A stretch of 44,923 nucleotides of DNA from a virus, in IMG/VR virus record IMGVR_UViG_3300048591_000257, positions 1 through 44,923 of that record. One strand, given 5' to 3'. The translations under genes and the position numbers were made by a program. The notes below the pieces were generated by a model. It was given only the letters and a program-made list of their open reading frames with translations, had not been told where the DNA came from and made no database searches. Of the stretch, positions 1-44,923 are shown piece by piece; the stretch's first letter is position 1; the number at the start of each line of letters is the position of its first letter.

Positions 1-98
1 TGCGTCGCTTGTAGGTACCAATCACACCCTTTGGTTTAGCGATCTTCTTCATTGGCTCACCCTTGGTGGACACAAAATACCTTGTGGGTTTCTGTTGA
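1..98. repeat. Terminal redundancy, left copy
   Basis: These 98 bases match 44826-44923 at 96 of 98 positions; the differences are at 75 and 88. Joining the ends through this repeat keeps the polymerase gene in one open frame, so it marks a circular or terminally redundant molecule rather than an internal repeat. Both mismatches change an amino acid of the polymerase (residues 547 and 551), and neither breaks the frame. Confidence 0.93.
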
Positions 99-1726
99 AC
101 CCTGTCACCGATGTACACCTTGGCACCTCCGCTTGGTGTCTTATATCTAAGCATGAAGTCGAACGGATCTGTCATACTCAGTAATATATCAGCAACATTC
201 CACCCATAAATCAACGACTTCTCCACAGCTTTTTGCACAGCCATCATCGAGAAGTCTTTGTTCCACCAACCCTCGTACTCTTGCCAAGTAGTAGGGTACC
301 AGTACGCACCCTTCCTTTTGACCTTTCCTTTATCAGTAACAGCAAGGTAGTTGTTGCAGTCTCGAATGAACATGGACCTATAGTTAACTTCTTCTAAGTT
401 AAGATGAGTGTCTGACTCCCAACCTCTGCATTGCATATTGAACCACGACTCAGCAGAGCGCGGAAGGTAGGCAGTCACACCATCAGTGTTGGCTTGAATG
501 ATCTCTAATCCTGGCACCATTGAGAGCCGCTCAACTAACTGAAGTAATTGAAGCTGACCATTCACTGTCACCGTATAGAGGCACTGAGGATCAAAGAGGG
601 GTGAGTATTCATTGTTGAAGTTACCAAATGCTCCGTTACCTGCAAGCTTAAGAGTGGAGTTCATTGTCGTACCCTTAGGATACTGGTCTCTATCTCTCTT
701 AACCTGAGAGTAAGCCTCAACAAACGCACGACCCAAATGCTCAGGAGCAAATCCGTTAGCAATAGCAACACTCACGTACATACCACTAACATCCACATCC
801 TTAATGATATGGGTATCATTGGAGTAGTAGGTCTTGTTGTTGACTGAAGCATGAACCCCACCGACGCCGAACTTGAAATCAATACCTGCAAGGTTTGTTT
901 CAAGAGACGGTCGGTCGGAGGATTCAACATGAATGGTTTGGTTTAGGAACCATTGATGTACCTGTTTGTATTCTGTATTAAGGAATTTAGTTTGAGGCAG
1001 TATGATGTTCTTAAAGGGAACCATTGATCTAATGGTTTGCTTAGGTGTTGAACCCTTAATGAAACAGTTACCTCTACCAATCTGCTTTATTAAATACTCA
1101 ACACCAATCTTCACATCGCTGTAGTTAAGTACATCACCTGTCAACACACCACGATCGATAAGATCCTGTCTCAATTCAATGGCAGGTTTACAGTGCTTAA
1201 GGAATCTCTCTGTTGCGTACACGTCGTGTTTACCATACTCAATTAGAGTTTCAATTTGTTGCTCGGTTAACTCACCCGATGGATCGTAAGGTAAATCAAC
1301 TACCGTAGGTAAACGCATTGCTATCTCAAGGTCCTTGAGCCGACAGCGTTTCGCACGGTTCTCGAAATGATTCATCTTCATTAAATCTAATTGAGGTATA
1401 GTGCGTTCTCTAAAAGGAACAATGAGTGGATTGATACCGTAAGTGAAAGTAAATATTTGTTGACACAAGTCGTATGCTTTCTTTGCATCAAAAGTATATG
1501 GTTGTTGTAAGAACTGATTGATGATTGGAAAATCAAATCCCAAATTATTATAACCAACCATCAAGTGACTCTGCTGTTGGAGTACACTGAGATGTGCGAG
1601 TAGTTGTAACCTGTCGTTCTTTCTTGCTGACATCTCGAACACATCACAAGTCTCTGCGTCTTCATACTTACCTATGAACAAGAAGCACGACTTAAATGTT
1701 TCTAAATCATAAATGTATTTTAGCAT
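1..1726 (-). CDS. Family B-type DNA polymerase, N-terminal 575 residues (continues at right edge)
   Basis: Replicative DNA polymerase with 3'-5' proofreading exonuclease. The ATG at 1726 follows GAGAGAGG. The frame is open to base 1 and resumes at 44825, giving 651 residues in the joined molecule. Exonuclease motifs are YDLET (Asp7, Glu9), YNNLGFD (Asp65) and YGKHD (Asp168). Polymerase motif A is DVSGMY around Asp312, motif B is KLAGNGAFG from Lys360, and motif C is NTDG at 413-416, with a KRKGAY stretch near 470. Motif C has Asn in place of the first Asp of the usual DTD; the second Asp, the metal ligand in characterised family B enzymes, is kept. The gene overlaps the upstream HNH gene by 20 bp. 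No terminal-protein-binding insertions were identified, so protein priming cannot be judged. Confidence 0.92.
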   Translation of the reverse strand, partial: MLKYIYDLETFKSCFLFIGKYEDAETCDVFEMSARKNDRLQLLAHLSVLQQQSHLMVGYNNLGFDFPIINQFLQQPYTFDAKKAYDLCQQIFTFTYGINPLIVPFRERTIPQLDLMKMNHFENRAKRCRLKDLEIAMRLPTVVDLPYDPSGELTEQQIETLIEYGKHDVYATERFLKHCKPAIELRQDLIDRGVLTGDVLNYSDVKIGVEYLIKQIGRGNCFIKGSTPKQTIRSMVPFKNIILPQTKFLNTEYKQVHQWFLNQTIHVESSDRPSLETNLAGIDFKFGVGGVHASVNNKTYYSNDTHIIKDVDVSGMYVSVAIANGFAPEHLGRAFVEAYSQVKRDRDQYPKGTTMNSTLKLAGNGAFGNFNNEYSPLFDPQCLYTVTVNGQLQLLQLVERLSMVPGLEIIQANTDGVTAYLPRSAESWFNMQCRGWESDTHLNLEEVNYRSMFIRDCNNYLAVTDKGKVKRKGAYWYPTTWQEYEGWWNKDFSMMAVQKAVEKSLIYGWNVADILLSMTDPFDFMLRYKTPSGGAKVYIGDRVQQKPTRYFVSTKGEPMKKIAKPKGVIGTYKRR

Positions 1727-2303
1727 TTTGCCTCTCTCTAATACAAGCCTTACACGCTCTATGTCCTGTGTGGTTATTTATGCGGGTGTTCTCTTTGGTA
1801 AACTCATGTCCTTTAGCGCAATGAGTGCCTCCGTTGGTTCCTTTTCTGCGACCCCGACCTATGTGTTTCCAGTAACGCTTCATAGATTGTTCGTTATTAC
1901 AAGTTCTACATAGCCGTGTTCCTGTACCTCTAATGATGGTGTTCTCTTTGGTAAACTCATGTCCTCTCTTACAGTGGGTGAGGTTCATGTTAGGTGTAAC
2001 ACTTCTACCTTTTGCTGCTCGATCTTTATTGTTTGTATCACGCGTCCCCATAAATAAATGGTCGGGGTTAACACAAGGAGGATTGTCACACTTATGAAGT
2101 ACACATAAATTTTTAAATATAGGTCCCTTATGTACAATAAAAGAAACTCTGTGTGCTAACACTTGTCCCATCATACTATATCTCCCATATCCTTGAGGAA
2201 ATCTATAACCCTGCCACTCCCAACATTCATTAGGAGTGACTATGATTTTAGAATAAAGTCTCTTTATCACTGTAGATAAAAGAGTGGGTCCTCTACCCGC
2301 CAT
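1707..2303 (-). CDS. HNH endonuclease with tandem zinc-ribbon repeats
   Basis: A 198-residue free-standing HNH endonuclease, probably a homing-type mobile gene. The core at residues 67-90 has the HNH_3 pattern, with His70, Cys72, Cys77 and a PDH at 80-82. Two zinc-binding repeats follow (about 111-135 and 162-186), each with Cys-x-x-Gly-His-Glu-Phe-Thr-Lys and a closing CxxC. Its ATG shares a base with the SSB stop (TAATG), and it overlaps the polymerase start, so it sits inside the replication operon without breaking a neighbour. It could nick at or near the SSB-polymerase boundary to spread itself; that is inference. Confidence 0.88.
   Translation of the reverse strand: MAGRGPTLLSTVIKRLYSKIIVTPNECWEWQGYRFPQGYGRYSMMGQVLAHRVSFIVHKGPIFKNLCVLHKCDNPPCVNPDHLFMGTRDTNNKDRAAKGRSVTPNMNLTHCKRGHEFTKENTIIRGTGTRLCRTCNNEQSMKRYWKHIGRGRRKGTNGGTHCAKGHEFTKENTRINNHTGHRACKACIRERQNAKIHL
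1785..1812. repeat. 28-bp direct repeat in the HNH gene, copy 1
   Basis: Identical to 1938-1965. Both copies encode the same GHEFTKENT segment of the two zinc-ribbon repeats in the HNH gene, so the repeat probably arose by duplication within the gene. Confidence 0.9.
1938..1965. repeat. 28-bp direct repeat in the HNH gene, copy 2
   Basis: Second copy of the repeat at 1785-1812, offset by 153 bp (51 codons), in the same reading frame of the HNH gene. Confidence 0.9.
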
Positions 2304-3142
2304 TACCTAGGGAACCCTTCACCAGGGTTAAAGGTTGGCATACCAGTAGGTGCTGTGCCTTGAGCAGGGAATGGAGCGACTGCCGCTTGCGGTTGATGCG
2401 CTGGCGGTAGCACTCCATGATGTGGAGCAGGTACCTGTTGAGTAAATGCAGGAGCGGCTGCTGGTTGAGCGTACTGCTGTGGTGCTTGCTGCGTTGGCAT
2501 AGGTGGTGGACCTGCTGGTGCCACGTATCCTTGTGGTGGCGTAGGCATAGCGTTACCAAATATCTGTTCCGCACTTGGCGCGTTGATGATTGGTTCACCT
2601 GCTGCCACGAATTGAACGGCACTTGGATTCAAGTATAACCCTGGCTTACCTTGTCCAATAGCACCGTGGGCTTTAACATGAACTTGTACGTTCACATAGT
2701 CACCACACTTAATACCATCATTGACTTGAACGTGCGCTCCACCTTCGTACCTAAAGAACTTAATAGGTAGGCTGGTAGTTAAGGACAATACCAAGTGACC
2801 TGCGTATCCTGTGCGGTTAGCAAACAACACACCCTTATCATCCACTCCATCACCATCTTTAAACTTCCACGCAAATGATGGGGGCACTTGTCTTGATGGG
2901 TAGATAGCAAACGCTTCAGCTTGCATTGCTTCCCATATCTGCGCACCACCTGAGCCTGGTTGTTGGAACTCTGACTTAGGAATAGCTAACCCAAAACCAT
3001 ACTGCTTTGTCTGTTGACCTTGAGCGTTTAGCTTTGGTTGTTTAGTTCCGAAGATTGTTTGAAGTTGACCTTCAAATAGATCACCACTTGTCCATACAAT
3101 GCGACCTTGTACGATCACTGACTTACCACTAGATTGTTGCAT
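2303..3142 (-). CDS. Single-stranded DNA-binding protein, DUF2815-like
   Basis: A 279-residue protein resembling the phage DUF2815 SSB family (functional analogues of T7 gp2.5). The first 185 residues look like a single OB-fold-type domain. The signature near 167-183, GLYLNPSAVQFVAAGEP, is typical of this family as I recall it. The last 95 residues form a low-complexity tail rich in Pro, Gln and Ala, likely a flexible arm for partner binding. The tail ends in FPR rather than the acidic tip common in SSBs. It starts 14 bp inside the end of the DUF2800 gene, so the two are translationally coupled. It should coat template strands during replication by the adjacent polymerase. Confidence 0.82.
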   Translation of the reverse strand: MQQSSGKSVIVQGRIVWTSGDLFEGQLQTIFGTKQPKLNAQGQQTKQYGFGLAIPKSEFQQPGSGGAQIWEAMQAEAFAIYPSRQVPPSFAWKFKDGDGVDDKGVLFANRTGYAGHLVLSLTTSLPIKFFRYEGGAHVQVNDGIKCGDYVNVQVHVKAHGAIGQGKPGLYLNPSAVQFVAAGEPIINAPSAEQIFGNAMPTPPQGYVAPAGPPPMPTQQAPQQYAQPAAAPAFTQQVPAPHHGVLPPAHQPQAAVAPFPAQGTAPTGMPTFNPGEGFPR

Positions 3143-4247
3143 TCTTGTCTCCTATCAGTTTGGGTTCTTGCGAACCGAATATTTTACTTACTACCTTTTC
3201 AGGATTCTTTGCTTTTAATTTACGACCACCTAACTTACGCTCAGTCATAGACTCCATTAACTTCTTAGGTACTCCACGCTTCTCAGCCTGAGCAGGACTC
3301 AACATCTCAATCGTGGTTATATCAATACCTGTCATCATCTTGATAGCGTCAGCACTGATGTCCTTCTTCCATGTTCTGTGTCCATACACATCCTCTGCTA
3401 TGTAACCAGGAATGATTTGACCTCTGCCTATTCTATCAACCGCCAACGCTTCAAGTGAACCCTTACGAGTCTTAAGTAACTCTTGAATGCGATCACACAA
3501 TTGTAGTTGGTAGCCAAGCTCGTCGTTGTCGATGTTGTCTTGAATGAAATCATGCACTATCTCAACACCGCGATGGTATGCTTTGTTGAATGCAGGACAG
3601 TGGCTAGCAGCAGGACAATACTTACACGCATCACCACTTTGGAGTGTGTTGTTACCCACAACTATAGACTCCATGTGTGCTTCAATCTTTTCCTTGTAAT
3701 CAAGTAGCTCGGTGTAACTGATACGCCACTCTCTTGTTGGTCCGTCTTCATGGTGGGCACGAGGCTGATGGATGCGCAACACTATCTGAGGGAAGGCTTT
3801 GTTCTGTCTAATCACTTCACCTATTGCATAACCAATCAACTGCCAATTACCTACAGCTTCTACGACACCGAAGCCATACTTGTAATCATCAACATATAAG
3901 ATACCATCTCTAGTAAACGATAGATCATAACGTCCTTTAATTGTAATACCTGAGCGAGTCTTCCAGTCTATCTGCTTCTCAGAATAAATTTTATTGTTCC
4001 CTGCTTCTTCAAACAACTTAGCACTCAAAGCGTTACCATAGTATTTCATGTCATCATCAATGGCTCTGCCGTTATCAGCATGAGTGGGTGCCGGTAGTTT
4101 GTTAAGCATCATCTCAAGGTAGTACGCTGCTGCGGTACCCTCAACTGCTGCGTCGTTAGTCTCAGGTTTAGGTAAGTCTTTAAAGAACAAGGAACCAGGG
4201 CAAGCCATAGCTCTTGCTAATTGTGAACAGTGAATAGCTTGAATCAT
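3129..4247 (-). CDS. DUF2800 PD-(D/E)XK nuclease with probable Fe-S cluster
   Basis: A 372-residue Cas4/RecB-like nuclease of the DUF2800 family. The nuclease core shows Asp108 in a GRYD element and the VDDYKYG segment at 119-125, giving Asp120, Asp121 and Lys123. Four cysteines fit an iron-sulfur cluster: Cys16 near the N-terminus and Cys208, Cys211 and Cys217 in a CKYCPAASHC cluster. This arrangement is known from Cas4 and AddB-type exonucleases. The likely role is 5' or 3' end processing in phage recombination, next to the SSB. The ATG overlaps the stop of the preceding gene (ATGA). Confidence 0.87.
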   Translation of the reverse strand: MIQAIHCSQLARAMACPGSLFFKDLPKPETNDAAVEGTAAAYYLEMMLNKLPAPTHADNGRAIDDDMKYYGNALSAKLFEEAGNNKIYSEKQIDWKTRSGITIKGRYDLSFTRDGILYVDDYKYGFGVVEAVGNWQLIGYAIGEVIRQNKAFPQIVLRIHQPRAHHEDGPTREWRISYTELLDYKEKIEAHMESIVVGNNTLQSGDACKYCPAASHCPAFNKAYHRGVEIVHDFIQDNIDNDELGYQLQLCDRIQELLKTRKGSLEALAVDRIGRGQIIPGYIAEDVYGHRTWKKDISADAIKMMTGIDITTIEMLSPAQAEKRGVPKKLMESMTERKLGGRKLKAKNPEKVVSKIFGSQEPKLIGDKNATI

Positions 4248-5038
4248 TGCACCCTCTCAATCAAACCAATGTCTACAAAATTGTCATACAATTCCTTTAC
4301 CTGTAGTGGGTTGGAGAAAATCTCATAGAGTTCATTGACCTTGAAGTAATCATTAAGAGACTTAACGTACTCTCTTGTTATCTTCTGATCGTTGATAAGG
4401 TTAGCAACCACAGACACTAGGTTCTGTTGGAACGTCTCAAGAGTATGGGCGTACTTGTTACCAAACACAGGACTCATAGGTGTAGAGATAGGTGGTGGTG
4501 TGTTTAAACGCTCTGGTTGAAGCGGAGCTACTGCTGGTGTTACCTCTGGAGTAGGTCGCCCGACCGCTACCGTAGGTGGTGTAGTACCGAGTATCTCCGC
4601 TTCGATTTGTTTTCTGTATTCTGAATCTAAATTGCGTCGGTATCTCCACGTACCATCTTTAACAAACTCTTTACTAGATGAATGGATACGAGCATCCCAT
4701 AACATACCAGCACTATCACGTCTACCATCTACGTTAGGTAGTGGTGTGATGGATTCTCTAGGTATAATAGGTCCTTTGGGAACAGCAGCGTCATAGCGTG
4801 GATTAGGGCGTTGCTCTATATCTCTAAGATGTTCATTCATCTTTTCCACATTCACATTAGGTACTATATCCTTTTCATCCATTGAAGAAATGAAGTTAAC
4901 CATCTTCTCTGTCTGCTTTACAATCTCTTGTGCTCTACCTAGCTGCTCTACCTCTACTGGTTTGGTCTCTTCAAACGCTGCGAATGCTTTCTTCCTTAGT
5001 TCTTCAAATGAATCTGCTTCTATAGTTAAACGGAACAT
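4244..5038 (-). CDS. Conserved phage hypothetical protein, first gene of the leftward operon
   Basis: 264 residues, function not recognised. The centre (about 109-136) contains a GMLWDARIHSSSK segment followed by DGTWRYRR, a pattern I recall from many phage hypothetical proteins of replication regions. A Pro/Thr-rich linker (about 154-190) separates this from a helical C-terminal region. The gene opens the long leftward operon that continues into the DUF2800 nuclease, SSB and polymerase, so a replication or recombination role is likely. A GGAGGT site lies just upstream of the ATG at 5038, and a sigma70-like promoter lies at 5061-5089. Confidence 0.78.
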   Translation of the reverse strand: MFRLTIEADSFEELRKKAFAAFEETKPVEVEQLGRAQEIVKQTEKMVNFISSMDEKDIVPNVNVEKMNEHLRDIEQRPNPRYDAAVPKGPIIPRESITPLPNVDGRRDSAGMLWDARIHSSSKEFVKDGTWRYRRNLDSEYRKQIEAEILGTTPPTVAVGRPTPEVTPAVAPLQPERLNTPPPISTPMSPVFGNKYAHTLETFQQNLVSVVANLINDQKITREYVKSLNDYFKVNELYEIFSNPLQVKELYDNFVDIGLIERVQ

Positions 5039-5060
5039 CTCATTACCTCCACTTTCACAA

Positions 5061-5089
5061 TGTATAAAAGGCTATCGGGATAACGTCAA
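5061..5089 (-). promoter_or_regulatory. Sigma70-like promoter of the leftward early operon
   Basis: On the minus strand TTGACG (5089-5084) is followed after 17 bp by TATACA (5066-5061). Transcription would start near 5054, leaving a leader of about 15 nt with GGAGG before the ATG at 5038. The -10 region overlaps a TACATTGT motif (5058-5065), which suggests control at this site. Confidence 0.55.
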
Positions 5090-5107
5090 GTATTATTTAA
5101 TTATTTA

Positions 5108-5118
5108 TTTACATTGTC
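5108..5118 (+). promoter_or_regulatory. TTTACATTGTC motif before the rightward replication operon
   Basis: One of eight TACATTGT-type sites, here on the plus strand 24 bp before the helicase ATG. No convincing sigma70 -35/-10 pair was found at normal spacing around it, so it may be an operator or an unusual promoter element. Confidence 0.4.
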
Positions 5119-5142
5119 GATAAGGTGTGAAAGGATTGGCGC

Positions 5143-6882
5143 ATGATCTTAAGACCGTATCAAGAAAATGTTAAGCAGAGAATCTATGATGAGTGGGGCA
5201 AGGGACATAAGAATGTCTTGCTTGTCCTTCCTACAGGGCTAGGTAAAACGGCAGTCCTAACAACCATAGCCATAGACAAATCTGTACTGCCCCACAACAA
5301 AATAGTAACGGCAATCGTAGTGCATAGAAAAGAATTGGTGCAACAGATTTCTTTAACCCTTGCTGAACAAGGGGTCTCACACAATATCATGTCACCTAGG
5401 CCTGTGATATTAGGGATCATTGCAGCACAACGCAAATTGTTAGGTAAGCAATTCTACGACCACAATGCGCCCATCAGTGTGATCTCAGTTGATACATTGA
5501 ATGCAAGGATAAGTAAGTTCACAACATGGGCTAAGAGTGTGGGCTTGTGGATCACAGACGAAGCCGCTCACTTATTAAGAGAAAACAAATGGGGTCGCGC
5601 TGTCAGTTACTTTCCCAATGCCATAGGTTTAGGTGTTACTGCTACACCAGAGAGACTAGATAAGAAGGGTCTTGGGTCTCACGTTGATGGTGTGTTTGAT
5701 GTGATGGTTGAGGGCCCACCTAGTAGATGGGGAATAGAGAACAAGTATCTCTCTAAGTATAAGGTAGCCATACCAAAGGGCGACTTCGAGGAACACTTAC
5801 ATCACACAGGTAAGGGTGACTACACAACTAAAGAGATGGAAGATGCCACAAAGAAATCTCGCATTGTAGGTGATGCAGTAGAGAACTACATCAAGTACGC
5901 AGCAGGTAAGCAAGCAATCCTTTTTGCTCCATCCATTTCACTAGCACATGATTACTGTAGTGAGTTCGAGCAAGGTGGGATACCAGCGCAAGTCTTAACG
6001 GGTAACTCAACCGATGCCGAGAGACTGCAAGGAATGATAGACTTCAGAGATAAGAAGACAAAGGTTCTTATCAATGTGGATTTGTTTGATGAGGGTCTTG
6101 ACGTACCAGGGATTGAAGCAGTCATTATGACAAGGCCAACCATGAGCTTAGGTAAATATCTACAACAAATTGGTCGAGGGTTACGTCCAGCTAAAGATAA
6201 AGACTTCTTAATAATCATAGATCATGTGGGTAATTTTAAAAAGCATGGGGCACCTTGCGATAAAAGAAAGTGGACGCTTGATCGGATAGCTAAGAAGAAG
6301 AAATCATTCTCACTCATTAAGATATGTGATGCTTGTATGTCACCGTTTGAACGTGCGTTGAGTGAGTGTCCATGGTGTGGTGAACCAGCTACTAAGGGTG
6401 GCGGTGGTGGTGAGAGAGTACCACCTGAGATGGTTGATGGTGACCTTGAGTTAATAGATCCTATGTCGCTCAGAGAGATGTACGCTAAGAGTATCTTAGA
6501 AGATCCGGCAAGCATGAGTCAGAGAGTTGGGTACGCAGCAGGTCCGGCAGCAGCAGCTAAGGTAATGAAGACTCAGACAGAGCGAATCAATATTCAATCA
6601 CAACTTAAAGATAAGATAGCTAAATGGGCAGGGTTTAGGAAAGATGAGGGCTTGAGTGATCGTGAGATCCACAAGGCATTCTTCATTGAGTTCAATCAAA
6701 CCATAGCTCAAGCATTGAGTGAACCAAAGGATGAGATGTTAGAGATGGTGAGTGCAATAGATGAGCTACTGTTTAAAGACGTGGTTGATTGGAACAAAAC
6801 CATTATGACAAAAGAGATTGTCAAGCAAAGTAAGATGCCACTACCACAACCAACCTTCGATCCCAAACCAGTGAGGATATAA
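5143..6882 (+). CDS. SF2 (DEAD/DEAH-like) helicase with zinc finger
   Basis: A 579-residue ATP-dependent helicase of superfamily 2, UvrB/RecQ-like in layout. Motif I is LPTGLGKT (Walker A, residues 29-36), motif II is DEAAH (139-143), motif III is TATPER (166-171) and motif VI is QQIGRGLRP (339-347). A four-Cys zinc finger follows at Cys393, Cys396, Cys407 and Cys410. Then come a Gly-rich linker and a helical C-terminal region of about 160 residues, probably for DNA or partner contacts. It leads the rightward replication operon and shares its stop with the next gene's start (TAATG). The likely role is unwinding or branch processing during phage replication. Confidence 0.92.
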   Translation: MILRPYQENVKQRIYDEWGKGHKNVLLVLPTGLGKTAVLTTIAIDKSVLPHNKIVTAIVVHRKELVQQISLTLAEQGVSHNIMSPRPVILGIIAAQRKLLGKQFYDHNAPISVISVDTLNARISKFTTWAKSVGLWITDEAAHLLRENKWGRAVSYFPNAIGLGVTATPERLDKKGLGSHVDGVFDVMVEGPPSRWGIENKYLSKYKVAIPKGDFEEHLHHTGKGDYTTKEMEDATKKSRIVGDAVENYIKYAAGKQAILFAPSISLAHDYCSEFEQGGIPAQVLTGNSTDAERLQGMIDFRDKKTKVLINVDLFDEGLDVPGIEAVIMTRPTMSLGKYLQQIGRGLRPAKDKDFLIIIDHVGNFKKHGAPCDKRKWTLDRIAKKKKSFSLIKICDACMSPFERALSECPWCGEPATKGGGGGERVPPEMVDGDLELIDPMSLREMYAKSILEDPASMSQRVGYAAGPAAAAKVMKTQTERINIQSQLKDKIAKWAGFRKDEGLSDREIHKAFFIEFNQTIAQALSEPKDEMLEMVSAIDELLFKDVVDWNKTIMTKEIVKQSKMPLPQPTFDPKPVRI

Positions 6883-7916
6883 TGAAGTACCTAATACCTG
6901 CTGCAATTCTAAGTGTCGCTTGCTTCAACCTTTACAATGATGTGCATTGGCCACCATGGGTGCTGCTCTCTGTGCTTGCTAGTCTCTACATAGGGTTCAT
7001 TACATGGGTGCTATACAACCCATCAATAGGTGTAGCTATAGGGTACACGTTACTCACTGTCAGCATCGGTGCATTCCACAAACCAATTCAAGAAGGTGTG
7101 ATGCATGAGGTGTTGATGATGAAGGGACTTGCACTTGAGACAGGGTTCATCATGTTACTTCTATGTGTTGCGTTTCACTACATACCTCGAGCTGATTTAA
7201 AGCACGTTAAGAATGGATTGATCTTAGTCTTTGTGATCCAAGCAATATGGTTATTGTTTGATGTGTTAACAGGATGGAAGGGACTGCAAGGTCTCTTAGG
7301 TAACAAGAGTATTGGTTCATCATACCTTGCTATAGTTGGAATGCTAAACCCATGGTTACTTGTTCTTGCTACTATCACAGTGTTAGTTACTAAGAGTAGT
7401 GTCAGTGGTGTCGCACTAGCTGTAGGTTTTCTCGGTACTCTCATTATTAAAAGTAAGAACTATTTAGTTTACGGTGTTGTGCTTGCTGTCTTAGTAATTA
7501 CCGCAGTCTTACTTGATGAGCAAAGGTTGCCCAATATGCCACGTTGGAATGCGTGGGCTATGTTTATAAACGAGTGGATAGATGGTGGAAAACATTTCTT
7601 TGGTGAGGGTCAAGGGTCCTTCATGTTCTGGGGTCCACACGCACAGCTTACTAATGAGTTTGAAGTTAAGAAGGGTCTATGGTTGTGGGCACATAACGAT
7701 TGGCTCCAACTTCTAATCGAGACAGGTATCGTTGGTATCATGGTGTACTTAAATCTGTTTCGTTCTGTGTTGGTCCACTACTATCGGGAACAGAATTGGT
7801 CACACGTTGGTATGACTTTATCCTTTGGTGTTGTGATGCTTGGTAACTACCCATTAGCTATTGCAATGTTTGGTATCATCACAGCTTATCTAATCAGGAA
7901 CACACGCTATGTCTGA
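6882..7916 (+). CDS. O-antigen ligase/polymerase-like membrane protein
   Basis: A 344-residue integral membrane protein with about 10 hydrophobic helices spread over its whole length. A large loop near residues 218-285 carries the hallmark pattern of O-antigen ligase/Wzy proteins (PF04932): an RWNAW segment, then GEGQGSFMF, then AHNDWLQLLIETGIVGI. That family transfers or polymerises O-antigen sugars on the periplasmic side of the inner membrane. Its position is odd: it is coupled to the helicase (TAATG) and overlaps the VRR-NUC gene by 8 bp, so it is co-expressed with replication proteins. It may alter the host surface early in infection, for example to block other phages. Donor and acceptor cannot be told from sequence. 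Confidence 0.78.
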   Translation: MKYLIPAAILSVACFNLYNDVHWPPWVLLSVLASLYIGFITWVLYNPSIGVAIGYTLLTVSIGAFHKPIQEGVMHEVLMMKGLALETGFIMLLLCVAFHYIPRADLKHVKNGLILVFVIQAIWLLFDVLTGWKGLQGLLGNKSIGSSYLAIVGMLNPWLLVLATITVLVTKSSVSGVALAVGFLGTLIIKSKNYLVYGVVLAVLVITAVLLDEQRLPNMPRWNAWAMFINEWIDGGKHFFGEGQGSFMFWGPHAQLTNEFEVKKGLWLWAHNDWLQLLIETGIVGIMVYLNLFRSVLVHYYREQNWSHVGMTLSFGVVMLGNYPLAIAMFGIITAYLIRNTRYV

Positions 7917-8298
7917 GTCAGAGGTCCAGCAACTCATAACCTTAGAAGCAATGAAGCATGGGTGCCTACTCTTGCGGAATAACTCAGGTTCTTTTGTTGA
8001 CGGTACGGGTCGGCACGTCCGCTTTGGTTTAGGTAATAGCAGTGCTAAGATTAACAAGACCTTCAAGTCTTCTGATCTTATCGGCATCACTACCATCACA
8101 GTGACGCAGGATATGGTTGGAAAAACTATTGGTGTTTTTACTGCTGTTGAATGTAAGGATACCAACTGGCCTGGAGAAATAAAAACAGATAGAGAGATAG
8201 CTCAGAATAATTTCGTCCAACTTATTAAGAGTAAGGGTGGCATCGCTGGGTTTTCAAATAGTGTTGAGACATTTATTAAATTGTTGGGGGAACAATGA
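7909..8298 (+). CDS. VRR-NUC domain nuclease
   Basis: A 129-residue stand-alone VRR-NUC protein of the PD-(D/E)XK superfamily. Family features: an N-terminal SESEVQQ helix with the first Glu, the SDLIGI segment around residue 55 with its Asp, the core TAVECK at about 78-83, then a Gln in QNNFVQLIKSKGG followed by the AGF strand. Phage members are thought to cut branched DNA or act in DNA end processing. The start overlaps the O-antigen-ligase-like gene, and the ATGA at the end couples it to the next gene. It may replace a dedicated Holliday junction resolvase, which was not seen elsewhere. Confidence 0.87.
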   Translation: MSESEVQQLITLEAMKHGCLLLRNNSGSFVDGTGRHVRFGLGNSSAKINKTFKSSDLIGITTITVTQDMVGKTIGVFTAVECKDTNWPGEIKTDREIAQNNFVQLIKSKGGIAGFSNSVETFIKLLGEQ

Positions 8299-8504
8299 GA
8301 ATACATGAGTTGATTTATTTTTTAACTAAGACAAAACAAAAGTATGGCAACATCGAAGTCGTTATCCCACCACAACCAGCACCTAACGTACAAAGCTTAC
8401 ATGGTCTGACTGTACTCTCTACTCGTAGTGAAGAGTTAGAGTGTGACGTTATGTTCGTAGCTCTGTGTCCTGAGAACCAAGTAAGCAAAGAACAAACACT
8501 ATAG
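8295..8504 (+). CDS. Small conserved hypothetical protein
   Basis: 69 residues, function not recognised. The start, with HELIYFLTKTKQKYGNIEVVIP, resembles a widespread small phage protein type in which a short helix precedes a KYGN/D-xEV strand. The ATG overlaps the VRR-NUC stop (ATGA) and a GGGGGA site precedes it. It ends one base before the PrimPol start, so it is translated in the same operon. Confidence 0.7.
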   Translation: MRIHELIYFLTKTKQKYGNIEVVIPPQPAPNVQSLHGLTVLSTRSEELECDVMFVALCPENQVSKEQTL

Positions 8505-8505
8505 T

Positions 8506-10401
8506 ATGTTCAAAGTATTCCCTTGCGGTGCAAACAAACACCCACTCATAAACGATTGGCAAGCCAAGGCCAGTAATGATCCTGCTCAAATCAAAGCGTG
8601 GCAAGATCAGTTCGGTCAGCACCTTGCGTATTGGGGATTACCTACTGGGTCTATGAATAACATCATCGCACTTGATGTAGATGTGAAGAAGGCTAATGGG
8701 TTTGAAACACTAAAGCAATTCCCACTCCCTCCAACCATGAGTCAGACAACACCAAGTAAGGGTGCGCACTATGTATTTCAATACCCTAATGGCGGGTTCA
8801 CTTATGGTAACAGGGTGAATATGTACCCTGGTATTGATAGGCGTGGTGAGGGAGGCTACATCTGTGTGTATGGTTTTGATAACACACCTATTGGTAAGGT
8901 GCCCGACTGGTTCATTGAAGATGTGGTTAAGGGTCCGACCTACCTCAAGGGTCCAACTATCACAACCTCACCACAGGTAGCAGCACCACAGCTTGAAGCT
9001 ATCCTCGCCACTATAAGGGACGCTGCTCAAGGGGAGCGCAATCATACCCTCAACTCGGCAGCGTTTAAGGTGGGTCAGCTTATCGCATCTGGTGGGGTGT
9101 CGAAAGAGTACGCTGAGTCAGCACTGTACCATGAGGCAGTTAAGATAGGGTTACATCCTCGTGAGATCCAAGCTACCCTCAACTCCGGCATCAAAGGTGG
9201 GCACGAGAAGCCTATCGTCTCACCCTTTGGAGTACCAGATGCAACTGGGTTACCTAAGATAGAGATAGTAAAGCCTTGGAAACCTGAGCCTTTCTCCGCA
9301 CTAGACTTATTCAACACCGCACATCTTAAGAAACCACAACTATTTAAAGACTGGTCCACTCAGGATATCCACATCACAACTGCTGATGGTGGCACAGGTA
9401 AGACAACCCTCAAATTGTACGAAGCTATATGTTTGGCATTGGGTGAGAGGTTCTTAGGGTTTGATTGTATGGGTGAGGGTAAGACTCTCTTCATTACAGG
9501 AGAAGACAGTGCTCCTAAGATAGCAGCAATGATAGGTGCAATAGCAAAGCAGATGGGTGTGCTTGATGATAGTGTCAGGCTTAACAAAGTCTTAACAAAT
9601 ATCTTAGTTAAAAAAGACACCGACCTATGTCTGATTATTAAGGATAAGCAAGGGTTCTTACATCCTAACCTCCAAGCAATGGACCAAATCATTGAGACCA
9701 TCCATGAGTTCAAGCCCAACATGATTGTCTTTGATCCCATCTCTTCCTTCTGGGGTAGCGAGGCGGCACTGAATGATATGGCAAAGGCCGTGAGTAAATT
9801 CATGATGAGGCTATTAGAAGAGAGTAACGCTTGCATTGAGATGGTTAACCATATGGGTAAGCAGAGTAGTAGTACCAAAGACATGACTCAATTTGCTGGT
9901 CGTGGTGGTACAGGGTTACCATCTCACGCCAGGGTATCAAGGGTACTAAGGGTAGTGGGTGAGGATGAGTACCTCGAGCTAACCGGCAAGGTGCTACCTG
10001 ACAATCAGTCTGCAATCATGTGCAACGTGGCTAAGTTTACTGACGGGTCACCACTTATCAACACTCCCTTTCTTATCATAAGAGAAGGGTATCTCTTTAC
10101 GAGGGAGTCTATTGATAAACCTAAAGTCAGAGAGGATAGGAATTTAATGGGTGATATGGAACGTGTGTTTAAGTACATCAGTCAGTGTCGAGCAGAGAGT
10201 AGGTACCCTACTAAGTCTATCGTGATTGCACACTTTGCTACTGATAAAGATAAACTTAGTAAGGCCAAGGTTGAACACGCCCTAGCTATACTAGGGTTCA
10301 ATGGATACGAGGGTAAGAAGGTAGCACAGGTACAAGGACCTGACGCTACCGTTAAAGAACAGGTGTATGTGCTGACTGATATGAACGGTAAAGAATTATA
10401 A
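8506..10401 (+). CDS. Bifunctional primase-polymerase fused to a RepA/AAA-type helicase
   Basis: A 631-residue fusion. The N-terminal half is an archaeo-eukaryotic primase (PrimPol): catalytic Asp57 and Asp59 in ALDVDV, and Ser84/His88 in the SKGAH motif. The second half is a RecA-fold ATPase of the RepA/AAA_25 type, with Walker A GGTGKTT at 295-301 and Walker B MIVFD ending at Asp410. The NHMGKQ segment near 450 fits the sensor region. Such fusions prime synthesis and unwind the fork, so this protein probably substitutes for separate DnaG and DnaB functions. A winged-helix-like tail is possible after about 545. Its stop lies 3 bp from the convergent stop of the next gene. Confidence 0.9.
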   Translation: MFKVFPCGANKHPLINDWQAKASNDPAQIKAWQDQFGQHLAYWGLPTGSMNNIIALDVDVKKANGFETLKQFPLPPTMSQTTPSKGAHYVFQYPNGGFTYGNRVNMYPGIDRRGEGGYICVYGFDNTPIGKVPDWFIEDVVKGPTYLKGPTITTSPQVAAPQLEAILATIRDAAQGERNHTLNSAAFKVGQLIASGGVSKEYAESALYHEAVKIGLHPREIQATLNSGIKGGHEKPIVSPFGVPDATGLPKIEIVKPWKPEPFSALDLFNTAHLKKPQLFKDWSTQDIHITTADGGTGKTTLKLYEAICLALGERFLGFDCMGEGKTLFITGEDSAPKIAAMIGAIAKQMGVLDDSVRLNKVLTNILVKKDTDLCLIIKDKQGFLHPNLQAMDQIIETIHEFKPNMIVFDPISSFWGSEAALNDMAKAVSKFMMRLLEESNACIEMVNHMGKQSSSTKDMTQFAGRGGTGLPSHARVSRVLRVVGEDEYLELTGKVLPDNQSAIMCNVAKFTDGSPLINTPFLIIREGYLFTRESIDKPKVREDRNLMGDMERVFKYISQCRAESRYPTKSIVIAHFATDKDKLSKAKVEHALAILGFNGYEGKKVAQVQGPDATVKEQVYVLTDMNGKEL

Positions 10402-10602
10402 ACTGCCATACTCTTTAAACGTAATACCTTTCTTATCTAAGTACCGAGTTAGCTTTACAAACCATAGTGGTATCTTCCTCGTACCTCGTACCCAGTGCAA
10501 CACAGCACCAGGTGAGAGACCAACAAGTAACGACAACTCACTAGCTAGTAACCTGTTCTCATGCAGTATCTCTTTAAGCTCATCAATCTCCATGTGTGTC
10601 AC
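10396..10602 (-). CDS. Small helix-turn-helix DNA-binding protein
   Basis: 68 residues from a GTG start at 10602. GGAGGT lies 6 nt upstream, a better spacing than for the internal ATG three codons later. Residues 20-40 (ASELSLLVGLSPGAVLHWVRG) form a clear Cro/CI-type helix-turn-helix. The GTG overlaps the stop of the 54-residue upstream gene (GTGA). As the last gene of the second leftward cluster it is a candidate repressor or transcription switch. The target is unknown; the TACATTGT sites are an obvious place to look. Confidence 0.8.
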   Translation of the reverse strand: MTHMEIDELKEILHENRLLASELSLLVGLSPGAVLHWVRGTRKIPLWFVKLTRYLDKKGITFKEYGSL

Positions 10603-10763
10603 GTTGCTACCTCCAAGTCTTTAAGTGCAGCCTTCAACTTATCATTCAACTCACGTGCCTTCTTACTTGTCTCTAAGAATTTACCATGTGCCTTCATTGC
10701 TTTCTTCTTGGCTCTCTTAGTATTGTGTATCAACCATACTGTCTTCACACTATTCATCATCAT
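10599..10763 (-). CDS. Small basic hypothetical protein (54 residues)
   Basis: A short gene starting at an ATG triplet run (10763), preceded by AAAGGAGAG, and ending in TGA overlapping the next GTG start (GTGA). The product is Lys-rich and strongly helical, with a run of Lys/Ala/Glu after residue 15 that could form one amphipathic helix or coiled coil. Its start overlaps the end of the upstream 169-residue gene by 14 bp. No family is recognised. The tight coupling on both sides is the main evidence that it is real. Confidence 0.65.
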   Translation of the reverse strand: MMMNSVKTVWLIHNTKRAKKKAMKAHGKFLETSKKARELNDKLKAALKDLEVAT

Positions 10764-11259
10764 ACTCTCCTTTACCTACTATGTCTTTAATACCCATTGA
10801 TTGAAGTGTCTGTCTTGTTAACTTCACTATCGTTCGGTTATTGTTTTTAAAAAACTTAATGAAGTCGTTACTCTTTAACTCTCTTAAGCAATCAAAAAAT
10901 ATATCCTTACTCTCAACTCCAATGTCTCTTCTCAATAATAGAAGTGAGTCAAGTGGTTGACCTTTGGGGTATTGTTTAAGAAAGTCCATGATTAAGTTAG
11001 ATTGTTTAGGGTATGCACCTTCTAGTCTTGGGTGGGTTGGTAGTGTTACCTCGTAATTAAAAGGTACTTCACAATCCAACTCATTATCAATAGCATAAGC
11101 TATTAATCTCGACATAGCTGCATCCCTGTCTTCTGATATACTCATTAACTTTTCATAAATAGAAACAGGAGTGAAAACTTTCACCTCCCTGTACAACTTA
11201 GGACCATCAAACTTCTGCTGGTATTGTTTGTTTTTTATAAAAGTTCTACCTCTCATCAC
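10750..11259 (-). CDS. Hypothetical protein, possible ribbon-helix-helix plus winged-helix
   Basis: 169 residues, no family recognised with confidence. Residues 26-60 (VKVFTPVSIYEKL, then SRLIAYAIDNEL) look like a ribbon-helix-helix fold: a strand, then two helices. The rest, especially 85-150, has the helix-helix-helix-strand rhythm of a winged helix. It could be a DNA-binding regulator. The GTG at 11259 overlaps the stop of the 49-residue gene (GTGA); the ATG one codon on is an alternative start. Confidence 0.65.
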   Translation of the reverse strand: MMRGRTFIKNKQYQQKFDGPKLYREVKVFTPVSIYEKLMSISEDRDAAMSRLIAYAIDNELDCEVPFNYEVTLPTHPRLEGAYPKQSNLIMDFLKQYPKGQPLDSLLLLRRDIGVESKDIFFDCLRELKSNDFIKFFKNNNRTIVKLTRQTLQSMGIKDIVGKGEYDDE

Positions 11260-11405
11260 TCAACTCCTATCATATCTATCAACCATGTGTATCCTTCAAC
11301 CAACCCATCACGCACGATACCTGCTGAAGTCTTGAGACTCCCATCGGTAGTTACGTAACCAACATATGTCATTGCTATTGCGTATAGTATTAGTAGTAGT
11401 CTCAT
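11256..11405 (-). CDS. Small protein with hydrophobic N-terminus (49 residues)
   Basis: A short gene linking its neighbours by ATGA at the start and GTGATG at the end. The first 18 residues (MRLLLILYAIAMTYVGYV) are hydrophobic and could be a membrane anchor or signal sequence. The rest is short and acidic. No family is recognised. The exact overlaps on both sides support translation. Confidence 0.6.
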   Translation of the reverse strand: MRLLLILYAIAMTYVGYVTTDGSLKTSAGIVRDGLVEGYTWLIDMIGVE

Positions 11406-11683
11406 AAACCTTCCTCATCTTTAATATTACAAGCAGCAATCCAAATTATTTTCTGCTCCAATTCATCATCATCTAAAGCATTCAACTCATTAAGTGACCA
11501 TGCTCCATACTCTTTTAATTCCTTAATCATCAACTCACGATTGAGGTTTAAGTTAAGCTTACCTTGCCAATACTCAACGTCCTCATCGCACCTACCTTGG
11601 TGTGAACAATCCAACACAGTCTCGTGTGATAGTTGAAACTCAGGTAGGTAATTAAAGCTTGTCCAATATAATTTATCCATCAC
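11402..11683 (-). CDS. Conserved phage hypothetical protein
   Basis: 93 residues. The C-terminal part (WSLNELNALDDDELEQ, then IIWIAACNIKDEE) resembles a widely distributed phage protein segment ending in WIAAG-x-IKE that I recall from many genomes; its function is unknown. The N-terminal half has two Cys and several aromatics. The start is GTG (11683) or the following ATG; both lie behind AAGGAGAG and overlap the upstream stop. Confidence 0.7.
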   Translation of the reverse strand: MMDKLYWTSFNYLPEFQLSHETVLDCSHQGRCDEDVEYWQGKLNLNLNRELMIKELKEYGAWSLNELNALDDDELEQKIIWIAACNIKDEEGL

Positions 11684-11874
11684 TCTCTCCTTCTCTTAAT
11701 CCATTCATCTATCTCTCTCTTATCCCACACACACACGGCACCATGCTTAGTCTGCACCTTGGTAGGCTTAGGTAACCCGCGCATCTTTAGATACGACTCA
11801 GCCACAGGCCTGCTAACCCCCAGGTATTGGCATAGCATGGCCCATGTACGTATCTCATTGCTTACGTCTGACAT
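11680..11874 (-). CDS. AlpA/excisionase-like MerR-type DNA-binding protein
   Basis: 64 residues with a single helix-turn-helix of the excisionase/AlpA kind. The segment CQYLGVSRPVAESYLKMRGL gives the two DNA-reading helices. The strand pair VCVWDKREIDEWI and a basic tail complete the small wing. These proteins bend or bind DNA as regulators or excision factors. No integrase is visible here, so a transcriptional role is more likely. The start overlaps the upstream stop (TAATG) and is preceded by GAGGA. Confidence 0.77.
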   Translation of the reverse strand: MSDVSNEIRTWAMLCQYLGVSRPVAESYLKMRGLPKPTKVQTKHGAVCVWDKREIDEWIKRRRE

Positions 11875-12392
11875 TAAATCCTCATTGGCATTACTAACCC
11901 AACCAACTGGTCATTAAGCGTAGGCCCGTCGAGTATTAGGATGGGTGAGAGTGAGTCTTTAGCAAAGCCATACCCTAATGATAGTAAGGGTACGTAGTTA
12001 GGTGACACGCCAATCTTAAAGCTTGCATCTATCACATTACCTTTCTCATCCAAGTCACTCTTCTTAACCTCAAATATAAAAACCTTTAGTAAATTGGTAT
12101 CACAATCCCATGTAACCTGCGGTTTTTTGATATTAATTGGTAGGTACCCATCACGCTTAGGAATGATACGATCTAAGTCACTAACCTTATCACTCACATA
12201 GTAATGTCTCGAGCCTGGCAATCCGCTATGCGTACCAATTGATAGGCTTGCTAGTTGTGTTAAAGACCTAGTGATGTCTTTAGTATTGCTACGCTTGACT
12301 GCATCTTTAGTTGTCAACCAACGCCCATTGCACAGATACTTTTCACTGATAAAATACCGATCAGTTTTATTTAATTTAAATTGTAGATTCAT
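11874..12392 (-). CDS. Hypothetical protein (172 residues)
   Basis: No family recognised. The first 70 residues (KLNKTDRYFISEKYL, then TTKDAVKRSNTKDITRSLTQLASLS) have a helix-rich pattern that could be a winged-helix DNA-binding region. The C-terminal 100 residues are strand-rich. The start is supported by GGAAGG 8-13 nt upstream. It is part of the leftward cluster with two or three other DNA-binding proteins. Confidence 0.6.
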   Translation of the reverse strand: MNLQFKLNKTDRYFISEKYLCNGRWLTTKDAVKRSNTKDITRSLTQLASLSIGTHSGLPGSRHYYVSDKVSDLDRIIPKRDGYLPINIKKPQVTWDCDTNLLKVFIFEVKKSDLDEKGNVIDASFKIGVSPNYVPLLSLGYGFAKDSLSPILILDGPTLNDQLVGLVMPMRI

Positions 12393-12398
12393 ATCTTA

Positions 12399-12737
12399 TT
12401 ACCTTCCCTTCACTCGTTTAACTTTACATAATTCAGACCAGTCACAACTATACCGACCATGGTAGGTCGTATCATTAACCTTAAATTTTATTGCTCTCAT
12501 CTTATACATACCTAAGCGTTGACCATAGACTCGCCACTCGCTGGTAACAGTGACCTCATTAGCTATTACCTCTCCACTCCAAGTCGTTACCTTGAGGCGA
12601 TTAGATGCCTTATCACGTGTGATATAGACCATACCTTGCGACTCATCTAGGTACGCCCCTTGATTAGTGTACTCATAGCCATTAGGTCCAACGAACGTAC
12701 AAGGCCCGTCGTTGATTGGAAGTGTTAGGTCAATCAT
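12399..12737 (-). CDS. Hypothetical strand-rich protein (112 residues)
   Basis: No family recognised. The ATG at 12737 is preferred over the earlier ATG at 12776: it follows GGAGTG and overlaps the upstream stop by 8 bp, as elsewhere in this genome. The protein alternates hydrophobic strands with charged turns, suggesting an all-beta fold, and has a basic C-terminus (KVKRVKGR). It could contact nucleic acid, but this is only inference. Confidence 0.6.
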   Translation of the reverse strand: MIDLTLPINDGPCTFVGPNGYEYTNQGAYLDESQGMVYITRDKASNRLKVTTWSGEVIANEVTVTSEWRVYGQRLGMYKMRAIKFKVNDTTYHGRYSCDWSELCKVKRVKGR

Positions 12738-13236
12738 TGGTAACACTCCACTCCCATACCTGACTGAGTATCTCACTGGCGTGGAGATAGTATCCCATAG
12801 TGATGCAGTCGTGCAGTGATGCTGACTCAGGTAAGTTATCTACCTTGGCAGACTCCGCATAGTCTGGGAATTGTTGGTAATGAGTGACTTGTTTGTGCGT
12901 CTTATGAGGTACCATTGAGTCAGCCATCTCACCTTGATTGCGCTCGAAGTCTTGCTCTGAATTAATATCCCAATCCACAAGTGTTGAGACTGCTCGGTGT
13001 ACTAGCTCAAAGATAATGTCGTTAGGCATATGAATTTGAAACACGCCTGGGCCATAGCGATGACACTCTCTAATCAATTCTTTGAGTGAGTCGTCTCTAG
13101 TGTAGGTTGATATCTTGTCACCATTGCTACGTTCTACTATCTCGAAGTGAGAGAGGGCGTCTCTTAGGTGAGTCAGTGGTGTTGGGGTCTCTCGTGTCTC
13201 GGGCTTGTCACATAAGCCAGTCTTATTAGTTACCAT
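12730..13236 (-). CDS. Hypothetical protein, first gene of the second leftward cluster
   Basis: 168 residues, no family recognised. It is hydrophilic, with several His (HKTHKQVTHYQQF at 110-122) and an aromatic C-terminus. GGAGACTGG precedes the ATG at 13236. A sigma70-like promoter lies 39-67 bp upstream. As the first gene it may be the most abundant product of this cluster, a position often used for early host-takeover proteins; no sequence evidence proves that. Confidence 0.62.
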   Translation of the reverse strand: MVTNKTGLCDKPETRETPTPLTHLRDALSHFEIVERSNGDKISTYTRDDSLKELIRECHRYGPGVFQIHMPNDIIFELVHRAVSTLVDWDINSEQDFERNQGEMADSMVPHKTHKQVTHYQQFPDYAESAKVDNLPESASLHDCITMGYYLHASEILSQVWEWSVTND

Positions 13237-13274
13237 ATTCCAGTCTCCAGTCTGGGTTAGGGTTGATTAGTGCC

Positions 13275-13303
13275 AGTATAGGGTAGTTTGCGGACAATGT
13301 AAA
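13275..13303 (-). promoter_or_regulatory. Sigma70-like promoter of the second leftward cluster
   Basis: On the minus strand TTTACA (13303-13298) and TATACT (13280-13275) are separated by exactly 17 bp, each one base from consensus. Transcription would begin near 13268, about 32 nt before the ATG. The -35 element is part of a TTTACATTGT motif, so a protein bound there would compete with sigma. Confidence 0.62.
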
Positions 13304-13313
13304 TTACAATGTA
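13294..13313 (-). promoter_or_regulatory. Tandem TACATTGT motifs
   Basis: Two copies on the minus strand, 12 bp apart (centres near 13298 and 13309), about one helical turn. The one at 13305-13313 is the full hyphenated palindrome TACA-T-TGTA. They overlap the -35 of the promoter at 13275-13303 and are candidate operator half-sites. Confidence 0.45.
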
Positions 13314-13317
13314 TAGA

Positions 13318-13493
13318 ATTATGCGGTGAGTCGTGGCGAAAAACTCGGTCAATTACGAGTATCCGATTTGTTTATTGGAGAGAGCGAGCGTAGCAAAGCT
13401 ACTCTCTCCATTGCATGATGGATTATCTCATAATTGTATCATGAATTTTGGATTTTGGCAAGTGACAATTTTTGTCACCACGCACCGCATAAT
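13318..13493. other. Multibranched structured element (candidate ncRNA or replication/regulatory DNA)
   Basis: A 176-base block with no credible gene. Its ends pair: 13318-13328 with 13483-13493 (11 bp perfect), extended after a 3-base bulge by 13332-13336 with 13478-13482. Inside are four hairpins in series: 13343-13347/13356-13360 (5 bp); 13376-13384/13402-13410 (9 bp) with inner 13391-13394/13398-13401; 13414-13419/13438-13443 (6 bp) with inner 13422-13426/13430-13434; and 13462-13468/13472-13478 (7 bp, 3-base loop). The last shares base 13478 with the closing stem. The whole resembles a large cloverleaf. Direction of transcription is unknown. Confidence 0.45.
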
Positions 13494-13496
13494 ATT

Positions 13497-13505
13497 TACA
13501 ATGTC
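13497..13505 (-). promoter_or_regulatory. GACATTGTA motif
   Basis: A minus-strand copy of the recurring motif, one base off the full form, just outside the right arm of the structured element, as the tandem copies are outside its left arm. The element is thus flanked by motif copies on both sides. Confidence 0.35.
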
Positions 13506-13781
13506 AAATACACTGTGTCCTCCAATGTACTATATCGTACCTATTCGATCTCACCATAATACCTCGCGTCTATCATAAAAGTATTGACAGGTCACAAGCA
13601 CTATGAGGGGTGTGAAATATACCCCATTAGAAATTTGCATACTATAAAAAATGCTTATAGTAGAGCCAACCAATAAACCTTTAATGATACTCATAAGTTT
13701 TCCTTATAGGTAGGCTATAAAAAAAGATTTTTTTCACCAGCCTATCACGACAAGCAATTCTGTCAACAGTACGTAGTGTCA
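13506..13781. other. Intergenic region with three hairpins
   Basis: No gene is credible here. Hairpins are at 13607-13625 (7 bp with one G-T, loop GAAAT), 13640-13662 (7 bp, 9-base loop) and 13711-13744 (outer 6 bp TAGGCT/AGCCTA around an A7/T7 inner arm). The third lies 38 bp after the stop of the leftward two-gene operon and has a T-run in both directions, so it is a candidate bidirectional terminator. A TTGACA at 13584-13589 lacks a partner at normal spacing. Confidence 0.4.
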
Positions 13782-13976
13782 TCATAGCAACTCCAATAGC
13801 CCTGGTATATCCATACCCCTGAGCTTGCTCTCAATGGCGGCGTCAATAAGCTCATAAAAACTAAGCCCCATTATTTCCATCGACTCTTCGTAATCCATCT
13901 CTGATAACTTCTCTTGAATCTTATCAATGAGTTGTTCTCTCACGTCATGGTTAGGTACTGGTTTTAGTTGGTTCAT
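13782..13976 (-). CDS. Small acidic helical protein (64 residues)
   Basis: The start is set at the ATG at 13976, which follows GAGGGGAGAG and overlaps the stop of the upstream gene (ATGA); the longer frame upstream runs antiparallel to no signal and overlaps the 88-residue gene. The product is helical and acidic (REQLIDKIQEKLSEM, then SFYELIDAAIESKLRG). No family is recognised. It is the second gene of a short leftward operon. Confidence 0.65.
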   Translation of the reverse strand: MNQLKPVPNHDVREQLIDKIQEKLSEMDYEESMEIMGLSFYELIDAAIESKLRGMDIPGLLELL

Positions 13977-14239
13977 CTCACTCTCCCCTCTAAGACAACT
14001 AAGTCTATGGGTAGGAGGGAGTTTTGAATCGATGGTGTTCGACAGTTGATATAAACTTGCCGACATTCTGGTATTGATAACCTTACGATTCTTAAGCACA
14101 GCATGAGTTTATCGTGGCATTGATTGGCACTTGAAGTGCCTGAGTTAGCAGTATTAGCTTGAGCAATGGTGATGCCACCGATCATGGTTATAATTACGAG
14201 TAATAGTATGGTTAGCCATTCACGGATTAGAGTAAGCAT
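13973..14239 (-). CDS. Small secreted or membrane-anchored Cys-containing protein
   Basis: 88 residues. A typical signal sequence covers residues 1-28: a short charged start, a long hydrophobic core (LTILLLVIITMIGGITI) and an AQA cleavage-like site. The mature part has four Cys (at about 41, 48, 59 and 66), suggesting two disulfides in the periplasm. AAGGAATACCC precedes the ATG. It could be an envelope-acting or superinfection-exclusion factor; this is inference from location signals alone. Confidence 0.68.
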   Translation of the reverse strand: MLTLIREWLTILLLVIITMIGGITIAQANTANSGTSSANQCHDKLMLCLRIVRLSIPECRQVYINCRTPSIQNSLLPIDLVVLEGRVR

Positions 14240-14554
14240 TGGGTATTCCTTTCGTTAACTATTCACACACAAATGCAATGCAGCGAACGTGCCACTTTGC
14301 AGTCAATGTCAAGACAATACAATGACCATATGCAGTAAGTATTACAGGGTTTTGTAATTTTTACTTCACGGTCGGCAGGACTATGAAGAGATATAGATAA
14401 GCCTTAGTTCATGGGGAGGATGTGAGACATGGTAGGTCTTGCTGTAGGGGAGGATTTACCAAGGGGTAGGGGGTGGGCAAAAACTACGGGTAGACGTAGA
14501 CCTATAAAGGTCGTCCCAAAATCCCTTCCCAATTCACACGATCTTTCAATATCT
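14240..14554. other. Intergenic control region with G-rich tract
   Basis: No credible gene. It separates the leftward two-gene operon from the late operon. A minus-strand motif copy lies at 14318-14326. A plus-strand G-rich tract at 14447-14477 has four runs (GGGG, GGGG, GGGGG, GGG), able in principle to form a G-quadruplex. An inverted repeat GACCT/AGGTC lies at 14499-14512 around a TATAAA. Pac or cos sites cannot be identified by eye. Confidence 0.45.
14318..14326 (-). promoter_or_regulatory. GTCATTGTA motif before the two-gene leftward operon
   Basis: A variant of the recurring motif on the minus strand, 79 bp before the ATG at 14239, in the direction of that operon. TTGACA follows it on the same strand (14310-14305), but no -10 at the right distance was found. 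Confidence 0.35.
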
Positions 14555-14563
14555 TACATTGTG
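14555..14563 (+). promoter_or_regulatory. TACATTGTG motif before the late operon
   Basis: First of two plus-strand copies before the terminase genes, 235 bp upstream of the ATG. It points in the direction of late transcription. Confidence 0.4.
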
Positions 14564-14630
14564 CGTCATGCAGGTACCTCACTCATGCTTTAAAATATAC
14601 GCAAGCATTCCCCACGAACTTTACACTACT

Positions 14631-14639
14631 TACATTGTA
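14631..14639 (+). promoter_or_regulatory. TACATTGTA motif with overlapping TATACT
   Basis: Second plus-strand copy, full hyphenated palindrome. A TATACT (14638-14643) overlaps its end and is preceded directly by TG, so it could be a weak -10. No good -35 lies at 17 bp, which would fit a late promoter needing an activator. Confidence 0.4.
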
Positions 14640-14705
14640 TACTACTCTCAACCTAACCCATGTTCTGCCCCTTTCTTTGCAAGCAAAATGGTTGTTCTTG
14701 GGCCA

Positions 14706-14788
14706 GATACCCTCGGTTCCTCTCCAGGCTCCGAGGGTGTCGCTAAATATAGCTGAAGGGTACTCCCGAAGCTATTAAAGCCTGGAGG
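14706..14788 (+). promoter_or_regulatory. Leader hairpin with loop complementary to the terS ribosome binding site
   Basis: A stem forms between 14709-14716 and 14731-14738 (ACCCTCGG/CCGAGGGT), extended by three more pairs including one G-T. Bases 14722-14730 of its 14-base loop (CTCCAGGCT) are exactly complementary to 14779-14787 (AGCCTGGAG), which contains part of the GGAGG Shine-Dalgarno of the terminase small subunit. The two pairings together would make an H-type pseudoknot that hides the ribosome binding site. Confidence 0.45.
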
Positions 14789-14798
14789 CACCAACATC

Positions 14799-15581
14799 AT
14801 GACGTTCCCCAAACCACCCATTATCAAAGCCACCCCAGAGATAGAGAGTAATGGTACGTCACACACTATATCGCAAGCACCCGTCACTCACTCCAATCGA
14901 GTCCCCAAACCCTCTACTCTTAAAACTCCTGTCAGTGGTATCGAGTTGATCGATAACGACGACATATCTTTTATAATGCAAACACACTTACGGTTAGAGC
15001 ATAGACAGAACCCTTTTGTTTTACGGTTTTTAACATCTTACATAACTTGTAGAGACGCTAATGAGGCAGCTCGTGAGGCTGACATCACACCTCGTGAGGG
15101 GAAGATGTTATTAAATCGTAAAGATGTGCAGGAGTGTTTAGCAAAGATTACTGAGACCGCTGTGCTGAAGTATGGGTTAGATCCTAATGAGATTGTCGAG
15201 AAGGTGAAGGATGTTGCTTACGTAGATCCTGCTATGCTTGTGGACCCTAAGACTGGTGCTTGTTATGAGAATATGCACGACATACCAATTGAGGCCAGGA
15301 GAGCTATTAAGAAATTTGTGGTCGAGAATTTGTACGAGAAAGACCATAATGGGATCAATGTTTGTATTGGTAGGGTGGTGAAGGTTGAGATGTGGGATCG
15401 CTTAAAAGCGGCTGAGATGTTGGGTCGAGAGGTTAATTTATTTAAAGAGACCGTAGTGCAGCAGCATGATGTGACGGGGAACATGAAGGACATATTGCTT
15501 GAGAGTAGGAAGAGGGCAGAAGAGAGGCAGTTGGCTAGTGGGGCGGCGGTGCCTAAGCTGATAGAGAGTAAACGCAAGTGA
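14799..15581 (+). CDS. Terminase small subunit
   Basis: 260 residues, first late gene. It binds the packaging site and hands DNA to the large subunit. A variable 45-residue start precedes the conserved part. Residues 80-112 (FLTSYITCRDANEAAREADI, then REGKMLLNRKDVQ) form the terminase small subunit helix-turn-helix. A central region typical of phage TerS follows, and the C-terminus is charged. GGAGG lies 11 nt before the ATG and may be hidden by the leader structure. The TGA overlaps a GTG that starts the duplicated terL mini-ORF. Confidence 0.85.
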   Translation: MTFPKPPIIKATPEIESNGTSHTISQAPVTHSNRVPKPSTLKTPVSGIELIDNDDISFIMQTHLRLEHRQNPFVLRFLTSYITCRDANEAAREADITPREGKMLLNRKDVQECLAKITETAVLKYGLDPNEIVEKVKDVAYVDPAMLVDPKTGACYENMHDIPIEARRAIKKFVVENLYEKDHNGINVCIGRVVKVEMWDRLKAAEMLGREVNLFKETVVQQHDVTGNMKDILLESRKRAEERQLASGAAVPKLIESKRK

Positions 15582-15649
15582 CAGACCCTAATATTAAAAT
15601 ATTCCAAGAGTTGGTTGATGAGTATAGTGTGGGGTTCCTCATACCATGA
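15578..15649 (+). CDS. 23-residue mini-ORF duplicating the start of TerL
   Basis: It starts at GTG overlapping the terS stop (GTGA) and encodes the first 16 residues of TerL (through DEY). It then runs into seven unrelated residues from the 21-bp spacer and stops at a TGA overlapping the true terL ATG (ATGA). It results from the tandem duplication described at 15579-15693. It probably carries ribosomes from terS to terL by coupling; a function of the peptide itself is doubtful. Confidence 0.5.
   Translation: MTDPNIKIFQELVDEYSVGFLIP
15579..15625. repeat. 47-bp direct repeat, upstream copy of the terL 5' end
   Basis: Perfectly identical to 15647-15693, offset by 68 bp. The second copy is the true coding start of TerL. 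The identity suggests a recent duplication. Confidence 0.97.
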
Positions 15650-17205
15650 CAGACCCTAATATTAAAATATTCCAAGAGTTGGTTGATGAGTATCGGTATG
15701 ACTTTCATAAGTTGGTTTACGTGTTGTGGCCTTTTGGGGAAGAGGGGAGTGAGCTTGAGAATGAGGCTCCTTATGATTGGCAAATAGAGGAATGGGTTAA
15801 ATTATCAAAGCACCTAAAGAATCCTCTCACGCGCACCGATACGTACAGGTTAATTATATCCTCGGGTAACGGTGCGGCTAAGACAGCCTTTGGTGCCATG
15901 ACAACTATGATGCTCATGTACACTCAGATGCTTCGAGGTAGGATTACTACCAACACAGAGCCTCAGATGAGATCAATCATTTGGCCTGAGTATGACAAGT
16001 GGGTGAAGTCGGCTCGCTTTGTAAACCAACTATTCGACAAACAAGGGACCACAATTAAGGCTAGAAATAAACTCCATGAGAGCAGATGGAGAATTGATAC
16101 TGTTACTTGGACTGAGCAAAATCCCACCGCCATATCAGGACTTCACAATAAAGGTGGGGCGATTTTATACGTGTTCGAGGAAGCAGCAGGAATACCTGCT
16201 AACATTTGGGATTACGCCTCAGGTGCTTTTACTGACAGAGATACAATTAAAGTGTGGTTGGCGTTTGCCAACAGTGATGACCCAGACAGCAAGTTTGAAC
16301 AGAACATGAAGAGTCCTTCTTGGCACAGTAGAAGGATTGATACTCGCTCGCTAACTCACATCGATCCAAAGCAAGTAGAGACTTGGCTTATGGAGTGTGG
16401 TGGGAACGAGGACCATGATGACTTTAGAGTTCGGGTTCGAGGATTACCAAGGAAGTCGGCAAAGGACAGCATCATTGGGGTTGAGAATATAGAGGCTGCT
16501 TTAGCGCGTAGGAAAGACTTTGACGTGACTTCAGTGCATGACCTTCCTTGTGTACTGTCGTGTGATCCTGCGTGGAAGGGTGGGGATTTTACGACGATAT
16601 GGATGAGGCAGGGGCACTACGCCTGTATGCTTGAGAAGTATGTGTTGGAAGGTGAGATGAACCATATGTACACCTACCAAAGACTCTGTTGGTGGGAGCG
16701 AGAGTTGAAGGCTGATGCAGTATTCATAGATCAAGGTGAGGGGACGGCGATTTACACCTTGGCTCATAACGCTGGAAAGTATTGGGAGTTGGTGTCGTTT
16801 GGCTCTGCTGCTAACGATGCGCCGGACTTTCAAAGTTCCCAGTATGGGAACATCAGAGCGCAGATGTACCATGAGAGTAACCAATGGTTGCTTAAGGGTG
16901 GGGTGTTGGACGCTAAGAATGAAGAGTGGATTGATGAGATTAGAAAGCAGCTTGCATGGACCAAGGGATCGCGCCATAGGGTCCACGGTAAGAAGATGGC
17001 TGAGCCTAAGGTTGACATCAAGAAACGAATTGGAATGTCACCAGACGTTGCTGACGGCTTTGTATTAGGTGGTGCAAGACCTGTGACAGAGAAGGCTGTG
17101 AATTACTTTACTGGAGAGACAATTGGTGAGGGAGCTTTGAAGATGCCGGATCACAGTGTTGATTACGATATTGTCGATGCGGAATTTAAGGCGCTGTACG
17201 ATTGA
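15646..17205 (+). CDS. Terminase large subunit (packaging ATPase and nuclease)
   Basis: 519 residues. The ATPase domain has a variant Walker A SGNGAAKT (73-80) and Walker B LYVFEEAAG with Glu178 and Glu179. The RNase H-like nuclease domain has SCDPAWKGGD with Asp307, FIDQGEG with Asp362, and SPDVADG near 465. It translocates DNA into the prohead and cuts the concatemer. Its first 16 codons are duplicated upstream. The ATG at 15646 is the likely start; the upstream GTG frame terminates at this ATG. Confidence 0.95.
   Translation: MTDPNIKIFQELVDEYRYDFHKLVYVLWPFGEEGSELENEAPYDWQIEEWVKLSKHLKNPLTRTDTYRLIISSGNGAAKTAFGAMTTMMLMYTQMLRGRITTNTEPQMRSIIWPEYDKWVKSARFVNQLFDKQGTTIKARNKLHESRWRIDTVTWTEQNPTAISGLHNKGGAILYVFEEAAGIPANIWDYASGAFTDRDTIKVWLAFANSDDPDSKFEQNMKSPSWHSRRIDTRSLTHIDPKQVETWLMECGGNEDHDDFRVRVRGLPRKSAKDSIIGVENIEAALARRKDFDVTSVHDLPCVLSCDPAWKGGDFTTIWMRQGHYACMLEKYVLEGEMNHMYTYQRLCWWERELKADAVFIDQGEGTAIYTLAHNAGKYWELVSFGSAANDAPDFQSSQYGNIRAQMYHESNQWLLKGGVLDAKNEEWIDEIRKQLAWTKGSRHRVHGKKMAEPKVDIKKRIGMSPDVADGFVLGGARPVTEKAVNYFTGETIGEGALKMPDHSVDYDIVDAEFKALYD
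15647..15693. repeat. 47-bp direct repeat, downstream copy in terL
   Basis: Second copy of the repeat at 15579-15625, covering all but the first base of codons 1-16 of terL. Confidence 0.97.
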
Positions 17206-17627
17206 TGAAGATAGAAGAAATAACCCATATCACTCCAATTATTAAGTTGTGGCTTCATCAAGCCGCAATTCAGTTAAACAGTATGTATGGGAATAGATAT
17301 GATCTAACCAGATTTGATTTGAAGAGTCATTTGAAATGTGGAGGAAGATTGACTCTCTGTGTAGGAAAAGGTCGGGTGTACGGAGTTATGCTTGCCACAC
17401 TGACTGAAAACCAATGGGACTTTGGTAAGAGGCTCTACATCCAAGACACAATTTATAGCGCACATCCACGCGCAACAAAGCTGTTGATAGATGATTTTAT
17501 AAATTATGGTAGACAGAATGCCGACGAGATAATCACAATGGTTGGGGAGCATACCAATATCAAAGGTGCTTCTTTAGAGAAACTCGGGTTTAAGCCCGTG
17601 GAACTTGTGTATCGTTTGGAGGTCTAA
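17205..17627 (+). CDS. GNAT-like acetyltransferase domain protein
   Basis: 140 residues from the ATG at 17205, which overlaps the terL stop (TGATG). The pattern fits a GNAT fold: an N-terminal helix pair, a hydrophobic strand (VYGVMLATL), then IQDTIYSAHPRATKLLIDDF in the acetyl-CoA-binding region, and a closing EKLGFKPVELVYRLEV typical of GNAT ends. The classic QxxGxG/A loop is not obvious, so catalysis is uncertain. Similar small GNAT-like genes between terminase and portal occur in other podoviruses; the substrate is unknown. Confidence 0.65.
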   Translation: MKIEEITHITPIIKLWLHQAAIQLNSMYGNRYDLTRFDLKSHLKCGGRLTLCVGKGRVYGVMLATLTENQWDFGKRLYIQDTIYSAHPRATKLLIDDFINYGRQNADEIITMVGEHTNIKGASLEKLGFKPVELVYRLEV

Positions 17628-18188
17628 ATGGGTCAGGGCAAGAAGAAGAAGAAAGGCCGTGGATACACCAACGGTATCTTCGATGGCGGCGATCCGATTA
17701 AAAACTTCACAGAAAGAGTGTTGCGCGGTGGACCCGAATACACCAGAGAAGGAATTAGAGATGTTGCTAATCTGGGTGGTGATAACTCTGATGATATTTT
17801 GGGCTGGCTTACGGCAGGTCACATTGGAATAAATCCTGAGAACAATATGCCCGAACACGTTTCAATGTATAAGTCTTCAGAAGATGCCGCAAGGTCGGTG
17901 TTTATTGGTGGTCCAGGCGGTGAAGCAGCCGTTCGAGGGATCGATGAAGGCATTGGGGAAATGACGGGTCGGAATGTTCAACGAGAACAAATGGCTCGTG
18001 CTGAAGAGAGATTCAGACAAGAACAGAAAAACAGAAAACGCTTGAGATTAGATGACCTAAGATATGATGAGATGAGAGACTTAGCCGCTTCTCGTGCTGC
18101 TGGGTCCAGGTATCGCTCAAGAGGTACTGGAGCAAGTGCCTCTAGTTATGGTGAACTTGGCGGCAGCGGAGACTTCTTAGGATTATGA
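17628..18188 (+). CDS. Hypothetical protein between terminase and portal
   Basis: 186 residues, no family recognised. It begins with a very basic stretch (GQGKKKKKGRG), contains Gly-rich segments, and ends with an Arg-rich helix (about 122-150) and a Ser/Gly-rich tail. The composition suggests a DNA- or capsid-associated minor virion protein. It overlaps the portal gene by 4 bp (ATGA). Confidence 0.68.
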   Translation: MGQGKKKKKGRGYTNGIFDGGDPIKNFTERVLRGGPEYTREGIRDVANLGGDNSDDILGWLTAGHIGINPENNMPEHVSMYKSSEDAARSVFIGGPGGEAAVRGIDEGIGEMTGRNVQREQMARAEERFRQEQKNRKRLRLDDLRYDEMRDLAASRAAGSRYRSRGTGASASSYGELGGSGDFLGL

Positions 18189-19897
18189 GTAAAGCTGAAT
18201 GCGAATACATCAGACAACAAGCTAAAGAGAAATTCGACAAGGTTCGATCCACATGGGTAGATTGCGGAAGATGGGCGCTACCTCATAGAACCAGATGGCT
18301 TTTATCCCAAACTGAGGGCGAGAGAAACAACCATCACATTGTAGATCCAACGCACATACTTGCACTACGATCATACGTTGCAGGATTTATGGAAGGTAAC
18401 ACTTCAGCCACTCGACCGTGGTATCGTTGTGGAACAAGAGATCCCGAGCGGAATATGTTCCCAGTCAATCATGAGTGGTTGGACCTATTTACTAGAGCAA
18501 CATTGAAAGCTCTGACAAGCTCGAACTTTTATCATGCAGCAGGTGAGTTTTATCCTGACTTCGGAACCTACAATACAGGTGCCCACTTCATTGAAGAGTT
18601 GCCAGATAAAACTTTGTTCTTTCACACACTTATGCCTGGCTCCTACTACGTAATCAATAACTCCTATGGTGAAGCAGTTATCATGGTTCGAGAGATGAGT
18701 CTCGGTGTCAAAGCGTTAGTTTCTTGGTTTGGCAAGAAGAAGAATGGCAATTGGGATTGGTCTAATTTCTTACCTCGAACTCGGGAATTGTACGAAAAAG
18801 CCATGTACACTCAGATGATTGATATAGTTAGTATCACTCAGGAAAATAAAGATTTTAATCCTGAGAAACCTGTGAGCGGTGAGAACCGACAGTGGATCAC
18901 TAAGACTTATGAGTTGGGTTCTGATGTCGGACAGTACCTTGGTGGCACTGGGCAATTTGGTGCTGGTGGATTAGATCGAGATGATGATGACACCTACTTA
19001 GAGATTTCTTACTCGAAGAGAAAACCATTTATCGTAGGTAAATCAAGCGGATCGATGGGATTTGAGTACGGCGAGAAGGGTCCAACATTAGATTCACTCG
19101 GCTTAATCAAATCTTTAAATAAGAAGGCGATCAGTAAAGATCAGGCAATCGAGCAGATTCTAAGACCAGCGATGCAGGGTCCGGCTTCGTTAAGAAAATC
19201 ATACATAACTACAGCCGCGAACTCGTACATACCTCTTGATGCAATGAGTCTTTCTAAGAACGGATTTAGGCCAGTACATGAAATAAATCCAGCAATCGGT
19301 CCACTCGTCTCAGACGTTATGGATATGAGACAGCAAGTTGATCGAATGTATTATGCAGATTTCTTATTATATCTTTCAAGGAACCCAAAAACTCGAACCG
19401 CAACTGAGACAAATGCGATTGTTCAAGAGCAACAAATGATAATCGGCCCTAACCTGCAAAGCCTCAACTGGACCTACAACGTGCCAGTAGTGGAGTTTGT
19501 AATGGATTGGGTTCTTGATGAAGATCCTTACTTACCTCCGCCTCCTGAAGATTTGGCCGGTGAGTTTTTGAGACCTGAGTTTATCTCAGTTTTCGCCCAG
19601 GCCCAAAGAGCGGCTGACCTACCACAAGTTGAGAGATACTTAGCTTTTATCTCAAATGTTGGACAGATTGATCCGAGAGTCTTGGACAAAGTCAATCTTG
19701 ACAGGGTAGCGGACATTTATGAAGATCGACTGTACTTACCAGCAGGTATCAATAATCCACAAGACAAAGTGGATGCAATGAGGCAGCAAGCGGCAATGCA
19801 ACAGCAACGCCAACAGCAACTTCAAGAGATGACCCAAATGGCAGGTGCAGCCAAAGACGTAGGGATTAAAGCCAATAATGGAGGGGAACAACAGTGA
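18185..19897 (+). CDS. Portal (head-tail connector) protein
   Basis: 570 residues, of the T7 gp8-like head-tail connector type. Twelve copies form the DNA channel at one capsid vertex. Near the start, LRSYVAGFMEGNTSATRPWY (61-80) matches the conserved segment ending in a PWF/PWY motif. A helical stretch around 385-420 followed by TRTATETNAIVQEQQ is typical of portal crown/stem regions. The C-terminus is Gln-rich (about 530-565). It is translationally coupled to its upstream neighbour (ATGA). Confidence 0.9.
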   Translation: MSKAECEYIRQQAKEKFDKVRSTWVDCGRWALPHRTRWLLSQTEGERNNHHIVDPTHILALRSYVAGFMEGNTSATRPWYRCGTRDPERNMFPVNHEWLDLFTRATLKALTSSNFYHAAGEFYPDFGTYNTGAHFIEELPDKTLFFHTLMPGSYYVINNSYGEAVIMVREMSLGVKALVSWFGKKKNGNWDWSNFLPRTRELYEKAMYTQMIDIVSITQENKDFNPEKPVSGENRQWITKTYELGSDVGQYLGGTGQFGAGGLDRDDDDTYLEISYSKRKPFIVGKSSGSMGFEYGEKGPTLDSLGLIKSLNKKAISKDQAIEQILRPAMQGPASLRKSYITTAANSYIPLDAMSLSKNGFRPVHEINPAIGPLVSDVMDMRQQVDRMYYADFLLYLSRNPKTRTATETNAIVQEQQMIIGPNLQSLNWTYNVPVVEFVMDWVLDEDPYLPPPPEDLAGEFLRPEFISVFAQAQRAADLPQVERYLAFISNVGQIDPRVLDKVNLDRVADIYEDRLYLPAGINNPQDKVDAMRQQAAMQQQRQQQLQEMTQMAGAAKDVGIKANNGGEQQ

Positions 19898-20409
19898 GAA
19901 ATTTATTAGTAGTCATGGGTGTGCTTTTACTTAGCACCGTAGCGACAGCAGGGTTCGAGGGATTTAACAACGGTACCAATCTTAAACTCTTCAATGGATT
20001 AGAGTGTAAAGAGGGTATGGTTTGTGAACGATCAAAAAACAAGATGCAAATCTCTGTTGATCTTGCAGGAGTTATTGCCAGCACTAGAGCGGTGACAGCG
20101 GCAGGAAGTTTGACTTCGGCAGATTGCGGTAAAGCAATTTTGACCACCACAACAACTGCGTACCGATTGGATTTACCAGAACTTTCAGCCTCTCTTGTTG
20201 GTTGTGAGATTGCGGTTTACAGACTAGCAGGTTCTTCTCTTCTAACTTTGAACCCAATGGGTTCTGATAGAATTTTACTTCTCACCAACGCAAACGGTGA
20301 TGCCATTGCAGCCGACACAGCAGGAGAATCAGTTGTTCTTCAGGCTATCTCAGCAACTCAGTGGGCACCAAAAGCAGTTTACCCGAGTGTGTGGGCTGAC
20401 GCCAACTAA
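19894..20409 (+). CDS. Predicted secreted virion-type protein with signal peptide
   Basis: 171 residues from a GTG start overlapping the portal stop (GTGA). Residues 1-19 form a textbook Sec signal peptide (MRNLLVVMGVLLLSTVATA). The mature part includes SLTSADCGKAILTTTTTAYRLDLPE and later a NGDAIAADTAGESVVLQAIS segment. I recall this beta-rich pattern from phage tail-spike and capsid decoration proteins. A signal peptide on a protein inside the portal-scaffold block is unusual. Whether it is assembled in the virion or exported cannot be decided from sequence. Confidence 0.62.
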   Translation: MRNLLVVMGVLLLSTVATAGFEGFNNGTNLKLFNGLECKEGMVCERSKNKMQISVDLAGVIASTRAVTAAGSLTSADCGKAILTTTTTAYRLDLPELSASLVGCEIAVYRLAGSSLLTLNPMGSDRILLLTNANGDAIAADTAGESVVLQAISATQWAPKAVYPSVWADAN

Positions 20410-20771
20410 TGACGTTTGAAGAAGAAGAAATCAAGGAAGCTCTTGAGCATCGCAATGTCTTAATGGACATACGGTCGGTGCTTGAGACAACCCAAGGAAA
20501 GAACTTCTTCAAATATTTGTTTAAGTATTTAGATGTAGGTGAACTCCCACCAATTGGTAGTGAAGGCTCAATGCTGATGGATCGTTTAGGATTCTTAAGA
20601 GCAGGGAACTCGATCTTTAAATTGGCCGCCGAAGCAGACGCTAAAGTAGCTGGAGTGCTATTAGCGGAACTAGAAAAGGAAAGATATGACAGACTTACAA
20701 GAGAACTCGACGATCACAACAGGGTACACAACACCTCCACCAGTAGACGCGCCAAAAACGATAGAGGTTGA
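20409..20771 (+). CDS. Bbp19-like phage protein
   Basis: 120 residues. The segment LETTQGKNFFKYLFKYLDVGE followed by SEGSMLMDRLGFLRAGNSIFKL matches the layout of Bbp19-type proteins, which lie before the scaffold and capsid genes in BPP-1-like podoviruses; their role is unknown. The start overlaps the upstream stop (TAATG). The last 86 bp overlap the start of the scaffold gene in another frame, and the basic C-terminus (RRAKND) comes from that overlap. Confidence 0.68.
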   Translation: MTFEEEEIKEALEHRNVLMDIRSVLETTQGKNFFKYLFKYLDVGELPPIGSEGSMLMDRLGFLRAGNSIFKLAAEADAKVAGVLLAELEKERYDRLTRELDDHNRVHNTSTSRRAKNDRG

Positions 20772-21432
20772 TGATTTTGGATATGCCATCGAAGCCTCAT
20801 CAGAGGTCGAGAAAGAAAAAGCAGAACCCAAAAAAGAACCAGTCGTTGTTGAAGAGGAAGAAATTAAAGACCCTGCCACAGGCTATTCAACTGAAGAACC
20901 TCCTGCACCAAAAGAAGTTCCGATTGTAAAAGAAGAAAAGAAAGATCCACCAGCAGATGATCCTCTTGCAATTGAGGAGCCTGGTGATTTACTCGAAGAT
21001 GAAATTAAAGAACTGAAAGCATTTGCAACTGAGAAGAAATTAAACAAAGAAGCGTTTAAGTCCTTGGTTGATTTCAAGAAGGCTGAAGTTAAGAAAGCTC
21101 AAGAGTTTGTAAATAACCAACAGAAGGAAGCAGCCGCGTTAGCTGCCAAAACGAGACACGATTGGCACAAGGAACTCAAAGCTGACCCGACCTTTGGTGG
21201 TAATAACTTTGAGCATAGCTTGAAGGATGTTGAGAAGATTTTGAAAGATCATCTTCCCAATGTAAAAAATAAGTTGACAGAGAGCAAGGGTATCCTGCCT
21301 CCTTATATCATGAAAGACTTGGCAGCTTTGGCGAAGCACATCTATGGAACAAAAAAAATGGTCCAGGGTGATAAGATTGAGACTAAAGTTACCGAAGAGA
21401 AGCAAAACGATCCGTTAGCTTTTTACGAATAG
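20686..21432 (+). CDS. Scaffolding protein candidate
   Basis: 248 residues, highly charged and low in aromatics. The first 120 residues are Pro/Glu/Lys-rich and disordered; a helical middle (about 100-155) is followed by RHDWHKELKADPTFGGNNFE and a C-terminal helical part containing a GILPPYIMKDLAALAKHIYG segment. This resembles podovirus scaffolds, with DPxFGG and LPxxM-type motifs. It lies directly before the capsid gene, as scaffolds usually do. AAAGGAAAG precedes the ATG. It should guide prohead assembly and then leave. Confidence 0.75.
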   Translation: MTDLQENSTITTGYTTPPPVDAPKTIEVDDFGYAIEASSEVEKEKAEPKKEPVVVEEEEIKDPATGYSTEEPPAPKEVPIVKEEKKDPPADDPLAIEEPGDLLEDEIKELKAFATEKKLNKEAFKSLVDFKKAEVKKAQEFVNNQQKEAAALAAKTRHDWHKELKADPTFGGNNFEHSLKDVEKILKDHLPNVKNKLTESKGILPPYIMKDLAALAKHIYGTKKMVQGDKIETKVTEEKQNDPLAFYE

Positions 21433-21456
21433 AAACCTAAAAGGGGAGAGAACTAG

Positions 21457-22482
21457 ATGGCAGCACTCGGAGCAAGCCTGTTAACACTGGCTGATGTAGC
21501 GAAAAGCAAGGATAAGCAAATTGGTAAAGTCGCCGAAGTGCTTGTTCAAGATAACCCAATGTTGATGGATATTCCATACATGGAGATGAACCAAGGTACA
21601 TCTCATGTTGAAGATATTCGTTCAGCACTTCCTTCAGTTTACTACAGAAAGGCTAACCAAGCCATTCCGTCAAGTAAGTCAACTACTGAAGAAAGAACCT
21701 TCACAGCAGCTCACTTTGAGTCAAAATCTCAAATTGATGAAGCTGTTGCAAAACGTGGAGGCATTGATCGGATTGCATACAACCGATGGAACCAAGCACA
21801 AGGTCACATCCAAGCTCATGCAATCGAACACGCTGATCTAACGATCTACGGTTCTCCTACAGATTCAAATAGAAAAGTTGCGGGATTTTTTGACATCTAC
21901 TCAACTCTCGATACTTCCGAGCCTACACACAATCAAGTGATTGATGCTGGTGGCGAAGGTTCAGATTTAACTTCTATCCTTCTAGTTTGCTGGGGCGAGA
22001 GATCAGTTTTTGGTATTTATCCAAAAGGAACTCAAGCTGGATTGAAGAGAACTGACCGATCTAAAGGTGGACAACTTGTTCAAATTCAAGCTTTGGATAG
22101 CGCCGGTAACGCTGGTTCTTTCTACGGTTATGAAGAACAGTTTGAAATCGATCACGGTTTGGTTGTTAAAGATTATCGACAAGCAGTTCGTATTGCTAAC
22201 ATCGACCCAGCAGCTTTGCGCTCTGGAACAGATGCAGCAGATTTGATCGACTTGATGATTAAAGCGATTCACAAGATTCACAGCTTGTCTAACGGTAAGC
22301 CAGTGTTCTACATGAACCGAACTCTACAAGCCTTCCTTGACCTTCAAGCACTTGGAAAAGTTGGTGCTGGTGGTGGGTTGACTTACGACAACTACCAAGG
22401 TGAAGAAGTAATGATGTTTAGAAAAATCCCAGTCCGAAGATCAGATGCACTTCTGAACACTGAAGACGAAGTAACAACATAA
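21457..22482 (+). CDS. Major capsid protein
   Basis: 341 residues, likely an HK97-fold capsid subunit. Evidence: length, position after the scaffold, a strong Shine-Dalgarno (AGGGGAGAG) and typical segments. The N-terminal DNPMLMDIPYMEMNQG and the central KSQIDEAVAKRGG (spine helix region) fit, and TIYGSP precedes a Gly-rich loop. The C-terminal IPVRRSDALLNTE fits the beta-sheet end of capsid proteins. Similar to Bbp17-type capsid proteins by gene order. It should be the most abundant late product. Confidence 0.88.
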   Translation: MAALGASLLTLADVAKSKDKQIGKVAEVLVQDNPMLMDIPYMEMNQGTSHVEDIRSALPSVYYRKANQAIPSSKSTTEERTFTAAHFESKSQIDEAVAKRGGIDRIAYNRWNQAQGHIQAHAIEHADLTIYGSPTDSNRKVAGFFDIYSTLDTSEPTHNQVIDAGGEGSDLTSILLVCWGERSVFGIYPKGTQAGLKRTDRSKGGQLVQIQALDSAGNAGSFYGYEEQFEIDHGLVVKDYRQAVRIANIDPAALRSGTDAADLIDLMIKAIHKIHSLSNGKPVFYMNRTLQAFLDLQALGKVGAGGGLTYDNYQGEEVMMFRKIPVRRSDALLNTEDEVTT

Positions 22483-22494
22483 TCGGAGGCATAA

Positions 22495-22944
22495 ATGAGA
22501 TTTGATATTGAGAACCAATTTTCCGTAGCACAGGCCTTCACCGGCGCTGCTACTGTATCAACCAACTCTTACCAAAAACAAACCGCTGCTCAGGACTTGA
22601 GCATCGGTCGAAGAATGGCAGTAGTTGTTTTCTTTACCGCAGCAGGAGCAGGCACTACGCACACTCTTGAAGCGATCCAAGCAGACAACGCGGCTTTGAC
22701 TTCAAACGTGGAAGTGTTGGCTACTGTAAGCATCACAACTACTGCATTGTTAGCAAACCCAGGACTAGGGTATCCGGTTGAGATCCCAATTCCACAAGGT
22801 GTTATGACTAAGCAGTTTTTGGGCTTCAGACACACAGCTACTTCTGGAACAACAACTGCAACTATTGATGCATACCTTATGCCTCAAGACGAAGTTGTTA
22901 AGTACAAGTCGTTCCCTAAAGTTGTAGACGCAGACGTGGTGTAA
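22495..22944 (+). CDS. Bbp16-like capsid cement protein
   Basis: 149 residues. The opening FDIENQFSVAQAFTGAATVST and the central segment containing IGRRMAVVVFF match the Bbp16 family of capsid cement (decoration) proteins found next to capsid genes in BPP-1-like phages. The rest is beta-rich, with many Thr/Ala. It probably binds the outside of the shell and stabilises it. CGGAGG lies 7 nt before the ATG. Confidence 0.8.
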   Translation: MRFDIENQFSVAQAFTGAATVSTNSYQKQTAAQDLSIGRRMAVVVFFTAAGAGTTHTLEAIQADNAALTSNVEVLATVSITTTALLANPGLGYPVEIPIPQGVMTKQFLGFRHTATSGTTTATIDAYLMPQDEVVKYKSFPKVVDADVV

Positions 22945-22945
22945 T

Positions 22946-23284
22946 ATGAGCAGCAACAGAAATATGCCGAAGCCAAACGAAGAAGAGGTAGAGTTGAAAG
23001 ACCTACCTCCGGTTCCAGAAGGCGCTCTTGCTATAAACTCTGGACCGGCCCCACTTTCCAATGTGAAAGTTGAGCCTAAGGTTCAAGTACAAGCAGGTGG
23101 TGTTCAGGTTCAGGCGATGCAAAAGGGAGTCTTTAAAAACTCTCGAAAAGCAGTTGGTGAAATCTTTATGGTTCCATCAATGAAGCACGTAGGAAGCTGG
23201 ATGAAGTGTGTAGACCCAAAAGTTGAAGCACAACATCAGGAACTTTTAAAAGCTAAGAAAATAAAACTGGGCGCGGGTAAGTAA
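22946..23284 (+). CDS. Hypothetical virion-region protein
   Basis: 112 residues, function not recognised. The first half is disordered, Pro/Val-rich (VKVEPKVQVQAGGVQVQ). The second half holds GEIFMVPSMKHVGSWMKCVD, a pattern I recall from small proteins after capsid genes in podoviruses, ending in a basic tail. It begins one base after the cement gene stop, so it is in the same transcript. Confidence 0.65.
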   Translation: MSSNRNMPKPNEEEVELKDLPPVPEGALAINSGPAPLSNVKVEPKVQVQAGGVQVQAMQKGVFKNSRKAVGEIFMVPSMKHVGSWMKCVDPKVEAQHQELLKAKKIKLGAGK

Positions 23285-23309
23285 TCCTCGCCAAAAAAAA
23301 GGCGGGACT

Positions 23310-23930
23310 ATGTACACGAAAGAACAGATTTTTAACCTGGCGTTGGGTGCATTATTGCTCCAACGCGAGATTACAAACGCAGCTACAGATAGATCAAACG
23401 AGTGCAGAGTTTTAAACACTCACTACACTGTGGCATTTTGGACTACTCTCCAGGATCTAGATTTAGATTCGACATCATCTCAAGTGGAGCTTGAGTTAAT
23501 TGAAACAGCACCGAATGATGGTGACGTTTGGCAGTACGCATACAGGTACCCAAGCACTTGTGTTTTTCTAAGACGCTTACAATCCTGTTCAACTATTGAT
23601 AATCGATACACTCACATTCCAAAACGAGTCGCAATCCATGAGGGTGAGAAAGTCATCTTCACAAATCAAAAAGAAGCGATTGCCGAATACATTCCAAGTA
23701 CCATTGCTCTTAGCACCTTAATCGCACCAGCAGGTCTTTGTATTGCCTATAAGTTGGCGATGCTTTCATCTGCATTGGTTGTTGGTAAAGGGGCACAGAA
23801 GCTTAAAGAAGAGTTGATGAGCAAGTACATGATCTTCAAATCAGAAGCTCAAGAACAAGACAGAAGAGAGAATATGAACTTTGTTGACGAAGCAATTGAA
23901 TCTGAATTTGTAGCAGTAAGGACTTCGTAA
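23310..23930 (+). CDS. Tail tubular protein A-like head-tail adaptor
   Basis: 206 residues. The helical layout fits T7 gp11-like (tail tubular protein A) adaptors that join portal to nozzle: TKEQIFNLALGALLLQREI at the start, then SNECRVLNTHYTVAFWTTLQDLDLD, then YAYRYPSTCVFLRRL. The position before a large nozzle-like gene agrees. A small hairpin with stem CGCC/GGCG lies in the 25-bp gap before it and contains part of the ribosome binding site. Confidence 0.8.
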   Translation: MYTKEQIFNLALGALLLQREITNAATDRSNECRVLNTHYTVAFWTTLQDLDLDSTSSQVELELIETAPNDGDVWQYAYRYPSTCVFLRRLQSCSTIDNRYTHIPKRVAIHEGEKVIFTNQKEAIAEYIPSTIALSTLIAPAGLCIAYKLAMLSSALVVGKGAQKLKEELMSKYMIFKSEAQEQDRRENMNFVDEAIESEFVAVRTS

Positions 23931-26780
23931 ATGGCAATAAAGTACCAATCTAGTTTCTCTTCTGGAGAACTAGATCCAGCACTACATGAGCGCACAACTC
24001 TGCAAAAGTATTCAAGTGCTTTGGCGACAGCAAGAAATTGGATTGTCGGTAAGACTGGACGTTTACTTACACGTCCAGGTAGCCGACACTTTATTGTAGC
24101 TCTTGATGAAACAGGTTCGCCAACTGCGAGTGCCGACAATGTTAAGATATATCCTTTTCCGAAATTAAACCTCATAACAATTTGGTACGACGGCAACAAA
24201 GTTAAAGTTGTTGATGCAAACACTGGACAAGTCTACAGCACCCTTACAGGAATAAGTTCTTTCACCGCAGCTAACTTAAGATTTGTTCCGACAGGGGACG
24301 CAATCAATGTTTTCTCCGGAGATTTATTTATTACTCTTTTGGTCCCTGTTGCTGAAGTTGGTATTTCTTTTGCTTTAACAGATACGGTTTATGACCAACT
24401 TATTGCTCCAACTTTTACCAGCAATACTGTTAGTGGTACGGGTTATGATGTTAGTTACGCAATCACAGGTGTAATCAATGGCGTTGAGACTTTACCTTTA
24501 CTCACCAACACAGGGTTGATCCCAATTGCAGCAGGTGAAGAGAACGTAATCATAGTGTCTTTTGCGGCGGCAGGAAGATCGGCACCGTTTAGCGTTGCTG
24601 AACTCACTGAAGCAAGAGTGTACAGAAAACACAGAGATGGTGGAGCCTATGGTTACATCGGTTCTACCAAAGACATAGGTGCTGCATCACCAAACAGAGC
24701 CGCTACTTTTGTGGACTTCGGACAAGAGGCGGACTACTCGCAAACACTTCCTGAACTTGGACCACGTACTGATGATTTATCAGCAGGTGTGAATCCAATG
24801 GATCTTGATATTGTTGGCGGAATTATTTATCAACAGAGGCTTTTGTTTTTCCACGGTAACATTATCGAAGCAAGTCGCATTGGTAAGATCAGAGACTTTC
24901 AACGTAAGTACCCAATCTCTGCTGACTCCGCGTTGAGTATTAAAATTGGTGACGATCAAACTAAAATCCTCTGGGCAATCGAGAGCGATGGGTTAGCTGT
25001 GTTTACCACAACTGGGGTATATCTACACACAGGAGCGTTGACTCCAACCAACTTAGGTTTTGATAAAAAGGGTAACTGGGTAATTGATAACAAGGTTCCA
25101 CCGCTTGCTGTCCCTGGTGGAGTTCTATTTGTAGACTCATCAACCAATACGGTTCGACAACTCTTATGGTCTCAAGAAGCCGGTGCTTACATCGGTGAAG
25201 AGTTGAGTATCTTCAGCAACCATTTGTTCACAGAACGAAGAGTGAACTCGTGGGGCTTTCAAGAGGGTGACTTTCCTCTAGTGTGGATTCTCTTTGATGG
25301 CGGAGAGATGGCTTGTTTCACGTTTGAAAAAGAACATCAGATGAGAGCATGGACAAGATGTGATCGCGCAGTAGAGAGCAAGTTCTTAATGGGTTTTCCA
25401 ACCCACGTTGAGATAACAAGTGCAGGACTTGTAACCACTTCTGTAGTTTACCCATCAAGTCCATTTTTTCATTACTATCTTGATGAGGTTCATTACATTG
25501 ACAGAGCGGTCAATCGTTACCTTACTCCGTCTGAATTGCAAGATGATCCTGAAGCAGACAAATGGCAGAGTGCCGCCGCTATGGACTCAATGGTTAGTTG
25601 GAGATTTTTGATAAACGATGAATTGGTTGATGATGATCTTACTGTTACTCCTGTTGTTGCTGATGATTGGGAAGGATCGCTAACTCTTTCTTGTACCAAC
25701 GACGCTATCTTTGGTGAGCTGAGCCTTGGTGAAGTGGGAACTAAGTTTAGACACTTTCACCCTGTTGATCGAACTGAAGTAACTCTAACTGTTACCGCAA
25801 GAGCAAGTTCTAATTCTATTACAGTGACACCAAGTGCGGAGTTTCCATCAGATTATGCCACGAACCCAAGGTTGTACTTGTGTCGAAATGTTTTCAATGA
25901 AGACATTGATCCTGTTCTTTCATCGCCACTATCAACCAATGATCTCGATGATGATGTTGTAACTCTTGATCCTGTTACTCCTGGAGACTGGGACGGACCA
26001 TTAACTTTAGAGGGTGATAACGACGATCTTCTTTCTGTAGCAAACGCCGGAGCAATTGGAGCCTTCCTTTACTATAGAAAATCAAACGGTGACATAATCA
26101 GCTTAGAGATTACTGCAAGAGCAAGTGACAATGAAGTAACAGTAACGCCAAGTTCTGAATTTCCTGAAGATGAAGCAGGGGATTTACTTCTAAAGCTTTA
26201 TAAGACTAAAACAAACACGTTCTTCTTAGGTCATCTTGAGGATACAGATGTTTCAGTCCTTGCTGATGGGTACGTACTTGCTTCACCAAATAACAACATT
26301 GAAGATTACGACACAGTCACAGTTAACAATGAAGAGGTCACTCTCCCTGACAGTTACTTCGGCGCTATTGTTCACATAGGGCGTCCGTACACGATGGATA
26401 TTGAGACCCTAGACATCGACACCGTCGAGCAAAGACCAGTGCTTATAGAGTCAAAGACAGTCAATAAAGTGTACGTTAAAACTCACCAATCACGCGGTCT
26501 TTATATCGGTACAAGGTTCCCTGACAGTGACCTCGTAGAGGGCAGCGACGTTACTGGTACCCACATGGTGGCAATGGATGGGTTAGATGCGTATGATGTT
26601 AACTATGAAGAAGAGAATCCAATATTGGGTAACAGATATGACCAACCAACAAGCAGAAGGTTAGAGATAACCTTGAGTGGTGATTGGAAAGCGCAAGGTA
26701 AGATATGTATCAGGCAGGTTGATCCAGTTCACGCTGAGATTTTATCAATTATTCATGATATGGATGACCAGGGGAGGTAG
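23931..26780 (+). CDS. Tail nozzle/tubular protein B-like, with internal duplication
   Basis: 949 residues. The start, SSFSSGELDPALHERT (7-22) then NWIVGKTGRLLTRPGSR (36-52), is highly characteristic of podovirus tail nozzle/hub proteins. The body shows repeated beta-propeller-like strands. Two tandem domains of about 107 residues start near 565 and 672. Each has a DDxxxxxPV start, W-x-G-x-LTL, then TARASxNxxTVTPSxEFP. They are probably beta-sandwich insertions exposed on the tail and may bind sugars. The protein forms the tail tube with the adaptor gene product. Confidence 0.82.
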   Translation: MAIKYQSSFSSGELDPALHERTTLQKYSSALATARNWIVGKTGRLLTRPGSRHFIVALDETGSPTASADNVKIYPFPKLNLITIWYDGNKVKVVDANTGQVYSTLTGISSFTAANLRFVPTGDAINVFSGDLFITLLVPVAEVGISFALTDTVYDQLIAPTFTSNTVSGTGYDVSYAITGVINGVETLPLLTNTGLIPIAAGEENVIIVSFAAAGRSAPFSVAELTEARVYRKHRDGGAYGYIGSTKDIGAASPNRAATFVDFGQEADYSQTLPELGPRTDDLSAGVNPMDLDIVGGIIYQQRLLFFHGNIIEASRIGKIRDFQRKYPISADSALSIKIGDDQTKILWAIESDGLAVFTTTGVYLHTGALTPTNLGFDKKGNWVIDNKVPPLAVPGGVLFVDSSTNTVRQLLWSQEAGAYIGEELSIFSNHLFTERRVNSWGFQEGDFPLVWILFDGGEMACFTFEKEHQMRAWTRCDRAVESKFLMGFPTHVEITSAGLVTTSVVYPSSPFFHYYLDEVHYIDRAVNRYLTPSELQDDPEADKWQSAAAMDSMVSWRFLINDELVDDDLTVTPVVADDWEGSLTLSCTNDAIFGELSLGEVGTKFRHFHPVDRTEVTLTVTARASSNSITVTPSAEFPSDYATNPRLYLCRNVFNEDIDPVLSSPLSTNDLDDDVVTLDPVTPGDWDGPLTLEGDNDDLLSVANAGAIGAFLYYRKSNGDIISLEITARASDNEVTVTPSSEFPEDEAGDLLLKLYKTKTNTFFLGHLEDTDVSVLADGYVLASPNNNIEDYDTVTVNNEEVTLPDSYFGAIVHIGRPYTMDIETLDIDTVEQRPVLIESKTVNKVYVKTHQSRGLYIGTRFPDSDLVEGSDVTGTHMVAMDGLDAYDVNYEEENPILGNRYDQPTSRRLEITLSGDWKAQGKICIRQVDPVHAEILSIIHDMDDQGR

Positions 26781-26782
26781 TT

Positions 26783-27337
26783 ATGTGGGCAGCATTGATA
26801 GCCGGAGTGTTTCAAATAGTAGGTGGGGCGCAACAAGCTGAACAAATCAGAAGACAAGCTCGCATAAACGAAGACATCAACAAATTAAACGCTAAATACA
26901 AGGGGTACGAGGCTTACGAGGCTGAGAAATATGGGTACACGCAAGCTGCCAGGTACGAATCTGTAGTCACTAAGACTATAGGGGAACAAAGAGCAGGTTA
27001 CGCTTCACAAAATGTTGATGTGAACTTCGGAACTGCCGCTGCGGTACAAGAAGAGTCACGAGTAAATGGTTTTTTAAACGCATTAGACCTACAGAAACAA
27101 GCAAGATCCAAAGCCTATGGTTTAAAACTCGATCAATCTAACATTCGCTTTGGGATGTACCTGCAATCTCAGGTCGCAGAGGCTCAAGCCTACGGTGCGC
27201 AAGCAAGTGGCGTTATGAATGCAGTTAATACTGGCGTTTCTGGGTATCAAATGTACTCTAGAAAACCAAGTGGCATCAATGAAACTCAAACAGACGTGCC
27301 GCAATCAAACGGTCGTAATGCAACAGTAGGGGCGTAG
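26783..27337 (+). CDS. Internal virion (ejection) protein, T7 gp14-like
   Basis: 184 residues. A hydrophobic start (MWAALIAGVFQIVGGA) precedes a long Ala/Gln-rich helix. The segment IGEQRAGYASQNVDVNFGTAAAV matches the pattern with a Gly-x-Asp/Gly-x-Ala core seen in gp14-like ejection proteins. It should leave the virion first and enter the outer membrane to build the DNA channel. AGGGGAGG lies 7 nt before the ATG. Confidence 0.77.
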   Translation: MWAALIAGVFQIVGGAQQAEQIRRQARINEDINKLNAKYKGYEAYEAEKYGYTQAARYESVVTKTIGEQRAGYASQNVDVNFGTAAAVQEESRVNGFLNALDLQKQARSKAYGLKLDQSNIRFGMYLQSQVAEAQAYGAQASGVMNAVNTGVSGYQMYSRKPSGINETQTDVPQSNGRNATVGA

Positions 27338-27340
27338 TCA

Positions 27341-29380
27341 ATGGCAGTACAGATACCTAGAATAGATAGAGGTCCGGCACCTACTCCGCAGGAGCAGCCA
27401 GGTATCAACGTACAGGTACAAGATACAAGTGGTATCCAACGTAAGATCATGGATGGTACGGCTGATGTTATCAACAACATCGGTAAAGTCGTAAGACAAA
27501 AAGAACTTGATAGCTACGATACTGCTGCAAGAAACGCAGTAAACCAATACCATGTTTGGCACGAGACCAATGTTCAAGGTGATCCAAAGAACAACAAACC
27601 AGGGCTTGTACACTACGATGGTGAACCTTCAAAGGTGTTCAATGAGTTTGATGGTACTGATTTAAAGTATCGAGAAGACTTACTTAAGAACATGGATCTC
27701 TCTGATGAGGGTAAAGGGTACGTAGCGCAAGCGTTAAGAAATAAAGCGACCACTTTTAAAGACAATCGATTGACAGCCTATGGTCAATTGGTAAGTAGAT
27801 ACGATGCAAAAGTCGCAGAGACATCCATTGAACTTGAAAAGCAAGATGCTGTTGAGAACCAGGCCGGATTCATTAACCATTATGATCCAGCAAGTACCGT
27901 TAAATTTAACTCTAGCCTTGATACAATCAAATCGATTCGCCTTCGTCATGCACTTAAGATGGGTGCAGCCGAAGAGGTCCCTGCCGACAGCAAAGATCCA
28001 GATACAATTCTATTCATGGATGAAACAGGTAGAGCCAAAAGAGTTAAAACAAATAACATAGTTAAACAACAAATCGCCAAAGACATAAGTGAAACAATAT
28101 CTACTTCAATCAATTCCTTTATCGCCAATAGGAATCTTGAAGAAGCCGAGATGATGATGAAGGCATATCGCAATGACATCGATCCGGTTAACCAGGCTAA
28201 GCTGCAAGAGAAGTACGATACCGCTGACATTGAAGCGAAAGCGTTTAATGTATTAGGAAAGCTTGACGGTGCTTCCGCTGTTGCTCAAAAACAACAACTC
28301 GCAAAGCTACCAGATAGCACAGCAAAGCAGAGTGAGATAAAACAAAAAGCTTATCAACTTCTAGATGCTCGAACTAGAATGGAAGCCAATGCTCAGGCGA
28401 GAGATTCTAAAGACATATATGACCAGTTAGCTAATCAACTTGTAACCATGACCGATCCATTACTCACTGACTCACCGATTGATAATGCGCTAATGCTAGA
28501 AGAGTCAGAGTTTACAATTGATGGTCGCAAGGTACCTTTTAAATCAATCGTTGATCGAGTGACAGACTCTAAACAAAGAAAAGCTCTTTATCAGTTCACT
28601 AAGAAAAGAAGCGAAGAGGGAGATCCCGATGCGTTTCTAGAGTTCATGAACATCGCTGCCGAGGGTAGAGTTTATGGTATGGAGTTTGGTGACTTCGCTG
28701 CCATGACAGACAAGATGAGTAAGTCTGAGTACGACAGAGCCTTTAATGAATGGAAGATGAAGAACCTTGAGACCGATGCCGACACCAGAGCTAGAGGCAC
28801 ATGGTACAATAATATCGTAACTGAAGAGTTGGCTGCCGGTAACTATGGTATTATCCGAACCCAGTCAGGAACCAATAACTTAACCAAAGATTCAGCGCGA
28901 GAAGTTGGAGCGATCAAGAGTAAGTTATCAAGAGATTTCTCTGAGATACTTCCTAAGAACATTTCCGAAAAGGAAGCAAGAGAACACATCAAAAAATATA
29001 TTGCCGAACACGTTAAGAACAAAAAGGATGAAGATAAAAAAGCATCGTTTACGGAACGTATCTTTGGTGACACTCCTTTGTTCTACAGCAAGAAGAAAGG
29101 TTTTGAATTGGCAGAAGAAGTGACTGGTGCAGAACCAGAACGTAAACGTCAAAAGCAAAGATCCAATCCTCTTCTCAACCAAACTATTAAACCTAAGACC
29201 GCAGAAGAACCTGAACAAAAAGAAGATAAGAAAGAAAAGCCACCTAAGTCTGCACGTAAAGCGATTAAAGATTTAAGTGTTGGGGAGCGTAGAGCTTTCA
29301 TTGCTGAAGTGGAAAAGAAGTTAGGTAGAAAACCAACACTCGAAGAGATTAAAAAAGAATACTACAAAGGTTCAAACTAA
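27341..29380 (+). CDS. Internal virion (ejection) protein, T7 gp15-position
   Basis: 679 residues, mostly helical and highly charged. No catalytic motif is seen. Gene order (between the gp14-like and the transglycosylase-containing proteins) indicates the middle ejection protein that spans the periplasm. The last 110 residues are Lys/Glu/Pro-rich and probably disordered. The stop overlaps the next start (TAATG). Confidence 0.72.
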   Translation: MAVQIPRIDRGPAPTPQEQPGINVQVQDTSGIQRKIMDGTADVINNIGKVVRQKELDSYDTAARNAVNQYHVWHETNVQGDPKNNKPGLVHYDGEPSKVFNEFDGTDLKYREDLLKNMDLSDEGKGYVAQALRNKATTFKDNRLTAYGQLVSRYDAKVAETSIELEKQDAVENQAGFINHYDPASTVKFNSSLDTIKSIRLRHALKMGAAEEVPADSKDPDTILFMDETGRAKRVKTNNIVKQQIAKDISETISTSINSFIANRNLEEAEMMMKAYRNDIDPVNQAKLQEKYDTADIEAKAFNVLGKLDGASAVAQKQQLAKLPDSTAKQSEIKQKAYQLLDARTRMEANAQARDSKDIYDQLANQLVTMTDPLLTDSPIDNALMLEESEFTIDGRKVPFKSIVDRVTDSKQRKALYQFTKKRSEEGDPDAFLEFMNIAAEGRVYGMEFGDFAAMTDKMSKSEYDRAFNEWKMKNLETDADTRARGTWYNNIVTEELAAGNYGIIRTQSGTNNLTKDSAREVGAIKSKLSRDFSEILPKNISEKEAREHIKKYIAEHVKNKKDEDKKASFTERIFGDTPLFYSKKKGFELAEEVTGAEPERKRQKQRSNPLLNQTIKPKTAEEPEQKEDKKEKPPKSARKAIKDLSVGERRAFIAEVEKKLGRKPTLEEIKKEYYKGSN

Positions 29381-32300
29381 TGGCTGACCAAGATATAAGC
29401 CCGTTCATTTCATTAGCTAAAACTGAGCCAGATGAAGCCGTTAAGAATATTAACGCAGCCAAAGAATTTGGTCTCGATCTTGGAATGGATGCCGATGGGT
29501 ACGCCAACATTAAAGACCAGCTTCCTAAAGAAGATAACACACCAAAGACTGCATCAAGACACGTAGCTCAAGTAATCAGTAAGTCTTCTCAACACGCTTC
29601 TGCAATGAAGGAAGACATTGAGAAGATGAATTGGTTTTCAAGACAAGCCTCTTACATCAAAGATACTCTTCAGCAAAAAGATAAATCAATGGAACTATTC
29701 GATTTGGTTTCAAGAGATTTATGGGGAAGTGCATTCGGAAGAGAGTACGGAGATAACGAAGCCCTTCGAGTTGATGAGTTAAACAATGAGATTAAAGAAC
29801 GATCGGGTGGATTAAAAGAATACGACTATACTTATTGGGAGTCTTTACCTGCCGGTGTAGCCGGTGGTGTTTACGATATGATAGGTTCTGTTACCAGGAA
29901 CCTTGAGACAGTAGGTATCGGGGTAGGGGTGGGTGCTGGAGCAGGTGCGATAACTATGGCACCGAGTGTTCCTGTGTTGGGACCAGTTCCCATGATCGCC
30001 GGTGCAGTAATCGGTGGAGCAAAGGGCGGCGTTGCTGGTGCAGGTGCCGCAATGATTCAACAGTCTGTGGCTCATGGTAGCGCACAGGTTTATAATGATT
30101 TGAACTATGTCTACAATGATGATCCCACGTTTAAAGCACTACCTGATGACCAGAAACGACAGATAGCTAAAGGTGCCGGTGTACTCATGGGTATGGTTTC
30201 AATCATGCCGGTTAAAGCCATATCAAAGCGAGTACCATGGATCAATAAGATCGTAAACCCAAGATCCTTTGTTAAGACTATGCAGTCTGCAACGGGTAGT
30301 AAGTGGATGAACCTTGCTAAAGACTTAGCGGTAGCGGGAGCCGCTGAAGGTACAGAAGAAGGATTGCAATCTATTATCCAAACCGTTGCTAAAACATACG
30401 GTGAAACTTGGGACGGCAATGAGACCGACTTCGTTGATGGTTTAAGAGCTGCCCTAATAACCAACGCTTCAGAGACCTATACTCAGGCAGCACAGGAAGG
30501 TTTCATTGGTGCGCTAACTGGATCGGTAGTCACAGGCGGGTTACGAACTGTAAACCCTCTCCTTGGTGCCTATACGCCTGATAACATGACTCCTATTCCT
30601 AAGAGTAAAGATGGTTCACAGTCATTGGAAGTGGCTCAACAAATCAGCACTCACGCTGCGGTTTTAAAAGAGACTCGAACCAATAAAGAATTGTCTGCTG
30701 AGATGGATGAGATTGTCCAAAAGACTTATGAAGACAACGGTCTCACTTCAGTATGGATTGATAAAGAAGAAGTTAACAAGTGGGCAGGGGATGAAGATAA
30801 AGCCAAGAAAGCAATGGACCTTATTGGGGACAATTCTTTCAGCATAGACTTGGATGCTCCGATTCAAGTTCCATCAAGCAAGATAGCTCGACTTGTTCAA
30901 GAGTTCCCTGATGCCGCTGGGTTAATTAAAGTTGATCCTGAAACTCCAAGTGCTTTTAATTTCATTGAATCTAAAACCAAAGTCAGAGAACAACCGGAGC
31001 CTGAGCTTGTCAAAGATGAAGAAAAAGTTATTGTTGCCCCTGAGTCTGAAGTTGATAAGGCTCTTAAAATTGATTCTGATAAAGAAATCGAAAGGGTAGT
31101 AGAAGACACTCAGGTATTTAAAGAGCTTCAACAAGTTGATGTTCAACGGATACAAAAAGAATCACCAGAAAGATTTCAACTCGTTGAAGAGTTCTTTGAA
31201 AACAAACTGGTGTTTGATGAAGACGCCATTCCTAAAGATGGAACACCTGCACACGCAATAGATTACAATTCATTGTCTGAAGAACAGAAGCTCCAGTATC
31301 AACCAAAGCAAAGAATGTTTAAAGACGGGGGAATGAGCCTTGATGATGTTGCTAATATTTATGGTGTTGATAGCGCCGTATTACTTGACACTTTAGTTAA
31401 CACTCCTACTCGTCAACAAATAATTGAACGCAACATTAAAGAACAAGAGATTGACAATCAAGACTTCGAGAAGGGTGGACTCTCTATTGAGACCATGCAG
31501 ACCGTACAAGTCTATGATAGCGAGACAACTAGACACTTAAGCGAAGCTACGGATATGGGTCATAACAGGTACCTTCCTGAAGTAGGATCTCTTAAGGTTG
31601 AAAGTAAAGCTCGAATCGGTAAGACCAAATTAAAACATTTGAATGTGACTCAATGGAAAGTAGCAGAACAAAGAGCTATTAAAAAATCCATTATATCTGA
31701 GGGTGAGTCAGGCATTGAATCTTTCGTAAGAGAGAAAATCAACGCCGCTACTTCATCACAAATGGCAGCACAGACTCATGTAGCAATTGGTAAAGTAAAC
31801 AGAGCTTTAAGATTCATCGGTAAAGTTCACACTGATAGAGTCCAAGCGGAACTTAAAGTTGCAGGTAAGACATACTCTGAAGCGGTCAATTACCTTCTTG
31901 GTCCATATCGCTTTGATAAAAAGGGTGATCTAAATTCCTACGCTAAGTACGCAAAGATGATGAATGCTAGGGGTGAAACTGATTTCGATTTACCAGCATC
32001 CATTGTTGAATGGTTAGATGGTTCAGAGTCAGCAAGTGAACTTAGTGTTGACGATATGTTGTTCTTAGAAAGTAGACTAAGACGTGCGGTTCACAGCGCC
32101 TACACTAAAAACCAATTGTACACAAAGTTTAAAGATAAAGCCGACGCTTTTACTTTTGAAATGATTGAAGATCAAATAGCAGAGGAAGCTGAAAGCCATT
32201 CTAAATTTGATGAATCAAGAAACGAAGAGTTGGTTGGAGCTGATGGTTACTGGGAACAAGTTAAAGACTTCATGGAAACGCTTGGTTCTAAATTAAAGAA

Positions 32301-35211
32301 CAACGCTTACATTGCAGAGAATTGGAGTGATGGTAAGCAAGGGTCTTTCTTAAGTAAAGTCTTACACCAACAAATCCAAGGTGTCGGCGAGTACGCCGGT
32401 GAGTTTGGAATGGTAGCAAAGAACAACTTACTTGATTCAATAAACATAAAAGTCGCTAAAGTAAGAACTAAATATTATTCCAATAAAGACTGGTTCAATC
32501 TAAGAGTAACCAAAGTTAAAGTTCCAGAGTTTAAAGGAAGCAAATTAAAACCGAATCAAACTAAGGGGTCACTCATTGCTATCCTTGCTAACATGGGGAA
32601 TGACTACAATAAAAAAGCAATCGAGCGATTTGGTTTATCGCAACAAAGAATGTTCCAAATCCTTTCTAAGTATTTAACAAAGAATGATTTTGATTTTGTT
32701 CAAGAAGGAATGTGGGACACGTTTCAGGATATGAAAGGTAGAGTTGCCGAGGTCCATAAGATTGTGACAGGTAACGACCTTGAGTTTGTCGAGCCTGTTG
32801 GGTTCACAATGTTTGGTACCAAGTACAAAGGTGGGTACTATCCTGCTAGGTACAAGGGTACCACTGATGACTTCTTAGATGCTGTGATTGCTGAGATAAA
32901 AGGTGAAGAGGATATTCGTCCTGCAACAGACGGTGCCACATTCCACGGTATGGTTAAGGCTCCTCACTTAGAAGAACGCGTTGGTTCAGAGCAGCTTGTA
33001 GATATTGATCTTGATGTGTTCTCAGAGAGTCTTGAAGAAGTCGCTCATCACATCACCATGCAGATACCAATTCTTAACGTGAGTAAAATATTGAAGTCTC
33101 CTAAAGTTAAGAGGGCTTTGATTGGTGCTACAGGTAAGAGAGACTATGAGTTGTTTAGAGATAACGTAGCTGAAATGACCAAATCAGTTAAGGCTCATGA
33201 GTCACGCATCCACAGACAACAACAAGCGTTCATGAGTAAGGTTTATAATAATGTCATGGGTGCAGCAGCGATCAGTTGGATTGCTTACAATATGTCATCT
33301 ATGGTGGCTTCACTGTATGCGTTTCCCCAGGTGATGAGAAGAATGGGTGGACCTCAAGGTATTCCGTATTTGATAAGAGCTTCGATGAAGCTACCGTTTA
33401 TGTGGAATAAAGCTCATGCTTTGTTGTCTGATAACGATCCGTCTATTTCTAAAACCAGAGAAGGCATTGATGATAGTAGACGTGAGGGTATTAGAAGACA
33501 ATTACCGCCAGATAGAGCTATCAAAAGTAAAGCATGGAACACCCTAAAGAGAATGCAGGAAAGCGTAACCAGTTTTGCTTTTGATTCAATCCTAGATGGT
33601 TTTGATAAAAGGATTAAAGTTATCTCAGGAACCGCAGCTTACTCTCAGTACATGAACGGAGATGCGCCAGGGCATGATTACAATTCAGTTTACAAAGGTA
33701 AGACTCAACAAGAGATCCATGAGAATGCAGTAGCGTATATGTTCTCAGTTGTTGAGGGTGGAACCATGAGGGCCGGTACTCTTGATAAAGCTCAAATTCA
33801 AAAGGAACCATTAGGTAGACTCTTCACTCACTTCTGGAACGAGATGAGAGGGAACCTACAAAATGATCTTCAACAAAGAAGAAATTTAATTCGAGATTCA
33901 AAGGCCGTTAAAGATCACGTAAAGAACGGTGAGTTTTTTAAAGCCAATCTTGCACTTCAAGGTGCTTCTCAAAACATGATGGGATTCTGGTTGAACCTTA
34001 TGGTCAGCATGATGATTACCAATTTCATATTGGGTAAGAATCTTACTGATGAAGAAGATCGCGAGAAGGATGAGTTTTCATTTGACGAATCCCTGAGTGA
34101 ATTTCCTGATTGGGTTCTATCTCGCTTTAGTTCATGGAAGGGATTTCTCGAAATGGCCGCCACAAGACTCTCTCCAATTCCTGGGGTCAGTCAGGTTGTG
34201 TTTGGAACCATGACTGGTAGAGATGCCTCGGTACCAATAGCTCAGGTCCTTACGGACGTTGCTAGAGCTGGTAATGGTGCCGCCACAGTTTACAACAATA
34301 TGGCAGAAGGTCTTACTTTCTTAGAGTCTACTGAAGCAATGACCAATAAAGAAGTTCGAGGACTTCTAATGACAACTGCTTATAGCGTTGGTGGATTACC
34401 AATGAACGCCATTACTAAGTTCAGTAAATATGCAAACGATGAAGAGAATGAAGGTATGGTTGGAGATGTTGCAATGGGCGCAGGTGCAACAGTAGCTCTT
34501 GGTGGTGTGAAACTACTTGATCTATTTAAGCAATTCTTAGGAATGCAAGATGATGATGACAAGGCTTTAATGGAAGCAATGAGCGATGATGATGCCGCAC
34601 TTCTAGAAGTCATGGAAGAAGATAAAGCAATTGGTGAAATGCCAAATAAGAAAGAAGTTGTCGAAGCCATTAAAGCAAGTATGCCGGAAGTAACTGTCAG
34701 TGCTGATGATGTTCCTGTTGAATGGTTTGATGCCATTAAGTTTACCGAGAGTAGCGGTAAGTGGAATGCAAGACCTGGCACATCGGGTGCCTTTGGGTTC
34801 TATCAATTCCTTCCTGGTACGTGGCGAGAGATTGTAAACTCACCTGAAGGTAAAGAAGCAAAGCTCACCATAGGTGGGAGAATGCAGAGAAATCAAAAGC
34901 AACAAGAGACGGCTATTAGAATTTTCACCGAATGGAATATGAAGGAATTGGTTAAAACCAAGACCCCAATAACTCTTGAGAGTCTTTATTTCAAGCATCA
35001 CTTTGGTAGAGCAGCAAACGCAGAGCTTGTTTATAATGCTGGTGTTAAAGACACGGCCAAGATCCCTTCAGGGTTATTTAGTAAGGCTGCAATTAGAGCC
35101 AACCCTAAACTTAAACCACTGAAAACAATTGGAGATGTTAAGGGTTACATTTTAGACGCACTTGAACGAGGGTTAAGGCACCCTAAATATGTTGAAAAGT
35201 ATGCAGATTGA
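29380..35211 (+). CDS. Giant ejection protein with C-terminal lytic transglycosylase
   Basis: 1943 residues, the largest product. A Gly/Ala-rich hydrophobic stretch (about 165-230) could insert into membrane. A long charged helical middle (about 540-1300) follows. At the C-terminus (from about 1780) there is an SLT-type lysozyme domain: catalytic Glu in FTESSGKWN (about 1788), SGAFGFYQFLPGTW (about 1801-1814), then YNAG near 1884. It cuts peptidoglycan during DNA entry. T7 gp16 has this domain at its N-terminus, so the placement is reversed. It is probably the last ejection protein to leave the virion. Confidence 0.87.
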   Translation: MADQDISPFISLAKTEPDEAVKNINAAKEFGLDLGMDADGYANIKDQLPKEDNTPKTASRHVAQVISKSSQHASAMKEDIEKMNWFSRQASYIKDTLQQKDKSMELFDLVSRDLWGSAFGREYGDNEALRVDELNNEIKERSGGLKEYDYTYWESLPAGVAGGVYDMIGSVTRNLETVGIGVGVGAGAGAITMAPSVPVLGPVPMIAGAVIGGAKGGVAGAGAAMIQQSVAHGSAQVYNDLNYVYNDDPTFKALPDDQKRQIAKGAGVLMGMVSIMPVKAISKRVPWINKIVNPRSFVKTMQSATGSKWMNLAKDLAVAGAAEGTEEGLQSIIQTVAKTYGETWDGNETDFVDGLRAALITNASETYTQAAQEGFIGALTGSVVTGGLRTVNPLLGAYTPDNMTPIPKSKDGSQSLEVAQQISTHAAVLKETRTNKELSAEMDEIVQKTYEDNGLTSVWIDKEEVNKWAGDEDKAKKAMDLIGDNSFSIDLDAPIQVPSSKIARLVQEFPDAAGLIKVDPETPSAFNFIESKTKVREQPEPELVKDEEKVIVAPESEVDKALKIDSDKEIERVVEDTQVFKELQQVDVQRIQKESPERFQLVEEFFENKLVFDEDAIPKDGTPAHAIDYNSLSEEQKLQYQPKQRMFKDGGMSLDDVANIYGVDSAVLLDTLVNTPTRQQIIERNIKEQEIDNQDFEKGGLSIETMQTVQVYDSETTRHLSEATDMGHNRYLPEVGSLKVESKARIGKTKLKHLNVTQWKVAEQRAIKKSIISEGESGIESFVREKINAATSSQMAAQTHVAIGKVNRALRFIGKVHTDRVQAELKVAGKTYSEAVNYLLGPYRFDKKGDLNSYAKYAKMMNARGETDFDLPASIVEWLDGSESASELSVDDMLFLESRLRRAVHSAYTKNQLYTKFKDKADAFTFEMIEDQIAEEAESHSKFDESRNEELVGADGYWEQVKDFMETLGSKLKNNAYIAENWSDGKQGSFLSKVLHQQIQGVGEYAGEFGMVAKNNLLDSINIKVAKVRTKYYSNKDWFNLRVTKVKVPEFKGSKLKPNQTKGSLIAILANMGNDYNKKAIERFGLSQQRMFQILSKYLTKNDFDFVQEGMWDTFQDMKGRVAEVHKIVTGNDLEFVEPVGFTMFGTKYKGGYYPARYKGTTDDFLDAVIAEIKGEEDIRPATDGATFHGMVKAPHLEERVGSEQLVDIDLDVFSESLEEVAHHITMQIPILNVSKILKSPKVKRALIGATGKRDYELFRDNVAEMTKSVKAHESRIHRQQQAFMSKVYNNVMGAAAISWIAYNMSSMVASLYAFPQVMRRMGGPQGIPYLIRASMKLPFMWNKAHALLSDNDPSISKTREGIDDSRREGIRRQLPPDRAIKSKAWNTLKRMQESVTSFAFDSILDGFDKRIKVISGTAAYSQYMNGDAPGHDYNSVYKGKTQQEIHENAVAYMFSVVEGGTMRAGTLDKAQIQKEPLGRLFTHFWNEMRGNLQNDLQQRRNLIRDSKAVKDHVKNGEFFKANLALQGASQNMMGFWLNLMVSMMITNFILGKNLTDEEDREKDEFSFDESLSEFPDWVLSRFSSWKGFLEMAATRLSPIPGVSQVVFGTMTGRDASVPIAQVLTDVARAGNGAATVYNNMAEGLTFLESTEAMTNKEVRGLLMTTAYSVGGLPMNAITKFSKYANDEENEGMVGDVAMGAGATVALGGVKLLDLFKQFLGMQDDDDKALMEAMSDDDAALLEVMEEDKAIGEMPNKKEVVEAIKASMPEVTVSADDVPVEWFDAIKFTESSGKWNARPGTSGAFGFYQFLPGTWREIVNSPEGKEAKLTIGGRMQRNQKQQETAIRIFTEWNMKELVKTKTPITLESLYFKHHFGRAANAELVYNAGVKDTAKIPSGLFSKAAIRANPKLKPLKTIGDVKGYILDALERGLRHPKYVEKYAD

Positions 35212-35239
35212 CGTTTAACTAAGAGGTAAGGAACCAACA

Positions 35240-36256
35240 ATGGCACGTACAGATTATGATGTAATAGAAGAATACACAGGTACGGGTAGCCTAGACACCT
35301 ACACGTTTGACTTTAAGATTGAATCACTCGCACAACTATTAGTTGTAGAACTTAATACTCTTGGTGTTCAGACTCAAAAGGTTCGAGGGACTGATGTTAC
35401 TTACATTGACTCAGTAACCTTTGATGCTGAAGAGGGTGGTGGTACTGTGGTACTCGCTGCTAACCTCACTCTCAATTATAAATTAAAACTTATCCTAGCT
35501 AACGATGAACCAACACAACCATCTCAATTTAGAAACAAAGGTGCGTTTACTCTTAAGAGTATTGAGAATGCACTCGACTTTGTTGTTGGTGCAGTACAGA
35601 GATTAGCTTACAGGTCTGCCAGGTCAGTACAACTTGATGAGTCCATTATGACTGCCGAGTTCGATCCGACTCTACCTGTTGAGATAGTCGGTGCGGACAA
35701 CTACGTAATCATGACCAATGAAGATGGTGATGGTTGGGAGTTGGGTCCAAGTGCCGCTAGTATTCAAGAAGCCATTGATGCAGGTGTGGCAGCACTCGCA
35801 GCTCAAGCTGCCGCTGAAGCAGCGCAAGCCGCAGCCGAGTTAGCACAGACCGCAGCGGAGACTGCCGAGACTAATGCAGAGACCGCTGAGACAAATGCGG
35901 AAGCGGCTCAAGCTGCGGCAGAGGCAGCGGTAGCTTCAATATGGAGTGTCTATACAACCCATAACATTACAGCAGGTCAGAGTGCTACGGCACTGACAGA
36001 TGAGACGTGGCTCTCAGCATCTTACACAAGTGTAGTGTATGAGTTTGAGATCATTCGAGGAACCACATTAAATGCATATGGTAGAGTAATATTTCAAAAA
36101 CAAAACGGATCTTGGTTAATCAGACTTGCAAGCTATGACGGTGACGTTCATGGAGTAACTTGGAGTTTAACAGGAACAACAACACAGCAACTTAATGCGG
36201 CTGTAGGAGCAGGGGACAATGGGACGATCAAACTTACTCGCAGACTTGTTGCGTAG
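35240..36256 (+). CDS. Tail fibre with T7-like N-terminal domain
   Basis: 338 residues. The first 140 match the T7 tail fibre N-terminal domain (gp17-type, attaches fibre to tail): a YTGTGSLDTYTFDFKIES start and a middle with QFRNKGAFTLKSIENALDF. An Ala/Glu coiled-coil stalk of about 60 residues (172-232) built from AAEAAQ and TAETAE repeats follows, then a small beta tip ending at 338. The short tip suggests it acts as an adaptor to which the next protein binds. The end overlaps the next gene by 38 bp. Confidence 0.85.
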   Translation: MARTDYDVIEEYTGTGSLDTYTFDFKIESLAQLLVVELNTLGVQTQKVRGTDVTYIDSVTFDAEEGGGTVVLAANLTLNYKLKLILANDEPTQPSQFRNKGAFTLKSIENALDFVVGAVQRLAYRSARSVQLDESIMTAEFDPTLPVEIVGADNYVIMTNEDGDGWELGPSAASIQEAIDAGVAALAAQAAAEAAQAAAELAQTAAETAETNAETAETNAEAAQAAAEAAVASIWSVYTTHNITAGQSATALTDETWLSASYTSVVYEFEIIRGTTLNAYGRVIFQKQNGSWLIRLASYDGDVHGVTWSLTGTTTQQLNAAVGAGDNGTIKLTRRLVA

Positions 36257-38537
36257 AAAACTTTTAATAGCTGGTATTATAATACTACCGCTCATTGCGG
36301 TAGCAGCTCACATCATACCAACTGACACAGTCATTCAAGGAAGTGTGACTGCTAACAGCGCACAAGTTGATAACATAAATATAGATGGTAACACTATCAG
36401 CACGACTGATGCCGCTGGTAATTTGGTGCTTACACCACACACTACAGGTCAAGTGTTTGTTGGCACTACGTTTGGTGTGGGTAACTTAGACTTTGATACG
36501 AATACAATTTCAGGAAGTGCTGATGTTAACATCACATCAGGTGCGAGTGACTCAGTAATCATAAGTCCTGAGCTTGCAGTTGATAACTTACTACTTAATG
36601 GAAACACAATCAGTACAACCAACGCTAACGGTAACTTGCTGTTAGAACCAAATGGTGTTGGTGAGACCTTCTTTATGAAGGGTGCGAGAATGCAAGCGGC
36701 TGGCACGTTTAGCTTTGCTGACTCTGATAGCGGTGAGGCGGTAGGAATTAAAGCCCCTGCTACAGTACCAATTAACTACACAATAACTCTACCAACGGGT
36801 CAGGGTGGGTCAGGACAAGGGTTAATCAATGACGGCTCTGGTAACTTATCGTGGGGTGCTGCGGGTGGCGGCGGTGGTATATCAAATGCTGAATACAATT
36901 TTATCATAGCTGGTGATGGCAACTCTAGGTTTGAGGAGAACGTAACGGGTTGGACAGGTTCAACTACTGCTCCAACTCTTGAAACTACTGATGAGATCGA
37001 GGGTGATGCGTCTTTATCTTGGGACCCTGCTGGGGCTGAGACTCTTAGGTCTGATGCGTTCACTATTCCAAAGGCATTCTATGGGACCAATTGCTACGCT
37101 GAGATTTCCTACACTGGTGGCGACGTTGATTATACTTTAGAAGTTTTAGATGGAACAAACACCGAGATAGCATCGTCTTGTGGAGTTACCACAGACTCAA
37201 ACGCATTTGAGGTTTTATCTGGAGAAAGTGCTATTGCTTACTGCACGTTCGTTTGCCCAACAAGTGGTAGTGCCAAGATAAGCTTGGTTGTTGGAAGTAA
37301 CGAGCCTGAGATAATTATTGATCGAGCGTACTTAGGCTCTAACTTTAGATTGAGTGAAGTGAATCAGGCGTCTCTAGCGGGTGAATCTTATTTTGCAGCA
37401 ACTACCAACTGCGCAGGATGGGTTGTTACAAGTACCAGTGCTGCTGCTTTTGCAACTGATGCTGATTGTCCTGGCCCAACAGTAGTTCGATCACAACTTG
37501 GAAGCTGGCAAACAACTGACGCAAATTTGCCAATTCAAACGATCAATGATCTGCCGGCAGGAACTTACAAGGCGACGTTTTTGATTCTTTCTGGTTCTAG
37601 CGCGGCGAGCGGGTCTCGCTACCACATAAACGATGGGACCACGACATCAATTGGTTCGCCTGGTTATAATGATTTAAACTCTGCGGCGGTAACGGTCTCT
37701 GCAACTTTTCAATATGCGTCTGCTGGCAACAGGTCGTTTCAACTTTATGGGTCTGCCGTTTCGGGATCTGTAACCGTGTTTGGCTCTGTTAGTCCGACCA
37801 ATTTTATTTTGGAAAGATTTCCTTCAGCGTCACAGATTGCTTACACTCCTCCAAGCCAAAGAGAGATAACAAATGTTTTTAGTGCGCTTGTTACTGATGG
37901 CGCGGTGACAACAACAGTGTCAAACGAAAACCAAGACTGGATTGATGGAAACTGTACCAACGCAAGTGCGGGAAGGTACGTTTGTACTTTTATCAGCGGG
38001 GTTTTTTCTGTTGCACCAAACTGCACAATAGTGGCTGCACACAGCGATAACAATGATACGAGCGTTGTTTATGACTCCATTTCGTCCACTCAAATTGCTT
38101 TTTCAACTATTAGGGCTGGGGCTTACTCTGACAGAAACTCAATGATAATGTGTCAACGTGGTGCTGCTGACTATTCTGCAAAAGAATCAACGGCACCTCT
38201 TCTAGTCAACAGTGTTGTGAGCGGATATGCCGGTGTTTTAAACCAACAAACCGCAAGCATTGATTGTGACGGCGCCTCAAGCATTAACTCACAGCTTGGA
38301 TCTTGGGTCTCGTCAGTTGGCAACATATCAGCCGGTCAGTGTTCAATTACACTTTTGGCCGGAGCTTTTGCATCAACGCCATACTGTTTTGCCACAGAGT
38401 TATTATCTGGTAGCGCACCAAGAGCTTTGTCTATGACAAACACTTCAGCAACAGCTCTTACCATCGATTGCGTTGGTAATACTGGGTCAGATTGCAGCGA
38501 CTTTGATGCCAACATTATGTGCATAGGACCTAAATGA
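36219..38537 (+). CDS. Receptor-binding-type protein with N-terminal signal anchor
   Basis: 772 residues. Residues 1-31 are a signal-anchor-like sequence (RRKL, then LIAGIIILPLIAVAAH). Two beta repeats follow (about 48-75 and 126-155), each with GNTISTT, then GNLxLxP. A Gly-rich hinge leads to carbohydrate-binding-like domains. The last 170 residues hold two Cys-rich modules with GxFxxxPxC and a closing NxMCxxG. AGGGG precedes the ATG in the overlap. It may be the adhesin that rides on the fibre. Signal sequence and cysteines would fit an exported protein, which is odd for a virion part. Confidence 0.65.
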   Translation: MGRSNLLADLLRRKLLIAGIIILPLIAVAAHIIPTDTVIQGSVTANSAQVDNINIDGNTISTTDAAGNLVLTPHTTGQVFVGTTFGVGNLDFDTNTISGSADVNITSGASDSVIISPELAVDNLLLNGNTISTTNANGNLLLEPNGVGETFFMKGARMQAAGTFSFADSDSGEAVGIKAPATVPINYTITLPTGQGGSGQGLINDGSGNLSWGAAGGGGGISNAEYNFIIAGDGNSRFEENVTGWTGSTTAPTLETTDEIEGDASLSWDPAGAETLRSDAFTIPKAFYGTNCYAEISYTGGDVDYTLEVLDGTNTEIASSCGVTTDSNAFEVLSGESAIAYCTFVCPTSGSAKISLVVGSNEPEIIIDRAYLGSNFRLSEVNQASLAGESYFAATTNCAGWVVTSTSAAAFATDADCPGPTVVRSQLGSWQTTDANLPIQTINDLPAGTYKATFLILSGSSAASGSRYHINDGTTTSIGSPGYNDLNSAAVTVSATFQYASAGNRSFQLYGSAVSGSVTVFGSVSPTNFILERFPSASQIAYTPPSQREITNVFSALVTDGAVTTTVSNENQDWIDGNCTNASAGRYVCTFISGVFSVAPNCTIVAAHSDNNDTSVVYDSISSTQIAFSTIRAGAYSDRNSMIMCQRGAADYSAKESTAPLLVNSVVSGYAGVLNQQTASIDCDGASSINSQLGSWVSSVGNISAGQCSITLLAGAFASTPYCFATELLSGSAPRALSMTNTSATALTIDCVGNTGSDCSDFDANIMCIGPK

Positions 38538-38929
38538 ACTGGGAATTTGTAGGACAATTTCTAACATACCTAATCCCTGCTACTGGAGCAGTTCTTGGTG
38601 TGATTAAATTTGCCTACGATAGAGCAGAGAAGCTTGAACAGGATAAGCTTAAAGCAAGACAGAAGATCAAGGACCTTGAGGGTAAGCTCCAGCAAGTGTT
38701 CCTAGATCAAATGAAACAAAAGATAGATCACCTTGAGAAGCAGCTTGATGACCACGGTTTGAAGTTCGAGGATATGGCAGCCAACTACAACGCTGTATCA
38801 AAACGAATCGAGAGGGCTTCTGTTTTAATTGATAAAGTTAGTGAAGACGTAAGGTTATTATACCGACAAGTCATAGACAACAAACCAAAAAACTTCGGTA
38901 GTATTAAAATTATCGACGAGGGGGAATAA
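38534..38929 (+). CDS. Membrane-anchored coiled-coil protein, inner-membrane spanin/holin candidate
   Basis: 131 residues. One N-terminal membrane helix (FVGQFLTYLIPATGAVLGVI) is followed by a long coiled coil (about 30-112) rich in Lys, Glu and Gln. This is the layout of inner-membrane spanins (Rz), though also of some tape-like membrane proteins. It begins with ATGA coupling to the preceding gene and opens a block of small lysis-type genes. A lipoprotein that could be the partner lies at 39753. Confidence 0.6.
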   Translation: MNWEFVGQFLTYLIPATGAVLGVIKFAYDRAEKLEQDKLKARQKIKDLEGKLQQVFLDQMKQKIDHLEKQLDDHGLKFEDMAANYNAVSKRIERASVLIDKVSEDVRLLYRQVIDNKPKNFGSIKIIDEGE

Positions 38930-39165
38930 TGGATTTTTTTTATGGGGAACTGGTTCAAGTTTATTTGAGAGAAGGGTTGGAGATACTTGGAACATTGAGT
39001 GTCCTTGCTACTCTCTTGGTAAGACTTCCTGCGTTTAAGAAACACGCAGGTAGTGTAGATGGTGCTGTAGGAAAAGTCGTAAAGGTTATCCAATGGATGC
39101 CGACAATAGGTGTGAACCCAAGGACTAAAGCACTTGAACAAGCCATCCAAGATTTTAAAAAGTAA
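38929..39165 (+). CDS. Small membrane protein, holin candidate
   Basis: 78 residues. One hydrophobic segment (residues 18-33, GLEILGTLSVLATLLV) is followed by a positively charged region and a VNPRTKALEQAI motif that I recall from small conserved phage proteins near lysis genes. Length and charge distribution would fit a class III-like holin, but the family is unproven. TAATG coupling precedes it. The end overlaps the next gene in another frame by 32 bp. Confidence 0.55.
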   Translation: MDFFYGELVQVYLREGLEILGTLSVLATLLVRLPAFKKHAGSVDGAVGKVVKVIQWMPTIGVNPRTKALEQAIQDFKK

Positions 39166-39571
39166 AACAGAAATTAAAATCACCAGGGCGTGGGGAGACG
39201 GAAAGACTTCATTAGGGATTCTAACGGTGGTGGGGTCTTCTCATCGCCCGCTTTTTACAATCGAGCGGTTCCCAATCCCTCCTGGTGTTTACACTTGTAA
39301 ACCGTTTAGTGGTCCTAAGTTTAAGGGAGTCTATGAGATTTGTGACGTGCCAGGAAGAACAGCAATCTTGTTCCATCAAGGTAACGCTCCGAAAGATTCT
39401 GAAGGTTGTGTGTTAGTAGGACTAACCGCATCATGGGTTGAAGGCCAACCATTTATTGGCGCTTCGAGGTTAGCGTTTGATTGTCTTAAAGATATTGTTA
39501 AAGATTCTGAATTTAGTGTTACGATCCTAGACGGTACCATCGGGATCGAGACTCAAGGACGGGACTCGTGA
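39134..39571 (+). CDS. DUF5675 protein, likely peptidoglycan-related
   Basis: 145 residues. The best start is TTG at 39134 with AAGGA upstream; no ATG or GTG is in frame nearby. Domain pattern: ITRAW, then IERFPIPPGVYTC, then RTAILFHQGNAPKDSEGCVLVG (core around 76-98). The His, Gly-Asn and Ser/Glu-Gly-Cys resemble the L,D-transpeptidase active-site pattern. It sits among lysis-like genes, and no classic endolysin was found apart from the ejection-protein transglycosylase. It is therefore a candidate wall enzyme; catalysis is not proven. Confidence 0.68.
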   Translation: MNKPSKILKSKTEIKITRAWGDGKTSLGILTVVGSSHRPLFTIERFPIPPGVYTCKPFSGPKFKGVYEICDVPGRTAILFHQGNAPKDSEGCVLVGLTASWVEGQPFIGASRLAFDCLKDIVKDSEFSVTILDGTIGIETQGRDS

Positions 39572-39756
39572 CCGAACTTGTTTCTTCGATAGTTTTATTA
39601 ATCAAACAATATCCACAAGTTAAGTTAATTTTCGATGAAGTCTTTAAAGCTTACATGAAAGAGATGCATAAGATTGACGTTAAAGATTTCATCGAAGCTG
39701 AACGAAAAGGTGATGTGAAAGAGATGCAGAAGATTATGGGTAAGTTGATAGGATGA
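39568..39756 (+). CDS. Small helical hypothetical protein
   Basis: 62 residues from a GTG overlapping the preceding stop (GTGA). It begins with a hydrophobic helix (LVSSIVLLI), then a charged helix with two similar KEMHKI/KEMQKI segments. No family is recognised. Its place between the DUF5675 and lipoprotein genes suggests a lysis-related role. Confidence 0.55.
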   Translation: MTELVSSIVLLIKQYPQVKLIFDEVFKAYMKEMHKIDVKDFIEAERKGDVKEMQKIMGKLIG

Positions 39757-40034
39757 AGCTACCTAGATGGTCGAAGAGTCTGGAAAGCTTTAGCGTGAGT
39801 GCAATTCTCATCTGCTTCATTTCTGGTTGTGCAACCGGAGAACCTGTCAGGTCTTTGTGTGAGTTGGATTTTGAAAGACAGATGTGTTGGTACGACCAGG
39901 AAGAACACGAAGGGATCTCATTTAAAGACATGAGGGTCCAGCAACTAGAGTGTCGAATCAAACCAAATGGTAACTGTCTTTATTCAATTGATAGTTATGA
40001 TCTCACACGTACCATTAAGGCACTAAAGAAGTAA
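39753..40034 (+). CDS. Lipoprotein, possible outer-membrane spanin
   Basis: 93 residues. A lipoprotein signal covers residues 1-26: positive start, hydrophobic core (SVSAILICF) and lipobox ISGC with the lipidated Cys at 26. The mature part is 68 residues with five more Cys, unusual for a spanin. The gene ends the lysis-like block (ATGA coupling). Rz1-type spanins are short lipoproteins, so pairing with the 38534 protein is possible. The last 20 bp overlap the antisense HNH gene. Confidence 0.65.
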   Translation: MKLPRWSKSLESFSVSAILICFISGCATGEPVRSLCELDFERQMCWYDQEEHEGISFKDMRVQQLECRIKPNGNCLYSIDSYDLTRTIKALKK

Positions 40035-40515
40035 TTTGGTTAAGTCTAGCGAACTCTCCAAACAACTGTTGGGCTGCTTTATTATAGGCTAACGCAGCTT
40101 CGATTTCACAATCAAAACAACCTAGTGATTTTAATTTTTTGTTTATTTGTATTCGCGCTCTCCATTTTCTATCTCTTTTAACCCAATAGACTCCTTTATA
40201 TTTTGATGTCGAATCTGCGTGAGACGACATATTCATGTTATTCTCACTATGATTACAGAGTCTCAGATTGACTTTTCTGTTATCTAATCTATTCCCGTTG
40301 ATGTGGTCTACAAGACTGGTTGTCGCATTGAGAACTGCCCTGTGCATATAGATGCTTTTTGTTTTACCTGTTTCTGTTCGTATTGATCTAGTCGCATAAT
40401 AACCATACGGTGTAACAAGAGCGGTCCATTTCCATTGATTGAGTCTCTCATAGTCTTCTGCATCAACTACCGCTATCTGTCCTTTGGTTAGTTTTATGGA
40501 TTTAATACTGGACAT
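40015..40515 (-). CDS. HNH endonuclease with AP2 DNA-binding domain
   Basis: 166 residues, opposite in strand to every other late gene. An N-terminal beta region is followed by the HNH core (69-95): VDHINGNRLDNRKVNLR with His71, Asn73 and downstream Asn. An AP2 domain follows (about 104-160), with KYKGVYW, then AALAYNKAAQQLFGEFARLN. This is a typical phage homing endonuclease architecture. It is inserted between the lipoprotein and a virion gene, with its 3' end reaching into the lipoprotein gene. Confidence 0.92.
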   Translation of the reverse strand: MSSIKSIKLTKGQIAVVDAEDYERLNQWKWTALVTPYGYYATRSIRTETGKTKSIYMHRAVLNATTSLVDHINGNRLDNRKVNLRLCNHSENNMNMSSHADSTSKYKGVYWVKRDRKWRARIQINKKLKSLGCFDCEIEAALAYNKAAQQLFGEFARLNQITSLVP

Positions 40516-40579
40516 ATTCTTCCCCTTTACCGATAGTTAACATAGACTTTTAACCATCTCAAGCCTCGAGGAGGACCTC

Positions 40580-41272
40580 ATGTTTAGAGTAAACGCACAA
40601 GGTATTAACGCAGATATAGATCAGACCGCAGAAGACCTATGGTCAGTCGGAGGGCTTGCAACATTCCCTGCCGCCGCTGCCGCCACCAACGTCATCTCAT
40701 CAAGTGCTGATGATGATGGAGATCCAGCAGGAACCGGAGCGCAGACAGTAAGAGTCCACGGTCTTGACGCAGACTATAATAAAATCACAGAAGATGTAAC
40801 ATTGAATGGGACCACTGGGGTTACTCTAGTTAATGAGTTTTTGCGCGTTAATCTCATCGAGGTGCTTACGGCTGGCTCGGGGTTAGTGAACGCAGGGACC
40901 ATCAGTGTACGTCACACCACGACCGTCCTGAATCAAATAGCAATAGGTGCCAATAGATCACAGTCAGCATTCTGGACTGCACCTCTAGCTCCGGCTAATT
41001 GGTTGTTGAAGAGTATCTACTGCTCAATCACCAACGCTGTTGATGGTAGTGCGACGTTTCAATTGTTGACTAAGAAGTCTGGTGGGTTGTGGCAAGTGCG
41101 CTGGACTCATGCGCTCTACGGTAACAGCAACGCTTCTTTATTTACCAAGCTCGGCGCACCAATGCACATCGAGCCAGGTGAAGACGTAAGGTTGAGAGTA
41201 TCATCAAGTGCAACCAACACAGCGGTAGCTGGTGGCTTTGACTTGATTGGTTCATCACGACCGTGGTCTTAA
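40580..41272 (+). CDS. Virion structural protein candidate
   Basis: 230 residues. A beta-rich protein with an opening FRVNAQGINADIDQTAEDLW and a QIAIGANRSQSAFWTAP segment that I recall from decoration-like proteins of environmental phages. A very strong site (GAGGAGG) lies 6 nt before the ATG, so it is probably abundant. It is the last late gene and was separated from the others by the HNH insertion. Its stop overlaps the convergent stop of 41269 by three bases. Exact place in the virion unknown. Confidence 0.7.
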   Translation: MFRVNAQGINADIDQTAEDLWSVGGLATFPAAAAATNVISSSADDDGDPAGTGAQTVRVHGLDADYNKITEDVTLNGTTGVTLVNEFLRVNLIEVLTAGSGLVNAGTISVRHTTTVLNQIAIGANRSQSAFWTAPLAPANWLLKSIYCSITNAVDGSATFQLLTKKSGGLWQVRWTHALYGNSNASLFTKLGAPMHIEPGEDVRLRVSSSATNTAVAGGFDLIGSSRPWS

Positions 41273-41502
41273 ACCTCAAACCATTTGTTCATTGCTGCAT
41301 TAGCAAACTGAACTAAGAATGCCTTCTCAATTCCTGACATCTTAGATGTGACCATGAATTGAGAAGAGTCTTTGTTTAAAGCTATAAGCATCACACCATC
41401 AAAGTTATCAGCGCGATCCATAAACTCTTGGATCGCTTGATGAACTGATTGGTCTTTGGGCAGCTCAACTATTTTCAAGTGGTAGCTCTGGTTGTGAGTC
41501 AT
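41269..41502 (-). CDS. Small conserved phage hypothetical protein
   Basis: 77 residues, last gene of the long leftward operon. The pattern FDGVMLIALNKDSSQFMVTSKM followed by a helix resembles a small phage protein type with alternating strand-strand-helix; function unknown. The start overlaps the Acb2-like gene by 38 bp. Confidence 0.65.
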   Translation of the reverse strand: MTHNQSYHLKIVELPKDQSVHQAIQEFMDRADNFDGVMLIALNKDSSQFMVTSKMSGIEKAFLVQFANAAMNKWFEV

Positions 41503-41713
41503 CGACTTGGTTGTTGGGGTCTAACGCCATTGACTTCTTTGCAAAGAAACAAGCCTCCTCTAGCTTCGTCAGACAAACTGCACTAGCTCTAGGGTGGGTA
41601 AGTAAAGGTTCAAGATCATTGAGCATCTGCTCAAATATCTGTTGGATCTTAACAGCCTTCTCTTGTCCTAGTTTGTTTAGTTTCTGAAAACCAAAATAAT
41701 TATATTCATTCAT
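41465..41713 (-). CDS. Acb2/Tad1-type cyclic-nucleotide sponge candidate
   Basis: 82 residues. The helical hairpin with SAVCLTKLEEACFFAKKSMA (about 44-63) closely resembles the conserved core of the Acb2/Tad1 hairpin domain, in which an A/S-LTKLEEA-hydrophobic-A-K-A helix builds an oligomer that traps cyclic oligonucleotides. Such proteins block CBASS and Thoeris defence. The upstream helix QEKAVKIQQIFEQMLNDLEPLL is consistent. AAAGGAGAG precedes the ATG. The acidic, Pro-rich tail is variable. No structure check is possible here, and a different small helical family cannot be ruled out. Confidence 0.6.
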   Translation of the reverse strand: MNEYNYFGFQKLNKLGQEKAVKIQQIFEQMLNDLEPLLTHPRASAVCLTKLEEACFFAKKSMALDPNNQVDDSQPELPLENS

Positions 41714-41714
41714 A

Positions 41715-41945
41715 TCACTCTCCTTTTAATATTGATTCGATTTTAGCTTTAACACTTTCCCAAGTCGCATCACCTTCAACATAATACAAAGCTAACTCAA
41801 GCGCCCTCTGATGCTTGTCTAGTTGGGACAAGAGGAATTCAGTATCGGTTTTTGAATTTGAAATCCAGTTCCAGTGCTCTTGATAACCATCATTCGCCTT
41901 CTCTACCCTATCTTTTATACCACTGATTTTATCTGCGAGGCTCAC
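41715..41945 (-). CDS. Small helical phage protein
   Basis: 76 residues from the GTG at 41945, chosen because it overlaps the zinc-knuckle gene stop (GTGA) and has AAGG 8 nt upstream; the ATG at 41975 is an alternative. The segment HWNWISNSKTDTEFLLSQLD resembles a common small phage protein with a WxxNxxTDxxxLL motif, function unknown. Confidence 0.65.
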   Translation of the reverse strand: MSLADKISGIKDRVEKANDGYQEHWNWISNSKTDTEFLLSQLDKHQRALELALYYVEGDATWESVKAKIESILKGE

Positions 41946-42079
41946 TTTAACATCCTTAAAATATTTTGACGGCATCTTTCACAAAGCCAAAAAATTTTAA
42001 TTTTAACATTTTCAATGTCGGCCATGCTGGCACCAAAGGTCGCTGGATTTTTGCACAAAAGACAATCTTGCTTGTTCAC
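41942..42079 (-). CDS. Zinc-knuckle/zinc-ribbon peptide (45 residues)
   Basis: A short gene from the GTG at 42079, overlapping the upstream stop. It encodes two CxxC pairs (CLLC near 6-9, CERC near 33-36) 23 residues apart, the spacing of a small zinc ribbon. The C-terminus is basic. The 3' end overlaps the next gene's GTG (GTGA). The Cys pairs plus double coupling make a real gene likely. It could bind DNA, RNA or a host polymerase. Confidence 0.6.
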   Translation of the reverse strand: MNKQDCLLCKNPATFGASMADIENVKIKIFWLCERCRQNILRMLK

Positions 42080-42330
42080 ACATCCTCCACAGGTTCGTAT
42101 TTAGTTTGAAACACATCATCACGGCATGGATAAAATTCTCCACGCGTCCCTTTTATGATCCAGTCGCCATAGTTAAGAAACGCTATCCCATTATCGGTTT
42201 TGATCCCAGCTTGTTCGTTTACTTTATTGTGTCGAAATTCTTTAGGTACAAAAGCACAAACAGCATCTTGATTTCCGTCAATCCACTGCACAGCCTCAAT
42301 CACTATTGGCTTAGCTCGGTAGGGTTTCAT
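42076..42330 (-). CDS. Conserved small phage protein
   Basis: 84 residues. The segment NYGDWIIKGTRGEFYPCRDD followed by VFQTKYEPV is characteristic of a very widespread phage protein of unknown function. The opening KPIVIEAVQW is also typical. The start overlaps the upstream stop (ATGA). Confidence 0.8.
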   Translation of the reverse strand: MKPYRAKPIVIEAVQWIDGNQDAVCAFVPKEFRHNKVNEQAGIKTDNGIAFLNYGDWIIKGTRGEFYPCRDDVFQTKYEPVEDV

Positions 42331-42515
42331 ATATCGCTCCAGTCTGAATCGTCTGGTTCAAACACGACAGTTACTTTTAGTTTTCCTGTAAAGTCTCCTT
42401 TTATTTTTTTAAGTCTTTCATCTTGAGGAAACATAAAAACCTCTTGTACATCCCTATAGTAGTCGAATACTTCTTCAAACCCATGATATGTCTTTTCCAA
42501 TAACGTAATACTCAT
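42327..42515 (-). CDS. Small acidic hypothetical protein
   Basis: 62 residues with an aromatic N-terminal half and an acidic tail (EPDDSDWSDI). No family recognised. GGGGG precedes the ATG, which overlaps the stop of the 37-residue membrane peptide (ATGA). Confidence 0.6.
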   Translation of the reverse strand: MSITLLEKTYHGFEEVFDYYRDVQEVFMFPQDERLKKIKGDFTGKLKVTVVFEPDDSDWSDI

Positions 42516-42625
42516 CTAACCCCCAGTTGATATAACACAAAAACAATAGAAAAAATGAGACCAAGAAAAAGAGAGATCCCACCAACATAGAAAACCAAAG
42601 ATAGAAAGGTTTCTTTGACTGTCAT
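42512..42625 (-). CDS. Single-pass membrane peptide (37 residues)
   Basis: A short gene with ATGA overlaps at both ends. The product has one long hydrophobic span (LSLVFYVGGISLFLGLIFSI, extended to about 30 residues) between a short N-terminus and YQLGVR. Candidate inner-membrane protein. No family recognised. Confidence 0.6.
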   Translation of the reverse strand: MTVKETFLSLVFYVGGISLFLGLIFSIVFVLYQLGVR

Positions 42626-42912
42626 CACTTCAACCCTCTCTTAAACTTGGCGAACTCGGCTAGTGCTTCAGTAGCTATAGAACCACAGTCTTTATGTGCC
42701 ACGTTCCAGTGTACACAAAGACCTTTGTACCTTTTTAGTGCGTCTGCAAGACTCTCACACTGATCCAGTGCTGCTTGATAGGCTTGCTTTTCCACTAAAA
42801 CAATTGAGCCTTCGTATCCAATATATTTTTCGATATTGATGGATGCATACCAAACATCTTTATTTTTGTAAGATGGTCGAACAATGAACTCACGCGGCCT
42901 TGTTTCACTCAT
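42625..42912 (-). CDS. Small hypothetical protein with Cys residues
   Basis: 95 residues from the ATG at 42912, which follows GGAGAAGACC; the upstream start (42939) overlaps more of the neighbour. The second half has helices with three Cys (LDQCESLADALKRYKGLCVHW, then KDCGS split). No family recognised. Confidence 0.6.
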   Translation of the reverse strand: MSETRPREFIVRPSYKNKDVWYASINIEKYIGYEGSIVLVEKQAYQAALDQCESLADALKRYKGLCVHWNVAHKDCGSIATEALAEFAKFKRGLK

Positions 42913-43135
42913 TGGTCTTCTCCGATTTATCATAACCATATTGGTACATCATTGTGTCCTCTGAAAAGGTCACGTTATCAACATTAAGTCCATACTTGCT
43001 TGTGACCATAAAGCCACCTTCTGAAACACTTGCCTCAACAATTCGCTCAACGCGTCTTGCGATGAAGTCACAATTCTCAACCGTTGTTCCATGAGGAAAA
43101 TAAAGCACAAGTTGTTTTATGGGTTTCTCACTCAT
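42905..43135 (-). CDS. Small hypothetical protein
   Basis: 76 residues, alternating strands and one helix, no family recognised. The ATG overlaps the upstream gene by 8 bp, consistent with the coupling used in this operon. Confidence 0.6.
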   Translation of the reverse strand: MSEKPIKQLVLYFPHGTTVENCDFIARRVERIVEASVSEGGFMVTSKYGLNVDNVTFSEDTMMYQYGYDKSEKTNE

Positions 43136-43490
43136 TTTTCACCTGCTCAAATAACCACTTCGCTAGTTGCAAAGCCTCATGTCTTGTTAGTTCAAAGTTT
43201 TCATAAACATATTTCTCATCTGTCTCAATAAAATGATAGTGTCCAAGATCACACTTTGTTTCTTCTGTGCTTTTAACTTTCATGTGCCCTGAGAAATTGC
43301 ATTGTAAAAAACAATCCTTTTTCCTAGTGAAGTGAACGTCCATGTTTGAATCATCAGTTGAAACAATTCTGATTTTATTTTTACTAACTGTCAGTGTTGG
43401 ATTTTTAATCTTGATCTTTGGAATATCCTCATCGCTGAAGTCGTAAACCTCATCAATATTTATTGGTTCATTGTCTCTTTTCTTTCTCAT
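43128..43490 (-). CDS. Hypothetical protein (120 residues)
   Basis: The start at 43490 overlaps the stop of the upstream 39-residue membrane peptide (ATGA) and follows GGTGG; a TTG four codons upstream is less likely. The centre has Cys and His residues (KKDCFLQCNFSGH, then KCDLGHYHF) that could bind a metal. The C-terminal helix ends in WLFEQVKNE. No family recognised. Confidence 0.6.
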   Translation of the reverse strand: MRKKRDNEPINIDEVYDFSDEDIPKIKIKNPTLTVSKNKIRIVSTDDSNMDVHFTRKKDCFLQCNFSGHMKVKSTEETKCDLGHYHFIETDEKYVYENFELTRHEALQLAKWLFEQVKNE

Positions 43491-43606
43491 TCCACCCACC
43501 AATTCACGCGTTGCTTAAGCTCACTATGAATCCATAAAAAGCGAAGTTCAATCCAAACAAGACACGAAATAAATCCGATTAGAGCGCCAAGAAGTAGGAG
43601 AATCAT
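43487..43606 (-). CDS. Single-pass membrane peptide (39 residues)
   Basis: A short gene coupled at both ends (ATGA). The first 19 residues (MILLLLGALIGFISCLVWI) are a membrane helix, followed by a polar, Trp-containing tail. No family recognised. Confidence 0.58.
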   Translation of the reverse strand: MILLLLGALIGFISCLVWIELRFLWIHSELKQRVNWWVE

Positions 43607-43779
43607 GGGTACCTTTCCTCTAACAAGAAACAACCTAGGTTGTAACCAGGATCATATTTTGAAAGAATGCTTTTATGTGTGCAGCTAGATTTCTCCATTG
43701 CTGTGACAATACCAAAACAAAAGGTTCCTATTGAATACACTATAAGTAGAAAAACTACTTCTCTAAAATTAGCTTTCAT
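43603..43779 (-). CDS. Membrane or secreted Cys-containing peptide (58 residues)
   Basis: A short gene coupled at both ends (ATGA). One N-terminal hydrophobic helix (residues 8-27, ending near AME), then a polar tail with Cys33 and Cys50 and a third Cys in the helix. It may face the periplasm. No family recognised. Confidence 0.6.
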   Translation of the reverse strand: MKANFREVVFLLIVYSIGTFCFGIVTAMEKSSCTHKSILSKYDPGYNLGCFLLEERYP

Positions 43780-43961
43780 TTTAACTCCTCTGGACCGTCG
43801 GTCTTATCGTGTTCTCTAATCAAACAATCGGCTATCTCCAAAGACTGCTTACAACAAACCTCAACATTAAATGGTGTGATAACATCGGCACTTACCCATG
43901 CAGCTAGAAGTTGTGTGGCTATGTATAGTCTCGTTGGTATTTCTTTTTTATCAGCACTCAT
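43776..43961 (-). CDS. Conserved small phage protein (61 residues)
   Basis: The start at 43961 follows GGAGAGACC; upstream in-frame codons have no site. The pattern PTRLYIATQLLAAWVS and a later LEIADCLIREHD resemble a common small phage helical protein with an R-x-Y/L-I-A start and AD-x-LI end. Function unknown. Confidence 0.68.
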   Translation of the reverse strand: MSADKKEIPTRLYIATQLLAAWVSADVITPFNVEVCCKQSLEIADCLIREHDKTDGPEELK

Positions 43962-43979
43962 GGTCTCTCCGGTAAAGTA

Positions 43980-43997
43980 CCGCTCCGTTAAGAGCGG
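43980..43997. other. Perfect hairpin after the lysine-rich peptide gene
   Basis: CCGCTC (43980-43985) pairs with GAGCGG (43992-43997) around a 6-base loop. It lies between the 23-residue peptide gene and the next start on the minus strand. There is no T-run in either direction, so it is an RNA-stability or processing candidate rather than a terminator. Confidence 0.5.
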
Positions 43998-44005
43998 CAC
44001 AGAAA

Positions 44006-44077
44006 TTACTTCTTCTTTGGTTTTGGTTTTTTCTTAACTGGTTTTTTAACTTCAACTTTCTTTCCTTTTCCTTTCAT
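44006..44077 (-). CDS. 23-residue lysine-rich peptide
   Basis: A tiny gene with an exceptionally good ribosome site (AAAGGAGGGG, 3 nt before the ATG). The product is MKGKGKK, then VEVKKPVKKK, then PKPKKK: 13 of 23 residues are Lys. It could bind nucleic acid. It sits between a membrane peptide and a conserved small gene in the leftward operon and is followed by a perfect hairpin. Comparable Lys-rich tiny proteins are known from phage genomes; function not established. Confidence 0.6.
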   Translation of the reverse strand: MKGKGKKVEVKKPVKKKPKPKKK

Positions 44078-44092
44078 GTTCCCCTCCTTTCT

Positions 44093-44176
44093 TTATAATC
44101 CGCCACTCATTCTGATAAAGAATATTATCAACCACATTATAAATAGTCCCATCACAATTAGAAATGCGTCTCTCAT
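44093..44176 (-). CDS. Single-pass membrane peptide (27 residues)
   Basis: A tiny gene whose ATG overlaps the upstream stop (ATGA). Nearly the whole product is one membrane helix (AFLIVMGLFIMWLIIFFI) followed by RMSGGL. No family recognised. Confidence 0.55.
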   Translation of the reverse strand: MRDAFLIVMGLFIMWLIIFFIRMSGGL

Positions 44177-44388
44177 GGTTCAAGCAACTGGTTAAGATTG
44201 ATAACAAATGTTTTAAACATAAGGTCAGGGTTAGGTGACTCACCAATCACATAGGATGTGAAGAGAGTTAAGGCCAACAAAGTTCTATCTATTGGCTCAT
44301 TAGCACAGGCTTTAGAGATGCGGTCCCCTAGTGCTTCTGCTGCACACAAGTCTTCTTTTGTTGTGTGCCTTATCTCAATTCTTTCCAT
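44173..44388 (-). CDS. Small hypothetical protein
   Basis: 71 residues, helical, no family recognised. The start overlaps the winged-helix gene by 19 bp. GGCGAG lies 4 nt before the ATG. Confidence 0.6.
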   Translation of the reverse strand: MERIEIRHTTKEDLCAAEALGDRISKACANEPIDRTLLALTLFTSYVIGESPNPDLMFKTFVINLNQLLEP

Positions 44389-44603
44389 ACTACTCGCCCT
44401 TTCCTGCCCGTACCCTCACCCTCAATCTTCCACTTAAGACCTGCGTCTTCGCACTTCCTGTTAATGCGTCTTACTATCCCTGCCACTTTATTGTTGGCCT
44501 CAAAGACTTCATCGCCTTCAAAGAACATGGTGGTTAGTTCAGCAATGCTGATCTTATTCCTGCCGATTAACTTTATGATCTTCTCTTCGCTGTCACTAAA
44601 CAT
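44370..44603 (-). CDS. Winged-helix-like DNA-binding protein
   Basis: 77 residues. The segment ISIAELTTMFFEGDEVFEAN then VAGIVRRINRKCED forms a helix-turn-helix, and WKIEGEGTGRKGRVVW makes a likely wing. GGTGGTGAG precedes the ATG, which lies 8 bp inside the end of the polymerase gene. It may regulate the operon. Confidence 0.68.
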   Translation of the reverse strand: MFSDSEEKIIKLIGRNKISIAELTTMFFEGDEVFEANNKVAGIVRRINRKCEDAGLKWKIEGEGTGRKGRVVWKELR

Positions 44604-44923
44604 TTCTCACCACCAATAGTTTTTCTGCTTCTTTAATGTAGTAACCGTAGTCCAAGTCTTTCCAATCAAATGCCTTTGCATCGTTGCACTCTTTAACAAG
44701 AACGCCCGACTCGATACTCGTTACAACTTCTTTATACTTTGATTTATTTTTCGTATGGATTCGTTCATCCCAATCACCACCCACTTGATTGAGTACCGTC
44801 TCATAGAATGCATCTGAGATTTTATTGCGTCGCTTGTAGGTACCAATCACACCCTTTGGTTTAGCGATCTTCTTCATTGGCTCACCCTTGGTGGACACAT
44901 AATACCTTGTGGTTTTCTGTTGA
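44596..44923 (-). CDS. DNA polymerase, C-terminal part (continues from left edge)
   Basis: The C-terminal part of the family B-type polymerase that starts at 1726. The unique portion is 44596-44825 (76 codons with the stop); bases 44826-44923 repeat the left edge. Joined length is 1956 bp, an exact multiple of three (651 residues and a stop). The tail is basic and aromatic, ending in EKLLVVRNV, and overlaps the next gene by 8 bp. Confidence 0.92.
   Translation of the reverse strand, partial: QQKTTRYYVSTKGEPMKKIAKPKGVIGTYKRRNKISDAFYETVLNQVGGDWDERIHTKNKSKYKEVVTSIESGVLVKECNDAKAFDWKDLDYGYYIKEAEKLLVVRNV
44826..44923. repeat. Terminal redundancy, right copy
   Basis: Second copy of the 98-base end repeat (see 1-98); mismatches at 44900 and 44913. 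Confidence 0.93.

Follow-up and report, generated by a model that had tools for sequence, protein, structure and literature searches.

A strongly folded 176-base element between arrays of an operator-like site in the control region of an uncultivated tailed phage

In pRN1, a replicon with a primase-polymerase (Prim-Pol), a stem-loop of ~100 nt is required for replication and its fold is kept while its sequence diverges; a counterpart of this stem-loop origin has been proposed for phage BIP-1 (PMC4234260). RSF1010 (IncQ) uses a primase of archaeo-eukaryotic type (PMC4434180). Dispersed operators are the other close precedent: at lambda OL/OR, in the stoperators of mycobacteriophage cluster A and in the start-associated sequences of cluster K, a short phage-specific site is repeated at promoters or gene starts, as is also the case around the locus described here, where a phage control region contains a structure that is real and has strong statistical support.

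The locus belongs to IMG/VR virus entry IMGVR_UViG_3300048591_000257, which was analysed whole (44,923 bases; hereafter, the window). Genes for the small and large terminase subunits, a head-tail connector, a Prim-Pol/AAA_25 protein, a ResIII-type helicase, an Enc34-type SSB and a DUF2800/PD-(D/E)XK nuclease identify the record as an uncultivated tailed phage. Its terminase is at best ~32% identical to those of cultured phages, phiV10 included (50,697 phage records searched), and 52-66% identical to those of most of ~40 IMG/VR contigs, designated below by L and a number; a TerL profile found zero relatives among GTDB contigs, so that neither a host nor a prophage was identified. The Prim-Pol/AAA_25 replication protein is present in seven related records. 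The 168-aa protein encoded to the left of the structured element has zero relatives in IMG/VR or in 19 related records, and the 47-aa protein encoded to its right gave no match in a Pfam search.

Elsewhere in the record, the two HNH endonuclease genes (1707-2303 and 40015-40515, both on the minus strand, one with an AP2 domain) are homing elements. An 82-aa protein (41465-41713, minus strand) matches the Acb2/Tad1 hairpin domain weakly (PF24729, E 0.005, below cutoff), which makes it a possible anti-CBASS or anti-Thoeris protein. Close by, between convergent genes, positions 41281-41460 form the second most structured plus-strand window of the record and are probably a two-way terminator.

Table 1. 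Features of the control region and of associated loci; positions refer to the window, and promoters are consensus matches.
Feature	Position	Strand	Basis or remark
Two ACAWTGT sites, divergent gap before replication operon	5057, 5111 (5057-5117)		Exact copies
Prim-Pol + AAA_25 replication protein	8506-10401	+	PF09250, E 7e-20; PF13481, E 9e-19
Candidate regulator, 68-aa Cro/C1-like HTH protein	10396-10602	-	Pfam HTH_26, E 0.056, below cutoff
First leftward gene left of element, 168 aa	12730-13236	-	No family match
PL2, TTTACA-17-TATACT	13275-13303	-	Score 10/12; left edge of element
Left ACAATGT pair, 12 bp apart	13294-13300, 13306-13312	+	Exact copies
Structured element, outer arms and four inner hairpins	13318-13493		176 bases; non-coding gap flanked by two leftward genes
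Left arm	13318-13342	+	Pairs with 13469-13493: 11 perfect bp, then 2 + 10 bp
H1, ACTCG-8-CGAGT	13343-13360		DNA fold; minus-strand fold of 13338-13426
H2, two-part hairpin GGAGAGAG...CTCTCTCC	13376-13410		Pair probabilities 0.84-1.00 on plus strand
H3, two-part dyad CATGAT...ATCATG	13414-13443		DNA fold, pair probabilities
PL1, TTGCCA-17-TACAAT, extended -10 TG	13433-13461	-	Consensus match; predicted start near 13426
H4, perfect 7-bp dyad GTGACAA-TTT-TTGTCAC	13462-13478		Pair probabilities, sequence
Right arm	13469-13493	+	Pairs with left arm, 13318-13342
Right array, 12 bp apart	13498-13528	+	ACAATGT 13498; degenerate ACACTGT 13510 and CCAATGT 13522
Probable small membrane-protein gene, 47 aa	13551-13694	-	ORF with AAGGA before ATG; predicted coding
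Leftward promoter match upstream of 47-aa gene	13766	-	TTGACA-16-TAGGCT
Two ACATTGT sites, gap before terminase small subunit gene	14556, 14632 (14556-14638)	+	Exact copies

Folded as RNA, the element reaches -66.4 kcal/mol on the plus strand (z -6.75) and -62.5 kcal/mol on the minus strand (z -8.12), and on neither did any of 200 dinucleotide shuffles fold as well; DNA folding parameters give z scores of -6.7 (plus) and -6.2 (minus). Among the 180-nt windows of the record it ranks first on the plus strand and second on the minus strand after correction for GC content. A reading of the sequence alone had judged such a fold unlikely by chance and had named dinucleotide-shuffled controls as the check, and the energy is indeed far below that of shuffled sequence. 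The pairing which that reading had assigned to the two ends was recovered exactly: 13318-13328 and 13483-13493 form 11 perfect Watson-Crick pairs, and past the 3-base bulge AGT a further CGTGG (13332-13336) pairs with CCACG (13478-13482). Extended to 25 nt, the arms are 84% complementary, with pair probabilities of 0.94-1.00 for most pairs.

Inside the arms, all four of the consecutive local hairpins that had been proposed, two of them two-part, are present, but they do not together make up the optimal RNA fold, in which the outer stem, lengthened to 23 pairs across 25 positions, encloses H2 (the most stable inner stem, which forms on both strands) together with H3 and some weaker pairing. The plain four-hairpin form has an energy of -56.7 kcal/mol. 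Forcing H4 gives -63.7 kcal/mol at best; since this form lies only 2.7 kcal/mol above the optimum, the 3' arm can switch partner, and two arrangements compete. The closing stem, H1, H2, H4 and most of H3 consist of Watson-Crick pairs and can therefore form on both strands; this symmetry of the strongest stems makes readings as RNA and as DNA inseparable by sequence alone.

What surrounds the element is more specific. The TACAATGT-type sites that had been reported at its flanks are real, but a search allowing one mismatch found no enrichment across the record (55 hits against 53 expected); what stands out is the exact 7-mer ACAWTGT, which is concentrated in intergenic gaps and rare elsewhere, with seven of its ten copies falling in four gaps that make up 2.4% of the sequence (p = 5e-10). 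Tandem arrays of the site begin 5 bases to the left and 4 bases to the right of the arms, their innermost copies being 192 bp apart. Two further pairs of exact copies precede the replication operon and the terminase small subunit gene (terS), and site 5111 of the former overlaps the -35 box of a leftward promoter match at 5120. The site and the -35 box have the letters ACA in common at three predicted promoters (PL2, the leftward match at 5120 and a plus-strand match at 13291), a kind of sharing that is frequent among the promoter-like matches of these gaps.

In about ten relatives, ACAWTGT is likewise clustered upstream of terS, in the equivalent gap, and L030 carries up to 25 copies of the core within 5.5 kb upstream of terL. 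The bases flanking the core tend to agree inside one phage and to differ between phages (GAACAWTGTTC in L030 and L033; AAACAWTGTTT in L039, L013 and L002; TACAATGTA in L034), a pattern that looks as expected of a diverging repressor-operator pair. The arrangement ACAATGT-N5-ACAATGT-ATAG recurs in a single other contig of all IMG/VR, the terminase relative L013. Upstream of terS in L030 and L033, ACAWTGT also occurs inside genes, near gene starts, where it falls in signal-peptide codons reading LNNVQA or similar; these in-gene copies are a start-associated repeat. The two sites before terS in the present phage end a pair of 33-nt repeats (14530-14562 and 14606-14638; 73% alike, each ending CTTACATTGT), possibly late promoters, and similar repeats ending in ACATTGT precede terS in L017 and L018.

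Promoters were sought on both strands with a plain sigma-70 consensus. Matches scoring at least 10 are fewer in the record than a first-order Markov model predicts (11 against 20 expected), and four of the 11 lie in the ACAWTGT gaps, all directed leftward towards early genes (p = 9e-5). PL1, a putative promoter inside the element, has the highest sigma-70-type score of the record on either strand; chance alone would give 1.8 matches per genome with a score of at least 11, so PL1 is not significant alone, whereas the clustering and the direction of the matches are. H3 overlaps its -10 box and predicted start, and H4 lies directly upstream of its -35 box. The -35 box of PL2 shares its ACA with an ACATTGT site, and its predicted start precedes the start codon ATG of the gene at 13236 by ~30 nt. 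Relatives also have strong leftward matches in the equivalent gap, that of L008 being a full consensus.

Three functions had been offered for the element in the sequence-only reading: phage ncRNA, replication origin and structured operator. The last is favoured, since the flanking sites are a phage-specific, promoter-overlapping motif common to relatives; the other two are neither shown nor refuted. The explanation to which we lean, although we put it somewhat short of an even chance, is that leftward early transcription is governed from a compound promoter-operator region with the element at its core; the element would work mainly at the DNA level and give rise to a short structured leader RNA. 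From the computed fold, sites and promoter matches we infer binding, transcription and looping as follows. A regulator encoded by the phage, for which the 68-aa HTH protein is a candidate, would bind the ACAWTGT copies and, by covering the -35 box of PL2, block that promoter; contact between the two flanking arrays could shut or modulate the enclosed PL1, and H4 and H3 may serve as protein-binding dyads or extruded hairpins. Transcripts from PL1 would start near 13426, with H2 and H1 forming a stable leader, and would either end weakly at H1-UUUU (a length of ~89 nt) or read through into the gene at 13236; the 89-nt leader segment has a fold z score of -4.1.

Some observations stand against parts of this proposal. 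The right-hand sites at 13510 and 13522 are degenerate. The 68-aa protein, whose gene adjoins that of the primase and which has relatives in five of nine related records (E 5e-9 to 0.005), is a candidate for the regulator that may bind ACAWTGT, but its family match is weak and its presence does not track the number of sites across relatives: L039 has 13 sites but no detectable HTH homologue. Moreover, operators alone do not explain the overall fold, because ordinary promoter-operator regions need no 11-bp closing stem across 150 bases.

One rival reading is a stand-alone phage ncRNA, in which the whole element, transcribed rightward or leftward, forms a closed multibranched RNA with a function of its own. 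The strong RNA fold on both strands agrees with this, as do the four non-Watson-Crick positions of the 25-nt arms, two of which are G-U on the plus strand and none on the minus strand; G-U pairs nevertheless make up only 3 of the 48 confident pairs on the plus strand (3 of 39 on the minus strand) compared with 12.6% pooled in the shuffles, which argues weakly against an RNA under selection, so that the G-U signals, weak as they are, point in both directions. A plus-strand promoter match, CGGACA-17-TAGAAT, reaches as far as the left arm, but transcription from it would start inside that arm. On the minus strand 13338-13426 resembles a small RNA with a weak terminator, H1 being followed there by TTTT in terminator-like fashion, but PL1 would yield only the left half of the element, and a terminator scan found none beside the element on either strand. 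Rfam 15 gave zero matches over the whole record at gathering score and only chance-level matches in a permissive search of 13237-13781, and a tRNA/tmRNA search found none. A single-sequence covariance model, which is insensitive to distant homologues, recovered only the element itself from 53 related loci. We consider an autonomous RNA of this sort distinctly unlikely.

Searches by sequence were equally sparing. BLASTN of the region against phages and plasmids found nothing above chance, and the exact-arm pattern had zero matches in IMG/VR and three, a chance-level number, in GTDB contigs that are otherwise unlike the element; an alignable relative is thus absent from IMG/VR, from the phage and plasmid collections and, as far as the arm pattern goes, from GTDB contigs. 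At 994-1165 of the Bacteroidales contig L060, a long palindromic repeat shares the arm decamers TTATGCGGTG / CACCGCATAA by chance.

In the equivalent gaps of 15 phages, this one included, 12.6% of windows fall below z -3 compared with 2.3% in their coding sequence (p = 1.4e-6, an optimistic value given the overlap of the windows and the contribution of tandem repeats and palindromic sites). The gaps of relatives are also rich in inverted repeats, but these differ from the element in sequence and shape, and no shape is shared. Two candidate architectures were dropped: an operator-framed inverted repeat as a recurrent design, since with the core masked such arms occur only in this record and partly in L039 and L030, and a tandem site pair followed by a hairpin (suggestive in L013 and L031), since equally strong folds are common in these gaps. 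Upstream of terS, L008, L027, L010 and L014 hold other repeats (TACATATC, TCTCTAC and GGAGAGT units) with apparently fast turnover. A 47-bp perfect inverted repeat at the contig end of L028 (1-265) is either a terminal hairpin or an assembly artefact.

Such gaps, full of unrelated tandem and inverted repeats that apparently turn over quickly, raise the question of whether the element is debris that has survived by chance in a tolerant gap, either the product of local inverted duplications that arose in replication or recombination or a miniature transposon that has decayed. Its arms do resemble terminal inverted repeats, but a second copy is absent from the record and the related loci, the three GTDB contigs that share the arms do so at chance level and are otherwise dissimilar, and the flanking arrays are placed almost symmetrically. 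This origin of the element seems to us the least credible.

A replication origin deserves more weight, and we regard it as a minority possibility to be taken seriously. Opening of the AT-rich control region would expose hairpins onto which the Prim-Pol/AAA_25 protein is loaded or which prime a strand, and the initiator would bind the ACAWTGT arrays as its iterons. The phage and its relatives encode such a protein, the Prim-Pol replicon pRN1 depends on a stem-loop, strong folds are enriched in the equivalent gap of the group without conservation of sequence, and the strongest stems are strand-symmetric. The cumulative GC skew is low at 14-15 kb, but about as low at 4-5 kb, and it simply tracks gene orientation. 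The element, starting at 13318, lies ~3 kb from the replication gene, which ends at 10401, whereas the stem-loop of pRN1 lies directly behind its gene; the helicase part is AAA_25 (PF13481) and not SF3 as in pRN1. A search for DnaA boxes detected none, and an origin of that type was rejected. Finally, at the second locus (5057, 5111) the sites overlap promoter matches, so that operators fit better than iterons. Broader than the origin model, and in our view unlikely, is the idea that the element is the first example of a phage control or origin module whose functional signal is the multibranched single-strand fold itself, held between two regulator-site arrays, either as an origin using a cruciform or single-stranded DNA hairpin or as a new class of phage ncRNA, with phages of the group retaining a fold as such but not its sequence.

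In summary, the locus provides a testable control region and a defined operator-like motif for an uncultivated tailed phage group. If the fold is an origin, a second kind of Prim-Pol phage would join those few for which a structured origin has been proposed; if the element is transcribed, it would be a phage RNA outside Rfam.

Among known systems, retron msr-msd RNA also has complementary ends that enclose consecutive hairpins, but a retron was rejected, as a reverse transcriptase (PF00078) is absent from this record while control genomes gave matches. RSF1010, which has a hexameric helicase of AAA_25 type, combines hairpins with short direct repeats at ssiA/ssiB and oriV; its ssiA, however, is a single hairpin of ~40 nt, and no such sequence was recognised in this phage. 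With origins of the pRN1 family the locus shares a Prim-Pol replication protein and a large non-coding fold without sequence conservation, and it departs from them, beyond its position and helicase type, in being flanked by promoter-overlapping sites and in having a shape that was not found again in relatives. The likeness to the dispersed-operator phages lambda, cluster A and cluster K extends to flanks that differ between relatives and to a single control gap with promoters in both directions. Unlike in those phages, no repressor, integrase or lysogeny is evident here, the site is a near-palindrome repeated at a 12-bp spacing, and two of its arrays enclose a 176-bp self-complementary stretch.
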